NCBI RefSeq assembly: GCF_000010805.1
Contig: NC_012522.1
Location: 5,332,001-5,396,000 of the forward strand
Direction of reading: 5' to 3'
Length of the DNA: 64,000 bases
Origin: Rhodococcus opacus B4
Lineage (GTDB): Bacteria; Actinomycetota; Actinomycetes; Mycobacteriales; Mycobacteriaceae
Shown: positions 1 to 64,000 of the stretch, in pieces
Numbering within the stretch: position 1 is the first letter of the stretch
Layout: every line of letters starts with the position of its first letter
Program-made: the position numbers and the translations under genes
The notes under the pieces: generated by a model
What the model was told of the DNA's origin: nothing
The model's database searches: none
The model's input: only the letters and a program-made list of their open reading frames with translations

Positions 1-939
1 CGTCACCTCCTCCCAGCCGTACACCAGTGTCGCCTTCCCCGCGAGTTCCGCCGCGTTGCCGCGACGCCGGTCGCGCAGAGTCACCGACCGCGACGAGTGG
101 TATCGCAGCCCGTCCAGCCGCACGAGGAGCGGAACGCCGCTGTCCGAGTAGTCCACGTCCTCGTACAGCGTCTTCCCGTCGACGAGCATCGGCGACTGTC
201 GCCGAGCGGCCGGCTGTCCATGGGCGAGTTCGACGTCGACGGCGTACCGGTGCTCCAGAATCGACTGGACACCGCTCGAGACGAACGTCAGCGCGTCGGT
301 CAGCGCCTTGCGGTATCGGCGCGGCGGACGCTGCTCGATGCGTCGAAGCAACGCGGTCACCGACACGTTGCTGCCGGTGACCGCCGCGACGACGACACGC
401 GCGGCTTCCGGCGCCGACGGCTCCTCGACGGCCAGATCGACGACGGTGTCGGCCAGGGACGTCCGCGGCAGGAGCGTCGGGACGAGGATGTGAGCGTGCG
501 CCCGGGACCGGTGCACCACGACCCCCGGGTGGAGGAGATCGCCCTCACGGGGGACCAGACGGTCGGATCGCCGTCCGACCTTGCGATACGTCGGTCCCTG
601 GGGCTCGGCCGACAACCCGTAGGGCACGGTGACGTGGATCGGCCCCTCGGGATCGACGGGCACCAGCGCCCACTCCTCGGCCGGGGTCCGGTGGCTGAGA
701 ATCGCGCGGGGACCGCCGAACAGCAGCGCCGCCCACAGCATCATCGGCCGGTCGAGGGGGCCGTTGGTGACGGCGTACACGCCGTGCAGGACCGCCGACC
801 ACTGGCCGGATTCCACCATGTGCTGAATCTGCCGGGTCGAGATGCCCAGCCCGCGCAATTGCCGGGCCGTGACCAGGCCGTGCTGGTGGTCGAGGACGCG
901 CTGGAACTCGGGCTTGAAGTCGATCGTCGCAGGTGTCAT
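1..939 (-). CDS. AbiEi-type antitoxin-domain / DUF559-like protein, partial
   Basis: The reading frame stays open to the left edge, so the C-terminus is missing and 313 codons are visible. It begins at the ATG complementary to 937-939 (MTPATIDFKPEFQRVLDH). Residues about 20-60 form the winged-helix start seen in AbiEi_4-type antitoxin domains (RQLRGLGISTRQIQHMVESG, then a VLHGVYAV strand). The C-terminal half (SILEHRYAVDVE, then YEDVDYSDSGVPLLVRLDG) resembles the PD-(D/E)XK-like half of the related DUF559 proteins common in actinobacteria. No AbiEii-type nucleotidyltransferase toxin lies beside it here, so it is an orphan or a stand-alone nuclease-like protein. Its function is not known from the sequence. 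Confidence 0.75.
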   Translation of the reverse strand, partial: MTPATIDFKPEFQRVLDHQHGLVTARQLRGLGISTRQIQHMVESGQWSAVLHGVYAVTNGPLDRPMMLWAALLFGGPRAILSHRTPAEEWALVPVDPEGPIHVTVPYGLSAEPQGPTYRKVGRRSDRLVPREGDLLHPGVVVHRSRAHAHILVPTLLPRTSLADTVVDLAVEEPSAPEAARVVVAAVTGSNVSVTALLRRIEQRPPRRYRKALTDALTFVSSGVQSILEHRYAVDVELAHGQPAARRQSPMLVDGKTLYEDVDYSDSGVPLLVRLDGLRYHSSRSVTLRDRRRGNAAELAGKATLVYGWEEVT

Positions 940-1035
940 GGACGCGACGGTGCGCACGCAGGCCGACAGGAAACGCCCGAAGAAGGCCGATTTCAACTGG
1001 CCTGCGGATGAACGTCAGGTTGTGGATAACCCGAG

Positions 1036-1079
1036 CCGTGAGTACTTGTCAACCGCCCGCGGTTAATAAGTACTCACGG
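1036..1079. repeat. 44-bp hairpin-forming palindrome
   Basis: Perfect 12-nt arms (CCGTGAGTACTT at 1036-1047 and its complement at 1068-1079) enclose a second stem (AACCGC 1051-1056 with GCGGTT 1059-1064). It lies just past the stop of the nitrobindin-like gene and upstream of the AbiEi-like gene, both on the minus strand. It may be a terminator for the former or an operator for the latter. There is no T tract. Confidence 0.6.
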
Positions 1080-1082
1080 GCG

Positions 1083-1805
1083 CTAGCCAACGTAGCGGGA
1101 CAGCCGCGCGGAGAGGTGGGGGCGCAGTTCCCCGTCGGCGATGATGCGTTCCTCGACGTACGCGAGGTCGCCGCCCTCGACGATGCCGTAGAGACGCTTG
1201 GCGCCCCCGACCAGAACACCGGAGGTGCTGCGGATCACGACATCGGTCGCGAGCTCCCACGACGACTGGGTGAGGGCGCGGCCGTAGAACAGTTCGACGA
1301 TGCCGGAGCTGTGGGCGAGGAGAAGTTCGACGACTTCCTCGTTGGTGCTGCCGGGAATGCCGTCTCCGCTGATCCGCCAGAAGCCGGTCTCGTGGAGGTC
1401 GGGGCGCACGTATTCGCCGTCGGTGCCCAGAACCCAGGTCTGGGATTTCCACTCGAGGTAGTTGCCACCGTTGTGGGAGACGATGATCTGCTGCCCGAAG
1501 TGGTAGTCGCCGGTGTCGGGGTCGTGGCCTTCCCCTTCGCCGCGCCAGACACCCACGAGCGGCAGTACCGCGAGGAGTTCGTTGTTCAGATCCGGGCCGA
1601 GGCGAAGATTTGCGGTGTCCTCGGGCAGCGGAAGGTCCGGAAGCTGCGGGATGTTCCGCGACGCCGTCGTCTTGGCACGCTCGACGGCGTCAGCGACAGC
1701 TGCGTCACCGCTACCACGACGCACGGTGGGGGTGCCCCCAGCGGGGTCGCTCGTAGTCGGGTGCTCGGAAGGCGAATCTGCGCCTGCGTCCGGGGTTTGA
1801 CTCAC
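1083..1805 (-). CDS. Nitrobindin-like heme-binding beta-barrel protein (DUF1794, FABP-like)
   Basis: The product has 240 residues from the GTG at 1805 (VSQTPDAG). About 65 N-terminal residues are low-complexity. The barrel follows, with the family hallmarks [14 protein letters not shown] near its start, a [11 protein letters not shown] strand, the ETGFWRI strand and a C-terminal [20 protein letters not shown]. Nitrobindin-family proteins bind b-type heme through a C-terminal histidine and react with nitrogen oxides; that role is known for the family and not tested here. Its place next to the cysA2/sseC region matches Rv0813c of M. tuberculosis (from memory). The start overlaps the stop of an upstream 32-residue membrane-peptide frame by GTGA, which supports this start over the longer upstream frame. 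Confidence 0.85.
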
Positions 1806-1900
1806 GACTCGTCGGTGACCAGGCGGTAGATCGTGTAGAGGGAGAACCACGTGATCAACACGGCGGCAAGGACAAGAAGTACCTCGAAGAAGATAACCAC
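1802..1900 (-). CDS. Small single-pass membrane peptide (32 aa), coupled to nitrobindin-like gene
   Basis: A GTG-started frame of 33 codons encodes [18 protein letters not shown] followed by [14 protein letters not shown]. It is one hydrophobic helix with a short charged tail. The stop TGA overlaps the GTG of the nitrobindin-like gene by four bases, a classic sign of translational coupling. An in-frame stop lies four codons upstream of the GTG, so the frame cannot be longer. There is no clear Shine-Dalgarno sequence, which leaves some doubt. It could be a membrane anchor or partner for the heme protein, or simply a coupling leader. Confidence 0.55.
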
Positions 1901-2047
1901 GGTGACATCCTAAACCGAACCCGTCGAGCGGTCGAAACGGGAGGCGGCTTACCGTCACTGCGGCTACGGTTTCTCGAAGGCGACCACCCGGTCGGTTCCG
2001 GATATCCTCATGCCGTCGTCTCGTCTCCCACTCCTCCCGGAGGTCCC

Positions 2048-3316
2048 ATGCTTCGATCCAGTCCTGTGCTTCCCGGCCTGGCCCGAGCCGCGGTGACGGC
2101 GACGGTGCTGCTGCTCACGGTGTCCGCGTTCGGCGCTCCCGGTCCGGCCGTCGCGGCCCCGAACTCCGGCAGCGCGGACCCCGGTAGCGCCGGTTCGGGA
2201 AGTGACGAGACCGACAGCGTCGATCCGAACAACTACGCCACCGACTGCCCCGATGTCCTCATCGTCGCGGTGTCGGGTGCGACGGATTCTGAAGCAGACC
2301 GTAACCCGCTCGAGGAGAGCGGTGAGGCGTGGTCCAACTGGCTGGGCAACGTGACGGTGCCGACCGGGCAGGCCAACGCGGACGAGCCCGGGACGGTGGG
2401 GTGGATGTACGTGCCCTATCCGTCCACATACGGTCTCGGTTTGCTGCAACCTGTTCCGACATACCAGGATTCGATGGCGGCCGGTGTCGCGTCGACGAAC
2501 AGGATCCTCGACGAGAACAAGGCGAAGTGCGGCGACGACACCAAGTACGTCCTCCTCGGGTACAGCGTCGGCGGCGAGGTGGTCGAACGGGTGGCGCGCG
2601 AACTCGGCCACCGCGACAGCAATGCTCTGGTTACCGCCGACGACATCGCCGGTGTCGCGTTGATCGGCGACCCGTACCGCCCCGCGGGGACACCGTCGAT
2701 GGGCGAGCCGGGCCCTCCCGGAGGCGGATTCATGTCTTCCGGGCCTGCCGACTACGGCGCTCTCGACGGCAAGATCACCTACGCGTGCCGCCCCTACGAC
2801 ATCGCGTGCGACGCGCCGCAGGAGATCGCCGTCCTCGAGCTGGCGCTCGGGGTGCTGGGACAGCTGCACTTCACCCTGCTGAACCCGGGCCAAACCGTCT
2901 CCGACTTCGCGAATGCAGTGACGAACATGGCGGCGCGGACGATCGTCCACATCGTCACCCACGACGACTGGTTCGCCTCCGACGAGTCCTTCCTCGACGT
3001 ACTGCGCAAGGTGGCCGACCGGACCTACGACCCCGACGGGCCGGACCGGAACACGCAGGTGTCCCGGGAGCAGATGGTCGAGGCGCTGAACTGGGCCATG
3101 GGCCCCGGTTCCGAGGTCGTGAAGGCGAAGCTCGCGGCAGAGGGGCCCGGGTTCGTCGAGGACAACCGGGACGTCTTCGAACTCGTGACCAAGCCGTACA
3201 TCTTCCTGGGCTTCATCCAGCACCTGTTCTACTGGAACAACAACCCGAACGACCCCTGGTACTGGGAGAGCGAGAAGGTCGTCGACTGGATCACCGCGCT
3301 CGCGCAGGAGCAGTAG
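2048..3316 (+). CDS. Secreted cutinase / PE-PPE-type serine esterase family protein
   Basis: The product has 422 residues from ATG 2048, which follows a GGAGG ribosome-binding site. A signal peptide (hydrophobic [15 protein letters not shown], cleavage near AVAA at about residue 37) and a Gly/Ser-rich linker come first. The alpha/beta-hydrolase core carries the nucleophile elbow GYSVGG with Ser173; further Asp and His residues ([17 protein letters not shown] near residue 300) are plausible triad partners. Cutinase-like enzymes of mycolata cleave ester bonds in lipids, and this one is probably exported to the envelope. It interrupts the otherwise Mycobacterium-like order between the Rv0813c-like and Rv0814c-like genes and stands alone between two terminator-like palindromes. 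The substrate is unknown. Confidence 0.82.
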
Positions 3317-3370
3317 GCGCTTCGCGCTCGTGCGCCTTTCTGGTTGTCGGCGCAACCAGAAGGGCGCACA
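3316..3370. repeat. Interspersed palindromic element, copy 1
   Basis: It begins one base after the TAG stop of the esterase gene. The left arm spans 3316-3345 and the right arm 3354-3368 (starts AACCAGAA, reads GGGCGCAC); the right arm degenerates after that. The left arm is identical over 29 positions to the complement of the right arm of the copy at 61555-61622. Both copies abut a TAG stop, so this is a dispersed, possibly terminator-acting repeat. Confidence 0.7.
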
Positions 3371-3389
3371 GGTGGCGGAGCCGCACGAG

Positions 3390-3424
3390 AAAGGCCCCGC
3401 TCCGAATGCCGGAGCGGGGCCTTT
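3390..3424. terminator. Bidirectional terminator between esterase and sseC
   Basis: Perfect 14-nt arms (AAAGGCCCCGCTCC at 3390-3403, complement at 3411-3424) with a 7-nt loop lie between two convergent genes. The arms start with AAA and end with TTT, giving short U runs in both directions. Confidence 0.8.
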
Positions 3425-3439
3425 CTGTGGTGCTGGGTC

Positions 3440-3745
3440 CTACTCGCCGACCGTGACGTCGACGTTGTGCACGCCTGCGCTCGTCGGGCTCACCGTGGCG
3501 GTGCCGTTGCCGGAGCTGGAGAGTGCACGCACGGTCCAGTCGCCGGGAGCGGCGAAGAAGCGGAAGTCTCCGGTGCCCGAGGCGACGACCTCGGCGGTGA
3601 ACTCTCCGCCGCCGTCGAGGAGACGCACGAACGCTCCACCGATCGGCTGGCCGTCAGTGGCGAGAACGCGGCCGGTGATGACCGTTTCCTTCTCGACGTC
3701 GACGCCCGCGGGCAGGGTCTGGGTCTGTACAGGTGCTCCACACAT
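3440..3745 (-). CDS. sseC: DUF1416 protein (SseC family), sulfurtransferase partner
   Basis: A 101-residue protein starting MCGAPVQTQTLPAGVD. The rest is a carboxypeptidase-regulatory-like beta sandwich (VITGRVLATDGQPIGGAFVRL, GDFRFFAAPGDWTVRAL). It follows the sulfurtransferase gene by 3 nt, as SseC/Rv0814c follows CysA2 in mycobacteria (from memory). Its biochemical role is not settled; the fixed pairing suggests it works with the sulfurtransferase, perhaps through its N-terminal cysteine. It is the last gene of the DUF4395-cysA2-sseC operon and ends at the terminator at 3390-3424. Confidence 0.85.
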   Translation of the reverse strand: MCGAPVQTQTLPAGVDVEKETVITGRVLATDGQPIGGAFVRLLDGGGEFTAEVVASGTGDFRFFAAPGDWTVRALSSSGNGTATVSPTSAGVHNVDVTVGE

Positions 3746-3748
3746 GGC

Positions 3749-4585
3749 TCAGTGAACCTCCAACTCGATGGGTGCGCCGACGAGTGAGCCGTATTCGACC
3801 CAGCTGCCGTCGTAGTTCTTGACATCGGACTTGCCGAGGATCTCCTTGAGCACGAACCAGGTGTGGCTGGAGCGCTCGCCGATACGGCAGTACGCGATGG
3901 TGGGCTTGGACTCGTCGTAGCCCTTCTCCGAGTACAGCTTCTCCAGGTCGTCGTCCGACTTGAACGTGCCGTCCTCGTTTGCGGTGGTGCTCCACGGGAT
4001 GTTGATGGCCGTGGGGACGTGTCCACGCTGCTGCGCCTGCTCCTGCGGCAGGTGCGCGGGGGCGAGGATCTTGCCGGAGAACTCGTCGGGCGAACGCACG
4101 TCGACGAGGTTCTTGTTGCCGATGGCGTCGATGACCTCGTCGCGGAACGCGCGGATCGTCAGGTCGGGTGCGTCGGCCTTGTACTGGGTGGCCTCGCGGG
4201 AGACGGTCTCCTTGGAGAGGGGGCGCCCGTCGAGCTCCCACTTCTTGCGGCCGCCGTCGATCAGCTTGACGTCCTGGTGGCCGTACAGCTTGAAGTACCA
4301 GTACGCGTATGCCGCGAACCAGTTGTTGTTGCCGCCGTAGAGAACGATGGTGTCGTCGTTGGCGACGCCCTTGGCGGACAGGAGGTCGGAGAACTGCTGC
4401 TGGTTCAGGAAGTCACGACGGACTCCGTCCTGCAGGTCCTTCCGCCAGTCGAGGCGGATGGCGCCTTCGATGTGGCCGCCGTCGTATGCGCTGGTGTCCT
4501 CATCCACCTCGACGAAAACGGTCTTGGGGGCGTTGAGGTTCTGCTCAGCCCAGTCGGCGGAGACTAGGACATCGGAGCGAGCCAT
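3749..4585 (-). CDS. cysA2: Thiosulfate sulfurtransferase (two-domain rhodanese)
   Basis: A 278-residue tandem rhodanese. The N-terminal inactive domain (VFVEVDEDTSAYDGGHIEGA, about 20-130) is followed by an active C-terminal domain with the catalytic loop CRIGERSSHTW, Cys233 being the sulfur acceptor. It moves sulfane sulfur from thiosulfate or a related donor to cyanide or thiol acceptors in the cytoplasm. The length equals that of mycobacterial CysA2/CysA3. It sits between DUF4395 and sseC in one operon, and the polycysteine leader at 5223-5309 suggests control by cysteine supply. Confidence 0.93.
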   Translation of the reverse strand: MARSDVLVSADWAEQNLNAPKTVFVEVDEDTSAYDGGHIEGAIRLDWRKDLQDGVRRDFLNQQQFSDLLSAKGVANDDTIVLYGGNNNWFAAYAYWYFKLYGHQDVKLIDGGRKKWELDGRPLSKETVSREATQYKADAPDLTIRAFRDEVIDAIGNKNLVDVRSPDEFSGKILAPAHLPQEQAQQRGHVPTAINIPWSTTANEDGTFKSDDDLEKLYSEKGYDESKPTIAYCRIGERSSHTWFVLKEILGKSDVKNYDGSWVEYGSLVGAPIELEVH

Positions 4586-4644
4586 GGTGTTCCTTTCGAT
4601 GTGTTCTTACTTCTGTCGGGTGGATCGTGCGGTGGTCGAAGCGT

Positions 4645-5094
4645 TCAGGCGGGGCGTAGCCGCGTCACGAGCGGGTAGATCTGGCAGCCGAGGCAGAACC
4701 CGAATGCGGCGTTGAGAAACGCCGCGAACAGGGCGAATGCGGTGGCAACGGCGCCGATGACGCCGGAGCCGGCGAGGAAGCCGAGGGTGCCGGCGGCGGC
4801 GAAGACGAATCCGACGAGCTGCGCGAACCGCAGCGGTGCGACGGGTTCGCGTTCGCTCACCGGAGCGAGTCGCGGCGCGACGAGGGAGCCGAAGATCCGG
4901 CCGTATGGGCTGCGCCGCGGACCGGTGGCTGCGCCCGCCGCGAAGACGACGGCCTGCAGGGCCAGCAGGATTCCTGCGGCGACCAGCGAGAACGTCGACA
5001 CGACGAGGACGGCGACGAGGACCGCGGTGGTGACCCAGGCGGCGAACCGGGGGCCACGAACGTCGACCTGCTCGACCTCGAGTGTTGTGGACAT
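4645..5094 (-). CDS. DUF4395 integral membrane protein
   Basis: A 149-residue protein with about four hydrophobic segments: AWVTTAVLVAVLVVSTFSLV and ILLALQAVVFAAGAA near the N-terminus, then two after residue 85 ending in NAAFGFCLGCQIYP. The C-terminal FCLGC cysteine pair is typical of DUF4395 members, which often sit next to rhodaneses or thioredoxins. It is first in the operon with cysA2 and sseC, with an AGGAG ribosome-binding site before ATG 5094. A role in sulfur or thiol transport or membrane redox is inferred from context only. Confidence 0.82.
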   Translation of the reverse strand: MSTTLEVEQVDVRGPRFAAWVTTAVLVAVLVVSTFSLVAAGILLALQAVVFAAGAATGPRRSPYGRIFGSLVAPRLAPVSEREPVAPLRFAQLVGFVFAAAGTLGFLAGSGVIGAVATAFALFAAFLNAAFGFCLGCQIYPLVTRLRPA

Positions 5095-5222
5095 GAGAAG
5101 TGCTCCTGCGTTGAGTCCTGAATGCTTGCCTGGCGCCGAAGAGCGACGGTCGACGTCGTCATCGGGATTTCGATCACGTGCGCGGAGTCCGCGGTGTCAG
5201 CAGAAAGCGACAGCCCTGGTGA

Positions 5223-5309
5223 TCAGCAACAGGTACAGCAACAAGCCCCGAGGCGGCACAGGTCTACCGTGCGGCGTCGGGTGAGCATGAGCTCGTGGCT
5301 GGATTGCAC
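5223..5309 (-). CDS. Leaderless polycysteine leader peptide (cysteine attenuator uORF)
   Basis: A 28-codon frame begins at GTG 5309 and ends VDLCRLGACCCTCC followed by TGA: six of the last 18 residues are cysteine, five of them in the final six. A -10 hexamer TAAACT (complement of 5317-5322) ends exactly 7 nt before the GTG, the spacing expected of a leaderless actinobacterial mRNA. An internal ATG at 5288 is an alternative start. It lies 128 nt upstream of the DUF4395-cysA2-sseC operon on the same strand. In mycobacteria, polycysteine leaderless short ORFs in front of sulfur genes are known to attenuate expression in response to cysteine; the same function is inferred here. Confidence 0.85.
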   Translation of the reverse strand: MQSSHELMLTRRRTVDLCRLGACCCTCC

Positions 5310-5316
5310 GGCGACG

Positions 5317-5322
5317 AGTTTA
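5317..5322 (-). promoter_or_regulatory. -10 element of the sulfur operon leader
   Basis: TAAACT on the minus strand fits the actinobacterial TANNNT consensus. Seven nucleotides separate it from the GTG of the polycysteine leader, so transcription probably starts at that GTG. Confidence 0.6.
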
Positions 5323-5331
5323 CCCGGTTCT

Positions 5332-5808
5332 TCAGGAATTTGAAGCCGGGGGCCGGGTGAGGGGTCCGAGCGCCGCCCTGAGGTCGGCCGCGGTGGGCAC
5401 CCCGGACACCCGGAAGCGTTGCTGCAGGTCGGCGTCGAGAATGAACGTCGTCGGCAACGACAGAACGCCGAGTTCCTTGGCGAGAGCGGGATACTCGTCG
5501 ATGTCGACTTCCACCTCGACGGGAGGTTCCGGCTCGCCGGCGAGGTCCGCGACGACCTGTCCGACGACCCTGCGCACCGCTGCGCAGGGTCCGCACCAGT
5601 CGGCGGAGAAGTGGAGAACGGTGGCCCGCCGAGGGTGTTCGGGCGACTGCGGCCCGATGCCCGCCGCCTCGAGGAGCAGCCGTCGCTGGTCGGTCACGAC
5701 CGCGGTCGTCTCGCCGGTGGTCCGGACCTTCCCCTGGCGCCGCTGCCAGACGAGCCCGAACGCGAGAGCCGCGAACAGTGCGATCAGTAACAGTGTGATT
5801 CCGGTCAT
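5332..5808 (-). CDS. thiX: Membrane-anchored thioredoxin-like protein
   Basis: A 158-residue protein. An N-terminal transmembrane anchor (ITLLLIALFAALAFGLVW, residues 4-21) precedes a thioredoxin fold with the redox motif WCGPC (Cys72/Cys75) and the cis-Pro region LSLPTTFIL. It is likely a periplasm-facing disulfide reductase or exchange protein. The gene overlaps the LmeA-like gene upstream by four bases (ATGA) and lies directly upstream of the cysteine leader, matching the order Rv0816c-Rv0817c of M. tuberculosis (from memory). The electron partner cannot be told from the sequence. Confidence 0.88.
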   Translation of the reverse strand: MTGITLLLIALFAALAFGLVWQRRQGKVRTTGETTAVVTDQRRLLLEAAGIGPQSPEHPRRATVLHFSADWCGPCAAVRRVVGQVVADLAGEPEPPVEVEVDIDEYPALAKELGVLSLPTTFILDADLQQRFRVSGVPTAADLRAALGPLTRPPASNS

Positions 5809-6584
5809 CGGTTCTGCAGTTCGTTCAGGTCGATCGTGACGTTGTCGCCGACGCCCTCGATGACGATCTGCGAGCCCTCCGCGTACACCTCCGTCGGCTG
5901 GACGCCGAACGGCAGCTCCTTGGGGTCGATCGTCCGGGTGAACAGGCCGAGGATCGCGGGAGCGAGGGGCTCGGGGATGGTGAAGTCGGCGTGGCCCTCG
6001 GGCCCGAAGTAGAAGTCGCTGGCGACGATCTTCACCTGACCACCGTCGAGGACCAGGTCGGCTTGCACGCTGACGGTGGTCTCGAGGGGGCCGACGGGGA
6101 CGGTGCCGGTGAGGACGACGCCGCCCGCGGTCGGCATTCCGGAGCCGCCGGATCCGCCGGTCCCGTCCGACTTGCTGGCCGGTGGGGCCGAAACCTGCAG
6201 GTCGGGGATGTCGAGGAACCGTCCCAGGTCGGTGGCGTCGATGAGCATGCGGCCGGAGAGGTGGTCGACGGGAAGGCTCGTGACGGACCCGTCGACGAGG
6301 TCGGACAGCGGCGCGGACACGCCCAGAAGGGTGGACTCGATCGTCACCTCACCGACCACGTCGCTCTGTACTCCCTGGGCACGGATCTCGATGTTCTCGT
6401 ACTTTCCGTTCCACGCCTGGGTGAGGAAGGGGAAGCCGTGCACCGTCACCTCGGGATCCGCGGTGAGGGACGCGCCCGCCCGCAGTTCCCGCGACACCCG
6501 GTACTCCGCATAGGCCGCCGAACCGAAGTCGACGACGAGACCGAGTGCCACGAGGAAGACGATTCCGATGATGAGTTTCCGCAC
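5805..6584 (-). CDS. lmeA: LmeA-like DUF2993 exported lipid-binding protein
   Basis: A 259-residue protein with an N-terminal signal or anchor (LIIGIVFLVALGLVVDFGSA) and the DUF2993 core: VTVHGFPFLTQAWNGKYENI, then GVSAPLSDL and the C-terminal VIEGVGDNVTIDL. In mycobacteria, LmeA binds phosphoinositides and sustains mannan elongation of lipomannan/LAM; the same envelope role is plausible. A Gly/Ser/Pro insert around residues 140-155 (KSDGTGGSGGSGMP) is a likely loop. It is coupled to thiX and divergent from glnR across a 205-bp intergenic region. Confidence 0.82.
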   Translation of the reverse strand: MRKLIIGIVFLVALGLVVDFGSAAYAEYRVSRELRAGASLTADPEVTVHGFPFLTQAWNGKYENIEIRAQGVQSDVVGEVTIESTLLGVSAPLSDLVDGSVTSLPVDHLSGRMLIDATDLGRFLDIPDLQVSAPPASKSDGTGGSGGSGMPTAGGVVLTGTVPVGPLETTVSVQADLVLDGGQVKIVASDFYFGPEGHADFTIPEPLAPAILGLFTRTIDPKELPFGVQPTEVYAEGSQIVIEGVGDNVTIDLNELQNR

Positions 6585-6690
6585 GGCCCCATTGTGACGG
6601 ACACGGTTCCGGGCGGTGCCGGTGCAACCTCCGCGCCGGTTGCCGGGGTTCGGTGCGACGGACCTTGACGGCGGCGCGCTACTCTGTCAC

Positions 6691-6721
6691 CGACAAAAGT
6701 GTCGATACCTTCAGTGTCGAT
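6691..6721 (+). promoter_or_regulatory. Direct and inverted repeats upstream of glnR
   Basis: AGTGTCGAT occurs at 6698-6706 and 6713-6721 (15-bp period), and CGACAAAAGTGTCG at 6691-6704 is palindromic. The group lies about 70-100 bp before the GlnR start in the divergent lmeA/glnR promoter region. The cognate regulator is unknown. Confidence 0.35.
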
Positions 6722-6789
6722 CTACCTGGACCGGCGGACGAACGACCCGTCGGCCGGCCGGGTACGACGGCGACGAGATGGGAGGCTGT

Positions 6790-7548
6790 GTGGAGCTACT
6801 GCTTCTTACCTCCGACCCGAACCCCGAGGCAGTGCTGCCTGCCCTCGCCCTGCTGGCGCATTCGGTGCGGCCTGCCCCGACGGAGGTGTCCTCACTCCTG
6901 GAAGCGAGCTCCGCCGACATCGCCCTGGTGGATGCGCGCACCGATCTCGCGGCGGCTCGCGGCCTCTGCCGGCTGCTGGGCAGCACGGGTTCCGCGGTCC
7001 CCGTGGTGGCGGTGCTCACCGAGGGTGGCCTGGTGGCGGTCAATTCCGACTGGGGTCTCGACGACATCCTGCTTCCGGGCACCGGGCCGGCCGAGGTGGA
7101 TGCCCGCCTCCGGCTGCTGGTCGGACGCACCGGCGGCGTCGCCAGCCCGGAGGCGTCGGGCAAGATCACGCTCGGCGAACTGGTCATCGACGAGGGCACG
7201 TACACGGCCCGGCTGCGTGGCCGTCCCCTCGACCTCACCTACAAGGAGTTCGAACTCCTCAAGTACCTGGCGCAGCACGCGGGTCGCGTCTTCACCCGCG
7301 CACAGTTGCTGCAGGAGGTGTGGGGATACGACTTCTTCGGTGGCACCCGCACGGTCGACGTCCACGTGCGTCGTCTGCGCGCCAAGCTGGGCAGTGAGTA
7401 CGAATCCTTGATCGGTACAGTCCGCAACGTCGGATACAAGGCCGTGCGTCCCACCCGCAGCAAGTCGGGTGCGCCGGTGCCGCCGGTCGACGATCTCGAC
7501 GCCGAAGATGCAGATTTCGAATCCGCGGAAGGACCTGTGATCCAGTGA
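6790..7548 (+). CDS. glnR: GlnR, OmpR-type orphan nitrogen response regulator
   Basis: A 252-residue regulator, taking GTG 6790 as start because GGGAGG lies just upstream and the product then opens [19 protein letters not shown] as GlnR proteins do; ATG 6778 is an alternative. The receiver domain covers residues 1-115 and the winged-helix DNA-binding domain about 130-225 ([36 protein letters not shown]). The acidic tail is typical of the family. GlnR controls nitrogen assimilation genes in actinobacteria and works as a receiver-dimerised, apparently unphosphorylated regulator. It overlaps mshD by GTGA. Two AGTGTCGAT direct repeats upstream could be control sites. Confidence 0.93.
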
Positions 7549-8462
7549 GCGCTTCGGTGCAGTCCTGGACCGATCGACTCGACGGCGCGCAGGCCGCGGA
7601 CGTGTCCGCACTGCTCGGCCGCGCGACGGCAGCCGACGGAACCGCGCCCGTGTCGGAGCAGGGTGTGCACGCCGTGTCCGGCGCCGGGGGCGACGGCGTG
7701 CGTCATCTCGTGGAGACCGACGCCGATCGCATCGTCGGATACGCGCAGCTGCAGCCGGGGCACGGCGAGCACCCCGCGATGGCCGAACTCGCGGTCGATC
7801 CCGAGGCGCGTGGCCGGGGGATCGGTGGCCGGCTGGTCGCAGAGGTCCTGTCCGCGGGTGGTCCGGACACGAGGGTGTGGGCGCACGGCAACCTGCCTGC
7901 GGCGCAGGCGGTGGCGCAGCGTCTGGGGCTGACCGGTGCGCGTGAACTCCTGCAGCTCCGGCGTCCGCTCGCCGGTGCGGAACTCCCGGAACTCGTTGTG
8001 CTGGAGGGTATTTCACTCCGCGTGTACCGCGGTGTCGAGGATGATCCAGAGGTGCTGCGGGTCAACGCCGCCGCGTTCGCCTGGCATCCCGAGCAGGGGT
8101 CGTGGACCGAACGTGAGATGGCCGAACGCCGCGCGGAGGCCTGGTTCGATCCGGCCGGACTGTTCATGGCGTTCGCCACGTCGGACGAGAAGCGGCTGCT
8201 CGGATTCCACTGGACCAAGGTGCATCCGAAGCAGGGCGACGAGCCGGCCATCGGTGAGGTCTACGTGGTGGCGATCGGTCCCGACGCCCAGGGGCGTGGT
8301 CTCGGCCGGTTGCTGACGCTCGCCGGACTGCACTACCTGCGTGACCGCGGGCTCGGTGCGGTGCTGCTCTACGTCGAGGGCGACAACGCCTCGGCGCTGC
8401 ACACCTACGACCGGCTCGGGTTCGAGCGGTTCCACACCGACGTCGCCTACGCGCGCGCCTGA
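7545..8462 (+). CDS. mshD: Mycothiol synthase (acetyl-CoA:Cys-GlcN-Ins acetyltransferase)
   Basis: A 305-residue tandem GNAT protein. The N-terminal domain contains [19 protein letters not shown] and the C-terminal active domain [19 protein letters not shown]; both carry the acetyl-CoA pyrophosphate loop (R/Q)GxGxGxx. MshD performs the last step of mycothiol synthesis by acetylating the cysteinyl amine. The GTG start overlaps the glnR stop by four bases, as in Rv0818-Rv0819. It is followed by the pstS promoter region. Confidence 0.95.
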
Positions 8463-8522
8463 GGGGCTTCTTTACTTCCGCACCTGTTGTTCGTCTCGGA
8501 AATGTGGACAAATGCTCGGTCT

Positions 8523-8544
8523 GTTCACCTTCCGTTCACCGATC
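8523..8544 (+). promoter_or_regulatory. PHO box upstream of pstS
   Basis: Two 11-bp direct repeats, GTTCACCTTCC and GTTCACCGATC, sit about 130 bp before the pstS start. GTTCACC repeated at 11-bp spacing is the established PhoP (Streptomyces) / RegX3 (mycobacteria) recognition pattern, so pst transcription is probably induced by phosphate starvation. Confidence 0.82.
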
Positions 8545-8676
8545 GTGGTCCAACTGGACATTAGCTACCTCTAGGTTTCTCCGTGGGCAGCGCCGTGTTG
8601 CCTGGTGCAGATTTCAACGAAGCGCACCTCATGTCGCCGCCCGATCGCGGGCGAGACGGTATTTCCGGAGGACTAG

Positions 8677-9795
8677 GTGAATCTCAAGCGCAGTGGCGCC
8701 CTGCTCGGTGCAGTGGCCCTGGGTGCCATGACCTTGGCCGCGTGTGGCAGCGACAACAACGCGGCGTCGAGCGGCGTCGACGCAGCGTCGTCCAACGCGA
8801 CGTGCGAGGGCAAGGCCAACCTCTCCTCGGCCGGTTCCTCGGCCCAGAAGAATGCCATGGACCAGTTCGTCTCCACCTACATCTCCGTCTGCCAGGAAAA
8901 GGGCAAGACCGTCAACCTGGCGTACAACCCCAGCGGTTCCGGCGACGGACGTACGCAGTTCATCGCGAGCCAGATCGACTTCGCCGGCTCCGACTCGGCG
9001 ATCAAGGCCGAGCAGGCCGAGCAGGCCAAGGCCCGTTGCGTCGGCGGCGAGGCCTGGAACCTTCCGCTCGTCTTCGGACCCGTCGCTGTCGCCTACAACC
9101 TCGACGGCGTCGAGGACCTGGTCCTGAACGGCGAAGTGACCGCCAAGATCTTCAACGGCACCATCAAGAAGTGGAACGACCCGGCCATCGCCGCGCTCAA
9201 CCCGGGCGCCACCCTGCCGGACCAGGACATCACCGCGATCATCCGCTCGGATTCGTCGGGAACCACCGACAACTTCCAGCAGTACCTCACGGCCGCCTCC
9301 AACGGCGCGTGGACCACCGGTGCGGGCTCCGACTTCACCGGCGGAATCGGTGAGGGAGCCAAGGGTTCGGCCGGTGTCGCGCAGGCAGTGGCCTCCGCCC
9401 CGGGCTCGATCACCTACGTCGAGAAGTCCTACGCCGACCAGAACAAGCTGTCGGCCGCGCAGATCGACACCGGCTCCGGCCCCGTCGCTCTGTCCGACGA
9501 GTCTGCGGCGAAGGCGATCGAGGGTGCGCAGTTCAAGGGTTCGGGCGTGGGCGACCTGACGCTCGACCTCGGCTCGATCTTCGGTACCAAGGAAGCGGGT
9601 GCGTACCCGTTGGTGCTCGCCACCTACGAGATCGTGTGCTCGAAGGGCTACGACGCCGACACCTCCGCGGCGGTCAAGTCGTTCCTGACCAGCGCAGCCA
9701 ACGAGGGTCAGGACAACCTGGCCGAGCAGGGCTACGTGCCGCTGCCCGACTCCATGAAGGAGAAGCTGAACGCGTCGGTCGCCGCCATCGGCTGA
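8677..9795 (+). CDS. pstS: Phosphate-binding lipoprotein PstS
   Basis: A 372-residue binding protein. The GTG start follows the strong site CGGAGGAC. The lipoprotein signal ends LAAC with Cys23 as the lipid-modified residue. Core motifs include SAGSSAQKNAMDQF, NLAYNPSGSGDGRTQFI, FAGSDSA and RSDSSGTTDNFQQYL, which supply phosphate ligands (Ser, Asp, Arg). It is anchored to the outer face of the membrane and hands phosphate to PstCA. It is first gene of pstS-C-A-B under the upstream PHO box. Confidence 0.96.
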   Translation: MNLKRSGALLGAVALGAMTLAACGSDNNAASSGVDAASSNATCEGKANLSSAGSSAQKNAMDQFVSTYISVCQEKGKTVNLAYNPSGSGDGRTQFIASQIDFAGSDSAIKAEQAEQAKARCVGGEAWNLPLVFGPVAVAYNLDGVEDLVLNGEVTAKIFNGTIKKWNDPAIAALNPGATLPDQDITAIIRSDSSGTTDNFQQYLTAASNGAWTTGAGSDFTGGIGEGAKGSAGVAQAVASAPGSITYVEKSYADQNKLSAAQIDTGSGPVALSDESAAKAIEGAQFKGSGVGDLTLDLGSIFGTKEAGAYPLVLATYEIVCSKGYDADTSAAVKSFLTSAANEGQDNLAEQGYVPLPDSMKEKLNASVAAIG

Positions 9796-9862
9796 TCGCA
9801 CCGTTAGTCGTTCGGACCCGCCCATGACTCGATATTCTGACCAGGAAAGATTGCGAGCGCAG

Positions 9863-10936
9863 ATGAGTGAAGCGCACATCGAATCAGCACCTCGCGCCTC
9901 CGGCTCCGCTTCTGGCGGAGTCGGGGTGGGCGGTCCGAACGGCACCCCGGAGGCCGAGTTGAGTACCACCAAGGCCGAAACCCCGACTCCGACAGGTGCA
10001 CCCCGCGGCAAGGCCGTCGCCAGGCCGGGGGACCGGATCTTCAAGTCCCTCGCAACCACCTCGGCCATCTTCATCTCCGTCCTCATCGCCGCGATCGGCA
10101 TCTTCCTGATCTGGCGCGCAGTCCCCGCACTGAGCAGGAACCAGGTCAACTTCCTCACCAGCCGTGAGTGGGTCACTCAGAACATCAACGCCATGGCGTT
10201 CGGTGTGCTCGACCTGTTCCAGGTGACGGTGCTCGTCTCGCTGTTCGCGCTGATCCTCGCGATGCCCGTCGCCCTCGGCATCGCCATCTTCCTCACCGAG
10301 TACTCGCCGAACTGGCTCAAACGTCCGCTGGCGTACGTCATCGACCTGCTGGCCGCCGTGCCGTCGATCGTCTACGGCCTCTGGGGCCTGCTGGTGTTCG
10401 CTCCCGCGATCAAGCCGCTTGCCGTGTGGCTCAACGAAAAGCTCGGCTGGTTCCCGCTGTTCGCGACAGGAAGCGGTTCCATCACCGGCGGTGGCACCAT
10501 CTTCACCGCGGGCATCGTCCTCGCCGTCATGATCCTTCCCGTCATCACCGCGGTCACTCGCGAGGTGTTCGTGCAGACGCCGACGCCCCAGATCGAGGCT
10601 GCGCTCGCGCTGGGCGCCACCCGGTGGGAAGTGGTGCGGACCACGATCATTCCGTTCGGCAAGTCCGGCTACATCAGCGGATCGATGCTCGGTCTGGGTC
10701 GCGCCCTCGGTGAGACCATGGCGCTCTACCTGATCCTGCGCACCACGTCGCAGCCCTTCGGATGGTCGCTGTTCGACGGCGGCGCCACCATCGCCTCCAA
10801 GATCGCTCTCGGCTACGCGGAGTTCAACAACAACATTCAGGCCGGCGCCTACATCGCCGCAGGCCTGGTGCTCTTCGTGCTCACCTTCGTCGTGAACGCC
10901 GCGGCCCGCGCCGTGATCGCAGGAAAGAAGGACTGA
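9863..10936 (+). CDS. pstC: Phosphate ABC transporter permease PstC
   Basis: Starting at ATG 9863 (MSEAHIESAPRAS) the protein has 357 residues; an ATG at 9824 would add 13 residues but has no Shine-Dalgarno sequence. After a 60-residue polar N-terminus come six or more membrane helices. The cytoplasmic EAA-like loop EAALALGATRWEVVRTTIIP contacts PstB, and GRALGETMALYLIL is characteristic of PstC. It forms the membrane channel with PstA. The pstA start follows after 3 nt. Confidence 0.93.
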   Translation: MSEAHIESAPRASGSASGGVGVGGPNGTPEAELSTTKAETPTPTGAPRGKAVARPGDRIFKSLATTSAIFISVLIAAIGIFLIWRAVPALSRNQVNFLTSREWVTQNINAMAFGVLDLFQVTVLVSLFALILAMPVALGIAIFLTEYSPNWLKRPLAYVIDLLAAVPSIVYGLWGLLVFAPAIKPLAVWLNEKLGWFPLFATGSGSITGGGTIFTAGIVLAVMILPVITAVTREVFVQTPTPQIEAALALGATRWEVVRTTIIPFGKSGYISGSMLGLGRALGETMALYLILRTTSQPFGWSLFDGGATIASKIALGYAEFNNNIQAGAYIAAGLVLFVLTFVVNAAARAVIAGKKD

Positions 10937-10939
10937 CCC

Positions 10940-11848
10940 ATGACCGCGACACTCGACAAGCCGGTCAAGGCCCCCACCTTCCAGGGGGTCGGTGTCCGCC
11001 GGCGCATCACCGACCTCACCGCCACCGTCCTGGTGACGCTGGCAGTGCTCGTGGCGCTGGTCCCACTGGTGTGGGTCCTGGTCACCGCCGTCATCAAGGG
11101 AATCCCTGCCCTGACGTCGGCCACGTGGTTCACCCACTCGCTCAGCGGACTGACGTCCTCCGCGGCGGGCGGCGGCATCTATCACGCGCTGGTCGGCACG
11201 ATTCTGCAGGGACTCGTCTGCGCGGTGCTGTCCATTCCGCTCGGACTGTTCGTCGCGATCTATCTCGTCGAGTACGCCGACCGGAAGTCGCGACTCGCGA
11301 AGCTGACCACGTTCATGGTCGACATCCTCAGCGGTGTCCCGTCCATCGTGGCCGCCCTGTTCATCTACGCCCTGTGGATCGCGACGTTCGGTTTCCCCAA
11401 GTCCGGCTTCGCGGTGGCGCTCGCCCTGGTGCTGCTGATGGTCCCCGTCGTCGTCCGCAGCACGGAGGAGATGCTCCGCATCGTTCCGCAGGACCTGCGG
11501 GAGGCGTCGTACGCGCTGGGTGTTCCGAAGTGGAAGACGATCGCCAAGATCGTGCTGCCCACGGCACTGCCCGGCATCATCACGGGCGTCATGCTGGCGC
11601 TGGCCCGGGTGATGGGCGAGACCGCGCCGCTGCTGATCCTCGTGGGGTACGCGCCCTTCATCAACTTCAATCTGTTCGGTGGCGAGATGGGCACGCTGCC
11701 CGGCGTCATGGTCGCCGAGATGAACAACCCGACCGATGCCGGTACCAACCGCATCTGGGGCGCGGCGCTGACGTTGATCCTCCTCATCGCCATCCTCAAC
11801 ATCCTGGCCAAGATCGTCGGCCACTTCTCACAGGTCCGCAGCAAGTGA
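10940..11848 (+). CDS. pstA: Phosphate ABC transporter permease PstA
   Basis: A 302-residue protein with about six membrane helices starting at residue 25 ([20 protein letters not shown]). The coupling loop [21 protein letters not shown] and the downstream [19 protein letters not shown] are family hallmarks. It pairs with PstC to form the phosphate channel and is bound by PstB. It lies in the middle of the pst operon, 43 nt before pstB. Confidence 0.94.
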
Positions 11849-11891
11849 TTCATCCACTCGATTTCGAACACCAATCAGTAGGGAGCCGGTA

Positions 11892-12668
<777 letters not shown>

Positions 12669-12758
12669 CCACACCACACCAGAACGCCCCGGCCGGGAAA
12701 TCGGCCGGGGCGTTCTCGTGTGCGGGCCCGACGACGTCGGGTGAACGAACGGGACGAA

Positions 12759-12803
12759 CGAACGGGACGCTCGTACGGTCAGGCCGTACGAGCGTCCCGT
12801 TCG
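12759..12803. terminator. Bidirectional terminator between pstB and phoU
   Basis: Perfect 20-nt arms (12759-12778 and 12784-12803, beginning CGAACGGGACGCTCG) with the 5-nt loop TCAGG lie between two convergent genes. There is no T run, as is common in high-GC actinobacteria. Confidence 0.8.
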
Positions 12804-12825
12804 CGCGAAAAGTGTTGGGGGAGTT

Positions 12826-13524
12826 CTACAGTTCCGGGTAGGAGGTGAGGTTGTCGGCGTCTTTCACGGCGGTCTCGGTGTCGTCGGGCAGCTTGCCGGT
12901 GACCAGGAAGATCACCCGGCGGCCGACCTCGACGGCGTGGTCGGCGAAACGCTCGTAGAAGCGGCCGAGCAGGGTGACGTCGACGGCGGCGGCCACGCCG
13001 TGCTTCCACTCGCGGTCCATGAGCACGGTGAACAGGTGCCGGTGGAGGTCGTCCATCGCCTCGTCCTCTTCGCGCAGGCGCGCGGCGCGCTCGGGATCGC
13101 GGGTCTCGAGAACCTCGCGGGCGGCGGCACCGATGGAGACGGCGATGCGTCCCATCTCGGCGAAGTAGCCGTTGACTTCCTCGGGGAGCACGTGGTTGGG
13201 ATGTCGGCGGCGCGCGATCTTGGCGACGTGGAGCGCCAGCGCACCCATCCGGTCGATGTCGGCGACGATCTGGATTCCGCTGACGACGGATCGGAGGTCG
13301 CCGGCGACCGGTGCCTGCAGGGCGAGGAGGGCGAAGGCCCGCTCCTCGCAGATGGTGCTGAGCTCGGTGATCTTGTCGTGCTCGCCGATGACCTGCTCGG
13401 CGAGCGAGAGGTCTGCCTGGAGCAGCGACTGGGTGGCTCGCTCCATGGCGACCCCCGCAAGCCCCGCCATCTCACCGAGCAGGTCGGCAAGCTCGGTCAT
13501 CTGTTCGTTGTAAGCCACGCGCAT
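12826..13524 (-). CDS. phoU: Phosphate regulator PhoU/PhoY
   Basis: A 232-residue protein made of two three-helix PhoU repeats, each with an acidic metal-binding motif (first [17 protein letters not shown], second [16 protein letters not shown]). PhoU links the Pst transporter to the SenX3/RegX3-type two-component system and dampens the phosphate-starvation response. Start ATG 13524 ([16 protein letters not shown]) matches the family. It is convergent with pstB and has its own PHO box at 13570-13587, which suggests feedback control. Confidence 0.94.
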
Positions 13525-13569
13525 GAGGTCACAGCCTACGGTGCACGGGAAACCAAGTCACGATCGCAC

Positions 13570-13587
13570 GGTGAACGCAGGGTGAAC
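13570..13587 (-). promoter_or_regulatory. PHO box upstream of phoU
   Basis: On the minus strand GTTCACC-CTGC-GTTCACC gives two GTTCACC units at 11-bp spacing, the same pattern as the pstS box. It lies about 46-63 bp upstream of the phoU start, just beyond the end of cpsA. Confidence 0.75.
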
Positions 13588-13606
13588 GACGCTGCTGAAC
13601 GGGCGC

Positions 13607-15628
13607 TCAATCGCAGGACGTGTCGCCCGCGTTCACAACCGCCAGGTCCGCGGGGATTTCCGCATCCTCCGGCTGACCGATTCGCACGTCCGACACGCTC
13701 AGCGGAGTGTCGATCGGGCTGGGTGTCTGCACCGTCCCGGTGAAGCTCGAACCGATCGCGACCTCGACGACCGTTCCGAGTCCGGTGGTCGCTTCGAGCA
13801 CCGCACCCGGGAAGGACGATGCCAGGGTCGCCGCCTCGGCCTCGTGGCCCGGCGAGAACCGGATGACGGTCTCGCTGCTGGTGCCCGTGTAGTTGCCGAC
13901 GTTGTAGATCTGGAAGCCCTCGGCGGCCAGGGTGTCGGCGACGGTCGCGGCCAGTCCCGACTCACCCGATGCGTTCGACACCTGCACCGTCACGCTGGAC
14001 GGGTCGACGGCCTGGACCGTCTGCGGTGTGGGCGGCGCGGCCTGCGGTTCGGGGGCGGTCGAGGGCAGCGGTTCCGCCCGCTTCTCGCCGGGGAGCGCCT
14101 CGTCGTCGATGATGGCGCGGAAGATGGCCTTGATGTCGTCGGTGCGGGGAATCTCGTTGCCCCACTCGGTGGTGCCCGCGGTGGGCACGGTCAGGAAGGT
14201 GACGGCGCCCGCGTCGACGTTCTGCAGCGAGCGCCCGAGCGTGACCAGCGACTTCGTGTCGATGTTCTCCACGAACGTGTCTCGGGTGAACGCGTTGATG
14301 AAGCCGTTCAGTTTCCCGGGATTGAGTAGCACCTGGCTGGACAGGGCGCCCCGCAGCAGAGCGGACAGGAATCTCTGCTGCCGGTTGATGCGGCCGTAGT
14401 CGCCGTTGCCCTCCGCCTCGACGTGTCTGGCGCGGACGAAATTCAGGGCCGTCTTGCCGTCGAGCATCTGGGTGCCCGGGTGTGGCAGGACGGTGCCGAG
14501 CACGTCGTCCTCGAGCGGCTGGGTGGTACAGACCTTCACCCCGCCGATCTCGTTGACCATCGACTCGAAACCGGCGAAGTCCATGCCCACGAAGTGGCCG
14601 ATCTTCAGACCCGACATCTTCTGGATCACCTTCACCAGGCACTTCGGCCCGCCGAGCGCGTAGGTGGCGTTGAGTTTGTCGCCGTCCGCTGCGGGGAAGG
14701 TCTCCTCGGTGTAGGTTCCGCTGTCGTTGTCCCAGCCCTGGCAGACGGGCCGCTCGACGTCGAGGTCGCGGGGGAACGACACCGCGACCACCCGGCTACG
14801 GTCGGCGGGAATGTTGACGAGCATCACCGTGTCGGCGCGGGAGCCCTCGGCGTCGTCGATGGTTCCGGCGCCGACCTCGCCGCTCGCGCCGGCGCGGGTG
14901 TCGGTGCCGACGATGAGATAGGTCTCGTCACCGGTCTGCCCGACGGCGTCGACGATGTCGGTCGACTCCGTGTCGAGTGCCGCGATCTGGTCGAACTTGC
15001 CCTCGGTGGAGCGGAGGTACCCCCAGACGATGCCGGTTCCGGCGAGTGCGACCACCGCCACGAGCGCGACGACGGCGCGTCCCGCTGCGCGCAGACGCTT
15101 GCGTTTGCGGGACTTGTTGAGGGCCAGGCGCGTGGTGCCCGGGTTGCCGACCACCTGCGGTACCGCGGTGGTCTCGGCGGAATCTGTGACCCATTCGGGT
15201 TCGGGTGGGCTCTCGGGCGGCTCCGGCGGCGGTGCCGCCGGAGGGGTGCTGCGCGGCGGAACCCCGGGAGGCGGCGGCTGCCGCTCGTCGATCGGGGGGA
15301 TCGTCTCCGTCTTCTCCGGATCGTTCGCCTCGTCCTCGGAGACCTTCTTCACCAGGTCGGCGACGGAAAGCCCCTCGGTGGGGCCGCCCGCAGCCCGGCG
15401 GCCGATCCGGCCGCTGTCGTGGCGGGACGGTTCGGTGCGTTCGACCGGTGCACGGCGCTCGGGGGCCGCGGGCTGTTCGGGAGGCCGCCGTTCGGGAGGT
15501 GGCTGTCGCGGCGGGAGTCGTCGCGGCCGGCCCGATTGGGCTTCCCGGTAGCTGGGATCCGCTAGAGGACGCTCCCACGGGGCGCGGGATTCGGGAGTCG
15601 GTGAGTCCGAACTGTGATCATCACCCAC
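13607..15628 (-). CDS. cpsA: LytR-CpsA-Psr family glycopolymer transferase with LytR_C domain
   Basis: A 673-residue membrane protein. Residues 1-170 are Pro/Arg-rich and disordered. One transmembrane helix (VVALVAVVALAGTGIVWGYL, about 185-205) precedes the extracellular LCP domain (SRADTVMLVNIPADRS, VSFPRDL, NFVRARH, YGRINRQQRFL; conserved Asp and Arg bind polyprenyl pyrophosphate). A C-terminal LytR_C domain follows (VTVQVSNASGESGLAATV). LCP enzymes attach arabinogalactan or similar glycopolymers to peptidoglycan. Start is GTG 15628. Synteny matches Rv0822c (from memory). It is the nearest gene upstream of phoU but separated by the PHO box. Confidence 0.88.
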   Translation of the reverse strand: MGDDHSSDSPTPESRAPWERPLADPSYREAQSGRPRRLPPRQPPPERRPPEQPAAPERRAPVERTEPSRHDSGRIGRRAAGGPTEGLSVADLVKKVSEDEANDPEKTETIPPIDERQPPPPGVPPRSTPPAAPPPEPPESPPEPEWVTDSAETTAVPQVVGNPGTTRLALNKSRKRKRLRAAGRAVVALVAVVALAGTGIVWGYLRSTEGKFDQIAALDTESTDIVDAVGQTGDETYLIVGTDTRAGASGEVGAGTIDDAEGSRADTVMLVNIPADRSRVVAVSFPRDLDVERPVCQGWDNDSGTYTEETFPAADGDKLNATYALGGPKCLVKVIQKMSGLKIGHFVGMDFAGFESMVNEIGGVKVCTTQPLEDDVLGTVLPHPGTQMLDGKTALNFVRARHVEAEGNGDYGRINRQQRFLSALLRGALSSQVLLNPGKLNGFINAFTRDTFVENIDTKSLVTLGRSLQNVDAGAVTFLTVPTAGTTEWGNEIPRTDDIKAIFRAIIDDEALPGEKRAEPLPSTAPEPQAAPPTPQTVQAVDPSSVTVQVSNASGESGLAATVADTLAAEGFQIYNVGNYTGTSSETVIRFSPGHEAEAATLASSFPGAVLEATTGLGTVVEVAIGSSFTGTVQTPSPIDTPLSVSDVRIGQPEDAEIPADLAVVNAGDTSCD

Positions 15629-15747
15629 CGATGCAACCTGACCTCTCCGCCGACTCGGACCTCCGTCGGCCCCGACGGATTCCAGCCATAGTACTTATCG
15701 AACGTCGAAGCTCCCCACATGTAGCCAGGTGACGCGCGTTCGTGCCG

Positions 15748-16890
15748 CTAACCACCGGAATGCATGAGGTCGGCGCCGGCGGGCACCAGGCAGTCTTCGG
15801 GGTCGTCGAGCCACCCCTCGGGGAGCGCGACCGTGCCGGGCGAACCCTGCCGCCCACGCGGCCCTTCGGCGTCCTTGGGGAACGGGATGGTCGGATCGAG
15901 CTGGACGAGGAGATCGTCGAGTTCGGTGAGCGTGCTCACGAGGGCCATCGCGACCCGCAGTTCGGACCCGGCGGGGAAGCCCCGCAGGTACCAGGAGACG
16001 TGCTTGCGCAGTTCACGCAGGCCCTTGTCCTCGCCGTGGTGATCGGCGAGGAGTTCGGCGTGCCTGCGGATGATCGTGGCCACCTCGCCGAGGTTGGGCG
16101 GAGTGGGCTGCGGCTTTCCGTTCAGTGCCGCGCTCAGCTCCGCGAACAGCCACGGCCTGCCGAGGCACCCACGCCCGACGACGACGCCGTCGCACCCGGT
16201 CTGCTCCATCATGCGGGCGGCGTCCTCGGCCGCGAAGATGTCGCCGTTCCCGAGGACGGGCACGTCCGTGACGTGCTCCTTGAGCCGGGCGATCTCGTTC
16301 CAGTCGGCCGTGCCGGAGTACCGCTGCGAGGCGGTGCGTGCGTGCAGTGCGACGGCGGCGGCACCCTCGCCGGCGGCGATCCGGCCGGCGTCGAGATGTG
16401 TGTGATGGTCGGCGTCGATGCCGACGCGGAACTTGACGGTCACCGGAACGTCGGTGCCCTCGGTGGCCTTCACCGCCGCCGCGACGATGCGGCCGAACAG
16501 GGTGCGCTTGTACGGCAGCGCCGCACCGCCGCCCTTACGGGTCACCTTGGGGACGGGGCAGCCGAAGTTCATGTCGATGTGGTCGGCCATGTTCTCGTCC
16601 ACGATCATCTTGGCCGCTGCGTACGTGGTGTCCGGGTCGACGGTGTACAGCTGCAGCGACCGCGGCGTCTCGGTGGGGCCGAACGTCGTCATGTGCAGGG
16701 TCGCGGGCTGCCGCTCGACGAGCGCCCGCGCGGTCACCATCTCGCAGACGTACAGGCCGGACGTGCTGCCCGCGCGTTCAGTCTCGAGCTCACGGCACAG
16801 GGTGCGGAAGGCGACGTTGGTGATCCCGGCCATGGGGGCCAGAACCACCGGACTGCGCAGCTCGAGCGATCCGATACGAAGGGATGACAT
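15748..16890 (-). CDS. dusB: tRNA-dihydrouridine synthase
   Basis: A 380-residue FMN-dependent TIM-barrel enzyme that reduces uridines in tRNA D-loops. Diagnostic segments are APMAGITNVAFRTLCRE at the N-terminus, MNFGCPVPKVTRKGGGAAL with the catalytic Cys, and VPVLGNGDIFAAEDAARMM for FMN phosphate. The order LCP-dus-desA1 matches Rv0822c-Rv0824c (from memory). A terminator separates it from desA1, so it probably has its own promoter. Confidence 0.93.
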   Translation of the reverse strand: MSSLRIGSLELRSPVVLAPMAGITNVAFRTLCRELETERAGSTSGLYVCEMVTARALVERQPATLHMTTFGPTETPRSLQLYTVDPDTTYAAAKMIVDENMADHIDMNFGCPVPKVTRKGGGAALPYKRTLFGRIVAAAVKATEGTDVPVTVKFRVGIDADHHTHLDAGRIAAGEGAAAVALHARTASQRYSGTADWNEIARLKEHVTDVPVLGNGDIFAAEDAARMMEQTGCDGVVVGRGCLGRPWLFAELSAALNGKPQPTPPNLGEVATIIRRHAELLADHHGEDKGLRELRKHVSWYLRGFPAGSELRVAMALVSTLTELDDLLVQLDPTIPFPKDAEGPRGRQGSPGTVALPEGWLDDPEDCLVPAGADLMHSGG

Positions 16891-16913
16891 TGACGACCTC
16901 TGGGAAAGTGCTG

Positions 16914-16954
16914 GAAAAAACTGTGCCCGGCACCGAATCCGGTACCGGGCACAG
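16914..16954 (-). terminator. Rho-independent terminator of desA1
   Basis: 15-nt arms (16921-16935, CTGTGCCCGGCACCG, pairing with 16940-16954, one wobble) and a 4-nt loop are followed on the minus strand by a run of six T. It lies 15 nt past the desA1 stop. Confidence 0.88.
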
Positions 16955-16968
16955 GATAACTGTTTACG

Positions 16969-17925
16969 TCACGAAGCCTTCTGCTCGCGCTTCTTCGCCT
17001 CGCGGGCCAGCATGCGGTCGCGCTGCTCCTCGAACTTGGAGGCCTGGCCCTCGAGGTTCTCGAGGAAATTGCCGAGGCTCTCGCGGATCTCTTCGCCGCG
17101 GGCGGTGAAATCGTTCCGCTCGAAGATGTTCCACTTACGCAGAACGGGCATCACGACCTCTTCGAGGTGCTGACGCAGGTCGTAGATGCCGTGCTTGGCC
17201 ATGAGGACACCGTTGCGCCGGAAGTTCGGCATGCCGGCGCCCGGCATCTGGAAGTTCTGGACGATCATGTTGACGGCCTCGAGCGCCTGGTCGGGCGCGA
17301 GGTCGAGGGCCGCACCGCACATGTTGCGGTAGAAGATCATGTGCAGGTTCTCGTCGGCCGCGATGCGCTGCAGCATCTTGTCGGCGATCGGGTCCTTGCA
17401 CGCCTTACCGGTGTTGCGGTGGCTCACGCGGGTGGCGAGTTCCTGGAACGTGACGTACGCGACGGAGTGGAGGAAGCCGGCGTCGACGTCGGCGGGGGAC
17501 GCGAAGCCGTTCGTCATGTGCTCCATGCGGAAGCGCTCGAGCTGGACGGGATCGACGGCCCGGGTCACGACGAGGTAATCGCGCATCACGATTCCGTGAC
17601 GGTTCTCCTCGGCGGTCCAGCGGCCGACCCACGTTCCCCATGCGCCGTCCTGGGAAAAGTTCTCCGCGATCTCGCGGTGGTACGACGGCAGGTTGTCCTC
17701 GGTGAGGAGGTTCGTGATCATCGCGGCCTTGGCGACCTCGTCGAGCTGCGACTGCTCGGGGTCCCAATCGGTGCCGCCCATCGCGGCGAAGTTGCGTCCC
17801 TCGTCCCACGGAACATAGTCGTGGGGATGCCATTCCTTGGCCATGGAGAGGTGGCGGTTGACGTTCTCTTCTGCAACCGGCGACAACTCCTGCAGCAGTT
17901 CGAGTTGGGTCAGGTCCCTCGCCAT
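16969..17925 (-). CDS. desA1: Acyl-ACP desaturase (DesA1 family)
   Basis: A 318-residue ferritin-like diiron enzyme. The two EXXH metal motifs are visible as EENRH (about 107-111) and DENLH (about 193-197), with further glutamates in VAEENVNRHLS. It introduces a double bond into acyl-ACP, in mycolata probably for mycolic-acid precursors. The length is close to mycobacterial DesA1/DesA2, and synteny with dus supports DesA1. It starts at ATG 17925 after CTGGAGG. Two palindromes upstream (17967-17978 and 18022-18035) are candidate sites for a desaturase regulator. Confidence 0.92.
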   Translation of the reverse strand: MARDLTQLELLQELSPVAEENVNRHLSMAKEWHPHDYVPWDEGRNFAAMGGTDWDPEQSQLDEVAKAAMITNLLTEDNLPSYHREIAENFSQDGAWGTWVGRWTAEENRHGIVMRDYLVVTRAVDPVQLERFRMEHMTNGFASPADVDAGFLHSVAYVTFQELATRVSHRNTGKACKDPIADKMLQRIAADENLHMIFYRNMCGAALDLAPDQALEAVNMIVQNFQMPGAGMPNFRRNGVLMAKHGIYDLRQHLEEVVMPVLRKWNIFERNDFTARGEEIRESLGNFLENLEGQASKFEEQRDRMLAREAKKREQKAS

Positions 17926-18336
17926 GTGTAATGCCTCCAGTAGCTCAAATTTGACTTTGTTCAGCCTACGGCACCGTAAGTAGGTTGGTAAACGCCGTCG
18001 GCGGCCCGGGAACCGTCGAAGTTACCGATCCGTAATGGACCGTCCGGGATGTGTCGCCGCCACGCGGCGAACCGTTACATGACAGTGTACTGATGAGGTT
18101 GCGTATGCGGTGACCAGCGTAATCATCGCAGGGAGAGATCATCACAGCGACGCGCGGGCAGTTGTGGACGATCACAGATTTGTGGGTCTCCACAGATTCC
18201 CCACCTCAACTCGAGCCGTGTCGACGGTTGCGTAGGAGGCGGTTCGTCCGGGCTCCGAGTCTCCTGGGAATTCGATCCGTCCCAGATGTGAACATCGACA
18301 CCCCGCGGGGGCGACGGTAGCCCGCCGCCCCTGTCG
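17926..18336. other. Intergenic region upstream of desA1
   Basis: No convincing gene lies in these 411 bases. It holds the desA1 ribosome-binding site, the perfect palindrome TACGGCACCGTA (17967-17978) and the near-palindrome TTACCGATCCGTAA (18022-18035). These may be operators of a TetR-type desaturase regulator. The far half (18120-18330) shows nothing beyond the downstream flank of the DUF937 gene. Confidence 0.45.
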
Positions 18337-18954
18337 CTACTTCTTTCCGCCGCCGAGCAGTCCGCCCAGCACGTCGCCCAGTCCGCCGCCCGCACCCTTC
18401 CCGAGGAGGCCACCGAGAACTCCGCCGAGTCCGCCGGAACCGCCGCCGCCGAGCAGTCCGCCCAGTACGTCCCCGAGACCTCCGCCTGCCTGGCCGGCGC
18501 CTTGGGTCTGCGGAGCGGAACCGCTGCCGCCCGTCACCTGCTTGGCGATGTAGGCCAGCACGATCGGCGCGAGGATCGGCAGCAATTGCTTCATGAGGTC
18601 GCTACCCACCCCCGTACCGCTTCCCGCTCCAGTGCCGCTGCCCACCCCGCCCAGAGTGTTCGCCACCCGGTCGCGTTCGCCGCCGAAGATGTTGGACACG
18701 ATCTTGTCGCCGTCGTCGGTGTCGACCTGGTCGATGTCGATTCCGCCGTCGAGGAGCGTCGTGTCACTGTGATCGTGCAGCGCGCTCTGCAGGGACGCGG
18801 CGCCGCCCGGATCTTCGGCGTTGGCGCCGAGCCCGCCGACGAGCGTCGGCAGCGCCGACTTCACCGCGGTCTCCGCGGTGGCCTCGTCGACGCCGAGTTG
18901 CCGGGCGATCTGGTTGATCGGAATCTGGGACAGAAGGTCGTCGATCGATGCCAT
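18337..18954 (-). CDS. DUF937 protein with glycine-rich tail
   Basis: A 205-residue protein starting MASIDDLLSQIPINQIARQLG, the DUF937 opening. Residues 1-110 are the predicted helical domain (DEATAETAVKSALPTLVGGL). A hydrophobic stretch (QLLPILAPIVLAYIA) and a tail built from near-repeats of GGLGDVLGGLLGGG follow. The function is unknown; related proteins (YidB-like) occur across bacteria. ATG 18972 is an alternative start six residues upstream. It is divergent from the YjbR-like gene. Confidence 0.8.
   Translation of the reverse strand: MASIDDLLSQIPINQIARQLGVDEATAETAVKSALPTLVGGLGANAEDPGGAASLQSALHDHSDTTLLDGGIDIDQVDTDDGDKIVSNIFGGERDRVANTLGGVGSGTGAGSGTGVGSDLMKQLLPILAPIVLAYIAKQVTGGSGSAPQTQGAGQAGGGLGDVLGGLLGGGGSGGLGGVLGGLLGKGAGGGLGDVLGGLLGGGKK
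18345..18485 (-). repeat. In-frame glycine-rich tandem repeat
   Basis: Three to four imperfect copies of a 14-residue unit (GGLGDVLGGLLGGG) are encoded at the 3' end of the DUF937 gene. The copies vary in sequence and spacing, as expected of a slippage-prone repeat. Confidence 0.6.
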
Positions 18955-19071
18955 GGATGCCTGCCTCGTCATGGGGCTCTTCGTCGAAACCCCCGGACGT
19001 CCGACGATAGTGAATCCCGTATGTCCGTTATGCCTGTTGCGGTCGGTCGGAGTGCTGCCGACAATCGTCAC

Positions 19072-19461
19072 ATGGGCAACAACATGAGCCGCCTGGAAGA
19101 GATCGTCGCCGAGTTGCCCGAAGCCGTGCGGGTGGACATCGCCCAGTGGGACGGGCACCCGACGTTCCGGGTGCGGGGCAAGAACTTCGTGTTCAGTGAC
19201 GTGGAGGCCACCCGGTTGACGGTCAAGCTCACCGTCGACGAAGCAGAAGCGGTGGTTGCGACGGAACCGGGGGCGGAGCCCGCGGGATACGGTCTCGGTA
19301 GACACGGCTGGATCGCAGTGGACGTCGCGGACGCGGACGGTGCCCGGTGGGAACAGCTGCGTGAGTGGATCAGGACGTCGTACACGCTCGTCGCGCCGAA
19401 GCGACTGGCGAAGCAGGTGCTGGACGAAGAACCGTTGCCGACGCAGGGAGACCAGTCATGA
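19072..19461 (+). CDS. MmcQ/YjbR family protein
   Basis: A 129-residue protein starting MGNNMSRLEEIVAELPEAV (ATG 19084 is an alternative). The YjbR fold is recognised by HPTFRVRGKNFVF near residue 36 and GLGRHGWIAVDVADADGARWEQLREWI, followed by RTSYTLVAPKRLAKQV. YjbR proteins resemble CyaY/MotA-C folds and are often annotated as DNA-binding, but no clear biochemical role is established. The stop overlaps the ATG of the next membrane-protein gene (ATGA), so the two are likely translated together. Confidence 0.85.
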   Translation: MGNNMSRLEEIVAELPEAVRVDIAQWDGHPTFRVRGKNFVFSDVEATRLTVKLTVDEAEAVVATEPGAEPAGYGLGRHGWIAVDVADADGARWEQLREWIRTSYTLVAPKRLAKQVLDEEPLPTQGDQS

Positions 19462-20051
19462 CGACCGACGACAGCGCATCCACCACGACACCCGCGAGGT
19501 CGGGACTGCCGTCGTGGGCGAGAAGGGCCATCGGCATCGCCGTCCTCCTGGTGGTTCTGGTCATCGCCTACTTCATCCTCGCGGCGTACCTCCCGCGGGC
19601 GTGGGCGCAGAACGTAGGCGGACTGGCCGACGGCAGCTTCGGCGGCGGCATCCTGTGGGGACTGTTGTTCGGCACCCTGTGCACGCTGCTGCCCCTGCTG
19701 CTGTTCCGCTGGGCGTGGCGGCTGTTCCGCCGGCGCCGGTTCAAGCCCGTGCAGATCGTGTTACTGATCCTCGGAGTCCTTGTGGTGCTGCCCAATCTGC
19801 TGACGCTCAGCGTCGTGCTCGGTGGCAACAGCGCGGCGCACGCCGGCGAACGGATCATGGACGTCGACGCGCCCGGATTCCGCGGTGCGTCGCTCGCGGG
19901 CGCCATCGTCGGAGTGGTGCTGTTCCTCGGCGTCGCCGGGGTCAGCTTCACGTACCGCAAGCGCGGTGAGGATCTCGCCGAGATGCGCAGGGACACGAAA
20001 GCGAAGGACGGGCAGGCCGCGGGCGACGGGCCGTCACCTGCTGCGCCCTGA
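19458..20051 (+). CDS. Four-helix membrane protein of unknown function
   Basis: A 197-residue protein from ATG 19458. Predicted membrane segments are AIGIAVLLVVLVIAYFILAA (about 23-42), GGILWGLLFGTLCTLLPLLLF, VQIVLLILGVLVVLPNLLTL and GAIVGVVLFLGVAGVSF, followed by a charged, disordered C-terminus. It is translationally coupled to the YjbR-like gene. It resembles annotated actinobacterial 'permease' proteins without a defined family. It converges with the alcohol dehydrogenase gene, with one base between the stops. Confidence 0.75.
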   Translation: MTTDDSASTTTPARSGLPSWARRAIGIAVLLVVLVIAYFILAAYLPRAWAQNVGGLADGSFGGGILWGLLFGTLCTLLPLLLFRWAWRLFRRRRFKPVQIVLLILGVLVVLPNLLTLSVVLGGNSAAHAGERIMDVDAPGFRGASLAGAIVGVVLFLGVAGVSFTYRKRGEDLAEMRRDTKAKDGQAAGDGPSPAAP

Positions 20052-20052
20052 T

Positions 20053-21141
20053 TCACCACACGAGCACCGGCTTGATCACCGAGCCTGCAGCCTGATCGGC
20101 GACGGCGTGGTTGATGTCCTCGAACCGGTACTCGGTGACGAGACGGTCGAACGGGAACCTCCCCTCGGCGTGCAACGCCAGCAATCGCGGAATGAACTGC
20201 TGCACGGACGAATCGCCCTCGACGCAGCCGCGGAGAGTCTTGCCGTTCAACATCAGGTCCTGAATGTTCACCGCCATTTCGGGTGCGCCCAGTCCGACGA
20301 CCACCGCGGTGCCTCGCGCCCGCAGCGACGACAGCGCCTGACCGATGACCGTGGGGATCCCCGTCGTGTCCAGGGTGTGGGTCGCGCCGCCGCCGGTCGC
20401 CGCGCGGATCGCCGCGGCGACGTCCTGCGTCCCGGGATCGATCGCGACCGCACCGAACTCCGTCGCGAGCGCGCGTCGCGCCGGTACCGGATCGACCGCG
20501 AAAAGCGCTGCGACGCCCACCGATCGGGCGGCGAGCAGTGCGGCGAACCCGACGCTGCCCGCGCCGAAGACGACCACACTCGAATCACTGCCGGGGCGGA
20601 GCACGTTCAGTACCGCACCGGCACCCGTCTGGAACCCGCAGCCGAGCGGCGCGGCGGCGGCCAGGTCGACGGACTCGTCGACGACGACGATGTTGTCGGC
20701 CGTCGCGAGAACGTGGTCGGCGAAACTGGACTGGCCGAAGAAGGCGGCGCGCACCGGTTCGCCGTTCTGGGTGACGGTGGCCGAACCGTCCGCGCGCCTG
20801 CCCGAACTGTTCAACCGGTGCGCGTCGACGCAGTAAGCCGGACCCGCACTTCGGCATTGGTCGCAGTCACCGCAGTGGCGGTAGCTGAGAATCACGTGAT
20901 CGCCGGGCGCTATCCCGCTCACGCGTGACCCCACCTCCACGACGATCCCGGCACCCTCGTGCCCGAGGACGGCCGGACCGGCGGTGTGGGGGAGCGCCGC
21001 CTTGGTGAAGAGATCCGTGTGGCACAGGCCGGTGGCGGCGATCCGCACCAGAACTTCGTCCGCGCGGGGCTCGTCGAGCTGGACCGTCTCCAGCGTGAAC
21101 GGAGAATCGGGGCCGCGGGAGACGGCTGCCGTGATCTGCAT
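20053..21141 (-). CDS. Zinc-dependent alcohol dehydrogenase (aryl/benzyl-alcohol type)
   Basis: A 362-residue MDR-family enzyme. Catalytic zinc ligands lie in GLCHTD and GHEGAGIVVEVG; the structural-zinc lobe has CGDCDQCRSAGPAYC; the cofactor motif is VVFGAGSVGFAALLAA, followed by AVDP, whose acidic residue favours NAD. It best resembles the XylB-like benzyl-alcohol dehydrogenases that oxidise aromatic or allylic alcohols. The DUF4334 gene lies 49 nt upstream on the same strand with the divergent TetR gene beyond, so an inducible two-gene catabolic unit is likely. The substrate is not determined. Confidence 0.88.
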   Translation of the reverse strand: MQITAAVSRGPDSPFTLETVQLDEPRADEVLVRIAATGLCHTDLFTKAALPHTAGPAVLGHEGAGIVVEVGSRVSGIAPGDHVILSYRHCGDCDQCRSAGPAYCVDAHRLNSSGRRADGSATVTQNGEPVRAAFFGQSSFADHVLATADNIVVVDESVDLAAAAPLGCGFQTGAGAVLNVLRPGSDSSVVVFGAGSVGFAALLAARSVGVAALFAVDPVPARRALATEFGAVAIDPGTQDVAAAIRAATGGGATHTLDTTGIPTVIGQALSSLRARGTAVVVGLGAPEMAVNIQDLMLNGKTLRGCVEGDSSVQQFIPRLLALHAEGRFPFDRLVTEYRFEDINHAVADQAAGSVIKPVLVW

Positions 21142-21190
21142 TGCTGTTCCTCGGATTCCGCGCAGTGGGGGCTGGGACGCCTTCGGGATC

Positions 21191-21664
21191 TCAGTCCCGT
21201 TCGAGCAGGAAGTAGTAGTGCCGGCCGCCGTCGAGGACCAGAGCCGACTTGCCGTTCATGATCCCCATGAGCGTCGAGTCGTCGACCTTCTTGAAGTGAT
21301 CGAAGATGGGGGCGCCGTCGTACACCATGGTCGCGGTGACCTCGCCCCGGAACTCGATGTTCCACAGGCTTGCCTCACCGTTGCCGCCCTCGACGTCGGA
21401 ATAGAGGTTTCCGTCCGCGTCCCGGCAGATCAACGGCTTCGCATCCTCGAGGGAGACGAACGTCTTTCCGTGCCAGCGGCTCGCGACCAGCTTGTCGTGC
21501 AGCCGGTGTCCGGTGGCGAAGTCGTCGCCCTTCCAGTTGCCGAGGATGTCCTCGGCCCTGACGGTGTCGAGTGCCGCCCACACGACGTCGAGTTCGTCGG
21601 GGGAGACGCCGGTGTCGTGCTGTCGGAGCGCGTGGAACGTGCTGCGGGCCTGATCGATGTCCAT
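21191..21664 (-). CDS. GXWXG/DUF4334 domain protein
   Basis: A 157-residue protein from ATG 21664 (MDIDQARSTFHAL). The N-terminal GXWXG motif is ILGNWKGDDF, and the C-terminal DUF4334 part includes LYSDVEGGNGEASLWNIEFRGEV and MGIMNGKSALV. These small proteins often neighbour dehydrogenases or P450s; their activity is unknown, and a carrier or isomerase role has been suggested only by fold. It is co-oriented with the alcohol dehydrogenase and shares the TetR-controlled divergent promoter. Confidence 0.83.
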   Translation of the reverse strand: MDIDQARSTFHALRQHDTGVSPDELDVVWAALDTVRAEDILGNWKGDDFATGHRLHDKLVASRWHGKTFVSLEDAKPLICRDADGNLYSDVEGGNGEASLWNIEFRGEVTATMVYDGAPIFDHFKKVDDSTLMGIMNGKSALVLDGGRHYYFLLERD

Positions 21665-21710
21665 GGTCGTACCTCGGGTCTCGTCGCGGACGGGCAGGTC
21701 GGAGAGTTTC

Positions 21711-21762
21711 CGAACCAAATTGTTCGTCAAATGCGCACGCTACGCCGAACCAAACGGTTCGG
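21711..21762. promoter_or_regulatory. Paired TetR operators
   Basis: CGAACCAAATTGTTCG (21711-21726) and CCGAACCAAACGGTTCGG (21745-21762) share the half-site CGAACC with a central spacer. They lie between the divergent DUF4334 and TetR genes, 34-35 bp apart centre to centre. They are the natural targets of the adjacent TetR protein. Confidence 0.75.
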
Positions 21763-21786
21763 CAACGGGCAATTTAGGATGACGGC

Positions 21787-22377
21787 ATGCGATCAGCGGG
21801 AGAAGCCACGCGCGACCGGATCCTCGCCGCGGCCAAGGACGAGTTCGCCCGCTACGGCGTCGCGGGGGCCCGGATCAACCGCATCGCGGAGGCGGCCCGG
21901 GCGAGCAAGGATCGCCTGTACGCCTACTTCGACAGCAAGGAAGCACTGTTCGACGCCGTCATCCAGCGATGGATCGCGGAGACGACGGAACAGACGGCGC
22001 TGAGGGGCGACGATCTGCCGGGGTATGCGGGCCGCTTGTTCGACGACTACGTGGCGCACCCCGAGAACGCGCGGCTGCAGGAGTGGGCCGACCTCGAGAT
22101 GCGGGACCAGATCGCGGACAGCGACGCTCGGATCGCCACCCTGCGGCCCAAGGCCGCCGAGATTCGCCGAGGGCAGCAGGAGGGGTTCGTCGACCCGTCG
22201 TGGAACGCCGGCGAACTACTGCTCGTGATCACCGACATCGCCCGATCGCTGGCCACCGCACCCGGCGGCACGAAGTCGGGGGAGCGTACGGTGGCGCAGC
22301 GACGGCAGACCGCTGTCGAGGCGGTTCGGCGGTTGATCCGGGTGCCCTCGGTGGAGGACGCGCAGGACCGCGGGTGA
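21787..22377 (+). CDS. TetR family repressor of the adh/DUF4334 locus
   Basis: A 196-residue regulator. The HTH lies in residues 1-55 (TRDRILAAAKDEFARYGVAG, RINRIAEAARASKDRLYAYF) followed by SKEALFDAVIQ. The C-terminal ligand domain ends in a TetR_C-like segment (ITDIARSLATAPGG). It sits divergently from DUF4334/alcohol dehydrogenase with two matching palindromes between, which makes local repression and ligand induction the likely mode. The ligand is unknown, probably an alcohol or aldehyde substrate of the dehydrogenase. Confidence 0.88.
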   Translation: MRSAGEATRDRILAAAKDEFARYGVAGARINRIAEAARASKDRLYAYFDSKEALFDAVIQRWIAETTEQTALRGDDLPGYAGRLFDDYVAHPENARLQEWADLEMRDQIADSDARIATLRPKAAEIRRGQQEGFVDPSWNAGELLLVITDIARSLATAPGGTKSGERTVAQRRQTAVEAVRRLIRVPSVEDAQDRG

Positions 22378-22384
22378 GTGCCGC

Positions 22385-23530
22385 TCAGCCGCGCAGCAGC
22401 GTGTTGAGCCGAGCGGCCTGTCGCGTGAGATGGTCGCGTTCGGGGAGATTCGACGCCTTCGCGGCCGCCTCGGTGTAGAGCCGCGCCGCCGTTGCCAGGT
22501 CGCCGTCCTGCTCGTGGAGGTACGCCGCCACGGCGGTGTGACGGGGCAGTGCGTCGTCCAGCGCCGCGAGCGCGGCCAGCCCGGCGCGCGGGCCGTCGGC
22601 CTCGCCGACCGCGACAGCCCGGTTCAGGCGGGCCACCGGGCTGTCGGTGAGGTGCACCAGTTCGTCGTACCACTCGACGATCTGCACCCAGTCGGTCTCC
22701 TCGGCGGTCCGGGCGTCGGCGTGGAGCGCGGCGATGGCGGCCTGGGCCTGGAACTCGCCCAGGCGGTCGCGGGCCAGGGCCGCCTGGAGGATGTCGACGC
22801 CCTCGGCGATCAGGCGGGTGTCCCAGAGGCCGCGGTCCTGCTCGGCGAGGGGTACCAGGCTGCCGTCGGGGCCGGTCCGGGCCGGGCGCCGCGCATGGTG
22901 GAGCAGCATGAGCGCGAGCAGCCCCGCGACCTCCGGATGGTCGATCGCGGCCGCGAGCTGGCGGTTGAGGCGGATCGCCTCGGCGGCGAGGTCGACCTCG
23001 CCGGAATAGCCCTCGTTGAACACCAGGTAGAGCACCCGCAGCACCGTGGCGACGTCGCCGGGCTGGGTGAAGCGGACGCCCGAGACGGTCTTCTTGGCCC
23101 GGCTGATGCGCTGGGCCATCGTCGCCTCCGGCACCAGGTAGGCCTGCGCGATCTGACGCGTCGTCAGGCCGCCGACCGCGCGCAGCGTGAGTGCGACGGA
23201 CGACGCCGGTGTCAGGGAGGGGTGCGCGCACAGGAAGTACAGCTGGAGCGTGTCGTCCACCGCCTCGACCGGTCCGGGCTCGGGCTCGGCCTCGATGCGT
23301 TCCTCACGCTGCCGGCGGGAGGAGTGTGCGCGGGCGGTGTCGAGGAACTTCCGCCAGGCCACGGTGACAAGCCAGCCCTTGGGGTCCCGCGGCGGGTCGT
23401 CCGGCCACACGCGCACGGCTTCCACCAGGGCGTCCTGCACGGCATCCTCGGCCGCCGAGAAGTCGGCTCCGCGGTGGACGAGGATCCCGATCACGGTGGG
23501 GGTGAGGGTGCGCAGCACCGACTCATCCAC
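22385..23530 (-). CDS. ECF42-type RNA polymerase sigma factor with C-terminal TPR-like extension
   Basis: A 381-residue protein. Sigma region 2 lies at about 5-75 (FSAAEDAVQDALVEAVRVWP), region 4 at about 110-165 (LTTRQIAQAYLVPEATMAQRISRAKK) and a helical, TPR-like extension fills residues 180-381 (FNEGYSGEVDLAAEAIRLNR, AEETDWVQIVEWYDELV). This extension marks the ECF42 group, whose members usually lie next to DGPF/YciI-like genes and lack an anti-sigma factor. GTG 23530 is chosen because it overlaps the end of a short frame with a strong ribosome-binding site; a longer frame to 23602 is open. No full DGPF gene is present here. Confidence 0.87.
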   Translation of the reverse strand: MDESVLRTLTPTVIGILVHRGADFSAAEDAVQDALVEAVRVWPDDPPRDPKGWLVTVAWRKFLDTARAHSSRRQREERIEAEPEPGPVEAVDDTLQLYFLCAHPSLTPASSVALTLRAVGGLTTRQIAQAYLVPEATMAQRISRAKKTVSGVRFTQPGDVATVLRVLYLVFNEGYSGEVDLAAEAIRLNRQLAAAIDHPEVAGLLALMLLHHARRPARTGPDGSLVPLAEQDRGLWDTRLIAEGVDILQAALARDRLGEFQAQAAIAALHADARTAEETDWVQIVEWYDELVHLTDSPVARLNRAVAVGEADGPRAGLAALAALDDALPRHTAVAAYLHEQDGDLATAARLYTEAAAKASNLPERDHLTRQAARLNTLLRG

Positions 23531-23594
23531 CGTGGCTCTCCGAGACGGTCGGGGGTGCAGTGAGGTCGTGCTCGAGCAGCAGGTACGTGGCCAT
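23523..23594 (-). CDS. Short frame upstream of ECF sigma (possible DGPF/YciI remnant or coupling leader)
   Basis: A 23-codon frame (starts MATYLLLEHD, ends SESHGG) begins 8 nt after AAGGAG and runs 8 nt into the sigma-factor gene. The opening resembles the first strand of YciI/DGPF proteins (MKYLLL type), the usual partners of ECF42 sigmas. It may be a decayed partner gene whose ribosome-binding site now drives the sigma factor by coupling. Confidence 0.4.
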   Translation of the reverse strand: MATYLLLEHDLTAPPTVSESHGG

Positions 23595-23705
23595 CGCGAC
23601 ACTCCTTGGCGAGGTACGGCCCGTTGTGGCCGTGTTCACTGCGGGGACGGAGCGGGCCGCGGATTCTCGACATCTCCGCGACCACAGGTGAGCACGATGC
23701 CGGGC

Positions 23706-23733
23706 CGGCGGGCGGTCACGTGACCGCCCGCCG
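23706..23733. repeat. 28-bp perfect palindrome
   Basis: The sequence is its own complement around the centre CAC|GTG, with arms CGGCGGGCGGTCAC (23706-23719) and the complement at 23720-23733. It lies between the ECF sigma leader and tRNA-Lys. With no loop it looks more like a dimeric protein-binding site than a terminator. Confidence 0.7.
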
Positions 23734-23758
23734 CTCCGAACGCGTTTATCGCACCACC

Positions 23759-23778
23759 CGACCAGGATGAACTGGTCG
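23759..23778 (-). terminator. Hairpin downstream of tRNA-Lys
   Basis: Seven-nt arms CGACCAG/CTGGTCG with a 6-nt loop lie 7 nt past the tRNA-Lys 3' end. This is a plausible intrinsic terminator without a T run. Confidence 0.45.
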
Positions 23779-23784
23779 AGACGG

Positions 23785-23857
23785 TGCCCCCAGTAGGGCT
23801 CGAACCTACGACCTGCGGATTAAAAGTCCGTAGCTCTACCAACTGAGCTATAGGGGC
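23785..23857 (-). tRNA. tRNA-Lys (anticodon TTT)
   Basis: 73 nt. The acceptor GCCCCTA pairs with TGGGGGC; the anticodon loop ACTTTTAAT carries TTT on a CGGAC-type stem; the T-arm GGTTCGAGCC is intact and the discriminator is A. CCA is not encoded. It is transcribed away from the Glu-Asp-Phe group about 1.1 kb to the right. Confidence 0.96.
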
Positions 23858-24184
23858 GCGGGGCCAGAGTCTAGTGCGCAGACAGTGACCGGGAAAACAG
23901 GACCCCCGGCACGGCGCGCCGCCCAGGGGATCGAAGTGGTCGGCTCGGGTGCGCACCCCCTGCAGCGCACCCGAGCCGACCCAAATTATACCACCTGGTG
24001 TGTTTTCGGCAGCGACCACATTTCGAGCCCATAACGGGCTTGAGGTCTGTTTGAAGAAGTTTTAATGATTTGTGGACTGTTGTGTCGGTTTTTTCAAAAC
24101 AGGGATACTGTTATGTATGGCTCCAAGCTCGCCTCTGCGGGGCGAAAGCGGGGGTTACTACATCTGGGAGAGGGATTCACCGTC
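23858..24184. other. AT-richer divergent promoter region
   Basis: The 327 bases between tRNA-Lys and the TetR gene hold no gene. Beyond the 16-bp inverted repeat, 23981-24112 is clearly AT-richer than its surroundings and contains a T6 run and the palindrome AACAG-GGATA-CTGTT (24098-24112). That palindrome is a candidate autoregulatory operator for the downstream TetR gene. Confidence 0.5.
23939..23980. repeat. Perfect 16-bp inverted repeat in the tRNA-Lys/TetR divergent region
   Basis: GTCGGCTCGGGTGCGC (23939-23954) is followed by a 10-nt loop and its exact complement (23965-23980). Genes on both sides point away from it, so a terminator role would need an undetected transcript. Confidence 0.6.
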
Positions 24185-24841
24185 ATGGCACGTCAGCAGG
24201 AGCGTGCGCGACGCACTCGCGCTGCACTGGTGGAGTCGGCCGCGATCGAGTTCGCGAAGCGCGGCTATGCGGCGGCGTCGGTCAACACGATCCTGGAGGG
24301 CTCGAACGCCACCAAGGGGGCGATGTACTTCCACTTCCAGTCGAAGGAGGAACTCGCCCGCGCCGTCCTCCAGTCCGGGGTGGAGCAATTCACCGCCCTG
24401 ACCGACCGGTGGACGAGCCGCACGGACATCGGGCCGTTCGAGGCCCTGCACGGATTCGTGATCGACCTGGCGAAGCTGTTCCATTCGAGTGTCATCGTGC
24501 GAGCCGAATTCCGGCTGATCGTCGAACCCGAGTTCTATCCGGACGTGCAGTCCGGTGGCTCGCAGGTGTGGGGCCGGGCCGCGCACGAGTTCGCGATCCG
24601 CGCCCAGCGGGACGGGTCGCTGCGCGCCGACGCCGACCCGGAGAAGTTCACCCGGGTCCTGGCGGCGTCTCTCGCCGGCCAGCGGTACATGTCCGACATG
24701 ACCGCGCTGGAAGGCGACCTCGGTGCCCGATTCGCGGAATCGCTCGAAGTGATCCTCGAAGCGATGGCTTCACCCGAATGGCTGGAGAAGTTTGCGAGGG
24801 ACGGATGGCCGGATTCCGCGTCAGAACTGCCCGATTCGTAG
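24185..24841 (+). CDS. TetR family regulator (gamma-butyrolactone-receptor-like)
   Basis: A 218-residue protein from ATG 24185 (MARQQERARRTRAALV). The HTH spans residues 8-55 (ALVESAAIEFAKRGYAAASV, GSNATKGAMYFHFQSKEELA), a pattern close to the A-factor/butyrolactone receptor group. The C-terminal domain is all-helical with a long specificity pocket. The frame is open further upstream, but those start sites lie over the likely promoter and operator. Targets are unknown; it sits alone between the tRNA genes and could control only itself or distant genes. Confidence 0.85.
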   Translation: MARQQERARRTRAALVESAAIEFAKRGYAAASVNTILEGSNATKGAMYFHFQSKEELARAVLQSGVEQFTALTDRWTSRTDIGPFEALHGFVIDLAKLFHSSVIVRAEFRLIVEPEFYPDVQSGGSQVWGRAAHEFAIRAQRDGSLRADADPEKFTRVLAASLAGQRYMSDMTALEGDLGARFAESLEVILEAMASPEWLEKFARDGWPDSASELPDS

Positions 24842-24939
24842 TCTGACCTGGCGATTTGGGAAATTCTCGATCCGTGTCCTAAGCTATCCAAGCTCCCAAC
24901 GGAACGCCGTTGAGGTACTGGTTCGGAGAAATCCGACGG

Positions 24940-25012
24940 GCCCCCTTCGTCTAGCGGCCTAGGACGCCGCCCTTTCAAGGCGGTAGCGCGGGTTCGAATC
25001 CCGTAGGGGGTA
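24940..25012 (+). tRNA. tRNA-Glu (anticodon TTC)
   Basis: 73 nt. The acceptor GCCCCCT pairs with AGGGGGT (first pair G-U); anticodon loop CTTTCAA; T-loop GGTTCGAATCC; discriminator A. It is first of the Glu-Asp-Phe cluster. Confidence 0.96.
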
Positions 25013-25106
25013 CGTTTGACCGGTGTCGAGCATGCGGTATGGTTCGACAGCAGTAAAAGTGACACGCAGTAACGCTTTACACTTGTGAAGCACAGCAGGA
25101 AAGCAA

Positions 25107-25180
25107 GGCCCTGTGGCGCAGTTGGTTAGCGCGCCGCCCTGTCACGGCGGAGGTCGCGGGTTCGAGTCCCGTCAGGGTCG
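25107..25180 (+). tRNA. tRNA-Asp (anticodon GTC)
   Basis: 74 nt. The acceptor GGCCCTG pairs with CAGGGTC (one G-U); anticodon loop CTGTCAC on CCGCC/GGCGG; T-arm GGGTTCGAGTCCC; discriminator G, as expected of tRNA-Asp. Confidence 0.96.
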
Positions 25181-25184
25181 CAAG

Positions 25185-25215
25185 TATGTTGCCGATACTC
25201 GGTATCGGCAACATA
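25185..25215. repeat. 14-bp perfect hairpin between tRNA-Asp and tRNA-Phe
   Basis: TATGTTGCCGATAC (25185-25198) and its exact complement (25202-25215) are separated by the triloop TCG. It begins 5 nt after tRNA-Asp and lies inside a probable polycistronic tRNA transcript. It could be a processing signal or a terminator without a U tract. Confidence 0.65.
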
Positions 25216-25246
25216 ATGCGATAGGCATTCGGTTCGGGTGCCGTCC

Positions 25247-25320
25247 GGCCAGGTAGCTCAGTTGGTACGAGCGTCCGCCTGAAAAGCGGAAGGTCGCCGG
25301 TTCGATCCCGGCCCTGGCCA
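25247..25320 (+). tRNA. tRNA-Phe (anticodon GAA)
   Basis: 74 nt. The acceptor GGCCAGG pairs perfectly with CCTGGCC; anticodon loop CTGAAAA; discriminator A. CCA follows directly at 25321-25323 and is probably encoded. It is last of the cluster and is followed by a T-tract terminator. Confidence 0.96.
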
Positions 25321-25334
25321 CCACGATTACAGAG

Positions 25335-25370
25335 ACTCCGTTGTCGAGAACGTCGACAGCGGAGTTTTTT
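25335..25370 (+). terminator. Rho-independent terminator of the tRNA cluster
   Basis: 13-nt arms ACTCCGTTGTCGA (25335-25347) and 25353-25365 with one G-U pair, a 5-nt loop and a run of six T. Confidence 0.9.
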
Positions 25371-25384
25371 CGTTCCCACCCCAG

Positions 25385-25424
25385 GTGAGTGCCAAAGTGT
25401 GCAGGAACACACTTTGGCACTCAC
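25385..25424. repeat. 17-bp perfect inverted repeat upstream of KstR-like gene
   Basis: GTGAGTGCCAAAGTGTG (25385-25401), loop CAGGAA and the exact complement (25408-25424). It lies 15 nt after the tRNA terminator and 55 nt before the TetR start. It could be an operator or an RNA hairpin in that gene's leader. Confidence 0.65.
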
Positions 25425-25478
25425 ATGGGGATACCGTCGCCCGACGGCGGCGAAGTGACTGTCGCTAGGCTGACGACC

Positions 25479-26132
25479 ATGAGCACTGCTGAAGAGCCGC
25501 TGACGGCGGGCCGCGACGGGCTGTTGTCGTTGCTCCGCAACGGGCAGCTGCCCTCGCGCGGGGCCAAAGCCCCGCAGCGGGAGCGTTACCAGCGGATCGT
25601 CGCAGCGGCGATGGAACTCGCCTCCGAAGGCGGGTACGACGCCGTGCAGATGCGGGCCATCGCGGATCGGGCGGGCGTCGCGCTGGGCACCGTGTACCGG
25701 TACTTCCCGTCGAAGAACCACATGCTGGTGATGGGCCTGCTGATGGTGTTCGAGGGCATGCGGTCCCGGTTCGAGGACGTCACGATCCCCGGCGACACAC
25801 CGTCGGAGCGGATCCTGTTCGTCCTCCGGAAGAACACCGAAGTCCTCGAGAAGGACCGGCCGCGGTACGAGGCCCTCGTGCGTGCATTCATGTTCGCGGA
25901 CGCGTCGGCGTCGGCCGAGCTGGATGCGTTCGGCGCCCTGATGACGGAGATGTTCGCCAAGACCATCGGTGTCGAGCAGATCTCCGACGACCAGTTGAAC
26001 GCCATCCGCGTGATCGGCGACGTCTGGATGTCGAGCCTGGTGTCCTGGGTGGCCGGCCGCATCTCGGTCGACGAGGTGATGGCCCACCTGGGGCTCGCCG
26101 TCCGTCTCGTGTTCCGCCGCCTCGGCGGCTAG
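25479..26132 (+). CDS. TetR family regulator, KstR-like
   Basis: A 217-residue protein from ATG 25479. The HTH (IVAAAMELASEGGYDAVQMRAIADRAGVALGTVYRYF, split here for reading at VQM) and the C-terminal half (RAFMFADASASAELDAFG, RVIGDVWMSSLVSWVAGR, LAVRLVFRRLGG) closely follow KstR, the cholesterol-catabolism repressor. It is therefore KstR-like but not proven to be KstR, since no KstR box was found nearby. It converges with the ABC operon (4-nt gap to livF), which makes that operon a plausible but unproven target. Confidence 0.87.
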   Translation: MSTAEEPLTAGRDGLLSLLRNGQLPSRGAKAPQRERYQRIVAAAMELASEGGYDAVQMRAIADRAGVALGTVYRYFPSKNHMLVMGLLMVFEGMRSRFEDVTIPGDTPSERILFVLRKNTEVLEKDRPRYEALVRAFMFADASASAELDAFGALMTEMFAKTIGVEQISDDQLNAIRVIGDVWMSSLVSWVAGRISVDEVMAHLGLAVRLVFRRLGG

Positions 26133-26136
26133 TTTT

Positions 26137-26874
26137 TCAGCCGACGCGTCCGAAGTAGGCGTCCCGGATCACCGCCCTGTCGTCGATGTCGCCCGCATCG
26201 GCAGCCATGACGACGCGTCCGACGTCGAGGACGGTGACGTGATCGGCCACGCTCATCGCGGCGTCGACGGCCTGCTCGACGAGGAGCACCGCCAGCCCGG
26301 CGTCCTTCAGGATGCTCACGCGTTCCATGACTTCGCCTACGATCACGGGCGCCAGTCCGCCGGAAGGCTCGTCGAGCAGTAGCAGGGTAGGTTTCGCCAT
26401 CAGCGCCTGCCCGATCGCCAGCATCTGCTGCTGCCCGCCGGACATCGCACCCGCGAGCAGGCCGCGTTTCCGGCCGAGGGCGGGGAACAGCTCGTAGATG
26501 CGCTCGACCTCCACGCGGACGGCCGACCGGCTCATCCTGCGGACGTACCCGCCGAGAATCAGGTTCTGTTCCACGGTCTGCCGGTGGAAGACCCGCTTCC
26601 CCTCCTGCACGTAGGCCATCCCCTGGCGGACCCGCCGGTGCGGCGCCACCTTCGCGATGTCGCGGCCGTCGAACTCGATCGTCCCGCCGGAAACCCTGTT
26701 CAGTCCCGAAATGGCACGCAGGGTGCTGGTCTTCCCGGCACCGTTCCGTCCGAGCAGCGCGGTGACCTTGCCGGGCCACACGTCGAGAGAGACGTCCCAA
26801 ACCACCCGGAGGTCGCCGTAACCGGATTGCACGTTCCGCAGACTCAGCAGCGGTGGCGTCGTCTGCTCGCTCAT
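26137..26874 (-). CDS. Branched-chain-type ABC transporter ATPase (LivF-like)
   Basis: A 245-residue ATPase with Walker A GRNGAGKTS, signature MSGGQQQMLAIGQAL, Walker B LLLLDEPSGGL and a LivF-type ending (VLDVGRVVMAADAGDI). Its ATG overlaps the stop of the permease-ATPase fusion gene (ATGA). It is the last gene of a four-gene HAAT-family operon. In related catabolic loci such transporters import aromatic acids, amides or steroid breakdown products as well as amino acids; the substrate here is unknown. Confidence 0.92.
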   Translation of the reverse strand: MSEQTTPPLLSLRNVQSGYGDLRVVWDVSLDVWPGKVTALLGRNGAGKTSTLRAISGLNRVSGGTIEFDGRDIAKVAPHRRVRQGMAYVQEGKRVFHRQTVEQNLILGGYVRRMSRSAVRVEVERIYELFPALGRKRGLLAGAMSGGQQQMLAIGQALMAKPTLLLLDEPSGGLAPVIVGEVMERVSILKDAGLAVLLVEQAVDAAMSVADHVTVLDVGRVVMAADAGDIDDRAVIRDAYFGRVG

Positions 26875-28694
26875 GAGGTCGCCTCTCCGGCCAGTTCCGT
26901 GTCTTCGGCGACTACGCCGAGGTATTCGCTGAGTACCCGGGGGTTGTGTTCGATCTCGGACGGTGGACCTTCGGCGATCACGCGACCCTGGGCGAGCACG
27001 ACGATGGTGTCGGCGAGTGCCAGTACCAGGCGGAAGTTGTGCTCGACCAGGACGATCGTGCAGCCGGCCGCGCTGAGTTGCCGGATCACGCCGGCCAGTC
27101 GTTCCACCTCGTCCTCGTCGAGGCCGGACGCGACCTCGTCGAGCAGCAGGACCCGCGGTTCGGCCACCACCGAGCGGGCGACCTCGAGCAGCCGCCGCAT
27201 TCCCAGGGGGAGTGCCGTCGCCGTCTCGTCGCGTAGGTGCGACAGTCCCACGACGTCCAGCGCGCGTTCGGCCTCGACGATGTCGGCGGCGCGGACCCTG
27301 TGGTGACGGGGAAGTCGCAGCACGGTCGTGAGCATCGACACGCGATCGGAGCTGTATCGACCCGAGGCCACGGCCTCGAGGACGGTGACGCCGTCGGGGA
27401 TGTCGGGTGTCTGGAACGTCCGGGCCACACCGCATCCGGCGACCCGTTCGGGAGCCTTGCCCTGGACCTCGGTGTCACCGATCAGGATTCGGCCGCTGTC
27501 GGGGCGGTAGAACCCGCAGATCATGTTCAGCATCGTCGTCTTGCCCGAGCCGTTCGGTCCGATGAGTGCGGTGATGCTGCCCGGTTCCGCTCGCAGCGAC
27601 GCGTCGTCGAGTGCCTGGTTGCCGCCGAATGCCTTCGAGATGCCGTCCACCACGAGCACCTGGCCCGACATCGGTTGCATCGCCGGCCGATCCGTGTCCC
27701 CGGGGCGAGTGCGTGTTCCACGGCGGGTCACGCCTGCCGCGCGATCCAACCGCGCCGCGGCCTGCTTGGCGACCTTCGCGAGGCCGCCACTGAGGAGGAC
27801 GCCGCCGAGGATCAGGAACCCGCCGTAGAAGACGAGTGCGTACTGCTGGAACTCGGACGATTGGTTCGGGCCGAGTTGCATGATCGCCGCCCCGACCGCC
27901 GCGCCGTACACGCTGGTCGCGCCCCCGAGGATGCACGCCGCCAGAACTGCTGTCGCGAAGGTGAATCCGAATGCCTCGGGTGAGACGTACATGTCGATGT
28001 TCGCGAACAGGGCGCCCGCGAGGCCGGCGGGGAAGGCGCCGATCGCGTAGCCGAGAAGCTTCATCCTGAACACCGAGATACCCACCGAGGACGCGAGTAC
28101 CGGGCTCTGCTTCAGTGTGCGGAAAGCGATGCCGTGCCGGGAGACCACCAGGTTGCGCAGGACCGCGAACCAGAGGATCGCGACGATGACGACCACCGTG
28201 TAGAACCGGTCGGCGTCGATCGCCTCACCGAACAGGGTGGCCGGTTCGATCCCGCTGAGTCCGTTGCGACCGCCGGTGGTGTCCCCGAAGACGGCGATGA
28301 TGTCCGGTACGAGGAGAACGAGGAAGAACGACGTCATCGCCAATGACCAACTGCCGAGCCGCAATCCCGGAATACCGGTGACGATGCCCACCGCGAGCGC
28401 GACCAGCCCCGAGGCGGCCAACTGCAGCACGATGTCCGTGTGTCCGGCGATCGACAGGAGCCCTGCGGTGTACGCTCCGGCGGCGTACATCGCGGCCTGG
28501 CCGAGCGCGAGTTCACCCGCATAGCCGAGACTGAGATTGAGGCCACTGACGACCAGTGCGAGGATGCAGGCGAGTTGTACCTGCCGGGACAACGCGAAGC
28601 CCAGACCGAATTCCGGCAGGAACAGCACGACGAGGCCGACGGCGAGCGGGAAGAGCCAACCCGGAGCCGATCGAATCAGGCGCCACAGAGCCAT
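26871..28694 (-). CDS. Fused LivM-type permease and LivG-type ATPase
   Basis: 607 residues. Residues 1-305 are a LivM permease with about ten helices (start LFPLAVGLVVLFLPEFGLGF; GLNLSLGYAGELALGQAAMYA is the family motif). After a 35-residue linker the ATPase runs from about 345 to 600 with Walker A GPNGSGKTTML and Walker B VLLLDEVASGLD. The signature motif is unusual, LPLGMRRLLEVARS, in place of LSGGQ. Fusion of the two LivGM functions into one chain is known but not the usual arrangement. ATG overlap with livF and a 3-nt gap to livH show tight coupling. Confidence 0.92.
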   Translation of the reverse strand: MALWRLIRSAPGWLFPLAVGLVVLFLPEFGLGFALSRQVQLACILALVVSGLNLSLGYAGELALGQAAMYAAGAYTAGLLSIAGHTDIVLQLAASGLVALAVGIVTGIPGLRLGSWSLAMTSFFLVLLVPDIIAVFGDTTGGRNGLSGIEPATLFGEAIDADRFYTVVVIVAILWFAVLRNLVVSRHGIAFRTLKQSPVLASSVGISVFRMKLLGYAIGAFPAGLAGALFANIDMYVSPEAFGFTFATAVLAACILGGATSVYGAAVGAAIMQLGPNQSSEFQQYALVFYGGFLILGGVLLSGGLAKVAKQAAARLDRAAGVTRRGTRTRPGDTDRPAMQPMSGQVLVVDGISKAFGGNQALDDASLRAEPGSITALIGPNGSGKTTMLNMICGFYRPDSGRILIGDTEVQGKAPERVAGCGVARTFQTPDIPDGVTVLEAVASGRYSSDRVSMLTTVLRLPRHHRVRAADIVEAERALDVVGLSHLRDETATALPLGMRRLLEVARSVVAEPRVLLLDEVASGLDEDEVERLAGVIRQLSAAGCTIVLVEHNFRLVLALADTIVVLAQGRVIAEGPPSEIEHNPRVLSEYLGVVAEDTELAGEATS

Positions 28695-28697
28695 TGC

Positions 28698-29555
28698 TTA
28701 CACCACCCGTTCCCGCGTCCGGCCGAACAGTCCGGCCGGACGCACCATGAGGATCGTGATGAGGACCACGAAGACCGCGATGTTGCTGTACTGGCTACCC
28801 AGTTCGAGAGCGGCGAACGACTCGACGAGACCGACGGTCAGGCCACCGACGAGTGCGCCGGGGAGCGAGCCGAAACCGCCGATTGCCAGGGCGACGAAGC
28901 CCTTGATCGCCAGCGCCGAACCCAGGGTGGCCACCGCGAACGTCTTGGGACCCACGAAGAGCCCGAGGAATCCGGCGAGCGCACCGGAGAAGGCGAACGC
29001 GCCGAGGGCCAGCGCCCGGACGTTGACGCCGCGCAACAGGGCGGCTTCGCGGTCCTCGGAGATGCCCAGGAGCGCGAGACCGGTCATGGTCTTCGTGCCG
29101 ACCCGGCCGAGGGCGACCACCAGCACGACCGCCAGGATCAGCAGCACGATCTCGACGGGATACGTGCGGCCGCCGAGGACCGTGATCGGATCGTTCGAAC
29201 CGAAGAACGGGACGGTGAGCGGTTCGCTTCCCCAGATCAGCTGCGTCGCACCGTTGATCAGGGTGGCGGCGCCGAGCGTGGTGACGAGCTGATTCTGGTG
29301 ATCACGGACCGGCCGGACCGCGACGATCTCCTCGATCCCGGCCAGGATCATCACGGCGACCGTCGCCGTGACCGCGACGACGAGGATCGGCAGCTTCAGG
29401 GTGACCAGGCCGGTGTAGGCGACGAAGGTTCCGACCATCATCAGCTGCGCCTGAGCGAAATTGAATGTGTGGGACGAGATGAAGACGATGTTGTAGCCGA
29501 TCGCCACGAGCGTGTAGACCGCCCCCAGCGCGAGGCCCGACCAGACTATGGTCAC
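28698..29555 (-). CDS. Branched-chain-type ABC permease (LivH-like)
   Basis: A 285-residue membrane protein with about eight helices. The LivH family start GLALGAVYTLVAIGYNIVF, the MVGTFVAY segment and the coupling region VRALALGAFAFSGALAGFLG are visible. It starts at GTG 29555. With the LivM half of the downstream fusion it forms the membrane channel. It lies 22 nt downstream of the binding-protein gene. Confidence 0.92.
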   Translation of the reverse strand: MTIVWSGLALGAVYTLVAIGYNIVFISSHTFNFAQAQLMMVGTFVAYTGLVTLKLPILVVAVTATVAVMILAGIEEIVAVRPVRDHQNQLVTTLGAATLINGATQLIWGSEPLTVPFFGSNDPITVLGGRTYPVEIVLLILAVVLVVALGRVGTKTMTGLALLGISEDREAALLRGVNVRALALGAFAFSGALAGFLGLFVGPKTFAVATLGSALAIKGFVALAIGGFGSLPGALVGGLTVGLVESFAALELGSQYSNIAVFVVLITILMVRPAGLFGRTRERVV

Positions 29556-29577
29556 CGGTATCTCCTGTGGTCGGGTG

Positions 29578-30795
29578 TCACGCGCTCGGGTTTCCGTACT
29601 GGCCGTTCAGGAGTGGGCTCGGGGGCACGAACTTGTACGCCTCGTCTCCGGGCTTCGACGCGTGCGAGTCGGCGGAGAAGTGATAGGACGGGGAGAACGC
29701 GGTCTCGGCGCCGTCGAGGACCTCTTGGTTCTCGAGGGCCTCGGCGAGGGCTTCGGGATCGGACGAGGATCCGGTCTTGTTCGCGGCGGCCACGACGAGG
29801 GGGAGTGCGTCGTAGTTGTCGGCGAGGATCAGCGTCGACGGGATGTCGCCCATCGCCGTCATGTTGTCGACCATGGTGTTCACGGCGGTGTCGTTCGCGT
29901 CGTAGACCGTGCTCGAGAGCGCGTGCATGACCAGGTTCGCCGTGGCCGGAGTGCCGAGCACACCGTCCGGCGCCGGCTTGGAGACGAGCGAAGTTCCTGC
30001 GACCGAGGTGTTTCCGATGAGCGGGATGTTCCAGTCGAGCCGCTGGAGGCTCGTGAGCAGATATCCGAGCGGCGCCCCGTAGGCGTCCACGACGAGCGCC
30101 TGCGTGCCCCGGTTCTTCAGCGACTGCAGCTGTGCGGTCATGTCGAGTGCTGCGGTGTCGTACTCCTCGGATCCGGTGCTGCTCACACCTTCACCGCCCA
30201 GCGCGTCTTCCATCGCCTGTCCGAACACTTCACCGTAGGCGCTGCTCCCGTGGACGACGCCGACCGACTGGTATCCCTTGCCCTTGATGTATCGGGCGAT
30301 GGTCTCGGCGTTTTCGGACGGTCCCGAGGCGAGGTCGAAGTTGAGCGGGTACTTCTCCGGGTTCGCCGAATCCTCGGTGGGCCCGATGTTGAACGAGAGG
30401 ATCTTGTTCTGCGCGAGGATCGGCAGTGTCGCGGTGGTGATGGTCGACGGGCCGGAGTTGAGGAAGAGGTCGGGCTTCTTCCCCGACGCGATGGCCTCCC
30501 GCAGCTTGGACACGGCCGTCGTCGCGTCGCCTGCATCGTCGACGACGGTGATCTCCACTTGGCGTCCGCCCACGCCGCCTGCCCTGTTGACGGCCTCGGC
30601 GCTCGCTTTCGCTGCGAGCACGGACGTCTGTGCGTTCGCGGCGAGCGCGCCCTGGCCGCTGATTCCGCCGGTGACGAGAACCCGGTAGGGGCCGCCGTCG
30701 GCGTCGGCGTCGTCTGCGCCCGCCCCGGAACACCCGGTGAGAGCGAGTGCGGTCACGGCGAGCGCCGCAGTGAGTGCTGAGGATCGAATTCGCAT
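29578..30795 (-). CDS. ABC transporter substrate-binding lipoprotein (LivJ/K-like)
   Basis: 405 residues from ATG 30795, preceded by AAAGGGGCG. The lipoprotein signal ends LALTGC at about residue 22, followed by an Asp/Ala-rich linker. The Peripla_BP_6 fold shows YRVLVTGGISGQGALAANAQ, KPDLFLNSGPSTITTATLP and YQSVGVVHGSSAYGEVFG. It is first in the operon and catches the substrate outside the membrane. A palindrome matching the KstR2 consensus is centred about 30 bp upstream, suggesting repression by a TetR factor. The frame is open beyond 30795, but the extra residues would precede the signal peptide. Confidence 0.9.
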   Translation of the reverse strand: MRIRSSALTAALAVTALALTGCSGAGADDADADGGPYRVLVTGGISGQGALAANAQTSVLAAKASAEAVNRAGGVGGRQVEITVVDDAGDATTAVSKLREAIASGKKPDLFLNSGPSTITTATLPILAQNKILSFNIGPTEDSANPEKYPLNFDLASGPSENAETIARYIKGKGYQSVGVVHGSSAYGEVFGQAMEDALGGEGVSSTGSEEYDTAALDMTAQLQSLKNRGTQALVVDAYGAPLGYLLTSLQRLDWNIPLIGNTSVAGTSLVSKPAPDGVLGTPATANLVMHALSSTVYDANDTAVNTMVDNMTAMGDIPSTLILADNYDALPLVVAAANKTGSSSDPEALAEALENQEVLDGAETAFSPSYHFSADSHASKPGDEAYKFVPPSPLLNGQYGNPSA

Positions 30796-30817
30796 GGGCG
30801 CCCCTTTGACGTCAGCA

Positions 30818-30831
30818 AGCAAGTGCTTGGT
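30818..30831. promoter_or_regulatory. KstR2-type operator upstream of ABC operon
   Basis: AGCAAGTGCTTGGT fits the published KstR2 motif AnCAAGnnCTTGnT at every fixed position. It lies 23-36 bp before the binding-protein start. Other TetR proteins of lipid catabolism use similar half-sites, so the regulator is not certain. Confidence 0.65.
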
Positions 30832-30914
30832 TCGGCAAAAGGTAGCAGAACTAACGGTCAGTGTTCGCGGAATGTCTCACTCGGCGGGAGGATCTCGACC
30901 GGACCGCGTCGATC

Positions 30915-31739
30915 TCAGCGAAACGACTGCCGGATCACCGGTTCTCGCCGTTCAAGGATGGTGGCGGTGTGCTGCCGGACCATGGTGTCGAGGTGCTCAC
31001 CCTGCGGTGCGAGCCAGAAGTCGCCCCGGTCGATGCCCGCGAAGACCAACTCGGCGAACGTGTCTGCGTCGAGTCCGTCGGTGTCGAGCAATTCGCGCAT
31101 CTGGGTGACCATCCGATCGACGGCCGGGTGGGAGACGGCCCCGAACGGGTTGTCGAACACGGATGTGACGACGGGCCCCGGCGCGAGCACACTCGCGGAC
31201 ACCGGGGCCTCGATCATGCTCAACTCCATCTGCAGGCATTCGGTGATCGCGACGACCGCGAATTTCGATGCGCTGTACGGCGACATCATCGGACCGGGTG
31301 CGAAGCCGCCGACCGATGCCGTGTTGACGACGCGGCCGGCGCCGCCCTGGTCGAGCATCCGCGGAACGAACGCGCGGATCCCGTTGACGACGCCCGTGAT
31401 GTTGACGCCGAGTGCGGCGTCCCAGTCGGATTCGCCGAGTTGCCAGAGGAATCCGGCTCGCATGATGCCTGCGTTGTTGAAGAGCAGGTCCACCCGGCCG
31501 AACGAGTCGAACGCGAGTTCGGCGAGGGCGTGGACGGATCGGGAGTCGGACACGTCGGTGACGCGGGTGAGGGCGCCGCCGAGGTCCGCGGCCGCACGGT
31601 CCAGCGCGTCCGCGTCGATGTCGGCGAGCACCACCGCCATGCCGCGGGAGTGCGCGTGCCGGGCAATCCCCGCGCCGATACCCGAGGCCGCGCCGGTGAC
31701 GACGACAACCTGCTTCTCATCCGATTCCGGTTTCGTCAC
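30915..31739 (-). CDS. Short-chain dehydrogenase/reductase
   Basis: A 274-residue classical SDR. The cofactor motif is TGAASGIGAG with VLADID (an Asp favouring NAD), then NNAG in LLFNNAGIM, catalytic Ser in VNTASVGGF and YSASK as the YxxxK pair. The substrate is unknown. The gene ends 119 nt upstream of the ABC binding-protein start, on the same strand, and is likely transcribed towards it; the KstR2-type palindrome lies in that gap. A role in the same catabolic pathway is an inference. Confidence 0.87.
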   Translation of the reverse strand: MTKPESDEKQVVVVTGAASGIGAGIARHAHSRGMAVVLADIDADALDRAAADLGGALTRVTDVSDSRSVHALAELAFDSFGRVDLLFNNAGIMRAGFLWQLGESDWDAALGVNITGVVNGIRAFVPRMLDQGGAGRVVNTASVGGFAPGPMMSPYSASKFAVVAITECLQMELSMIEAPVSASVLAPGPVVTSVFDNPFGAVSHPAVDRMVTQMRELLDTDGLDADTFAELVFAGIDRGDFWLAPQGEHLDTMVRQHTATILERREPVIRQSFR

Positions 31740-31799
31740 GGCTCGACGGTAGGTCCGTCGACGGTGGCCTCGGCCCGGCCCTCTCTCAGCGGGAGGGAT

Positions 31800-32858
31800 T
31801 CAGGTGCCGCGACCCCACAGCGGTTCGAGGTCGGGGCCCTCCTCGCCCTGCTGCGCACCCCGGAAGCGCGCCGCGAAGACGATCCAGCCGATGGCGGCCA
31901 TCAGGAGGAAGCTGACCAGTCGGTACACGACGATCGCGGAGACCGCTTCGGAGCCGGCCATTCCGCTGGCGGTCAGGGCGGGCACCAGCACGGCGTCCAT
32001 GACGCCGAGTCCTGCGGGTAGGAGCGGGATGGCCGAACCGGCGGCGTTGCCCGCCGCGTACGCGACGGCGAGGCCGGCGAACCCGGGATGGGCGCCGACC
32101 GCGTAGCACGCGAACGCGAGGCACGAGGCGTCGGCGATCCAGTTGAACAGCGACCACCCGAACGCGCGGGCCGTGTCGCGGCGATCCATCCGGACGGCGC
32201 TCATCTGGTCGACGATGTGCTTCCACTGACGAACCCCGTTCAGCGGCGGCTTCTTTCGCAGCGCGTTGACGCCGCGCAGCGCGGTGATGCCCACACCCTC
32301 GAGTGCGTCGGGTCGCGAAGCGGCGTACTGGGCCAGGACGAGGAAGGCGCACAGGCCGCCGAACGTGAAGATCAGCGAGAAAGGGTTGGTCTTGGCGCCG
32401 ACGAGCAGTGCGCCTCCCAGGCCGACGAGCGCCAGGCCGATCGCCTGGAGGACGCCGGCCATCACCAGTTGCCACGTCGCGATCACCGGCGACGCACCCC
32501 AGAGCCGCGTCTGCCGGTACGTGAACGTCGTCGCGAGAACCGGGCCGCCCGGCAGCGTCACGCTCATCGAGTTGGAGGCGAACGTCACGGCGAGGGACTG
32601 CCGCTGCCTGATGTGCACACCCGCGACACCCAGCAGGCAGCGCTGGACCCGGGCGAAGCTCGACATCGACGCCAGCGACGCGGCGACGGCCGCGGCCACC
32701 CATCCCCATTTCAGGTCGCCGAGGTTCTGGACGCTCTCCGAGAGATCCGGCCAGATGAGGACGATCTCCACCGTGAGCACCACGACGAGCAGGCCGCCGA
32801 TCACCCATTCGACACGACGCCTGCGGGGCGTCGGGCGGGTGTCTTCGGCGTCAGTCAT
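31800..32858 (-). CDS. Lysylphosphatidylglycerol-synthase-TM / UPF0104 flippase-like membrane protein
   Basis: A 352-residue protein with about eight helices. Family features are WGWVAAAVAASLASM, the conserved NSMSVTLPGGPVLATTFTYRQ and the C-terminal GLGVMDAVLVPAL. It lacks the soluble aminoacyl-transferase domain of MprF, so it is the YbhN-like membrane-only form, thought to translocate lipids or polyprenyl-linked molecules. ATG 32858 starts a basic cytoplasmic leader (TPRRRRVEW). No functional link to the flanking SDR genes is visible. Confidence 0.84.
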   Translation of the reverse strand: MTDAEDTRPTPRRRRVEWVIGGLLVVVLTVEIVLIWPDLSESVQNLGDLKWGWVAAAVAASLASMSSFARVQRCLLGVAGVHIRQRQSLAVTFASNSMSVTLPGGPVLATTFTYRQTRLWGASPVIATWQLVMAGVLQAIGLALVGLGGALLVGAKTNPFSLIFTFGGLCAFLVLAQYAASRPDALEGVGITALRGVNALRKKPPLNGVRQWKHIVDQMSAVRMDRRDTARAFGWSLFNWIADASCLAFACYAVGAHPGFAGLAVAYAAGNAAGSAIPLLPAGLGVMDAVLVPALTASGMAGSEAVSAIVVYRLVSFLLMAAIGWIVFAARFRGAQQGEEGPDLEPLWGRGT

Positions 32859-32884
32859 ACGCGTCCATTACACATGGCGGGTGA

Positions 32885-33667
32885 TCAGACCGTGTATCCG
32901 CCGTCGACGTCGAGCTTCTGCCCGGTGACGAACCCGGCCCGGTCGCTCGCGAGGAAGCAGACGGCCTCGGCGACGTCGGCGGCGGTGCCGAACCGGCGTA
33001 ACGGTATCCGGCTCATCGCGGCGTCGAGTGCGCGCCGGTCGAGTTCTTCGGAGGCGATCAGCCGCTCGGCCATGCCGTCGGTGAGCATCCCCGGGCCGAC
33101 CGCGTTGAAGCGGACGCCGAAACGGCCCTCCTCGGCGGCGAACCCCTTGACCAGTTGTTCGATCGCGCCTTTGGTTCCCGGGGAGAGGCCGTCGCGCACC
33201 GGGAACCGGCTGGTGGCCGCGGTCGTGACGGCGACGACGGATCCGGACGCGTCCCGTAGCGCGGGCAGGGCGGCCTTGACGACGGTGAAGAATGCGACCG
33301 CCTCCTGCTGGAGGTGCTCGGCGTAGTCCTCGGGAGCGACCTCGGACAGGTGGATCATCGGGACGTGCGGTCCGGCGGCGTGGACCAGGATGCCGAGGCC
33401 GCCGAAGTGTTCGAGCGTCTGCTCGACGACGCTCGCGACCCGGGGCCGGTCGGTGAGGTCGGCGGAGAACGCCTGCGCGGCGACGCCGCTGCCTTCCAGT
33501 TCGCCGACGAGGTCCGCGGCGACTTCGGCGTTGGACCGGTAGGTGATGGCGACGTCGTGGCCGAGGGCCGCGAGCTGCCGTGCGATGGCGGAGCCGATGC
33601 CGCCGGTGCCGCCGGTGACCAGTGCGGCGCAGCGACGTCGGGGGGTGCTGGTGGCGGGTGTCGCCAT
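32885..33667 (-). CDS. Atypical SDR lacking the catalytic tyrosine
   Basis: A 260-residue FabG-like SDR from ATG 33667. The nucleotide motif TGGTGGIGSAIARQL is intact and the C-terminal VTGQKLDVDGGYTV is typical. At the active site the usual YxxxK reads SPGTK (Lys kept, Tyr replaced by Ser), and the NNAG motif reads HAAG. It therefore probably binds a nucleotide but has altered or lost dehydrogenase chemistry. A KstR2-like palindrome at 33707-33720 lies in its promoter region. Confidence 0.83.
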   Translation of the reverse strand: MATPATSTPRRRCAALVTGGTGGIGSAIARQLAALGHDVAITYRSNAEVAADLVGELEGSGVAAQAFSADLTDRPRVASVVEQTLEHFGGLGILVHAAGPHVPMIHLSEVAPEDYAEHLQQEAVAFFTVVKAALPALRDASGSVVAVTTAATSRFPVRDGLSPGTKGAIEQLVKGFAAEEGRFGVRFNAVGPGMLTDGMAERLIASEELDRRALDAAMSRIPLRRFGTAADVAEAVCFLASDRAGFVTGQKLDVDGGYTV

Positions 33668-33706
33668 GAGGAACTCCAAGCGTGTGGGGACGGCGACCCC
33701 TAACCT

Positions 33707-33720
33707 AGCAACTGCTTGGT
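33707..33720. promoter_or_regulatory. KstR2-like operator, one mismatch
   Basis: AGCAACTGCTTGGT differs from AnCAAGnnCTTGnT at one fixed position. It lies about 40 bp upstream of the atypical SDR start and shares 13 of 14 bases with the site at 30818-30831, so both may answer to one regulator. Confidence 0.5.
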
Positions 33721-33807
33721 TTCGGTGTGGGCTGAACCGTCTCCGGTGGCCGAGCACAGCCTTTCCTGGCTATCCGACCGTCAGCCTTGGGAAACACGCC
33801 CCGCCCG

Positions 33808-34692
33808 TCACTCGTTCCGGCAGATCATGACCGGGCAGGTGGCGTGGTGGAGCAGATTCTGGCTCGTCGAGCCCATCAGCGCGCCGAGCAGCGGTCCCCG
33901 GCCGTGGCTGCCGACGACGATCAGCTGGGCCTCGGCCGAATGCCGAAGGATGACGTCCGCGGCGGCGCCCTGCTCGGCCACCCGGGTCACGGACACGTCC
34001 GGGTACCGTTCCGCCTCACCCGCGAGGCCCTCGGACAGCAGCGCCTCCTCTTCCTGTTTCACGGCGTCCCAGTCGACGAGCATGCCGGTGCCGCCGGCGC
34101 CGAGCGTCGGGGAGCCCTGCCAGGTGTGGACGGCGCTCAGCGGCGCTTCGAAGAACGACGCGAACTCGAACGCGTGACCCACCGCTTCGCTGCTGAGGTC
34201 GCTGCCGTCGACCCCGACCACCACCGGACGCTGATCCGGGGTGGTGACCTCGCCGCGCAGAACGGTCACCGGACAGGGTGCGCGGTTGGCCACGTGCAGT
34301 GCCGTCGAACCGACCAGCACCGAACGGAACGCGCCCGCTCCCGTGGATCCGAGGACGATCAACCGCGCCCAGTCGGCGGCCTCGAGCAGCGCCGTGCCCG
34401 CCGGACCGGGACTGATGGTCGTCTCGATCTCGAGGCCGGGGAACTTCGGTCCCAGCAGCCGCCTCGCCGTCCCGATGATGGCCTCGCCGTCCTCGCGCAA
34501 CTGACTGAGGAACTGCGATTCCAGCATGATCGCCGCCGGGCTGTACAGCGGGCCGTCCTGCGGCAGCGCGTGTACCAGCGACAGCGTGGCACCCCACTTC
34601 GACGCGACTGACGCTCCCCACAGGGCGGCTGCGGTGGACGCGTCGGATCCGTCCAGGCCGACGACGACGGAATGACTGGCGGGTGTGCTCAC
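33808..34692 (-). CDS. Tandem universal stress protein
   Basis: 294 residues from GTG 34692 (VSTPASHSVVVGLDGSDAS). Two USP domains (about 8-145 and 155-294) each end in the ATP-binding pattern G-x2-G-x9-G-S: GSTGAGAFRSVLVGST and GSHGRGPLLGALMGST. Mycobacterial two-domain USPs bind ATP and act in hypoxia or persistence. Here the gene stands alone between the SDR and CYTH-CHAD genes. GAAGGG upstream supports the chosen start. Confidence 0.92.
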   Translation of the reverse strand: MSTPASHSVVVGLDGSDASTAAALWGASVASKWGATLSLVHALPQDGPLYSPAAIMLESQFLSQLREDGEAIIGTARRLLGPKFPGLEIETTISPGPAGTALLEAADWARLIVLGSTGAGAFRSVLVGSTALHVANRAPCPVTVLRGEVTTPDQRPVVVGVDGSDLSSEAVGHAFEFASFFEAPLSAVHTWQGSPTLGAGGTGMLVDWDAVKQEEEALLSEGLAGEAERYPDVSVTRVAEQGAAADVILRHSAEAQLIVVGSHGRGPLLGALMGSTSQNLLHHATCPVMICRNE

Positions 34693-34738
34693 GTCCGGTT
34701 CCCTTCGCTCACGCTGGTGGGTACTCCCCGACTGTGCC

Positions 34739-36274
34739 CTACTTCCAGACTTTTCGGGCCACCTTCTTCGCCCTCTTCCATTCCGGTTCGAGATCGGCTG
34801 CCGTGGCGTCCCCGCGGTCGAGTTCACGCTGCAGCAGCATTCCGAGGCCGAGGCTCGACTCGGCGGAATGCTGATCTTCCGCTACCGCCGCGAGGATGTG
34901 CTCCCGGGCGACGACGGCGTCCTGGTAGTCGCCGAGTACGTCCTGGAAGCCCTTGAACTTCTTCTGCGCGCGGGCGGACGCCTTCGGTGCCAGTGGCCGC
35001 GTGGCCTCGATCGCGTAGCGCATTCGCTTGGCGCGCTTGCGTGCTCGGTGCGTCAGTTCGTCGCGCTCGGCCCGGGTGGTCGCGGCCGCCGCCTTCCGGA
35101 CCCGCCCGTGGACGGACTTCGACATCGAGCGCAGGGACTTCCGGACGTCCTTCTTCGACGGGCCCGAGCCCTCGGACGCCTCGACGGCGGCGAGGAACGT
35201 GTCGAGTCCGGCGAGCAGGTCGAGGTAGCGCCGGGAGTTCAGGGCGGCCAGGGCCCCGGGCCTTGCCGCCGCGGCGAGTCCCGAGAAGTATTCGTCGAGG
35301 CGCGCCCGCACGACCTCGCGGTCGGGTATCTCCTCGGCGTCGTCCAGCCGGTCCACGAGCCGGCTCCACTGCACCTCGGTGTCCCGGGCCGGGCCGAGGG
35401 CCTGACCGACCCAGCGCAGTTCGACGATCAACTCGTCGACCGTCTCCTGGTCGCGCAGGCTCGGCCCGTACACCTGCAGGATACTCCGGATCCGCCGGGC
35501 CGAGACTCTGAGATCGTGGACGGACTCCTCGAGGTCACGCCGCACGCCGAGGTCGGCCGTCACGAGATTGTCTTTCTGTTCGGCCAGATACTCCAGTAGC
35601 AGCGTCCGCGGCGCCGACCGCTTCTTCCCGCGCTCGGGGGTCGCGGCGTCACCCGCCGCGTCGCCGAGTGCACGCCGCAGCTTCGACGGCGCGTCGGAGC
35701 GGGTTATTCCGGCGTCGGTCAGCCGGGAGTCTATGGCGTCGAACAGTTTTCGGTCGCCGGCCGCGAGTTCGACTTCGATCTCCCGCCACACCCGCTCGTC
35801 GGTTCCGGTGCCCGTCTCGGGGACGGCGGCGATCACGACATCCGACACGACCTCGGCGAGCGTCGTTCCCGCCGCGTCCACGAGCCGCTGCCGCTCGCGG
35901 TCGGTGCTGATGAGCGCCACCGGGTTGAGGGCGGCTCCGCGGGTGAAGGCCGTGAGCAGTTCCGCGAACTCGCGCGGCACCTCCGTCTCGGGAAGCTCGG
36001 CGTCGGGCGCCAGCTGCAGCTCGGTCCGCTCGTCCGCGCCCGCCGGGATCTTCAGATGCCAGCCGGCGTCGTCGCCGCCCTCTCGGCGGCGGAGCGTGAT
36101 TCCGGCGCGGAGCAGCAGCAGTTCGCCGGTGTCGTAATACAGGGCGGACAGCTGGACGGTGTCGCGTCGCGGCTCACCGTCTACTCCGGGGAGCCCCGAC
36201 AGCGCCGGGAGTTGCTGCTCGGATGTCGCTTCGTACTTGCGTTCCACTTCGGAGACGGACGTCGCGGTACTCAT
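34739..36274 (-). CDS. CYTH and CHAD domain protein
   Basis: A 511-residue two-domain protein. The N-terminal CYTH (triphosphate tunnel) domain has EVERKYEAT and alternating Lys/Arg/Glu strands to about residue 200. The C-terminal CHAD domain (about 220-505) is rich in conserved His and basic residues (VHDLRVSARRIRSILQVY, ELTHRARKRAKRMRYAIEA). CHAD domains bind inorganic polyphosphate; CYTH domains hydrolyse or sense triphosphate compounds. It may be a triphosphatase targeted to polyphosphate granules. Confidence 0.93.
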   Translation of the reverse strand: MSTATSVSEVERKYEATSEQQLPALSGLPGVDGEPRRDTVQLSALYYDTGELLLLRAGITLRRREGGDDAGWHLKIPAGADERTELQLAPDAELPETEVPREFAELLTAFTRGAALNPVALISTDRERQRLVDAAGTTLAEVVSDVVIAAVPETGTGTDERVWREIEVELAAGDRKLFDAIDSRLTDAGITRSDAPSKLRRALGDAAGDAATPERGKKRSAPRTLLLEYLAEQKDNLVTADLGVRRDLEESVHDLRVSARRIRSILQVYGPSLRDQETVDELIVELRWVGQALGPARDTEVQWSRLVDRLDDAEEIPDREVVRARLDEYFSGLAAAARPGALAALNSRRYLDLLAGLDTFLAAVEASEGSGPSKKDVRKSLRSMSKSVHGRVRKAAAATTRAERDELTHRARKRAKRMRYAIEATRPLAPKASARAQKKFKGFQDVLGDYQDAVVAREHILAAVAEDQHSAESSLGLGMLLQRELDRGDATAADLEPEWKRAKKVARKVWK

Positions 36275-36319
36275 GACACCATCTTTCCGGCTGAGCGGGC
36301 CGGGCGAAAGAAGCCGAGG

Positions 36320-37228
36320 TCACAGCGGCCAGTCGAGGCTCCGGACGCTCGCGAAGCGTCGGGTGACGCCCGAGCAGGGATCGGCGAACTCGACGGACCG
36401 CGCCAGCAGCCGCAGCGGCGTCGAATAGTCGTCGGCGGCAACGTCGTAGAAATCGGGATAGAAGTTGTCGCCGTGGATCGGGATGCCGAGAGAACTCATG
36501 TGCACCCGCAACTGGTGTGTCTTGCCGGTGTGCGGCAGCAGCCGGTACCGGGCCGCGGCGCCGTGGACCTCGAGCAGTTCGATCCGGCTCTCGCTGTTGG
36601 CGGGCCCGTCCACCTCGTACGCCTTCAGGACCCCGCGTTCCTTGACGATCCGACTGCGGACCGTGGCGGGCAGCAGGAGATCGGGGTCGTAGCGGGCGAC
36701 GGCCTCGTACTCCTTGGTCACCCGGCGCTGATCGAACAGCGACTGGTAGTCGCGGCGGACCTCACGCCGAACCGTGAAGATGAGCACCCCGGCGGTCAAC
36801 CGGTCGAGCCGGTGCGCGGGTGTCAGCTCCGGGAGGTCGAGGTCTCGGCGCAACCGCACCAGCGCCGACTCGGCGACGTACGCGCCGCGCGGCGTGCTGG
36901 CCAGGAAATGGGGTTTGTCCACGACGAGGAGGTTCTCGTCGCGGTGGAGGATCTCGATCTCGAACGGCACCCGCTTCTCGACCGGCGGATCCCGGTACAG
37001 GTACACGAATCTGCGGGGTGCGAACGGCGTCGACTCGGTGATCGGCTGCCCGCGCTCGTCGACGACTTCGGCCGTGGCGACCTTCTCGCGGAGGCGGGTC
37101 TCGTCGTGCGGAAAACGTGCGACGAGGTACCCGAGCACGGTGGGCCACGGGCCGGTGTCCGGCATCCTCAGCCGCGTCGGGTTGAGGCCGTCGCGGACGG
37201 GAAGTGGGGCGTCGGGCACGTTCGCCAC
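36320..37228 (-). CDS. RluA-family pseudouridine synthase
   Basis: A 302-residue enzyme. The catalytic motif HRLDRLTAGVLIF holds the invariant Asp; LLVVDKPHFLAS and the C-terminal LLPHTGKTHQLRVHMSSLG, IPIHGDNFYPDF complete the family signature. It isomerises uridines in rRNA or tRNA. There is no S4 domain. The exact target (23S rRNA 746/955-type or tRNA) cannot be read from the sequence. Confidence 0.92.
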   Translation of the reverse strand: MANVPDAPLPVRDGLNPTRLRMPDTGPWPTVLGYLVARFPHDETRLREKVATAEVVDERGQPITESTPFAPRRFVYLYRDPPVEKRVPFEIEILHRDENLLVVDKPHFLASTPRGAYVAESALVRLRRDLDLPELTPAHRLDRLTAGVLIFTVRREVRRDYQSLFDQRRVTKEYEAVARYDPDLLLPATVRSRIVKERGVLKAYEVDGPANSESRIELLEVHGAAARYRLLPHTGKTHQLRVHMSSLGIPIHGDNFYPDFYDVAADDYSTPLRLLARSVEFADPCSGVTRRFASVRSLDWPL

Positions 37229-37366
37229 GGTAGTCGAAAGGGCGCCGAAACCCGTCGTTGACCGCGGGAGGACTCATGGTTACTATCCGGTAAGTTTGTG
37301 ACGCGGGCCACCCTGATGGCCGCTGAGGCGCGTCACCGGAGGATTTTCACGGGGGTCGTGGTGATC

Positions 37367-39403
37367 GTGCGTCGATGGGCGTTTCGTCCGGGTGCGGTGG
37401 CAGTTGTTCTTGCGATGGCGGTGGGTCTCGCTGTCGCTCCGGCGCTGACGGCGTCGGCTGATCCGACGGGAGGAGCGGCGGGCGCGCAGTGGAACGCCGC
37501 GGTCGATGCCCCGCCCGAGTACCCGGTGATCGCGATCGACTGGGACGTTCCCATCACCATGAGCGACGGAACGGTGTTGAAGGCCAACGTCTATCGGCCC
37601 GCGGACGTGTCGGGCACGCCGATCGACACCCGGATGCCGTCCGTTCTCAACGTCACGCCGTACACGAAATTGGTCGGCAACCTCGTCGATTCCGTGCTCG
37701 CGGTACCGGGGCTCGAGCACACGGTCGTCGACCTGGTGAACTCCTTCGATCTCGCCGGAACACCGTTCGACGGCGTCGGGGAAGTGGCGAAGGTACTCAC
37801 CGGCGGCGGCATGCGCGTCTTCGGCGTCAACCGCGACCTCGTCCGGAACGGATACACCCAGGTGGTGGTCGATGCGCGCGGCACCGGCTTCTCGCAGGGG
37901 GAATGGCAGGCGCTCGGCCCGCTCGAGCAGCAGGACTCCGTCGAGATCATCGACTGGATGAGCAGGCAGGGATGGTCCGACGGCACGGTCGGGATGGCGG
38001 GGGTGTCCTATTCGGGCATCAACTCGCTGCAGGCCGCGGGGCATCGGCCGCCGGCGCTGAAGGCGATCTTCCCGACCGAGCCGGGCAACGACCTGCTCCG
38101 CGACATCGTCGGAACCGGCGGCGGTCTGGGGGTGGGCTTCATGCCGCTGTGGCTGTCGCTGGTCAACGGGCTCAAATTCGTACCCGACGTCCAGGCCCTC
38201 GCCCAGGGAAATTTCGACGAGCGGTGGCTGCAGGATCGGTTGCGGGATCCGCTGACGCTGTTCCCCGCACTGATCGAGGCGATGACGGCGTCGAAGATCG
38301 GCGACCTCGACCCGGGCACCCTTCGGGTGGCGCAGGACGGCCAGTTCTACGAGGAACGGAAGGCGCAGGCGGGGAACATCGACGTGCCGACCATGCTGTA
38401 CGGCGCCTGGCACGACATTTTCGCGAACAGCGAGCCGCGGGTCTACAACGACATTCCGCTGCCCGCCGGTGAGAAGCAGCTGATCATGAGCGACGCCTAC
38501 CACGTCTCGTTCGGTGGGGGCTTCGGCGAGCCGGGCGCGCCGCCGCGACTCGACGTCCTCGAACGCGCATGGTTCGACAAGTGGCTGAGGGGCATCGACA
38601 ACGGCATCGACGAGTACGGCCCGGTCACGCTGTACCAGCAGGGCAACGGCTGGACCACCACCGACCAGTTCCCGCGGGCCGGCGTCGACTATCAGCGGAT
38701 GTACCTGTCGGGTGCCTCCAGCGGCACCGCCGGGCACGCCGCCCACGACGGCAGCCTGGTGCCGGCGAAACCCGGCGACAGCGCGCGGCTCTCGGTCGCG
38801 CCCGGTCTCCGCGGGCTCTGCTCCCGCGACGGAACGCAGGGCACCGCGGGCGCGGCCGTCGTCTTCGGATCGGTGTGCAGCAAGGACTCCCGCTTCAACG
38901 AGGCGGAGGGCCTGACATTCACCAGTGCTCCCGTCGCGCGGCCGACGGAACTGTCGGGTCCGGTCAACCTGCACCTCGAAACCGTGCTCGACGCGCCGGA
39001 CGGATTCTGGGCGGTGACGCTGAACGACGTCGCACCGGACGGCACGTCGACCCCGCTCACCAACGGCGCGCTCACCGCTTCGATGCGGGCGGTGGACGAT
39101 TCGAAGAGCACCAGGTCGTCGAACGGCGACTACACCCAACCGCACCACTACCTGACGGTGGCCGCGCGTCAGCCGCTGGTTCCGGGTGAGGTGACGCCGG
39201 TCGACATCAACTTCGTGCCCACCGACGCGGTCCTCGCGCCGGGGCATCGGTTGCGCGTCGACGTGTATGCGGGCAGCATTCCCCGGTATCTGCCGCTCGG
39301 ACCGATTCTGGCCGACAGTCAGCTGAAGCCGCAGCACGTGGCGCTGTCGCCGGACCGGCCGAGTTTCCTCAATCTGCCGCTGGTCGGGGCGCAGGCGTGG
39401 TGA
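37367..39403 (+). CDS. Secreted CocE/NonD-family hydrolase (X-Pro dipeptidyl-peptidase-like)
   Basis: 678 residues from GTG 37367, chosen because GGGGGT lies 10 nt upstream and it gives a standard signal peptide (VRRWAFRPGAVAVVLAMAVG, cleavage near ASA-DPTG). The frame is open to GTG 37298. The N-terminal alpha/beta-hydrolase domain has the nucleophile in GMAGVSYSGINSLQ and a DARGTGFSQG oxyanion region. The C-terminal jelly-roll domain (about 440-678) follows X-Pro-peptidase/CocE architecture. It probably hydrolyses an ester or acyl amide outside the cell; the substrate is unknown. Confidence 0.87.
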   Translation: MRRWAFRPGAVAVVLAMAVGLAVAPALTASADPTGGAAGAQWNAAVDAPPEYPVIAIDWDVPITMSDGTVLKANVYRPADVSGTPIDTRMPSVLNVTPYTKLVGNLVDSVLAVPGLEHTVVDLVNSFDLAGTPFDGVGEVAKVLTGGGMRVFGVNRDLVRNGYTQVVVDARGTGFSQGEWQALGPLEQQDSVEIIDWMSRQGWSDGTVGMAGVSYSGINSLQAAGHRPPALKAIFPTEPGNDLLRDIVGTGGGLGVGFMPLWLSLVNGLKFVPDVQALAQGNFDERWLQDRLRDPLTLFPALIEAMTASKIGDLDPGTLRVAQDGQFYEERKAQAGNIDVPTMLYGAWHDIFANSEPRVYNDIPLPAGEKQLIMSDAYHVSFGGGFGEPGAPPRLDVLERAWFDKWLRGIDNGIDEYGPVTLYQQGNGWTTTDQFPRAGVDYQRMYLSGASSGTAGHAAHDGSLVPAKPGDSARLSVAPGLRGLCSRDGTQGTAGAAVVFGSVCSKDSRFNEAEGLTFTSAPVARPTELSGPVNLHLETVLDAPDGFWAVTLNDVAPDGTSTPLTNGALTASMRAVDDSKSTRSSNGDYTQPHHYLTVAARQPLVPGEVTPVDINFVPTDAVLAPGHRLRVDVYAGSIPRYLPLGPILADSQLKPQHVALSPDRPSFLNLPLVGAQAW

Positions 39404-39443
39404 CGGGTTCACGCCGCGTCCCGGGATCCGTAGGGTTGACGGC

Positions 39444-40322
39444 ATGACCAAGTGGACAGCTTCGGACATCGTCGATCAGCGCGGCCGCACATTCGTCGTC
39501 ACGGGCGCCAACAGTGGTCTGGGGGAGGTGGCTGCGCGGGCCCTCGGCAAGGCAGGAGCCCACGTCGTGCTGGCCTGCCGCAACACCCACAAGGGTGAGG
39601 TGGTCGCAAAGTCGATCGGTGACAATGCCGAGGTGCGCCGACTCGACCTGTCCGACCTCGCGTCGGTGCGCGAGTTCGCCGCCGGTGTCGATTCCGTCGA
39701 CGTGCTCGTGAATAATGCCGGGGTGATGGCGGTTCCGCAGCGCAAGACCGCGGACGGGTTCGAAATGCAGATCGGCACAAATCATCTCGGGCACTTCGCG
39801 TTGACCGGACTGCTGCTCGGCAAGATCACCGATCGGGTCGCCACGATGTCGAGCGCGGCACACCAGGCGGGAACGATCCATCTCGACGATCTCAACTGGG
39901 AACACCGCAAGTACAACCGCTGGAGCGCGTACGGCCAGTCGAAACTCGCGAATCTGTTGTTCACGTACGAATTGCAGCGCAGGCTGGCCGCAGCCGGGTC
40001 TTCCGTCAAAGCGGTGGCCGCGCACCCCGGCTACGCGTCGACCAATCTGCAGGCGCACACCGAATCGGTGCAGGACACTCTGATGGCCGTCGGCAACCGG
40101 ATCTTCGCGCAGTCGGCGGAGATGGGGGCGCTGCCGATGTTGTTCGCGGCCACCGCCCCCGACGTGATCGGCGGAAGTTACATCGGGCCGGACGGCCTGT
40201 TCGAGCAGCGTGGCCACCCGAAGGTGGTGGGCTCCAACAAGAAGTCGCGGGACGAGCAGACCGCGAAGGCGCTGTGGTCGCTGTCGGAGAACCTGACGGG
40301 CGTCGAGTACAAATTCGGGTGA
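39444..40322 (+). CDS. Retinol-dehydrogenase-like SDR
   Basis: A 292-residue SDR. VVTGANSGLGEVAARALG binds the cofactor, LACRNTHKG (Arg after the second strand) favours NADPH, NNAG occurs in LVNNAGVM, catalytic Ser in VATMSSAAHQAG and YGQSK as YxxxK. The C-terminal GGSYIGPDGLFEQRGHP is typical of the WWOX/retinol dehydrogenase branch. The substrate is unknown. A 10-nt hairpin overlaps the end of the gene before the convergent ohr gene. Confidence 0.88.
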   Translation: MTKWTASDIVDQRGRTFVVTGANSGLGEVAARALGKAGAHVVLACRNTHKGEVVAKSIGDNAEVRRLDLSDLASVREFAAGVDSVDVLVNNAGVMAVPQRKTADGFEMQIGTNHLGHFALTGLLLGKITDRVATMSSAAHQAGTIHLDDLNWEHRKYNRWSAYGQSKLANLLFTYELQRRLAAAGSSVKAVAAHPGYASTNLQAHTESVQDTLMAVGNRIFAQSAEMGALPMLFAATAPDVIGGSYIGPDGLFEQRGHPKVVGSNKKSRDEQTAKALWSLSENLTGVEYKFG

Positions 40323-40334
40323 CCCGACGCCCGT
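40296..40334. terminator. Hairpin between convergent SDR and ohr
   Basis: ACGGGCGTCG (40296-40305) pairs with 40325-40334 across a 19-nt loop that includes the SDR stop codon. It has no T run. Confidence 0.45.
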
Positions 40335-40343
40335 GCCGGTGTC

Positions 40344-40766
40344 TCAGTCTTCGGTGACCTCGAGGGTGACGTCGATGTTGCCGCGGGTGGCGTTGGAATA
40401 CGGGCACACCTGGTGCGCCTTCTCCGTCAGTTCGAGCGCCTCCGCGCGCGGCAGGTGGGGGAGCGAGACCTCGAGGGTGACCGCGAGACCGAATCCGCCG
40501 CCGTCCGTGGAACCGATCCCGACGCGGGCGCCGACGGCCGAGTCGGCGACGTTCGCCCCGGCCTGACGGGCAACAAGCTGGAGTGCGGAGTGGAAGCAGG
40601 CCGCGTATCCGGCGGCGAACAGCTGCTCGGGGTTGGTGCCGTCGCCGGACCCGCCCATCTCGGTGGGGATGGCGAGGTTCAGGTCGAGCCGGCCGTCCGA
40701 CGTGCGGGCGTGGCCGTTGCGGCCTTCCCCGGTCGCGAGGGCTTCTGCGGTGTAAATGATCTTCAT
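40344..40766 (-). CDS. ohr: Organic hydroperoxide resistance protein Ohr
   Basis: A 140-residue OsmC-fold peroxidase. The redox cysteines are Cys57 in [10 protein letters not shown] and Cys121 in [13 protein letters not shown]; the catalytic Arg and Glu are in the N-terminal half. It reduces organic hydroperoxides, using lipoyl proteins as electron donor in characterised members. It is two nucleotides downstream of ohrR on the same strand, forming a compact ohrR-ohr operon. Confidence 0.96.
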
Positions 40767-40768
40767 GG

Positions 40769-41221
40769 TTACTTCTCTCCTGTAGGGGTGTCGAAACTGT
40801 GGAGCGATTCGGTGAGTCGCGACAGGGTGTCGCGCAGGGCGACGAGTTCGTCGACGGCCATTCCCGTCGAGCGGGCGAGTTCGGTGGGGATGCCCTCCGC
40901 GGCGGCGCGGAGGCTCGCGCCCTTCTCGGTGAGGTGGATTCCGACCCGGCGTTCGTCCGCCGAGTCGCGCCGGCGTTCGACCAGGCCCAGCGCGTCGAGC
41001 CGCTTGAGCAGTGGGGACAGGGTGCCGGTGTCGAGATCGAGGGCTTCGCAGATCTCACGCACCCCGCGACCGTCCTGTTCCCAGAGCACCAGCAGCACGA
41101 GGTACTGCGGGTAGGTCACTCCCAGCGAGTCGAGCATCGACCGGTATCTCGCCGTCATCGCCCGGGACGCCGAGTACAGCGCGAAGCACACCTGGCGGTC
41201 GAGGGCGAGGTTGTCGGTCAC
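40769..41221 (-). CDS. ohrR: MarR-family organic peroxide sensor OhrR
   Basis: 150 residues from GTG 41221 ([20 protein letters not shown]). Cys12 in [10 protein letters not shown] is the conserved peroxide-sensing cysteine. The winged helix runs from [18 protein letters not shown] to [17 protein letters not shown]. Oxidation of the cysteine releases DNA and induces ohr. A GTG at 41254 would extend the protein, but it lies inside the probable operator, so the shorter start is preferred. Confidence 0.93.
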
Positions 41222-41229
41222 CCTTGAAT

Positions 41230-41258
41230 GGTTGCACACAACTAGATTGTGCACAACC
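41230..41258. promoter_or_regulatory. OhrR operator
   Basis: Two half elements, GGTTGCACACAA (41230-41241) and TTGTGCACAACC (41247-41258), form an imperfect 29-bp palindrome (10 of 12 pairs). The right one contains the perfect palindrome TTGTGCACAA. It lies 9-37 bp before the ohrR start, where an autorepressor would act. Confidence 0.7.
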
Positions 41259-41300
41259 TAGAAGGCGTTGGCGGTGATTGGCCTTACACTGTTGGCCAGT

Positions 41301-41386
41301 GACACGGGGTGCTGCCCGGCGAAGATCCGGGCGGCTGAGAAGACACCCGTCGAACCTGAACTGGGTAATGCCGGCGAAGGGATGTC
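41301..41386 (+). ncRNA. TPP riboswitch (THI element)
   Basis: All conserved blocks occur in order: GGGGTGC (41306-41312), GCTGAGA (41334-41340), ACCC (41345-41348), GAACCTGA (41352-41359), CTGGGTAATGCCGGCG (41361-41376) and AAGGGA (41377-41382). GACA at 41301 and TGTC at 41383-41386 can form P1. The aptamer binds thiamine pyrophosphate. It ends 62 nt before the SDR start codon, room for an expression platform controlling ribosome access or termination. It is therefore expected to switch off the three downstream genes when TPP is plentiful. Confidence 0.96.
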
Positions 41387-41448
41387 GCGGAGACGGCCGT
41401 ATGCGCTCATCCGATGTCTCGTCGCCGACCGAACGGAAGGTGACAGCA

Positions 41449-42213
41449 ATGCAGCTCGACAAGCAGATCGTCCTGGTGACCGGCGGTGGCCGGGGTCTCG
41501 GTTCCGCCATCGTGCGTTCGTTCGCGGCGCAGCACGCGCGGGTGGTCGTGAACTACCGCAACAGCCGGGATGCGGCGGAGGAACTCGCGGCATCCCTGGG
41601 CGCGGACCGCGCGGTCGCGCTACAAGCCGACGTCACCGACGCCGCGCAGGTGGCAGCGCTGTTCGCCGCCGCGGAAGAGCACTTCGGATCGCCGGTGACC
41701 ACCGTGATCAACAACGCCCTCGCCGACTTCTCCTTCAACGGCGACGCACGCGACAAGGCGGACGTCATCACGTGGGAGGCATTCGACTCGCAACTGCGCG
41801 GCAGCGTGCAGGCGACCCTGAACACCACGCAGGCCGCGTTGCCGGGCATGCGCGCGCTCGGGTTCGGCCGCATCGTGAACATCGGCACCAACCTGTTCCA
41901 GAACCCCGTCGTCCCGTACCACGACTACACCGCCGCCAAGGCCGCCGCGTTGTCGCTGACCCGTACCCTCGCCGCCGACCTCGGGCCCGACGGCATCACC
42001 GTCAACATGGTCTCGGGCGGACTGCTCCGCACCACCGACGCGAGCGCCGCCACCCCCGACGAGGTGTTCGACCTCATCGCCGCGAGCACTCCACTGCAGC
42101 GGGTCACCACCCCGGACGAGTTCGCGGACGCAGTGCTGTTCTTCGCGTCGCCGTGGTCGCGTTCGGTGACCGGCCAGAACCTCGTCGTCGACGGCGGACT
42201 GGTCAAGGACTGA
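41449..42213 (+). CDS. TPP-riboswitch-controlled SDR oxidoreductase
   Basis: 254 residues from ATG 41449, preceded by GGAAGG. A classical FabG-like SDR: TGGGRGLGSAIVRSF, catalytic Ser position within GRIVNIGTNLF (Thr/Gly rather than the usual Ser-Ser), YTAAK as YxxxK, and the C-terminal VTGQNLVVDGGL. NNALADF replaces NNAG. It is first gene after the TPP riboswitch and ends one base before the monooxygenase ATG. No known thiamine-pathway SDR step fits, so a role in oxidising or reducing a thiamine precursor or breakdown product is inferred from regulation only. Confidence 0.9.
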   Translation: MQLDKQIVLVTGGGRGLGSAIVRSFAAQHARVVVNYRNSRDAAEELAASLGADRAVALQADVTDAAQVAALFAAAEEHFGSPVTTVINNALADFSFNGDARDKADVITWEAFDSQLRGSVQATLNTTQAALPGMRALGFGRIVNIGTNLFQNPVVPYHDYTAAKAAALSLTRTLAADLGPDGITVNMVSGGLLRTTDASAATPDEVFDLIAASTPLQRVTTPDEFADAVLFFASPWSRSVTGQNLVVDGGLVKD

Positions 42214-42214
42214 C

Positions 42215-43510
42215 ATGAGCGACGGCAGGCAACTGCATTTCAACGCATTCCTGTACGGCTGCGGGCACCACGGCGCCGCGTGGCGGCACCCCGCCTCACA
42301 GGTGGAGCGGCTCGGCGACATCGCCTACTACGAGGAACTCGCGCAGACCGCGGAGCGGGGTTGTCTCGACGCGGTGTTCTTCGCCGACGGGCACTCGGTG
42401 CGCGACCCCGCGTCCGGGGGCATGTGGTTCCTCGAACCGCTCACCGCGCTGTCGGCGATGGCGCGGGCGACCGAGCGGGTCGGACTCGTGACGACCGTGT
42501 CCACCACGTTCTACACCCCGTTCCACGCCGCGCGGATGCTGGCGTCGCTCGACCACATCAGCGGCGGCCGCGTCGGCTGGAACGTGGTGACGTCGATGTT
42601 CGACGCCGAGGCGCGCAATCACGGTCTCGAGGAGATGCCGCCGCACGACGACCGCTACTCGCGCGCCGCCGAGTTCGTCGACGTGGCGCTCGCGCTGTGG
42701 GATTCGTGGGAGCCCGACGCGCTCGTGCTCGACCGGGACGGCATCTTCGCGGATCCGGCCAAGGTGCATCCGATCGCGCACCGGGGCAAGCACTTCCTCG
42801 TCGACGGTCCGCTGACCGTGCCGCACTCGCCGCAGGGGCGTCCGGTGCTGTTCCAGGCGGGCGCGTCCGATCAGGGCCGCGACCTGGCCGCCCGGTGCGC
42901 CGAGGGCATCTATGCCGTCGCCTACGACCTCACGGCCGCGCAGAGCTACTACGGCGACGTGAAGCGGCGCATCCGCGCTGCGGGCCGCGACGCCGACGCG
43001 GTGACCGTGATGCCCGGTCTCGTCACCTACGTGGGCTCGACCACCGAGGAGGCGCACCGGAAGAAGGCGGAACTCGACGCGCTCCTTCCGGTCGAACAGT
43101 CGCTGGCGCAATTGTCGATGTTCGTCCAGCAGGACTGCAGCGCATGGGAACTGGACGCACCCGTCCCCGCGCTGCCGCCGCTGTCGGAGTTCACCGGACC
43201 GCAGGGGCGGTACGACACGATTCTGCGGATCATCGAGAAGGACCGTCCCACCGTGCGGTCGCTGCTGGGCACGCTGGCGGCAGGCGGCGGGCACTGCACC
43301 ATGATCGGCACACCGGAATCGATCGCCGACGAGATCGAGGTGTGGTTCCGCAGCGGCGGCGCCGACGGCTTCAACCTGATGCCCCCGCTCTACCCGAATG
43401 GGCTCGCCGACTTCGTCGACGAGGTCATTCCCGTCCTGCAGAAGCGGGGGCTGTTCCGCGCGGAGTATGAGACGGCGACCCTGCGCGACCATCTCCGGGG
43501 TCGCCGATAG
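42215..43510 (+). CDS. LLM-class flavin-dependent monooxygenase (NtaA/SnaA/DszA type)
   Basis: A 431-residue luciferase-like TIM-barrel enzyme. The N-terminal motif FNAFLYGCGHHGAAWRHP and AERGCLDAVFFADGHSV, then the FMN-binding ISGGRVGWNVVTS and PVLFQAGASDQGRDLAA, place it in the NtaA/SnaA/SoxA/DszA branch. This branch oxidises compounds such as nitrilotriacetate, sulfones or pteridine-like rings with reduced FMN supplied by a separate reductase. It is tightly linked to the SDR and lies under the TPP riboswitch. A thiazole- or pyrimidine-containing substrate is a reasonable guess but unproven. Confidence 0.92.
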   Translation: MSDGRQLHFNAFLYGCGHHGAAWRHPASQVERLGDIAYYEELAQTAERGCLDAVFFADGHSVRDPASGGMWFLEPLTALSAMARATERVGLVTTVSTTFYTPFHAARMLASLDHISGGRVGWNVVTSMFDAEARNHGLEEMPPHDDRYSRAAEFVDVALALWDSWEPDALVLDRDGIFADPAKVHPIAHRGKHFLVDGPLTVPHSPQGRPVLFQAGASDQGRDLAARCAEGIYAVAYDLTAAQSYYGDVKRRIRAAGRDADAVTVMPGLVTYVGSTTEEAHRKKAELDALLPVEQSLAQLSMFVQQDCSAWELDAPVPALPPLSEFTGPQGRYDTILRIIEKDRPTVRSLLGTLAAGGGHCTMIGTPESIADEIEVWFRSGGADGFNLMPPLYPNGLADFVDEVIPVLQKRGLFRAEYETATLRDHLRGRR

Positions 43511-43589
43511 TTGCCACCACAAAGAACACAACCTTCTCTAAGTACGCAACAGTGACTGTGAGCGTCCCTCCCCCCGACACTGGCTGTTA

Positions 43590-43606
43590 TCGCGATCACA
43601 TCGCGA
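43590..43606. promoter_or_regulatory. Palindrome upstream of CitMHS gene
   Basis: TCGCGAT-CAC-ATCGCGA gives perfect 7-nt arms 25 nt before the transporter start, in the only sizeable gap of the operon (121 nt). It could be a secondary operator or a hairpin tuning transporter expression. Confidence 0.4.
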
Positions 43607-43631
43607 CGCAAAGCTCGGACGAGGAGTGGCA

Positions 43632-45050
43632 ATGCTGGTAGCGCTCGGCTTTCTGATGGTGGCCGTGTTCATGTTCTTGATCATGTCCAAACGGGCCACT
43701 CCCGTGGTCGGGCTGATCGCCGTCCCGGTCGCATTCGGCATCGCGGCCGGGGCAGGCCTCGGCATCGGCGACATGATCACCGACGGGATCAAATCGCTGG
43801 CCCCGACGGCCGCGCTGCTGTTCTTCGCGATCATCTTCTTCGGGATCATGATCGACGTCGGCCTGTTCGATCCGCTGGTGAAACTGATCCTCCGGCTCGT
43901 CCGCAACGACCCCATGCGGCTCGTCGTGGGCACCGCGGTGCTCGCGATGGTGGTGTCGCTGGACGGTGACGGATCCACGACGTTCATCATCGTCACGTCC
44001 GCGCTGCTGCCGCTGTACATGAAGCTGAAAGTCAGCCCGGTCGTTCTCACGGTGGTCGCAGGCCTGGCGAACGGCGCGATGAACATCGTCCCGTGGGGCG
44101 GGCCGACGGTCCGGGCCGCCTCGGCGCTCGGCATCTCGCCGTCGGACGTCTTCGTCCCGATGATCCCGTCGCTGGTGGTCGGACTCGTCGTCGTGCTGCT
44201 GTTCGCCGTGCAGCTCGGTTACAGCGAACGCCGCCGCATCGGCACACTCGAACTCACCGACGAGCGCCTCCTCGTCTCCGCCGGCGCGAGCCTTCGCCGG
44301 GCCGGGACCGGATCCGGCGGCAACGGTGACGCACCCCGCACGGGTGGCGGTTCCGGCGACGCCGGTTCGGACGACGGCGGTTCCGACGACGAGCGGGGCT
44401 TCGTCGACGGCCTCGACCCCGAGCGGCCCACGCTGCGACCGAAGCTGTTGTGGTTCAACATGCTCGTGACCGTGGCACTGCTCGTCGTGCTCGTGATGGA
44501 CGTGCTGCCGATTCCGGTGCTGTTCATGGTGGCCGCATCCATCGCGCTGACCGTGAACTTCCCGCGGGTCAAGGAACAGCAGGAAGCGATCACCCGGCAC
44601 TCGTCGAGCATCGTCTCCGTCGTCGCGATGGTGTTCGCCGCGGCCGTGCTCACCGGCGTGTTCCAGGGCACCGGAATGGTCGAGGCGATGGCGCAGTGGC
44701 TGCTCGAGGTCATCCCGTCCGCGCTCGGACCGCACTTGGCCGTCATCACCGGCATTCTGAGCCTGCCGTTCACGTTCTTCATGAGCAACGACGCCTTCTA
44801 CTTCGGCGTCATGCCGGTGCTCGCCGAGACGGCGTCCACGTACGGCATCGAGCCGGTCGAGATGGCCCGCGCGTCCATCACCGGCCAGACGTTCCACATG
44901 CAGAGCCCCCTCGTCCCGGCCATCCTGCTGCTCGTCACCCTCGCGGGTGTCCCGCTGGCGGACCACCACAAGAAGGTGCTGTGGCGCGCGGCGCTGGTGT
45001 CGCTGTCGATGCTGGTGGTCGGCGTGGTCCTGGGGCAGATCCCCTGGTGA
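43632..45050 (+). CDS. CitMHS-family transporter
   Basis: 472 residues from ATG 43632 with AGGAG six nt upstream. About twelve helices surround a charged Gly/Asp-rich cytoplasmic loop (about 225-265). CitMHS features include FFAIIFFGIMIDVGLFDPLV, the VSLDGDGSTTFII motif of the binding region and PFTFFMSNDAFYFGVMPVL. Characterised members import divalent-metal-citrate complexes with protons. Its position behind a TPP riboswitch suggests that the physiological cargo may be a thiamine-related anion or its metal complex, which would be new for the family. Confidence 0.92.
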   Translation: MLVALGFLMVAVFMFLIMSKRATPVVGLIAVPVAFGIAAGAGLGIGDMITDGIKSLAPTAALLFFAIIFFGIMIDVGLFDPLVKLILRLVRNDPMRLVVGTAVLAMVVSLDGDGSTTFIIVTSALLPLYMKLKVSPVVLTVVAGLANGAMNIVPWGGPTVRAASALGISPSDVFVPMIPSLVVGLVVVLLFAVQLGYSERRRIGTLELTDERLLVSAGASLRRAGTGSGGNGDAPRTGGGSGDAGSDDGGSDDERGFVDGLDPERPTLRPKLLWFNMLVTVALLVVLVMDVLPIPVLFMVAASIALTVNFPRVKEQQEAITRHSSSIVSVVAMVFAAAVLTGVFQGTGMVEAMAQWLLEVIPSALGPHLAVITGILSLPFTFFMSNDAFYFGVMPVLAETASTYGIEPVEMARASITGQTFHMQSPLVPAILLLVTLAGVPLADHHKKVLWRAALVSLSMLVVGVVLGQIPW

Positions 45051-45051
45051 C

Positions 45052-45237
45052 CTAGTCGGCGGAGTCGGAATCGGAGTCGGTGGCGGGCCCCTCGGGGGTT
45101 GCGCCACCTTCGCCGCTCCAGTCGGCGCCGGAACCCTTGTCGTCCTCGGCGGGATCGGACATCACGTCCTTGTCCGCGCCGGGGGCGCCGCTGTCGGTGG
45201 GCGTGGTCTTCGGTCCGGAATCGTCCTTCGGTGTCAT
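45052..45237 (-). CDS. Small acidic disordered protein
   Basis: A 61-residue frame, MTPKDDSGPKTTPTDSGAPG and onward, very rich in Asp, Ser, Gly and Pro and lacking hydrophobic segments. It converges with the CitMHS gene, one base apart. GGGAG directly touches the ATG, which is too close for a good ribosome-binding site, so it may be spurious or weakly translated. Confidence 0.45.
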   Translation of the reverse strand: MTPKDDSGPKTTPTDSGAPGADKDVMSDPAEDDKGSGADWSGEGGATPEGPATDSDSDSAD

Positions 45238-45353
45238 CTCCCGCGAGTACCCGGAATGTGGGGCATTCCAATCCGAAACCCGGTCAGGGATTGGCAGGTG
45301 AACGATACTTCGACGTAGTGTTCCCCGGGTTATCGACGATGAGGAGTGGAACT

Positions 45354-45695
45354 GTGGCGCGCAAAGTTGTTGTCGAACGCATCGACGACATCGACGGAAC
45401 TCCGATCAAGAGCGGTAAGGGGGAGACCATTCCGTTCTCGGTCGACGGCGTCGACTACGAGATCGATCTGAAGCTCAAGAACGCCAGGGAATTCCACAAG
45501 ACTCTCGATTTCTACATCGAGCATGCAACTCGGGTCGGGGGACGGAAGCGCCGGTCGACCACTGCGGTGGATCCGTCGCAGGGGCGCGGGCAGGCAAAGG
45601 AAATCCGCGAATGGGCGACGGCGCAGGGCTACGAGTTGTCTGCGCGTGGACGTATTCCCGCGCAGATCGAGGAAGCGTACAACGCGGCGCACTGA
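45354..45695 (+). CDS. lsr2: Nucleoid-associated protein Lsr2
   Basis: 113 residues from GTG 45354 (MARKVVVERIDDIDGTPI when read as start), with GAGGAG upstream. The N-terminal dimerisation domain spans residues 1-60 and the C-terminal DNA-binding domain holds the AT-hook-like RGR in SARGRIPAQIEEAY. Lsr2 is the actinobacterial H-NS analogue that bridges DNA and silences AT-rich and horizontally acquired genes. Length and sequence are nearly canonical. Confidence 0.97.
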   Translation: MARKVVVERIDDIDGTPIKSGKGETIPFSVDGVDYEIDLKLKNAREFHKTLDFYIEHATRVGGRKRRSTTAVDPSQGRGQAKEIREWATAQGYELSARGRIPAQIEEAYNAAH

Positions 45696-45713
45696 GACCG
45701 CTTCGGCGCGCGG

Positions 45714-46118
45714 TCAGTATCGTCGCGCTGCGTGAAACGACATGGAGTTCAAGGCCACTCGCGTGACCGGCCGGCCGGGGGCGGGGGCGTGGACGACGGT
45801 GTCGTTGCCCGCATAGATCCCGGCGTGGCCGCCCCCGTAGAAGAGGACGACGTCACCGGGCTGCAGGTCGTCCCGGTCGACGGCGGTTCCGTGCAGGAGT
45901 TGCTCGTGGGTGGTGCGCGGAACCGATACGCCCGCCTGTTTGTACGCCCACTGGACGAGGCCGGAGCTGTCGAAGGCGCGGTGGTCGCCGGCGCCGCGCG
46001 TGCAGGCGATGCCTATTCTGCTGGCGGCGGCGCGCAGGGCGTGGCGTCCCGGCCGGACCGGGTCGGCGCGAAACGTCTGAACCAAGTGAAGACCGTGGTT
46101 TCCGGTGTGGGGGTTCAT
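45714..46118 (-). CDS. NlpC/P60-family protein with catalytic Cys replaced by Ser
   Basis: 134 residues from ATG 46118 (MNPHTGNHGLHLVQTFRADP). The NlpC/P60 core is clear (HRAFDSSGLVQWAYKQAG, QPGDVVLFYGGGHAGIYAGN), but the nucleophile expected in DCSG is Ser51 (codon AGC, one base from TGC) while His98 is kept. No signal peptide or membrane segment is visible from any start in this frame. It is thus either a non-catalytic binding domain, a Ser-based variant, or a decaying gene. It converges with lsr2. Confidence 0.75.
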   Translation of the reverse strand: MNPHTGNHGLHLVQTFRADPVRPGRHALRAAASRIGIACTRGAGDHRAFDSSGLVQWAYKQAGVSVPRTTHEQLLHGTAVDRDDLQPGDVVLFYGGGHAGIYAGNDTVVHAPAPGRPVTRVALNSMSFHAARRY

Positions 46119-46290
46119 GCCGTCGGTACTCCAGTGCGTTCGGTGTGGTGTCGCGTCTGCGAGGGCGCGCTCTGAATTACAGGGTGGTCTAGGCACGGGC
46201 CGGGCGCACCGGCCGAATTACCTGGATATGTGCCTGTCTTCCCTGCGTCTGCGCCGGCCGCCAGAAGACCATTCGATCTGGTCGGTTTGG

Positions 46291-46333
46291 TACTCGCGAG
46301 TAGTACCTGTCCCCTAATAGCGTAGGACAGGTA
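46291..46333. promoter_or_regulatory. Adjacent palindromes in the NlpC/small-protein divergent region
   Basis: TACTCGCGAGTA (46291-46302) is a perfect 12-bp palindrome. TACCTGTCC (46304-46312) and its complement (46325-46333) flank a 12-nt spacer directly after it. They lie 63 bp before the small membrane-protein start and about 170 bp from the NlpC-like start. Confidence 0.5.
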
Positions 46334-46395
46334 ATGATTCTGCAAAGAGGAGTGGTCCGCTGCGTCCTGTGGGCTGGGATGAAGGAAGGCGGACG

Positions 46396-46617
46396 ATGAG
46401 GATCCGAGAGACGGCGAACTGTGCATTCGGAGTCGCCCGCCTGGCGTTCGACGCAGCAGCCGCCCTTCTGTCCGTTGCCGTGGCCGTACCGGTCGCCTTC
46501 GTCGCGGGCGAGGCGAGAACGATGGCACACACGGCACGAGGCGACATCACGCCGGACCCCACGTCGTCCGACCAGGAGCACGTGCACGACCTGGGGACAG
46601 TCGTCGAGCTGAGCTAG
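46396..46617 (+). CDS. Small single-pass membrane protein
   Basis: A 73-residue frame from ATG 46396 (MRIRETANCAFGVARLAFDA) with GGAAGGCGG upstream. Residues 20-46 are a likely transmembrane helix (AALLSVAVAVPVAFVAG) and the C-terminus is polar and acidic. No family is recognised. It converges with the FHA-ABC transporter gene, 9 nt apart. Confidence 0.55.
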   Translation: MRIRETANCAFGVARLAFDAAAALLSVAVAVPVAFVAGEARTMAHTARGDITPDPTSSDQEHVHDLGTVVELS

Positions 46618-46626
46618 CGTCCGAAG

Positions 46627-48948
46627 TCAGCCCCGGCGGGAACGGCGCAGTCGGAGCCGGGCGTAGGTGGCGACCGCGAGCACGCAGCTGATGAGCACCA
46701 GCATGCCGATGCTGAGCAGCCACCACGACGCGGCGTGCTGCCACAGCGTGTCGGGCTCGGTGCCGGTGGCGTTGGTGCGCAGGTCGACCGTCGAGGCGGC
46801 GGCCGCGAACCCCCAGCGGGACGGGAAGAGCCACGACACCTGTTCGAGCACGGCGCGTCCGGTGATGGTGATCAATCCTCCGCACATCACCAGCTGCACC
46901 ATGATCGTGACCACCAGCATCGGCATCACCTGCTCGTTGGAGCGCGCCACCGAAGACAGCGCCAGACCGACGAGGACGCAGGAACAGGTGGTGACGGCGA
47001 TGTCCACGATCAGTTCGACGGAGCCGGAGGGAATCAGGCTGCCCCGGCCCGGAAAACCCTTGCCTGCGAACACGATCAGCACCATGATCACCGACTGCAC
47101 GATCGCGGCGGCGCAGAACACGACGATCTTCGCCGTCAGGTAGGCGGACGGGAGCAGCCCGGCGGCGCGTTCGCGGTGATAGATCATGCGCTCGCCGACC
47201 AGGTCGCGGATGGTCAGGGAGCACCCCATGAAGGCGGCGCCGAGGATCAGCACGACCAGAATCTGGGTGAGCTCGCCGGATTCGTCGAGGCCGGACGGGC
47301 CGAACCCGGTGTCGCCCGGCACGAGCACGGCCAGGCCGCCGAGCACGAACGGCAGCAGGGACAGGAAGATCAGGTACCCGCGGTCCGCGCGGATCAGCCG
47401 CGCCTGGCGGCGGACGACGGTGCTCAGCTGCTTGCGCCGCGACGTGTGCGCGGGACTGCCGAGAGGTCCGGGCGGGCTCGGTGGTGGCACCTCCACGGCG
47501 GGGCGGGTGGCGCGGTACTCGGCGAACACCCCGTCGGGGTCGGCCGCGACCCGGGCGAAGATGTCGGCCCAATCGGTGCTGCCCAGCGCGGCCCCGACCC
47601 GGTCCGGCGGGCCCACATAGGCGGTCTTGCCACCCGGTGCGAGGAGCAGCACCTGATCGCACATCTCGAGGTACGACAGCGAATGGGTGACGATGACGAC
47701 GACGCGGCCCGAGTCGGCGAGCCGGCGCAACGTCGCCATGATCTGCCGGTCGAGCGCGGGGTCGAGGCCCGAAGTCGGTTCGTCGAGGATCAGCAGGGAC
47801 GGACCGGTGAGCAACTCCATGGCGACGGACGCGCGTTTGCGCTGCCCGCCGGACAGTCGGTCGACCCTGGTGTCGGCGTGCTCGGACAGCTGCAGTTCGT
47901 CGAGGACCGTCGCGATCACCTCCTCCCGGTCGGCGCGGCTGGTGTCCGGCGGCAGCCGCAGCTCCGCCGCGTAGCCGAGTGCCTGCCGGATGGTCAACTG
48001 GCGGTGCACGACGTCGTCCTGGGGGACCATCCCGATGCGGGAGCGCAGCACCTGGTATTCGGCGTGCACGCTGCGTCCCTCGAACTCGACCACGCCCTCC
48101 GTCGGGCGCTCCGAACCGGAGATGATGGTGGCCACCGTGGTCTTACCCGCGCCGGAGGGGCCGATCACGGCGGTGAGGCTGCCCGGCTGGGCAGTGAAGG
48201 TGACGTCCTCGAGCAGGCGCCGCCCGCCTTCGATGGTGAGTCCGACGCCGTCCACGCGCAGGCCGCCCGCGGTCGGAGCCACTACCCGGCGGGGAACGAG
48301 CCGGCCTTCCCGCACGCCGAAATCGGTATTGCCGATGGTGACGACGTCGCCGTCGGTCAGCTGCGCGCGCGACACCCGCGCGCCGCCGACGAACGTTCCG
48401 TTGACGCTCCCCAGGTCGTCGATCTCGAGGCCGGACGGCACGCGGTGGACGATCGCGTGGTGGCGTGAGGCCAGCACGTCCCGCACGACGAGGTCGTTGT
48501 CGGGCGACCGTCCCACCGTGAGGGATCCCGCCGGAGTCGCCTCGTGCCGCGGCTCGGCCGGGGCGCCGGCCGTCCCGACACTGACCGTCGACTCGTCCCA
48601 TCGCGCGCCCACGTCCTGTCGCGTCGCGTCCGGGTCCTCGACCGAGATCCGCACGACCGGGCCCTCGGTCGCGTCCCCCAGCCGGACGCGGACGGGGCTC
48701 GTGACGGGGACCTTCTCGCGGCGCTCACCGTCGACGTAGAGCCCGTTCTTGCTGCCGGAGTCGACGAGCTGCCAGCCGTCGTCCCAGGTGAGCCGTGCAT
48801 GTTCGCGCGAGACCACGGGGTCGACGATCGTGACCTCCAACTGCGGGTCCCGGCCGATGCGTACGGCTCTGCCCGCACTGTGGCTCGTGCGGCCGTGGTC
48901 GGTCTCGACCACGACTCGCGGGTGCGCTGTGTTCCCCCGGTCGTCCAT
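46627..48948 (-). CDS. ABC exporter with two FHA domains (Rv1747-like)
   Basis: 773 residues from ATG 48948 (MDDRGNTAHPRVVVE), with GGAGG 8 nt upstream. FHA-1 (RIGRDPQLEVTIVDPVVSREH, NGLY) spans about 5-100 and FHA-2 (VGRSPDNDLVVRDVLASRHH, NGTFVGG) about 130-215. The ATPase follows (Walker A GPSGAGKTT, signature LSGGQRKRASVAMEL, Walker B LLILDEPTSGLD), then an ABC2-type membrane domain of six helices (about 520-773). In M. tuberculosis, Rv1747 has this layout, is phosphorylated by PknF and binds the phosphothreonines via its FHA domains. It probably exports a cell-wall glycolipid or saccharide. Confidence 0.93.
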   Translation of the reverse strand: MDDRGNTAHPRVVVETDHGRTSHSAGRAVRIGRDPQLEVTIVDPVVSREHARLTWDDGWQLVDSGSKNGLYVDGERREKVPVTSPVRVRLGDATEGPVVRISVEDPDATRQDVGARWDESTVSVGTAGAPAEPRHEATPAGSLTVGRSPDNDLVVRDVLASRHHAIVHRVPSGLEIDDLGSVNGTFVGGARVSRAQLTDGDVVTIGNTDFGVREGRLVPRRVVAPTAGGLRVDGVGLTIEGGRRLLEDVTFTAQPGSLTAVIGPSGAGKTTVATIISGSERPTEGVVEFEGRSVHAEYQVLRSRIGMVPQDDVVHRQLTIRQALGYAAELRLPPDTSRADREEVIATVLDELQLSEHADTRVDRLSGGQRKRASVAMELLTGPSLLILDEPTSGLDPALDRQIMATLRRLADSGRVVVIVTHSLSYLEMCDQVLLLAPGGKTAYVGPPDRVGAALGSTDWADIFARVAADPDGVFAEYRATRPAVEVPPPSPPGPLGSPAHTSRRKQLSTVVRRQARLIRADRGYLIFLSLLPFVLGGLAVLVPGDTGFGPSGLDESGELTQILVVLILGAAFMGCSLTIRDLVGERMIYHRERAAGLLPSAYLTAKIVVFCAAAIVQSVIMVLIVFAGKGFPGRGSLIPSGSVELIVDIAVTTCSCVLVGLALSSVARSNEQVMPMLVVTIMVQLVMCGGLITITGRAVLEQVSWLFPSRWGFAAAASTVDLRTNATGTEPDTLWQHAASWWLLSIGMLVLISCVLAVATYARLRLRRSRRG

Positions 48949-49079
48949 CGCCACGGCCTCCGGTCAGCGTCATCGGGCGTAGAGCGTCGACTCCTCCATG
49001 GTCGCACGCACTCCCCGGGCCGCGTGGGCAGAACCGGTACTCCGAACCCCGGGGCCGCACGTGAGGAACACTGGGCCGG

Positions 49080-49844
49080 GTGAGTACGTCCCTGGCGAAT
49101 CCCGGTGTCGGACTGGCCGTGCTGTGCACCGTGATGGTTCTGTGCGCGGTCGGGGTCTACCGCTTCACCCGTCTCGGTAACCCACTGATCGTGCCCGCCG
49201 CGGCGATCCGGGGCGCCGCCCAGCTCGCCGCGGTGTCCCTGATCCTGGCCGCCGCTCTCGCGCAGCTGTGGTCCTCGATCCTCGTGCTGGTCGTCATGTT
49301 CGCGGCGGCGGTGGGAACGTCCGCCCGGCGCGCGAAGGCCGGGAGGTCCGCGGTGTGGCTGGCGCTGTCGCTCGCGGCGGGAGTGGGCATCGTTCTGCCG
49401 TTGATGCTGGTGAGCGGCGTGGTCCCGCTCGAAGGTGTGGCTCTCGTTCCGGTCGGCGGGATCGTGCTCGGTGGCGCGATGACGGCCACCTCGCTCGCGT
49501 CGCGTCGCGGGCTCGACGCCGTCGAACAGCGGTGGGGCGAGGTGGAGGCGGCACTCAGTCTCGGACTCAGCGCCCGCGACGCCCGCTTGGAGGTGGTCCG
49601 GTCCGCCGCCGCAGATGCACTGCTTCCGGGGCTCGACCAGACCCGGACCGTCGGGCTCGTCACCCTGCCCGGGGCGTTCGTCGGGGTGCTGCTCGCGAGC
49701 GGTTCCGCCGTTCAGGCCGGCGCCGTCCAGATCCTCGTGCTCGTGGGTCTGCTGCTCGCGCAGACCTGCTCGGTGGCCGTGACGATCGAACTGGTCGCCA
49801 GGGAGGCCGTCCGCCGGCCGCGAGAGCATGCGATGTCCACCTGA
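49080..49844 (+). CDS. UPF0014 / FetB-type ABC permease
   Basis: A 254-residue membrane protein with about seven helices. It carries the FetB hallmarks RFTRLGNPLIVPAAAIRGAAQL near the start and GLVTLPGAFVGVLLASGSAV near the end. In E. coli, FetAB exports iron and protects from oxidative stress. The FetA ATPase partner is not adjacent in this window. It starts at GTG 49080, divergent from the FHA-ABC gene. Confidence 0.85.
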   Translation: MSTSLANPGVGLAVLCTVMVLCAVGVYRFTRLGNPLIVPAAAIRGAAQLAAVSLILAAALAQLWSSILVLVVMFAAAVGTSARRAKAGRSAVWLALSLAAGVGIVLPLMLVSGVVPLEGVALVPVGGIVLGGAMTATSLASRRGLDAVEQRWGEVEAALSLGLSARDARLEVVRSAAADALLPGLDQTRTVGLVTLPGAFVGVLLASGSAVQAGAVQILVLVGLLLAQTCSVAVTIELVAREAVRRPREHAMST

Positions 49845-49957
49845 AAGCCGCGGATGGCCGATCCGGCTGTGGCCCCGTCTGGCCCGAACCCCGGTCGAAC
49901 CCGTGGTCGGTCCCGCATACTGGGCGGTGGTCGGTCCCTGCTGACGAGGCGGTGTCT

Positions 49958-51574
49958 GTGGTGCATCCCGAGGTATTGGTGGTCGGAGCGGGTCCCGTCG
50001 GTCTGACGGCGGCGATCGAACTGCGCAGGCGAGGCGTCGCCTGCCGCATCATCGATCCGCTGCTCGAGCCCCCGCAGTATGCGAAGGCGGTGGGAATCCA
50101 GCCGCGCACTCTCGAGGTGTTCGAGAGCATGGGTGTGCTGCGGAACATCCTGGACGCGTCGATCGAGATGCGCGGGCAGATCGTGTACGTCAACGGCGAC
50201 GAGGTGGCCCGGCTGGAATTGTCGCTCCCGGCGGACATCCCGTTCGAATTTCTCGGGCTGCCCCAGTACGAGACCGAACGCATCCTCACCGAGTACCTGG
50301 CCACGTTCGGCACCACGGTCGAACGCGGAACCCGGCTGACGGCGTTCGAACAGGACGACGACGGCGTCGTCGCGACGGTCACCGGAGCGGACGGCGACGA
50401 AACCGTCCGAACGCAATACCTTTTCGGCTGCGACGGCGCCCACAGCGTGGTCCGCAAGGGCCTCGGTCTCACCTTCGAGGGTGGCGCGTTCGTCGAGCAG
50501 TACATGCTCGGCGATGTCGAGGTCGACTGGGCGATGCCGCATGGCTACGGAATCCGGTCGATGCATCAGACGGACGGCGAGACCGACGACCTGCTCGTGT
50601 GCATTCCGCTGCCCGGACGCCACCGCTACCGGATGTCGATGCTGGTGCCCGACGACCTCGCCGGCACCGGAACTCCGGCGGCCGACAAGATCGCGCACGG
50701 TTTCGAGGCGGGACCGAAACCGGAGCTCGGCCACATTCAGGCCGTGCTCGACCGTCTCTCGCCCCAGCCGACGCGGGCCTCGAATCTCCGATGGTCGTCC
50801 GTCTTCCGGATCAGCCACCGCATCGTCGACTCGTACGGGCGCGGACGGGTGTTCGTCGCGGGCGACGCCGCACACATCCATCCGCCGACCGGCGCGCAGG
50901 GCATGAACACCGGCATCCAGGACGCTCACAATCTGGCGTGGAAGGTCGCGCTGGCGGTGTCCGGCGCCGCAGCCTCCGATCTGCTGGACAGCTACGACGC
51001 CGAGCGGCGGCCCGTCGGGGAGGAGGTGGTGGGACGCACCGTGCGCAGCGCCCGGGAGGGGATCGGGGCGGGGTCTTCGGATCCCGATTACGTGATCCGC
51101 CGCGAGGCACAACTTCTCATCAGCTACGCCGACAGTCCGATCGTCGGCCGACCGGCGCCCGATGCGGCCCTCGCGCCCGGCAGCCGGGCACCGGACGCCC
51201 GCGGGCTGACCCGCAGCACGGTCGCGTTCCCCCTCCGGCTGTTCACACTGCTCGCGGGACCGAACCACACGCTGCTGCTGTACGCCGACGAGTCGGTCGA
51301 CGCGCGCGGGCTGGAACTGCTCGAGGCCGCCGCGACGTCGGTGGACGCGGCGACCGGCGGACTCGTCGACACGTACCTCGTCGCCTCGCCGGGCGCCGAG
51401 GTCGGGGAGACGGTGCTGCCGCTGATCCGGGACCGCGACGGCGGGTTCGCGCGCGCCTACGGTGCCGAGGGTTCCGCTGCGTTCGTCGTCCGGCCGGACG
51501 GCTATCTGGGGTTCCGGCAGAGTCCGGTCGCCGTCGACGGCCTCACGGAGTACCTGAAGCCGACTTTCCGCTGA
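49958..51574 (+). CDS. FAD-dependent aromatic hydroxylase (TfdB/PheA type)
   Basis: 538 residues from GTG 49958 (VVHPEVLVVGAGPVGLTAAI). The Rossmann GxGxxG, the middle CDGAHSVVRKGLGLTFEGG (DG motif) and the GRVFVAGDAAHIHPPTGAQGM motif for FAD ribose are intact. A thioredoxin-like C-terminal domain (about 400-538) ends the protein, as in phenol and polyketide hydroxylases. It hydroxylates an aromatic ring using NAD(P)H and oxygen; the substrate is unknown. Its last 32 bases overlap the convergent permease gene. Confidence 0.9.
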   Translation: MVHPEVLVVGAGPVGLTAAIELRRRGVACRIIDPLLEPPQYAKAVGIQPRTLEVFESMGVLRNILDASIEMRGQIVYVNGDEVARLELSLPADIPFEFLGLPQYETERILTEYLATFGTTVERGTRLTAFEQDDDGVVATVTGADGDETVRTQYLFGCDGAHSVVRKGLGLTFEGGAFVEQYMLGDVEVDWAMPHGYGIRSMHQTDGETDDLLVCIPLPGRHRYRMSMLVPDDLAGTGTPAADKIAHGFEAGPKPELGHIQAVLDRLSPQPTRASNLRWSSVFRISHRIVDSYGRGRVFVAGDAAHIHPPTGAQGMNTGIQDAHNLAWKVALAVSGAAASDLLDSYDAERRPVGEEVVGRTVRSAREGIGAGSSDPDYVIRREAQLLISYADSPIVGRPAPDAALAPGSRAPDARGLTRSTVAFPLRLFTLLAGPNHTLLLYADESVDARGLELLEAAATSVDAATGGLVDTYLVASPGAEVGETVLPLIRDRDGGFARAYGAEGSAAFVVRPDGYLGFRQSPVAVDGLTEYLKPTFR

Positions 51575-53624
51575 GTTCGACGGTGGTGGGCAGGCCGCGC
51601 CGGATGTCGCCCGGCGCGGGCTTGCCGAGCGGGGCGCCGGCCCGGGTGGCCGAATCGAGCAGCCACGGCACGCTCGTGACCATCACCCCGGACGTGAACA
51701 GCAACCGGCCCTTGAGGCGCAGCGCATTCTGGTTGTGCAGCAGGTGTTCCCACCAGCGACCGACCACGTATTCGGGGATGAAGATGGTGACGACTCCGCC
51801 GGGGACCCGTTTCCGGACGGATTTCACGTATCCCACGATGGGGCCGGTGACTTCGCGGTAGGGCGATTCGAGAACCTTCAGTGGCACCGGAATCTCGTAC
51901 TTCTCCCACTCCCGTTGCAGCTTCGCGGTGTCGGCGCCCAGCACGGTGACGGCCTCGAGCGTCGTCGGGTGGGTGGCGCGGGCGTAGGCGAGGGCGCGGG
52001 CGGTGGGTTTGTTGAGCACGGACACCAGCACGATGGTGTGCACCTGGGAGGGGAGGGTGAAGCTGTCCTCGTCGACGACGAGAAGCGCCGCGATCCGGTC
52101 GTAGTGCCGCCGGACCCCGCGCATCAGGAAGAACAGGATCGGCATCGCGATGACCACCAGGTAGGCGCCCTGGGTGAACTTCGTGACCGTGACGATGATC
52201 AGGACGGTGCCGGTGAGGAGGGCGCCGGTACCGTTGAGTGCCCGCCGTGCCCGTATCTTGTGGCGTTCGCGGGAGTCGGATTCGGTTGCCAGCACACCGT
52301 TCCAGTGCCGGACCATGCCCGCCTGGCTGAGTGTGAAGGACGTGAACACGCCGAGGATGTACAGCTGGATGAGGTGGGTGACGGACGCCTCGAACAGGAC
52401 GATCAGTCCGCCCGCCGTCACCGCGAGAAGCACGATGCCGTTGCTGAACGCCAACCGGTCGCCGCGAGTGTTGAGCTGGACGGGAAGGTAACGGTCGCGG
52501 CCGAGTACCGAGGCGAGCAGCGGGAAGCCGTTGTAGGCCGTGTTCGCGGCGAGCACGAGGATCAGCACGGTCGCGGCCTGCACGTAGAAGAAGCCGAAGT
52601 TGGTGGTGCCGCCGAACACCGCGGCCGCGATCTGGGCGATGACGGTGCGCTGCGGGTCGGTCTCGCAGTTTCCGGCGAACCCGATCAGATCGCACGGGTT
52701 CACCGCGACGTGCACCTTCGTGACGATCGCCAGCGCGGTGATTCCGGCGAACATCACGATGGCCGTCGCCGCCATCGCCATGAGGGTTTTCGCGGCGTTG
52801 GCGCTCTTCGGTTTACGGAACGCGGGTACCCCGTTGGAGATCGCCTCGACCCCCGTCAGTGCCGTACATCCTGACGAGAACGCGCGCAGCGCGAAGAACA
52901 CCAGAGCCAGGCCGGTCAGCCCGGACAGTTCCGGTTCGATGGTGTAGCCGGCGCTTTCGGCGACGGGCGTCGAACCGGCCGCGACGCGGATGAACCCCGT
53001 CACGATCAGGATCATCACACCGGCGATGAACCCGTACGTCGGGAACGCGAACATGGTCCCCGATTCGCGGATCCCGCGCAGGTTCATCACCGTCAGCAGC
53101 ACCACGAACGCCACGGCCAACGCCACCCGGTGCGTGTTCAGCGCAGGCACCGCCGAGATCAGATTGTCGACGCCGGCCGAGACCGACACCGCCACCGTCA
53201 TCACGTAATCGATGAGCAGCGCGGACGCCACCGTCAACCCCGCGGACGGGCCGAGGTTCTTCGTGGCCACCTCGTACGAGCCGCCCCCGCTCGGATAGGC
53301 GTACACCACCTGGCGGTACGACAGGGCGACGACGGCGAGAAGTACCACCACGCCGACCGCCAGATACGGTGTCAGATAGAAGTACGCGAGACCGCCCAGC
53401 GACAGGATCAGCAGGATCTCCTGCGTCGCATACGCCACCGACGACAGCGGGTCGGACGCGAAAATCGGCAGCGCCAGACGCTTGGTCAGCAACTGCTCCC
53501 CGAGATCGTCACTGCGCAGCGGGCGTCCCAGAGCCAGCCGCCGGACCGCCCGCACCAGAGCCACCACACGTTCAGCGTAGAACCGCGGCGGGGCGGGGGC
53601 GCGGCTTTCGATGTCCGGCCGCAT
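51543..53624 (-). CDS. APC-superfamily permease, KimA-like
   Basis: A 693-residue transporter. Twelve helices begin near residue 50 (LPIFASDPLSSVAYATQEILL is the KimA/YdaO family signature), with SGGGSYEVATKNLG in helix 2-3 and SGCTALTGVEAISNGVPAF midway. A cytoplasmic USP-like C-terminal domain (about 500-693) is where Bacillus KimA binds c-di-AMP. Potassium-proton uptake is thus likely, although amino-acid transport is the common database label. It lies 35 nt downstream of pknK on the same strand and its end overlaps the hydroxylase gene. Confidence 0.87.
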   Translation of the reverse strand: MRPDIESRAPAPPRFYAERVVALVRAVRRLALGRPLRSDDLGEQLLTKRLALPIFASDPLSSVAYATQEILLILSLGGLAYFYLTPYLAVGVVVLLAVVALSYRQVVYAYPSGGGSYEVATKNLGPSAGLTVASALLIDYVMTVAVSVSAGVDNLISAVPALNTHRVALAVAFVVLLTVMNLRGIRESGTMFAFPTYGFIAGVMILIVTGFIRVAAGSTPVAESAGYTIEPELSGLTGLALVFFALRAFSSGCTALTGVEAISNGVPAFRKPKSANAAKTLMAMAATAIVMFAGITALAIVTKVHVAVNPCDLIGFAGNCETDPQRTVIAQIAAAVFGGTTNFGFFYVQAATVLILVLAANTAYNGFPLLASVLGRDRYLPVQLNTRGDRLAFSNGIVLLAVTAGGLIVLFEASVTHLIQLYILGVFTSFTLSQAGMVRHWNGVLATESDSRERHKIRARRALNGTGALLTGTVLIIVTVTKFTQGAYLVVIAMPILFFLMRGVRRHYDRIAALLVVDEDSFTLPSQVHTIVLVSVLNKPTARALAYARATHPTTLEAVTVLGADTAKLQREWEKYEIPVPLKVLESPYREVTGPIVGYVKSVRKRVPGGVVTIFIPEYVVGRWWEHLLHNQNALRLKGRLLFTSGVMVTSVPWLLDSATRAGAPLGKPAPGDIRRGLPTTVELSGKSASGTP

Positions 53625-53659
53625 TTCGTTATCCGCCCCGGATCGGCGATGTCAGGGTT

Positions 53660-56600
53660 TCAGGTGGTTTCGTCGTCGGACTGCCGTGCGACCCAGGCCG
53701 CGATCTGCGCCCGGGACGAGAATCCGAGTTTGGCGAGTACGTGTTCGACGTGACCCTGCGCGGTGCGTTGAGAGATCACGAGGCGGGCGGCGATCGCCTT
53801 GTTGGTCAGGCCCTGTGCAACCAGGCCGGCGACCTGGCGTTCACGCTTCGTCAGTGCCGCCGCAGGATCGCCGCGCCGTGGCGCTGCCGGGAGTGATTCG
53901 CCCAGGGCATACGAGGCGGCGGCGGCGAAGCCCAGCGCCTCGCCCTCGCGGGACGCAGTCTCGAACGCCCGGGCACCGAGCGAGTGCCGCGTGACGAGCT
54001 CGCATTCCTTGTGGGATTCGGTCAGGTCGGGGATCTGGACAATGGAGGTACCCACCCTCCGTCGAAGCACCTCGGCCGCTGCCAGCAGGACGGCGGCGCG
54101 ATGGAAATCGTTCTCGCGGGACGAGATCCAGGCGAGGATTTCGAGGCACCAGGTGGCTCCGAACGGATCGTCGACCAAGCGGGCCAGCTCGAGTCCCCGT
54201 CGCAGCAGCAGCACCGCGCGATCACGGTCGCCCTCCCACCACACCACCAGCCCGAGGGTGAGGGACGCGCGGCCCAGGTACACCGATTCACCGTGTGATT
54301 CGGTGATCCGGATCGCCTCGTCGAGACAGCCGGTGGCGGCCTCGGTGTGCCCGAGGATCTCGTGAGCCAATCCGAGCGCATGCAGGACAGTGACGTGTGC
54401 AAGGAGGTTGCGCTCGCCACGTAACACCTCGAGCGACTCGGTGAACGAGCTCACGGCGCGCTCCGGGTTGCCGCCGTGCACGGCGTGCGCTCCGTCGGCC
54501 TGAAGCATCAGTGCGCGATCGACTGCACTTCCCCTGGTCTCGGCAAGTACACGCCCCTCGTCGATCAGTTCGGCCGCCCGCTCCAGGTCCTCGTGCCGGC
54601 TGGCGAGGACACTGGCCGCGTGCAACGCCTTGACCCGGAGTGCGGTGTCGTGTTCTCCCTCCCGTGCCAGGGCGCGGTCGAGCCAGCGGCGACCCTCGCG
54701 CAGCAGCCCACGAGAAACCCAGAACGGATACAGAGCGGTCGCGATCTCCAGCCCTGCCTCGGCCGAGTCGGCCGGGTCGGCCGAGGCAGTCAGGCCGTAC
54801 TCCATCGCTTCGCGCAGGTTGGGTTGTTCACGCTCGAGCCGCGCGAGCCAGGCGACCTGCCGGGGGCCGATCCATTCGGATTCGGCTTGGAGGGCGAGTT
54901 GCCGGTACCAGTTGTGATGCCGTAGCCGGAGTTCCGGGAGGGTTCCTGCCTGTTCGAGCTTCTCCCGGCCGTACTCGCGCAGCGTTTCGAGCATCCGGAA
55001 TCGCACCACCGCCCCCGATCCCTCGCGGATGAGGATCGACTTGTCCACGAGCGACGCGACGAGATCGATGAGACCGGCCGGTTCGGCGTCGTACATGGAC
55101 ACCTCCTCCGCGGCGTCCAGCTCGAAGCTGCCTGCGAACACCGACAGCCGCGACCACAGCAGCTGCTCGGCCGGGAGACACAGGTCGTAGCTCCAGTCGA
55201 TGCTCCACCGCAACGTCTGCTGCCTGGTCGGCGCATTCCGGCTTCCGCGGGTCAACAGCTCGTACCGGTTGGTCAACCGCTGCAGGATCTGTTCCGGCGA
55301 CATCGACCGCAGCCTCGCCGCCGCCAACTCGATGGCCAGGGGCAGGCCGTCCAGCCGGATGCAGATCCGGGCGACGGTCTCCGCATTGTCCTCGGTGAGC
55401 TCGAAGCCGGGCACCGCCGTGGCGGCCCGTTCGGCGAACAACGTCACGGCGTCGTACCCGGGCAGACTCTTCAGAGACGGCTCCCTGTCCGAATCCGGAA
55501 GTGCCAGTGGACGAACGCGCAGGGCGGCTTCCCCCGCGACATCCAGGGTCTCGCGACTCGTCGCCAGAATCCGCAGGCCGGGACAGGCGCGCAGCACTGT
55601 CTCCGTCAGGCCTGCTGCCGCATCCACCACCTGCTCGCAGTTGTCGAGGACCAGGAGCATGTCTCGCGGCTCCAGGAACTCCACGAGGGTCTGCAGCGGT
55701 CTCGGCGACCGCTGCCGCAACCCCAGCCCCGCCGCCACGACTTCCCCCAGCAGTGATCCGTCGCGCAGTTCACCCAATTCGACCAGCCGGACCCCGTCGT
55801 CGAATGCTCGCCGAATGTCGCTCGCGACCCGTAGTGCCAGTCGGGTCTTGCCCACACCGCCGATACCGGTCAATGTGACCAGCCGTGACGCCGAGAGCAG
55901 TTTCCTGGCCTCGGCGAGCTCTTTCCGTCGGCCGACGAAGCTCGTCAAGTCCAGGGGAAGGCTCCCGTCGGTCGGCGATCCCGCGGAGCCGGTCGATGAT
56001 CGTCCGGCCGGCGGCCGTGCGGGGCGTTGCGGCGGTTCGTCCGTGGCGGGGTCCGGGCCCAACGCCATCGTGTCGACGGGAAAGCCGCGGCGAAATTGGA
56101 TGCCCTGCAGCGTTTCACCCAGCGCCGCCGCGGACGGGCGCTCGTGCGAGTCTCGCGACATGGCGTGCTCGAGCAGGGCGGCGACGTCGGCGTCGATACC
56201 GGACTCACGGAGGTCCGGCGCCGGTTGCGTGGCGATCCGCAGGAACTGCGCCACCACCTGTTCGCCGCTGCGGCGCTCGAATGCCGCGTGCCCGGTCAGC
56301 GCGGCGAACAGGGTCGCCCCGAGTCCGTAGACGTCCGAGGACGGACTCGGGGTGTCGCCCTCCAGGACCTCCGGGGCGGTGTACGCGGGTGATCCGGTGA
56401 TGGTTCCCGTGGCGGTCTGGAAACCGCCGGTGATGTGCGCGATGCCGAAGTCCGTCAGCGCCGGTTCGTCGTAGTCGGTGAGCAGGATGTTGCTGGGTTT
56501 GACGTCGCGGTGCACGATGCCGTACCGGTGCGCCGTCTCGAGGGCGCCGGCGATCTTCACGCCCAACCGCAACGCCTCGGTGACGGTAAGCGGACCGTGC

Positions 56601-56953
56601 CGGCGAATCCGTGCGTCGAGGGAGTCCTGCGGATGGTAGGGCATCACCAGGAACGGACGCCCGCTCGGCGTGACGCCGACCTCGAGCACGCTCACGACGT
56701 TCGGGTGCCCGGTCAGCCTGCCCATCGCCCGCTGCTCCCGGAGGAACCTGGCCCGGCTCTCGTCGTCGAGGTCGCCGCTGAGAACCTTCACGGCCACCGC
56801 GCGGTCCAGGGCGGACTGGGTGCACCGATACACCACGCCGAAGCCCCCACGCCCGATCTCCCGGGCATCGTCGAACCCGGCCGCGCGCAGTTCATCCGTC
56901 GTCGCGGTGTCGGTATCGCGCTGTGTGCGGAGCGGATCGCCGTCGGTTGCCAA
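53660..56953 (-). CDS. pknK: PknK-type Ser/Thr kinase with LuxR-type regulator module
   Basis: 1097 residues. The kinase domain covers about 28-280 (GRGGFGVVYR, Lys56 in AVKVL, catalytic HRDVKPSN, TDFGIAH). An AAA/NB-ARC-like ATPase follows at about 335-600 (VGRRKELAEAR, Walker A TGIGGVGKTRLAL, Walker B MLLVLDNCEQVV), then TPR-like repeats and a C-terminal LuxR helix-turn-helix (LTKRERQVAGLVAQGLTNKAIAARL). Length and order match mycobacterial PknK, which links phosphorylation to transcription and translation control in slow growth. The only available start is TTG 56953, which predicts weak initiation. It may be cotranscribed with the KimA-like gene. Confidence 0.92.
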   Translation of the reverse strand: MATDGDPLRTQRDTDTATTDELRAAGFDDAREIGRGGFGVVYRCTQSALDRAVAVKVLSGDLDDESRARFLREQRAMGRLTGHPNVVSVLEVGVTPSGRPFLVMPYHPQDSLDARIRRHGPLTVTEALRLGVKIAGALETAHRYGIVHRDVKPSNILLTDYDEPALTDFGIAHITGGFQTATGTITGSPAYTAPEVLEGDTPSPSSDVYGLGATLFAALTGHAAFERRSGEQVVAQFLRIATQPAPDLRESGIDADVAALLEHAMSRDSHERPSAAALGETLQGIQFRRGFPVDTMALGPDPATDEPPQRPARPPAGRSSTGSAGSPTDGSLPLDLTSFVGRRKELAEARKLLSASRLVTLTGIGGVGKTRLALRVASDIRRAFDDGVRLVELGELRDGSLLGEVVAAGLGLRQRSPRPLQTLVEFLEPRDMLLVLDNCEQVVDAAAGLTETVLRACPGLRILATSRETLDVAGEAALRVRPLALPDSDREPSLKSLPGYDAVTLFAERAATAVPGFELTEDNAETVARICIRLDGLPLAIELAAARLRSMSPEQILQRLTNRYELLTRGSRNAPTRQQTLRWSIDWSYDLCLPAEQLLWSRLSVFAGSFELDAAEEVSMYDAEPAGLIDLVASLVDKSILIREGSGAVVRFRMLETLREYGREKLEQAGTLPELRLRHHNWYRQLALQAESEWIGPRQVAWLARLEREQPNLREAMEYGLTASADPADSAEAGLEIATALYPFWVSRGLLREGRRWLDRALAREGEHDTALRVKALHAASVLASRHEDLERAAELIDEGRVLAETRGSAVDRALMLQADGAHAVHGGNPERAVSSFTESLEVLRGERNLLAHVTVLHALGLAHEILGHTEAATGCLDEAIRITESHGESVYLGRASLTLGLVVWWEGDRDRAVLLLRRGLELARLVDDPFGATWCLEILAWISSRENDFHRAAVLLAAAEVLRRRVGTSIVQIPDLTESHKECELVTRHSLGARAFETASREGEALGFAAAASYALGESLPAAPRRGDPAAALTKRERQVAGLVAQGLTNKAIAARLVISQRTAQGHVEHVLAKLGFSSRAQIAAWVARQSDDETT

Positions 56954-57085
56954 CGCGCTATCCGCCCCTGTGCCGCCCCGGAAACCGTGGTGTCATCCGC
57001 CTACCTCTCGACGACGCCTTCCCAGACTATCGCCGGGATCGCCGCACCGGGTCCGCGGACCGAGACAATCTCCACGAACCGCGGT

Positions 57086-57180
57086 CTAGCGGCGGATCGA
57101 CCCTCCGTCGACGACGAGCGTCCGGTGTTCGACTCGAGCGATGCCCGCGAAGGCGCGGCCACCTTCACCGAACGTCGCGC
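57086..57180 (-). pseudogene. Possible SDR C-terminal remnant
   Basis: A minus-strand frame ends GIARVEHRTLVVDGGSIRR and TAG. TLVVDGGSI is the typical last strand of FabG-like SDRs, but nothing upstream looks like the rest of one. It may be the tail of a deleted gene or chance. Confidence 0.25.
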
Positions 57181-57232
57181 CCCGGTCTGGACCGCGACGT
57201 GATCACCGAGAACGAGAGAACAGGAACACACC

Positions 57233-57368
57233 ATGCGTGATGCAGTCCTCGCTCGCGACCACCCTCGTGCACCGCATGCGCGCCGACGGCGTCCGCTACG
57301 GACTGCAGACGATGTGCGAAGGCGGCGGGATGGCCAACGCCACCGTCTTCGAGAACCTCGCCGTCTAG
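57233..57368 (+). pseudogene. Thiolase (acetyl-CoA acetyltransferase) remnant with internal deletion
   Basis: After AGGAAC a start ATGCGTGATGCAGTC encodes MRDAV, the usual thiolase N-terminus. The frame then shifts, and the frame beginning at 57240 encodes a typical thiolase C-terminus: TLVHRMRADGVRYGLQTMCE, then GGGMANATVFENLAV and TAG, including the active-site CEGGG region. About 1.1 kb of the gene is missing between the two parts, assuming a normal 390-residue thiolase. It cannot be a functional enzyme. Confidence 0.72.
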
Positions 57369-57384
57369 GAAAGGTGCCGGGATC

Positions 57385-57627
57385 GTGGACAACGTCACTG
57401 CGGCGATACTCGAATTCGCGTGCCGGTGGCTACCGTACGGTGGTCCACCGGCCGACGAGATCTGGATCGGGTTCGGCATGACGGCGCCCAGATACGAACA
57501 GCGACTGGCCAAGATCTTGGATACCGCTGCGGGACGAGAGGTGCCCCCCGATATCCGAGACCGGCTGTGCGCCCAGCTGTCCGAGCGGAGAAGACGGCGG
57601 GCATTGCGATCGGCAGGTCGAGTCTGA
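57385..57627 (+). CDS. DUF3263-like small protein
   Basis: 80 residues from GTG 57385 (VDNVTAAILEFACRWLPYGG). The pattern ILEFACRW, then a helix-turn-helix-like stretch ending MTAPRYEQRLAKIL and a basic tail (SERRRRRALRSAGRV), matches the layout of actinobacterial DUF3263 proteins, which look like small sigma-4/HTH domains. Their function is unknown. It directly follows the thiolase remnant and converges with the M20 hydrolase gene. Confidence 0.68.
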   Translation: MDNVTAAILEFACRWLPYGGPPADEIWIGFGMTAPRYEQRLAKILDTAAGREVPPDIRDRLCAQLSERRRRRALRSAGRV

Positions 57628-57638
57628 TCCGTCCCCGT

Positions 57639-58904
57639 CTACACGTACGCCGGTCGCCGCGTGGCGCCGGGTGCCCGGTTGTGCTGCTGCTCGAGGACGG
57701 CGGCTCGCGCCTCGCTGTCGGTGGCGAGGTCGACGATCGCGGCAGCGAGGGCGTAGGCCCCGTCGACGACGGCGTCGTCGGCGCCCGGTGTGACCGCATC
57801 GGCCGCGAAGGCGGCCGTGTGCGGCGCGGCCGTCGACCCCATCACCCCGATCAACGGGTGGATCGACGGCACCGCCTGGGAGACGTTGCCCATGTCGGTG
57901 GATCCGCCGCCGAGTGCGCTGCCTTCCCGGGGCGGCATCACCCGGCCCCGGTGTTCGAGTGCGGCGTCGAAACGGTCCGCGAGGAACGGGTGCTGGACGA
58001 GGGGCTCGTAGATCGGGTCGACCGGGGTGACCGCGTACGTGCAGCCGGTGGCCGTCGCGGCGCCGTCGACGCAGGCGAGCACCTTCTTCTTCAGGTCGGC
58101 GGTTTCCGCGAGGTCGAACGACCGCACCTCCGCTTCCACGACCGCCGAGGCCGGGATGATGTTCGAGACGTCGCCGCCGGACAGGGTGACGGCGCTGACG
58201 CGCACCGTGTCGGGCAGATGCTGCCGCAGCAGACCCACCGACACCTGCATCACCGTCGCCGCGTCGCCGGCATTGATTCCCACGGTCGGTGCGGCCGCCG
58301 CATGCGATGCCCGGCCGGTGAACTCGACCCGGAACCGGTCGCGGGACTGCGACGTGCTGCCGGCGGTGGGCACGACCACACCGGGGCCGGGATGGACCAT
58401 CAGCGACACCGTCGCGTCCTCCCAGGCGCCGGCCTCGAGCATGTGGGCCTTTCCGGCACCCTTCTCCTCGGCGGGAGTGCCGAGCAGCTTCACCCGGATC
58501 CCGAGTTCGTCCGCCACCCGGGACAGTGCGATCGCCGCCCCGGCACCTGCGGTCGCGATGATGTTGTGGCCGCACGCGTGTCCGATCCCGGGCAGGGCGT
58601 CGTACTCGGCGCACACCACGACCGTCAGCTCACCGCTGCCGTACACGGCTTCCAGTGCGGTGGCCTGCCCCCACACACCCACTTCCACCGCGAACCCGGC
58701 GTCGCGGAGCAGGTCGGCGACGAGCGCCGCCGAACGATGTTCCTCGAACGCGAGTTCCGGGTGGGCGTGCAGATCGTGACTCGCGGCGACGAGCCGGTCG
58801 CGCCATTCGAGGACGGTGTCCTCGACGCGTCGCTTCAGCTTCTCCGCTGTCCCGTGCGGACCGGCGGGGGTATCGATGTTGGCGGCAATTGCATTGTCGG
58901 TCAT
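57639..58904 (-). CDS. M20-family amidohydrolase (AbgB/p-aminobenzoyl-glutamate-hydrolase-like)
   Basis: 421 residues. Metal-binding motifs are visible: HAHPELAFEEH, EYDALPGIGHACGHN (His and Asp ligands), LGTPAEEKGAGK (Glu-Glu) and VHPGPG. The insert dimerisation domain runs about 195-310 (VEFTGRASHAAAAPTVGINA). M20D enzymes cleave N-acyl amino acids, indole-conjugates or folate fragments. It lies 29 nt downstream of the MFS transporter on the same strand, suggesting uptake followed by deacylation, probably controlled by the divergent AsnC-type regulator. Confidence 0.9.
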   Translation of the reverse strand: MTDNAIAANIDTPAGPHGTAEKLKRRVEDTVLEWRDRLVAASHDLHAHPELAFEEHRSAALVADLLRDAGFAVEVGVWGQATALEAVYGSGELTVVVCAEYDALPGIGHACGHNIIATAGAGAAIALSRVADELGIRVKLLGTPAEEKGAGKAHMLEAGAWEDATVSLMVHPGPGVVVPTAGSTSQSRDRFRVEFTGRASHAAAAPTVGINAGDAATVMQVSVGLLRQHLPDTVRVSAVTLSGGDVSNIIPASAVVEAEVRSFDLAETADLKKKVLACVDGAATATGCTYAVTPVDPIYEPLVQHPFLADRFDAALEHRGRVMPPREGSALGGGSTDMGNVSQAVPSIHPLIGVMGSTAAPHTAAFAADAVTPGADDAVVDGAYALAAAIVDLATDSEARAAVLEQQHNRAPGATRRPAYV

Positions 58905-58933
58905 GAAGTTTCCTTCTCTTCAGGGGTTGGGAA

Positions 58934-60409
58934 CTACGCTTCGGTGGGAACGGCGGCAGGGGCGGTGGATGCGCCGCGGTCGGCGGCCGGGCCGCGCGTC
59001 ACCACCGCGAGGCCGGCGACGGCGAGCGAGAGGAGGCCGCAGATCACCCACACGGCTTGGTATCCCGCTTCACTCGTGATCACGGCCCCGCTGTCGAGCG
59101 TCGCCGTGAATCCGGACATCACTGCGGTGAAGCTGGCTCCGGCGACGGCGCCGGCCACCGTTCGGGCACTGTTGTACAGGCCCGACGCGATGCCGACCGA
59201 GTCCCGCGGCGCCCGCGCCACCACCAGGTTGGGGAGGGCGGCGATGATGATGCCGTTGCCGAGACCCGACACCACGAGCCACGCGAGCACACTGACGGTG
59301 TCCGAGTGCAGCACGGTGAGCAGGGCGTAGCCCACTGTGGCGGTGACGGCGCCGACGATGACGGCCGTGACGTCGCCGGCCCGCGCACCGAGCCGGGGTC
59401 CGACGAAGGTGCCGGCGAACGCCGCGATCGACGCGAACACGAGGACCAGCCCGATCATCGACGACGTCAGGCCGAGCCCGAATCCGGCCGCCGCCGGGTC
59501 GGTGCCCACGAAGAGGGCGATCGGGGTCTGGCTGCCGAACAACTGGGCACCGAACAGGGCCGCGAGCAGGATCGGTAGTCCGACGCCGGCGCGGCCGGAC
59601 AGCATCCCGAAATCGACCAGCGGCGAGGCCACGCGCCGCTCGACCACTACCCACAGGGCGAGCAGTACACCGCCGAGCAGGAGTCCGCCGAGCACCGGCC
59701 CCGACGACCACCCGAACCTGTTGCCGGTGCTGATCGCGAACAGCGCGGACGCCAGTCCCGAGCCCAGCAGGATCGCGCCGGCCCAGTCGAGGCGGCCGGT
59801 GGTCCGGGCCGTCGTCTCCGGTACGAAGAAGATCACCACCACGAGCGCGAGCGCCATGAGCGCCGCCGGAACGAGAAGCAGCACAGTGAGACTCAGGAAC
59901 GACGCGAGGATCCCGGACAGGACGACGCCGACGCTGGCGCCGAGTGTGAGCCCACCGACCAGCAAACCGATCGCCTTCCCCGACTGCTCCCCGGCGCGCT
60001 CACGCACGATCGCGAATTCGAGCGGCAGGAACGCGGCGAGCGCGCCGGTGATCGCCCGGCCCAGGATGAAGATGCCGTACGTCGGGGCCAGCGCCGACAC
60101 GACGCTGCCGACGGTGACCATCGCCGTCGCGACGACGAGCATCCTCTTGTGCCCGTACCGGTCGCCCATCTTGGCGAGCACCGGCACGAGAACCGCGGTC
60201 GCGAGCAGGTAACTCGTCTGCACCCAGTTCAGGTCGGCGGGACCGATCGAGTACTTCTCACCGATTGCCGAGAGGACCGGGCTGAACCAGGCCTGGAGGA
60301 ATCCGCTGGACAGTTCCATGGCGAAGAGGAAACCGACGAAACCGGCCGCGGCGCCGAGGCGCCGATCGGGACCGGACCCGGTGGGAATGGGGGATCGGAG
60401 TGCTCCCAT
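58934..60409 (-). CDS. MFS transporter (DHA2-like, 14 TM)
   Basis: 491 residues from ATG 60409 with GGAGGTCACAC upstream. The major-facilitator signature loop is LAKMGDRYGHKRMLVVATA, the N-terminal WVQTSYLLATAVLVPV is typical of the DHA2/EmrB-QacA branch, and a central pair of extra helices brings the count to about 14. Such proteins usually export drugs, but operon position before an M20 hydrolase fits import or efflux of the hydrolase's substrate or product. The frame stays open upstream to 61639, but that part is antisense to the regulator gene and not credible. Confidence 0.88.
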   Translation of the reverse strand: MGALRSPIPTGSGPDRRLGAAAGFVGFLFAMELSSGFLQAWFSPVLSAIGEKYSIGPADLNWVQTSYLLATAVLVPVLAKMGDRYGHKRMLVVATAMVTVGSVVSALAPTYGIFILGRAITGALAAFLPLEFAIVRERAGEQSGKAIGLLVGGLTLGASVGVVLSGILASFLSLTVLLLVPAALMALALVVVIFFVPETTARTTGRLDWAGAILLGSGLASALFAISTGNRFGWSSGPVLGGLLLGGVLLALWVVVERRVASPLVDFGMLSGRAGVGLPILLAALFGAQLFGSQTPIALFVGTDPAAAGFGLGLTSSMIGLVLVFASIAAFAGTFVGPRLGARAGDVTAVIVGAVTATVGYALLTVLHSDTVSVLAWLVVSGLGNGIIIAALPNLVVARAPRDSVGIASGLYNSARTVAGAVAGASFTAVMSGFTATLDSGAVITSEAGYQAVWVICGLLSLAVAGLAVVTRGPAADRGASTAPAAVPTEA

Positions 60410-60505
60410 GTGTGACCTCCAAGGTGGCGGGTCGCCGGAAGCGGCGACATGACAATATGAGCGAAACGACCGAATCGATGCGTCCGAGTGTTGGGTGAGT
60501 GAGTT

Positions 60506-60526
60506 TCTGCGATGTAAATGCGCAGA
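60506..60526. promoter_or_regulatory. Candidate AsnC-type operator
   Basis: TCTGCG and its complement CGCAGA flank a 9-nt AT-rich centre (ATGTAAATG). It is 25-45 bp before the regulator start in the divergent region shared with the MFS/M20 operon. Lrp/AsnC sites often have an AT-rich centre. Confidence 0.45.
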
Positions 60527-60550
60527 TTTTGTACCTGAGGAGCCGCAGTT

Positions 60551-61555
60551 ATGCAGGAGAAGAAGCCCACGGAGGACGAACTTCGGCTTATTCACGCCCT
60601 GCAGGTGTGGCCGCGGGCCCCGTGGTCGCAACTGGGTCCGATCCTCGACGCCGACCCGGTCACCCTCGCGCGGCGGTGGTCCGGACTCACCGAACGGGGG
60701 ATGGCCTGGGTGACCGCCCAGCCGCCGATGTCCGAGACGGCTCGCGGCGCGATCGTGGAGGTCGAGTGCGTCGCCGGGTCGATCGACACCGTGATCACCG
60801 AGTTGTCCCAGGACAGCGAGTGCATGTCCATCGACATCACCTCGGGCGGCCGCGATCTGATCCTCACCGTCGGCTGTCAGAACCCGACCGCGTTCAACCG
60901 GTATGTCGTGGCCCGAATTCCGGGCATCCCCGACGTCCGCACCGTCCGGACGCACCCGGTCGTCACCGCGATCTCCGGCGCTTCGCAGTGGCGTCTGCGT
61001 GCACTCGACGCCGACGAGTCGAGCGCGATCGACGCCGCCCGGCACCGCGACGCCGCCCGGCTCTCCGCGATGTTCGCTCGTCCGCCCGTCGCCGAGCGCG
61101 ACATCGTCTCCATCCTGTCCCGGGACGGTCGCGCGACCACACGGACGGTCGCGGAGGCGCTGGGAACGTCCACCCGGCGTGCGCGCGAACGTCTCGGTGC
61201 GACGCTCGCGTCCGGGGCGATGGAACTCCGCACCGACATGCCGCGCTGGGCCTCGGGCTATCCGGTCTGCGCGTGGTATTTCCTCCGCGTCCCCGCCGTC
61301 CAGATGGTGCGGGTCGGCGCCAACCTGAGCGGGCTGCCCGCGGTGCGGACGGTGCTGTCGGTCGCCGGACCCGCCAACCTGCTCGTGTCCGTGTGGTTGC
61401 GGGAACTGTCCGACGTCGAGGGGCTCGAGGCCGTCGTCGAACAGAAACTGCCCGCGGTCAGCATCCTCGACCGATGCCTGGTCCTCGGCGTCCGCAAACG
61501 CATGGGCCGGGTGTTCGACGAGGACGAACTGCCGATGCAAATCGTGCCGTGGTAG
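60551..61555 (+). CDS. Lrp/AsnC-family regulator with two HTH-sensor units
   Basis: 334 residues from ATG 60551 (MQEKKPTEDELRLIHALQVW). It contains two AsnC-like units: HTH at about 8-55 with an effector part to about 155, and a second HTH at about 175-225 (AERDIVSILSRDGRATTRTV, LGTSTRRARERL) with its own RAM-like part (VPAVQMVRVGANLSGLPAVR). Duplicated AsnC regulators of this size are common in actinobacteria and often control an adjacent transporter or hydrolase. Divergent position and the palindrome at 60506-60526 make the MFS/M20 genes likely targets. Confidence 0.88.
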   Translation: MQEKKPTEDELRLIHALQVWPRAPWSQLGPILDADPVTLARRWSGLTERGMAWVTAQPPMSETARGAIVEVECVAGSIDTVITELSQDSECMSIDITSGGRDLILTVGCQNPTAFNRYVVARIPGIPDVRTVRTHPVVTAISGASQWRLRALDADESSAIDAARHRDAARLSAMFARPPVAERDIVSILSRDGRATTRTVAEALGTSTRRARERLGATLASGAMELRTDMPRWASGYPVCAWYFLRVPAVQMVRVGANLSGLPAVRTVLSVAGPANLLVSVWLRELSDVEGLEAVVEQKLPAVSILDRCLVLGVRKRMGRVFDEDELPMQIVPW

Positions 61556-61622
61556 GCGCTCCGCGCCCGTGCGCCTTTCTGGTAGCTGGAACAACCAGAA
61601 AGGCGCACGAGCGCGAAGCGCC
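61555..61622. repeat. Interspersed palindromic element, copy 2
   Basis: Two 29-nt arms (61555-61583 and 61594-61622) pair with only two mismatches around a 10-nt loop. It starts immediately after the TAG of the AsnC-type gene. The right arm, read on the minus strand, is identical to the left arm of copy 1 (3316-3344). Confidence 0.8.
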
Positions 61623-61678
61623 TCTGTGACCGCGACCACATCCGCTGCCGTCGGGAATTGATCGGAGGGTTGGCACGT

Positions 61679-61703
61679 TAGTTGAGTCAGTAACGCTCAA
61701 CTA
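61679..61703. promoter_or_regulatory. HspR-type HAIR operator
   Basis: GTTGAGT-N7-GCTCAAC (61681-61701) matches the HspR-associated inverted repeat CTTGAGT-N7-ACTCAAG except at the outermost bases and one inner base. Extended 8-nt arms TAGTTGAG/CTCAACTA are perfect. It lies 16 bp before the Clp ATPase start. Confidence 0.75.
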
Positions 61704-61718
61704 GTAGGAGGCTGAGGA

Positions 61719-64000
61719 ATGCCAGCATTCTTCGGGCCGGAGGGCCCAGGTCGCATCGACATCAGTCGGCTCATGAGTCGCTCCACCCAGGAGCTCATGG
61801 CAGCTGCTGCACGGTTCGCCGCAGGTCGCGGCGATTCGGACCTCGATGCACTCCACGTTCTGCGTGTCATGGCAGAACACGACCCCGTCAAATCCCTGAT
61901 GCAACGCGCAGGCGCCGACACGTCGGCCGTCGCCGATGCCGTCGAACTGCGACTGCCCCAGGGCCGCGACACGTCAGGCTTCGCAACACCCGCCCTGAGC
62001 GGTGCGCTCAAGACGGCGCTGCTCGAGGCGCACCAGCTCGCGCGCGCTCTCGGGTCCACCTACATCGATCCCGAGCACCTCTTCCTGGCACTCGCCGCGG
62101 ATCAGGACCACGCCGCCGGACGCCTGCTCGCCTCCGAGGGCATCACCCCCGAGCGCCTGCAGACGGCGGTGCAAGGCGGGTCGGTGGAGGAGTCCCCGGA
62201 CTCCGCGACACCCACGCTCGACAAGTACGGCTTCGACCTCACCGAACGTGCGCGCGGCGGCGGAGTCGACCCGGTGATCGGGCGCGCCGACGAGATCGAG
62301 CAGACCATCGAGATCCTCTCGCGCCGCACCAAGAACAACCCCGTGCTGGTCGGTGAGGCCGGCGTCGGCAAGACGGCGGTCGTCGAGGGCCTGGCCCAGC
62401 GCATCGTCGACGGCGACGTCCCCGATCGCCTGATCGGCAAGCGCATCGTCCAACTCGACCTGTCGAGCATGGTGTCGGGCACCCGGTACCGCGGTGACTT
62501 CGAGGAACGCCTGAACAACGTGATCGATGAGATCTCGGCTCACTCGGACGAGCTGATCGTCTTCATCGACGAGGTGCACTCCATCGCCGGTGCCGGTGGT
62601 GGCGCCGACGGTGCGATGGACGCGGGCAACATCCTCAAGCCGAAGCTCGCCCGAGGTGAGCTGCACATCGTCGGTGCGACGACGCTCGACGAGTACCGCA
62701 AGCACATCGAGAAGGATCCGGCGCTCGAACGGCGCTTCCAGCCGGTGACCGTCGCGGAGCCCAGCATCGAAGACGCGGTGGCGATCCTGTCCGGTCTGCG
62801 CGACCGGTACGAGGAGCATCACGGTGTCCGGTACGCCGACGAGGCGATCACGGCCGCCGTCGAGCTGTCGGCCCGCTACATCGGCGACCGCTTCCTGCCG
62901 GACAAGGCGATCGACCTGATCGATCAGGCCGGCGCCCGGTTGCGGCTGCGGATGCCGAGCGTCGACGTCGAGGCACTGCGGGCGACGCTCGCGGAACTCG
63001 AAAAGTCGAAGGAGCAGGCCGTCGCAGACGAGGAGTACGAGAAGGCATCGGCGCTGCGCGACCAGATCGTGGGTGTCCAGGCCCGGATCGACGGCAAGGC
63101 CGACGCGTCCGACGTCGCACCCGAGGTAACCGCCGAACAGATCGCCGAGGTCGTGTCGCGGGCCACCGGCATCCCGGCCAGCCAGATGACGGAGGAGGAG
63201 AAGGAACGACTCCGCCGGCTCGAGGACGAACTGCACCGTCGGGTCGTCGGCCAGGACGACGCCGTGCGGGCCATCGCCCGGGCGGTGCGCCGCAGCCGCA
63301 CCGGCATGAACGATCCGGACCGTCCCGTGGGCAGCTTCCTGTTCCTCGGACCGACCGGCGTCGGGAAGACCGAGCTGGCAAAGGCGCTGGCCGCCACCCT
63401 GTTCGGTGACGAGAACAAGATGCTGCGGCTCGACATGAGCGAGTTCGGCGAACGGCACACGGTCAGCCGGCTCGTCGGTGCCCCTCCCGGCTACGTCGGA
63501 TACGGGGAGGCGGGACAGCTCACCGAGCAGGTCCGCCGCAACCCGTACTCGGTGATCCTGCTCGACGAGATCGAGAAGGCGCACCCCGACGTGTTCAACA
63601 CGCTCCTGCAGGTGCTCGACGACGGCCGGCTCACGGACGGTCAGGGCCGGACGGTGGACTTCAAGAACACCGTCCTGATCATGACCAGCAACCTGGGATC
63701 CGACATCATCTCCAGCAAGTCGGGTGCGCTGGGCTTCGCCACCGGTGACGCCGAGGCTGCGGAGAAGCCGCTGCGGGATCGGGTGATGGGCCGGCTGCGC
63801 GAGTCGATGCGTCCGGAGTTCCTGAACCGGATCGACGAGATCGTGATCTTCCGCAAGCTCGACACCGATCAGCTGCACCGGATCACCGACCTGCTGCTGG
63901 ACGACAGCCGGAAGCGGCTGCAGTCCAAGGGCATCGAGATCTCGTTCAGCGACGCCGCGGTCGACTGGATCGCCGAGCACGGGCACCAGCCCGAGTTCGG
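61719..64000 (+). CDS. ClpC/ClpA-like AAA+ chaperone ATPase, partial
   Basis: ATG 61719 with AGGAGG upstream; 760 codons are visible and the C-terminus is beyond the right edge. A divergent N-domain (about 20-150; [20 protein letters not shown]) precedes D1 (Walker [10 protein letters not shown], Walker [10 protein letters not shown]) and D2 (Walker [10 protein letters not shown], Walker [12 protein letters not shown], sensor LNRIDEIV). The short middle region ([16 protein letters not shown]) is UVR-like as in ClpC rather than the long ClpB coil. It unfolds proteins, perhaps for ClpP or for disaggregation. The HspR box indicates heat-shock control. Confidence 0.93.

Follow-up and report, generated by a model that had tools for sequence, protein, structure and literature searches.

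The locus studied here raises the question of why a TPP riboswitch should precede genes for a short-chain dehydrogenase (SDR), a luciferase-like monooxygenase (LLM) and a CitMHS transporter in Rhodococcus opacus B4. The pyrimidine half of vitamin B1 is not made by many bacteria, which use fragments of the vitamin instead, and a conserved TPP-switched enzyme pair offers a direct handle on which B1 fragments such bacteria use. The window, the whole 64,000-nucleotide stretch of DNA that we analysed, had been described in an original prediction as carrying a complete THI element directly before three tightly packed genes, which were suggested to form an alternative salvage cluster. The element is indeed complete, with the RF00059 match covering model positions 1-105 of 105 and scoring 64.0 bits, above the gathering cut-off of 54.3 (Table 1). 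Close packing was found for the SDR and LLM genes, which are 1 bp apart, but not for the CitMHS gene, which begins 115 bp past the LLM stop codon.

Table 1. Features of the riboswitch locus, in window coordinates
Feature	Position	Strand	Evidence or content
TPP riboswitch aptamer (THI element, RF00059)	41295-41399	+	64.0 bits, E 3.1e-10
Predicted expression platform	41400-41448	+	anti-Shine-Dalgarno stretch GTCGCC, then Shine-Dalgarno-like GGAAGGTGA, then ATG
SDR gene, 254 aa	41449-42213	+	NF006393 466 bits, cut-off 292; PF13561
LLM gene, 431 aa, NtaA/YtnJ-type (NtaA/DmoA-family) FMN-dependent monooxygenase	42215-43510	+	TIGR03860 552 bits, cut-off 279.7
LLM-CitMHS gap, 115 bp	43511-43625	+	conserved upstream region; CRP/GlxR-like palindrome TGTTATCGCGATCACA
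CitMHS transporter gene, 474 aa	43626-45050	+	TIGR00784 489 bits, cut-off 259.7

The aptamer ends 49 nt before the SDR gene and is also recovered by model R1, which has the window sequence among its 26 training sequences. When the leader was folded with the aptamer forced rather than free, the mean unpaired probability of the Shine-Dalgarno bases fell from 0.60 to 0.22, and folding thus predicts that the leader acts as a translational OFF switch. At low TPP, the 3' side of the aptamer would pair with the anti-Shine-Dalgarno stretch and leave the SDR ribosome site open; with TPP bound, the freed GTCGCC is predicted to pair with GGTGAC and stop translation. The remaining three riboswitches of the same genome lie in front of tenA, thiC and thiO, the last of these assigned by eye.

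To place this arrangement in a wider context, we compared the 80 closest SDR loci. Both riboswitch and LLM are present at 37 of them, the riboswitch only at 12, LLM only at 2 and neither at 29, so that a riboswitch lies upstream in 49 of the 80 loci and in 37 of the 39 that have an adjacent LLM gene. In a scan of 22 of the 80 loci with the curated Rfam model, a riboswitch that reaches the gathering score precedes the SDR gene in 17. The riboswitch label takes 7 changes to explain on the SDR tree, compared with a mean of 24.4 after shuffling. Judged by these sequence comparisons, the riboswitch and the SDR gene are a real and widespread unit. TPP riboswitches were found before nearly all homologous SDR-LLM loci rather than being consistently lacking, which leaves the SDR-LLM part of the original prediction standing. 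One locus (L083) has the pair with no riboswitch upstream, and another (L034) has just 489 bp of upstream sequence. Many bacteria of soil and sea keep the SDR and LLM genes side by side. A Sporosarcina locus (L026) was rejected as evidence from Bacillota, having 66% G+C and an SDR placed in an otherwise actinobacterial tree group; it is likely contamination and stays counted among the 80 loci.

The neighbours of these loci point to thiamine metabolism. Four loci (L015, L033, L044 and L063) have the order riboswitch-thiM-thiE(-thiD)-SDR, and in two others (L022 and L028) the thi genes follow a divergent second riboswitch. Of the 14 proteobacterial loci that have a divergent second riboswitch, 13 have it in front of a gene from one homology cluster, and the two members of this cluster that were tested are SSF-type transporters. 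Passages of an earlier study (PMC4260697) propose SSF transporters called SSSP/ThiV as carriers of HMP or aminopyrimidine. Our search found no such transporter next to the window.

Within the genus, both genes of the pair were found side by side in 22 of 28 genomes, with a riboswitch directly upstream in 21 of the 22. Together with the Rfam scan above, this puts the linkage well beyond chance. One relative (G014) keeps the locus with the pair and without the aptamer. Full-length thiC is missing in 23 of 50 module-bearing genomes, 18 of which keep thiG, and thiC occurs alongside the module in the other 27. Thiazole would thus be made and pyrimidine needed in those 18 genomes, although thiG retention says little because thiazole auxotrophy is, according to passages of PMC10881298, rare in any case. 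We did not take the loss of thiC to prove pyrimidine salvage: it shows no enrichment with the pair in the genus (7 of the 22 genomes with the pair lack thiC, as do 3 of the 6 without it), nor with LLM (p 0.73). R. ruber ZM07 is described as a thiamine auxotroph in passages of PMC10269752. TenA, an enzyme of pyrimidine salvage, is found in 34 of 39 LLM-bearing and 2 of 11 LLM-lacking genomes, an association that comes down to only 4 independent pairs over related genomes (sign test, p 0.125). The window's own genome has both thiC and tenA.

Riboswitch linkage, operons with thi genes and divergent riboswitch-SSF loci together make it very probable that the SDR-LLM pair works in thiamine salvage, where it most likely recovers the pyrimidine half. 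We give about an even chance to the reading that riboswitch, SDR and LLM form a TPP-repressed module salvaging thiamine-derived compounds, the pyrimidine half being the likeliest target and CitMHS lying outside. The earlier view that two enzymes with no assigned thiamine role are under a TPP riboswitch is borne out by the linkage and the thi-gene neighbours, and its alternative salvage route gains comparative backing for SDR and LLM and loses CitMHS. Two groups of loci stand against this explanation, namely the 12 with riboswitch and SDR but no LLM and the 29 close SDRs with neither.

The pair could instead handle the thiazole half, or a thiamine analogue that is toxic or oxidised, by way of repair, detoxification or catabolism. 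In favour of such a target, thiM, the thiazole kinase gene, adjoins the SDR gene in several of the operons above, and sulfur compounds are substrates of many LLM relatives (DszA, dimethyl-sulfide monooxygenase). Set against this are the 18 of 50 genomes with thiG and without full-length thiC, the co-occurrence of LLM with TenA, and a partner transporter of the type that, in the passages cited above, is proposed to carry pyrimidine, and we consider action on the thiazole half or an analogue unlikely.

It is also conceivable that the riboswitch controls a reductase for a TPP-linked metabolic branch and that the pair never handles thiamine-derived compounds. The SDR bears the family name of a FabG-like 3-oxoacyl-ACP reductase (NF006393), and over a third of its close relatives (29 of 80) have neither riboswitch nor LLM. 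Classical SDRs use Ser-Tyr-Lys as catalytic residues. Here T147, Y160 and K164 do not vary in any of the 32 aligned rows, and the usual serine site, 13 positions before the tyrosine, is Thr147 throughout. Despite the score of 466 bits against a cut-off of 292, the riboswitch context argues for a substrate other than acyl-ACP. Against this reading, related loci have the SDR gene in operons with thiM, thiE and thiD, the predicted OFF switch would suit thiamine supply, and a role confined to a TPP-linked branch seems decidedly unlikely to us.

The original prediction had all three genes acting jointly, with CitMHS importing the substrate. CitMHS does lie behind the pair, in the same orientation, both in the window and in 10 others of the 28 congeneric genomes, and we found no convincing terminator in the LLM-CitMHS gap. 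A simple promoter and terminator scan gave no promoters and one terminator-like site, inside CitMHS, where shuffled sequences lead one to expect 1.4. Yet the distribution of the transporter differs from that of the pair: of the 22 pair-bearing genomes, 11 have CitMHS next to the pair, 6 have it at another site and 5 gave no CitMHS, while 2 of the 19 CitMHS-bearing genomes in the genus lack the pair, making 8 genomes in which CitMHS lies away from it. In tblastn searches no more than 4 of the 80 SDR loci had CitMHS, each of them from a close Rhodococcus. The region before linked CitMHS copies is conserved in its own right and resembles that upstream of an unlinked copy (L104). Its CRP/GlxR-like palindrome has 8 or 9 of 10 consensus letters in 10 of 11 linked loci (all but L092), at -46 to -49; the same scoring gave 6 to 8 of 10 letters in 10 unlinked copies, and no TPP riboswitch was found within 1.5 kb of any of these 10. 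Conserved riboswitch linkage, which marks members of thiamine regulons, was found for SDR-LLM across lineages (37 of 39 loci) and in the genus (21 of 22 genomes) but not for CitMHS, which is pair-adjacent in 11 of the 19 genomes that carry it. Genus distribution, a conserved upstream region of its own and riboswitch-free unlinked copies led us to reject CitMHS as a module member and as its importer; on this comparative evidence it is probably a neighbour of SDR-LLM, and joint action of the three genes is improbable. An alternative oxygen-dependent HMP synthesis without ThiC, for which the 23 of 50 module genomes lacking full-length thiC might speak, is very improbable given thiC beside the module in 27, no enrichment of thiC loss and two enzymes, seemingly too few for a full synthesis.

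Returning to pyrimidine salvage by SDR and LLM, a chemical route can be sketched by analogy. The closest solved structures to LLM are YtnJ/MoxC (330 bits with a single sequence, 408 bits with a profile), then nitrilotriacetate monooxygenase and DszA. On the pattern of related enzymes that cleave C-N or C-S bonds, LLM, with reduced FMN supplied by an unlinked reductase, would oxidise the carbon beside the N or S of a substituted aminomethyl- or thiomethyl-pyrimidine, giving an aldehyde or an amine usable by TenA. Reduction of the aldehyde by the SDR would yield an alcohol, for example HMP, for ThiD to phosphorylate. We put this sequence of cleavage, reduction and phosphorylation forward tentatively, and it is similarly a doubtful, if possible, extension that thiC-less actinobacteria and proteobacteria use such oxygen-dependent B1 salvage to feed on damaged thiamine which resists opening by hydrolases.

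A THI-linked oxidoreductase gene was reportedly named oarX in a 2002 thiamine survey; among the matches listed for that name in the open-licence literature, none looked related to thiamine. In the same literature we found no assigned function for the SDR-LLM pair, no paper joining the TPP riboswitch with CitMHS or a luciferase-like monooxygenase, and nothing apparently related for the TPP riboswitch with a short-chain dehydrogenase. A TPP riboswitch survey (PMC3766115), in the passages available to us, counts biosynthesis and transport genes and names no SDR-LLM pair.

Compared with known TPP riboswitch regulons (thiC, thiO/S/G, tenA, thiM/E/D and transporters), the locus uses the same aptamer, and SDR genes of related loci sit in operons with thiM, thiE and thiD, but SDR and LLM differ from the known members in having no assigned thiamine role. 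The window enzyme belongs to the same LLM subfamily as YtnJ/MoxC, the nitrilotriacetate and EDTA monooxygenases, DszA and riboflavin lyase, and we know of no TPP riboswitch control for any of these. At the level of the family, the riboswitch-linked SSF genes at 13 proteobacterial SDR loci recall the ThiV/SSSP sodium:solute symporters. TenA and YlmB salvage formylaminopyrimidine by means of hydrolases. The proposed SDR-LLM route would likewise supply HMP out of damaged thiamine, and LLM and TenA co-occur; if the proposal is true, it would provide functions for two enzyme subfamilies otherwise named only generically and extend the B1 cycle by an oxidative branch, in which an oxygen-dependent monooxygenase and a reductase take the place that hydrolases hold in TenA/YlmB salvage.

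The window holds a single TPP riboswitch above the Rfam cut-off, and it precedes the SDR gene as originally predicted, with the gene for an LLM (NtaA/YtnJ-type FMN monooxygenase) immediately behind. The 8.83-Mb genome (6 contigs) contains four TPP riboswitches, the other three lying ahead of tenA (PF03070), thiC and, as read by eye, a putative thiO with thiS. On the divergent side stands an organic hydroperoxide resistance pair, whose upstream palindrome is probably an OhrR operator.

Features in the window
Feature	Position	Strand	Remark
RF01781, ASdes TB sRNA match	17540-17607	+	72.3 bits
ohrR-ohr pair	40344-41254	-	divergent to riboswitch
Palindrome TTGCACACAACTAGATTGTGCACAA, putative OhrR operator	about 41230-41256		between ohrR and riboswitch
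TPP riboswitch	41295-41399	+	64.0 bits
SDR gene	41449-42213		begins 49 nt past riboswitch
LLM gene	42215-43510		1 bp past SDR
CitMHS gene	43626-45050		115 bp past LLM

SDR relatives at 94-99% identity occur in R. koreensis, R. opacus and R. wratislaviensis. Across the genus, in a set of 28 genomes that includes this one, 22 have the SDR gene, the same 22 have an adjacent LLM gene (≥74% identity), and 21 of these pairs have the riboswitch directly upstream. At the sole exception, locus L106 of genome G014 (G014:C1:3129500-3133500, minus strand), the aptamer is missing, but the flanking ohr-ohrR side persists, as do the palindrome upstream and both the anti-Shine-Dalgarno and the Shine-Dalgarno stretch; the locus is a natural loss of the riboswitch and a natural control for the switch. 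Two more LLM paralogues of the R. opacus B4 genome (G000:C5:5418476-5419762 and 5430253-5431536; 51% and 48% identity) lie 43-57 kb from the pair, beyond the window.

A search of GTDB species genomes with the SDR gave at least 596 matching stretches, 552 of them encoding a relative; the 80 best served as loci, a sample ranked by similarity rather than drawn at random. The curated Rfam model (RF00059) places a riboswitch upstream of SDR in 17 of the 22 loci scanned; a second model, 22 of whose 26 training sequences come from the SDR loci themselves, does so in 49 of the 80. LLM adjoins SDR in 39 of these best loci, 37 with the riboswitch; the remaining two are L034, where the contig gives just 489 bp upstream, and L083, with a divergent riboswitch only. 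Another 12 have riboswitch and SDR without LLM, and 29, mainly from Stenotrophomonas, Luteimonas and their relatives, have neither riboswitch nor LLM. The riboswitch label changes 7 times on the SDR tree, against a shuffled mean of 24.4. Where the riboswitch is near SDR (45 loci), the spacing runs from an 8-nt overlap to 170 nt.

Leader folding was compared with the aptamer free and forced. In the predictions, Shine-Dalgarno bases are more open with the aptamer free and mostly pair with a GTCGCC stretch when it is forced, the mean unpaired fraction falling from 0.60 to 0.22 in the window and from 0.47 to 0.24, 0.54 to 0.23 and 0.42 to 0.27 in L006, L007 and L008. A translational OFF switch is thus tentatively predicted for four leaders, and leaders differ in other lineages.

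In four loci thiamine genes intervene between riboswitch and SDR: hydroxyethylthiazole kinase, thiamine phosphate synthase and HMP-P kinase in L015, L033 and L063, and the first two without HMP-P kinase in L044. Profile searches back three of these assignments (thiM and thiE in L044, thiD in L063), the others coming from homology clusters and sequence starts read by eye. In L022 and L028, thiamine genes follow a second, divergent riboswitch. Such a divergent riboswitch occurs in 14 proteobacterial loci, 13 of which then have a gene of one homology cluster, identified as an SSF transporter in both members tested; the fourteenth, L073, runs off the contig edge. Riboswitch-linked SSF proteins (SSSP/ThiV) have been put forward as transporters for thiamine, HMP or aminopyrimidine (PMC4260697). 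At the Nocardiopsis locus L078, an MFS metabolite:H+ symporter gene (4153-5439, minus strand) divergent to SDR takes the position of the proteobacterial SSF gene, and a search there found no second riboswitch. The Alcaligenes locus L059 has an FMN riboswitch (9011-9154, plus strand) ahead of riboflavin synthase, about 1 kb past LLM, which may be chance.

CitMHS, originally counted as part of the riboswitch cluster, is probably a neighbour of the pair. Of the 28 genomes in the genus, 19 have it; in 11 it adjoins the pair and in 8 it lies at another site, two of these 8 lacking the pair, and no match was found in five pair-bearing genomes. The 1.5-kb flanks of the 10 unlinked copies yielded no TPP riboswitch, and 10 of the 11 linked copies have their own conserved upstream stretch, a piece of which recurs ahead of unlinked copy L104. 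The palindrome in this stretch agrees with 8 or 9 of the 10 positions of a CRP/GlxR-like consensus, by itself a modest match because unlinked copies reach 6 to 8. CitMHS may be co-transcribed from the riboswitch promoter.

Among solved structures LLM is nearest to YtnJ/MoxC, then to nitrilotriacetate monooxygenase and DszA, with riboflavin lyase a remoter match; enzymes of this kind cleave C-N or C-S bonds oxidatively. SDR carries Thr147 at the classical Ser position and retains Tyr160 and Lys164 in all 32 aligned rows, riboswitch-less loci included. In 50 module-bearing genomes (L024 left out), HMP kinase family matches are universal, strong thiG matches occur in 45 and full-length thiC in 27, plus one fragment; none has thiC without thiG. 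TenA is present in 36, namely in 34 of the 39 with LLM and in 2 of the 11 that lack it (Fisher p 3.5e-5, kinship ignored), an association that on the tree comes down to just four independent pairs (p 0.125). In the 12 genomes without an adjacent LLM, some of them drafts, a search beyond the locus turned up none exceeding 47% identity. Within the genus thiC is missing from 7 of 22 pair-bearing and 3 of 6 pair-less genomes; the pair therefore does not track thiC loss. We favour pyrimidine salvage as the role of the pair, with its chemistry put forward as a hypothesis.

Searches of open-licence papers turned up no conserved SDR-LLM unit under TPP control that lacks an assigned role; an earlier mention of a THI-linked oxidoreductase in subscription surveys such as the 2002 thiamine paper is quite possible. 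The components themselves, namely the TPP riboswitch, the SDR family and the LLM family, are all already known.
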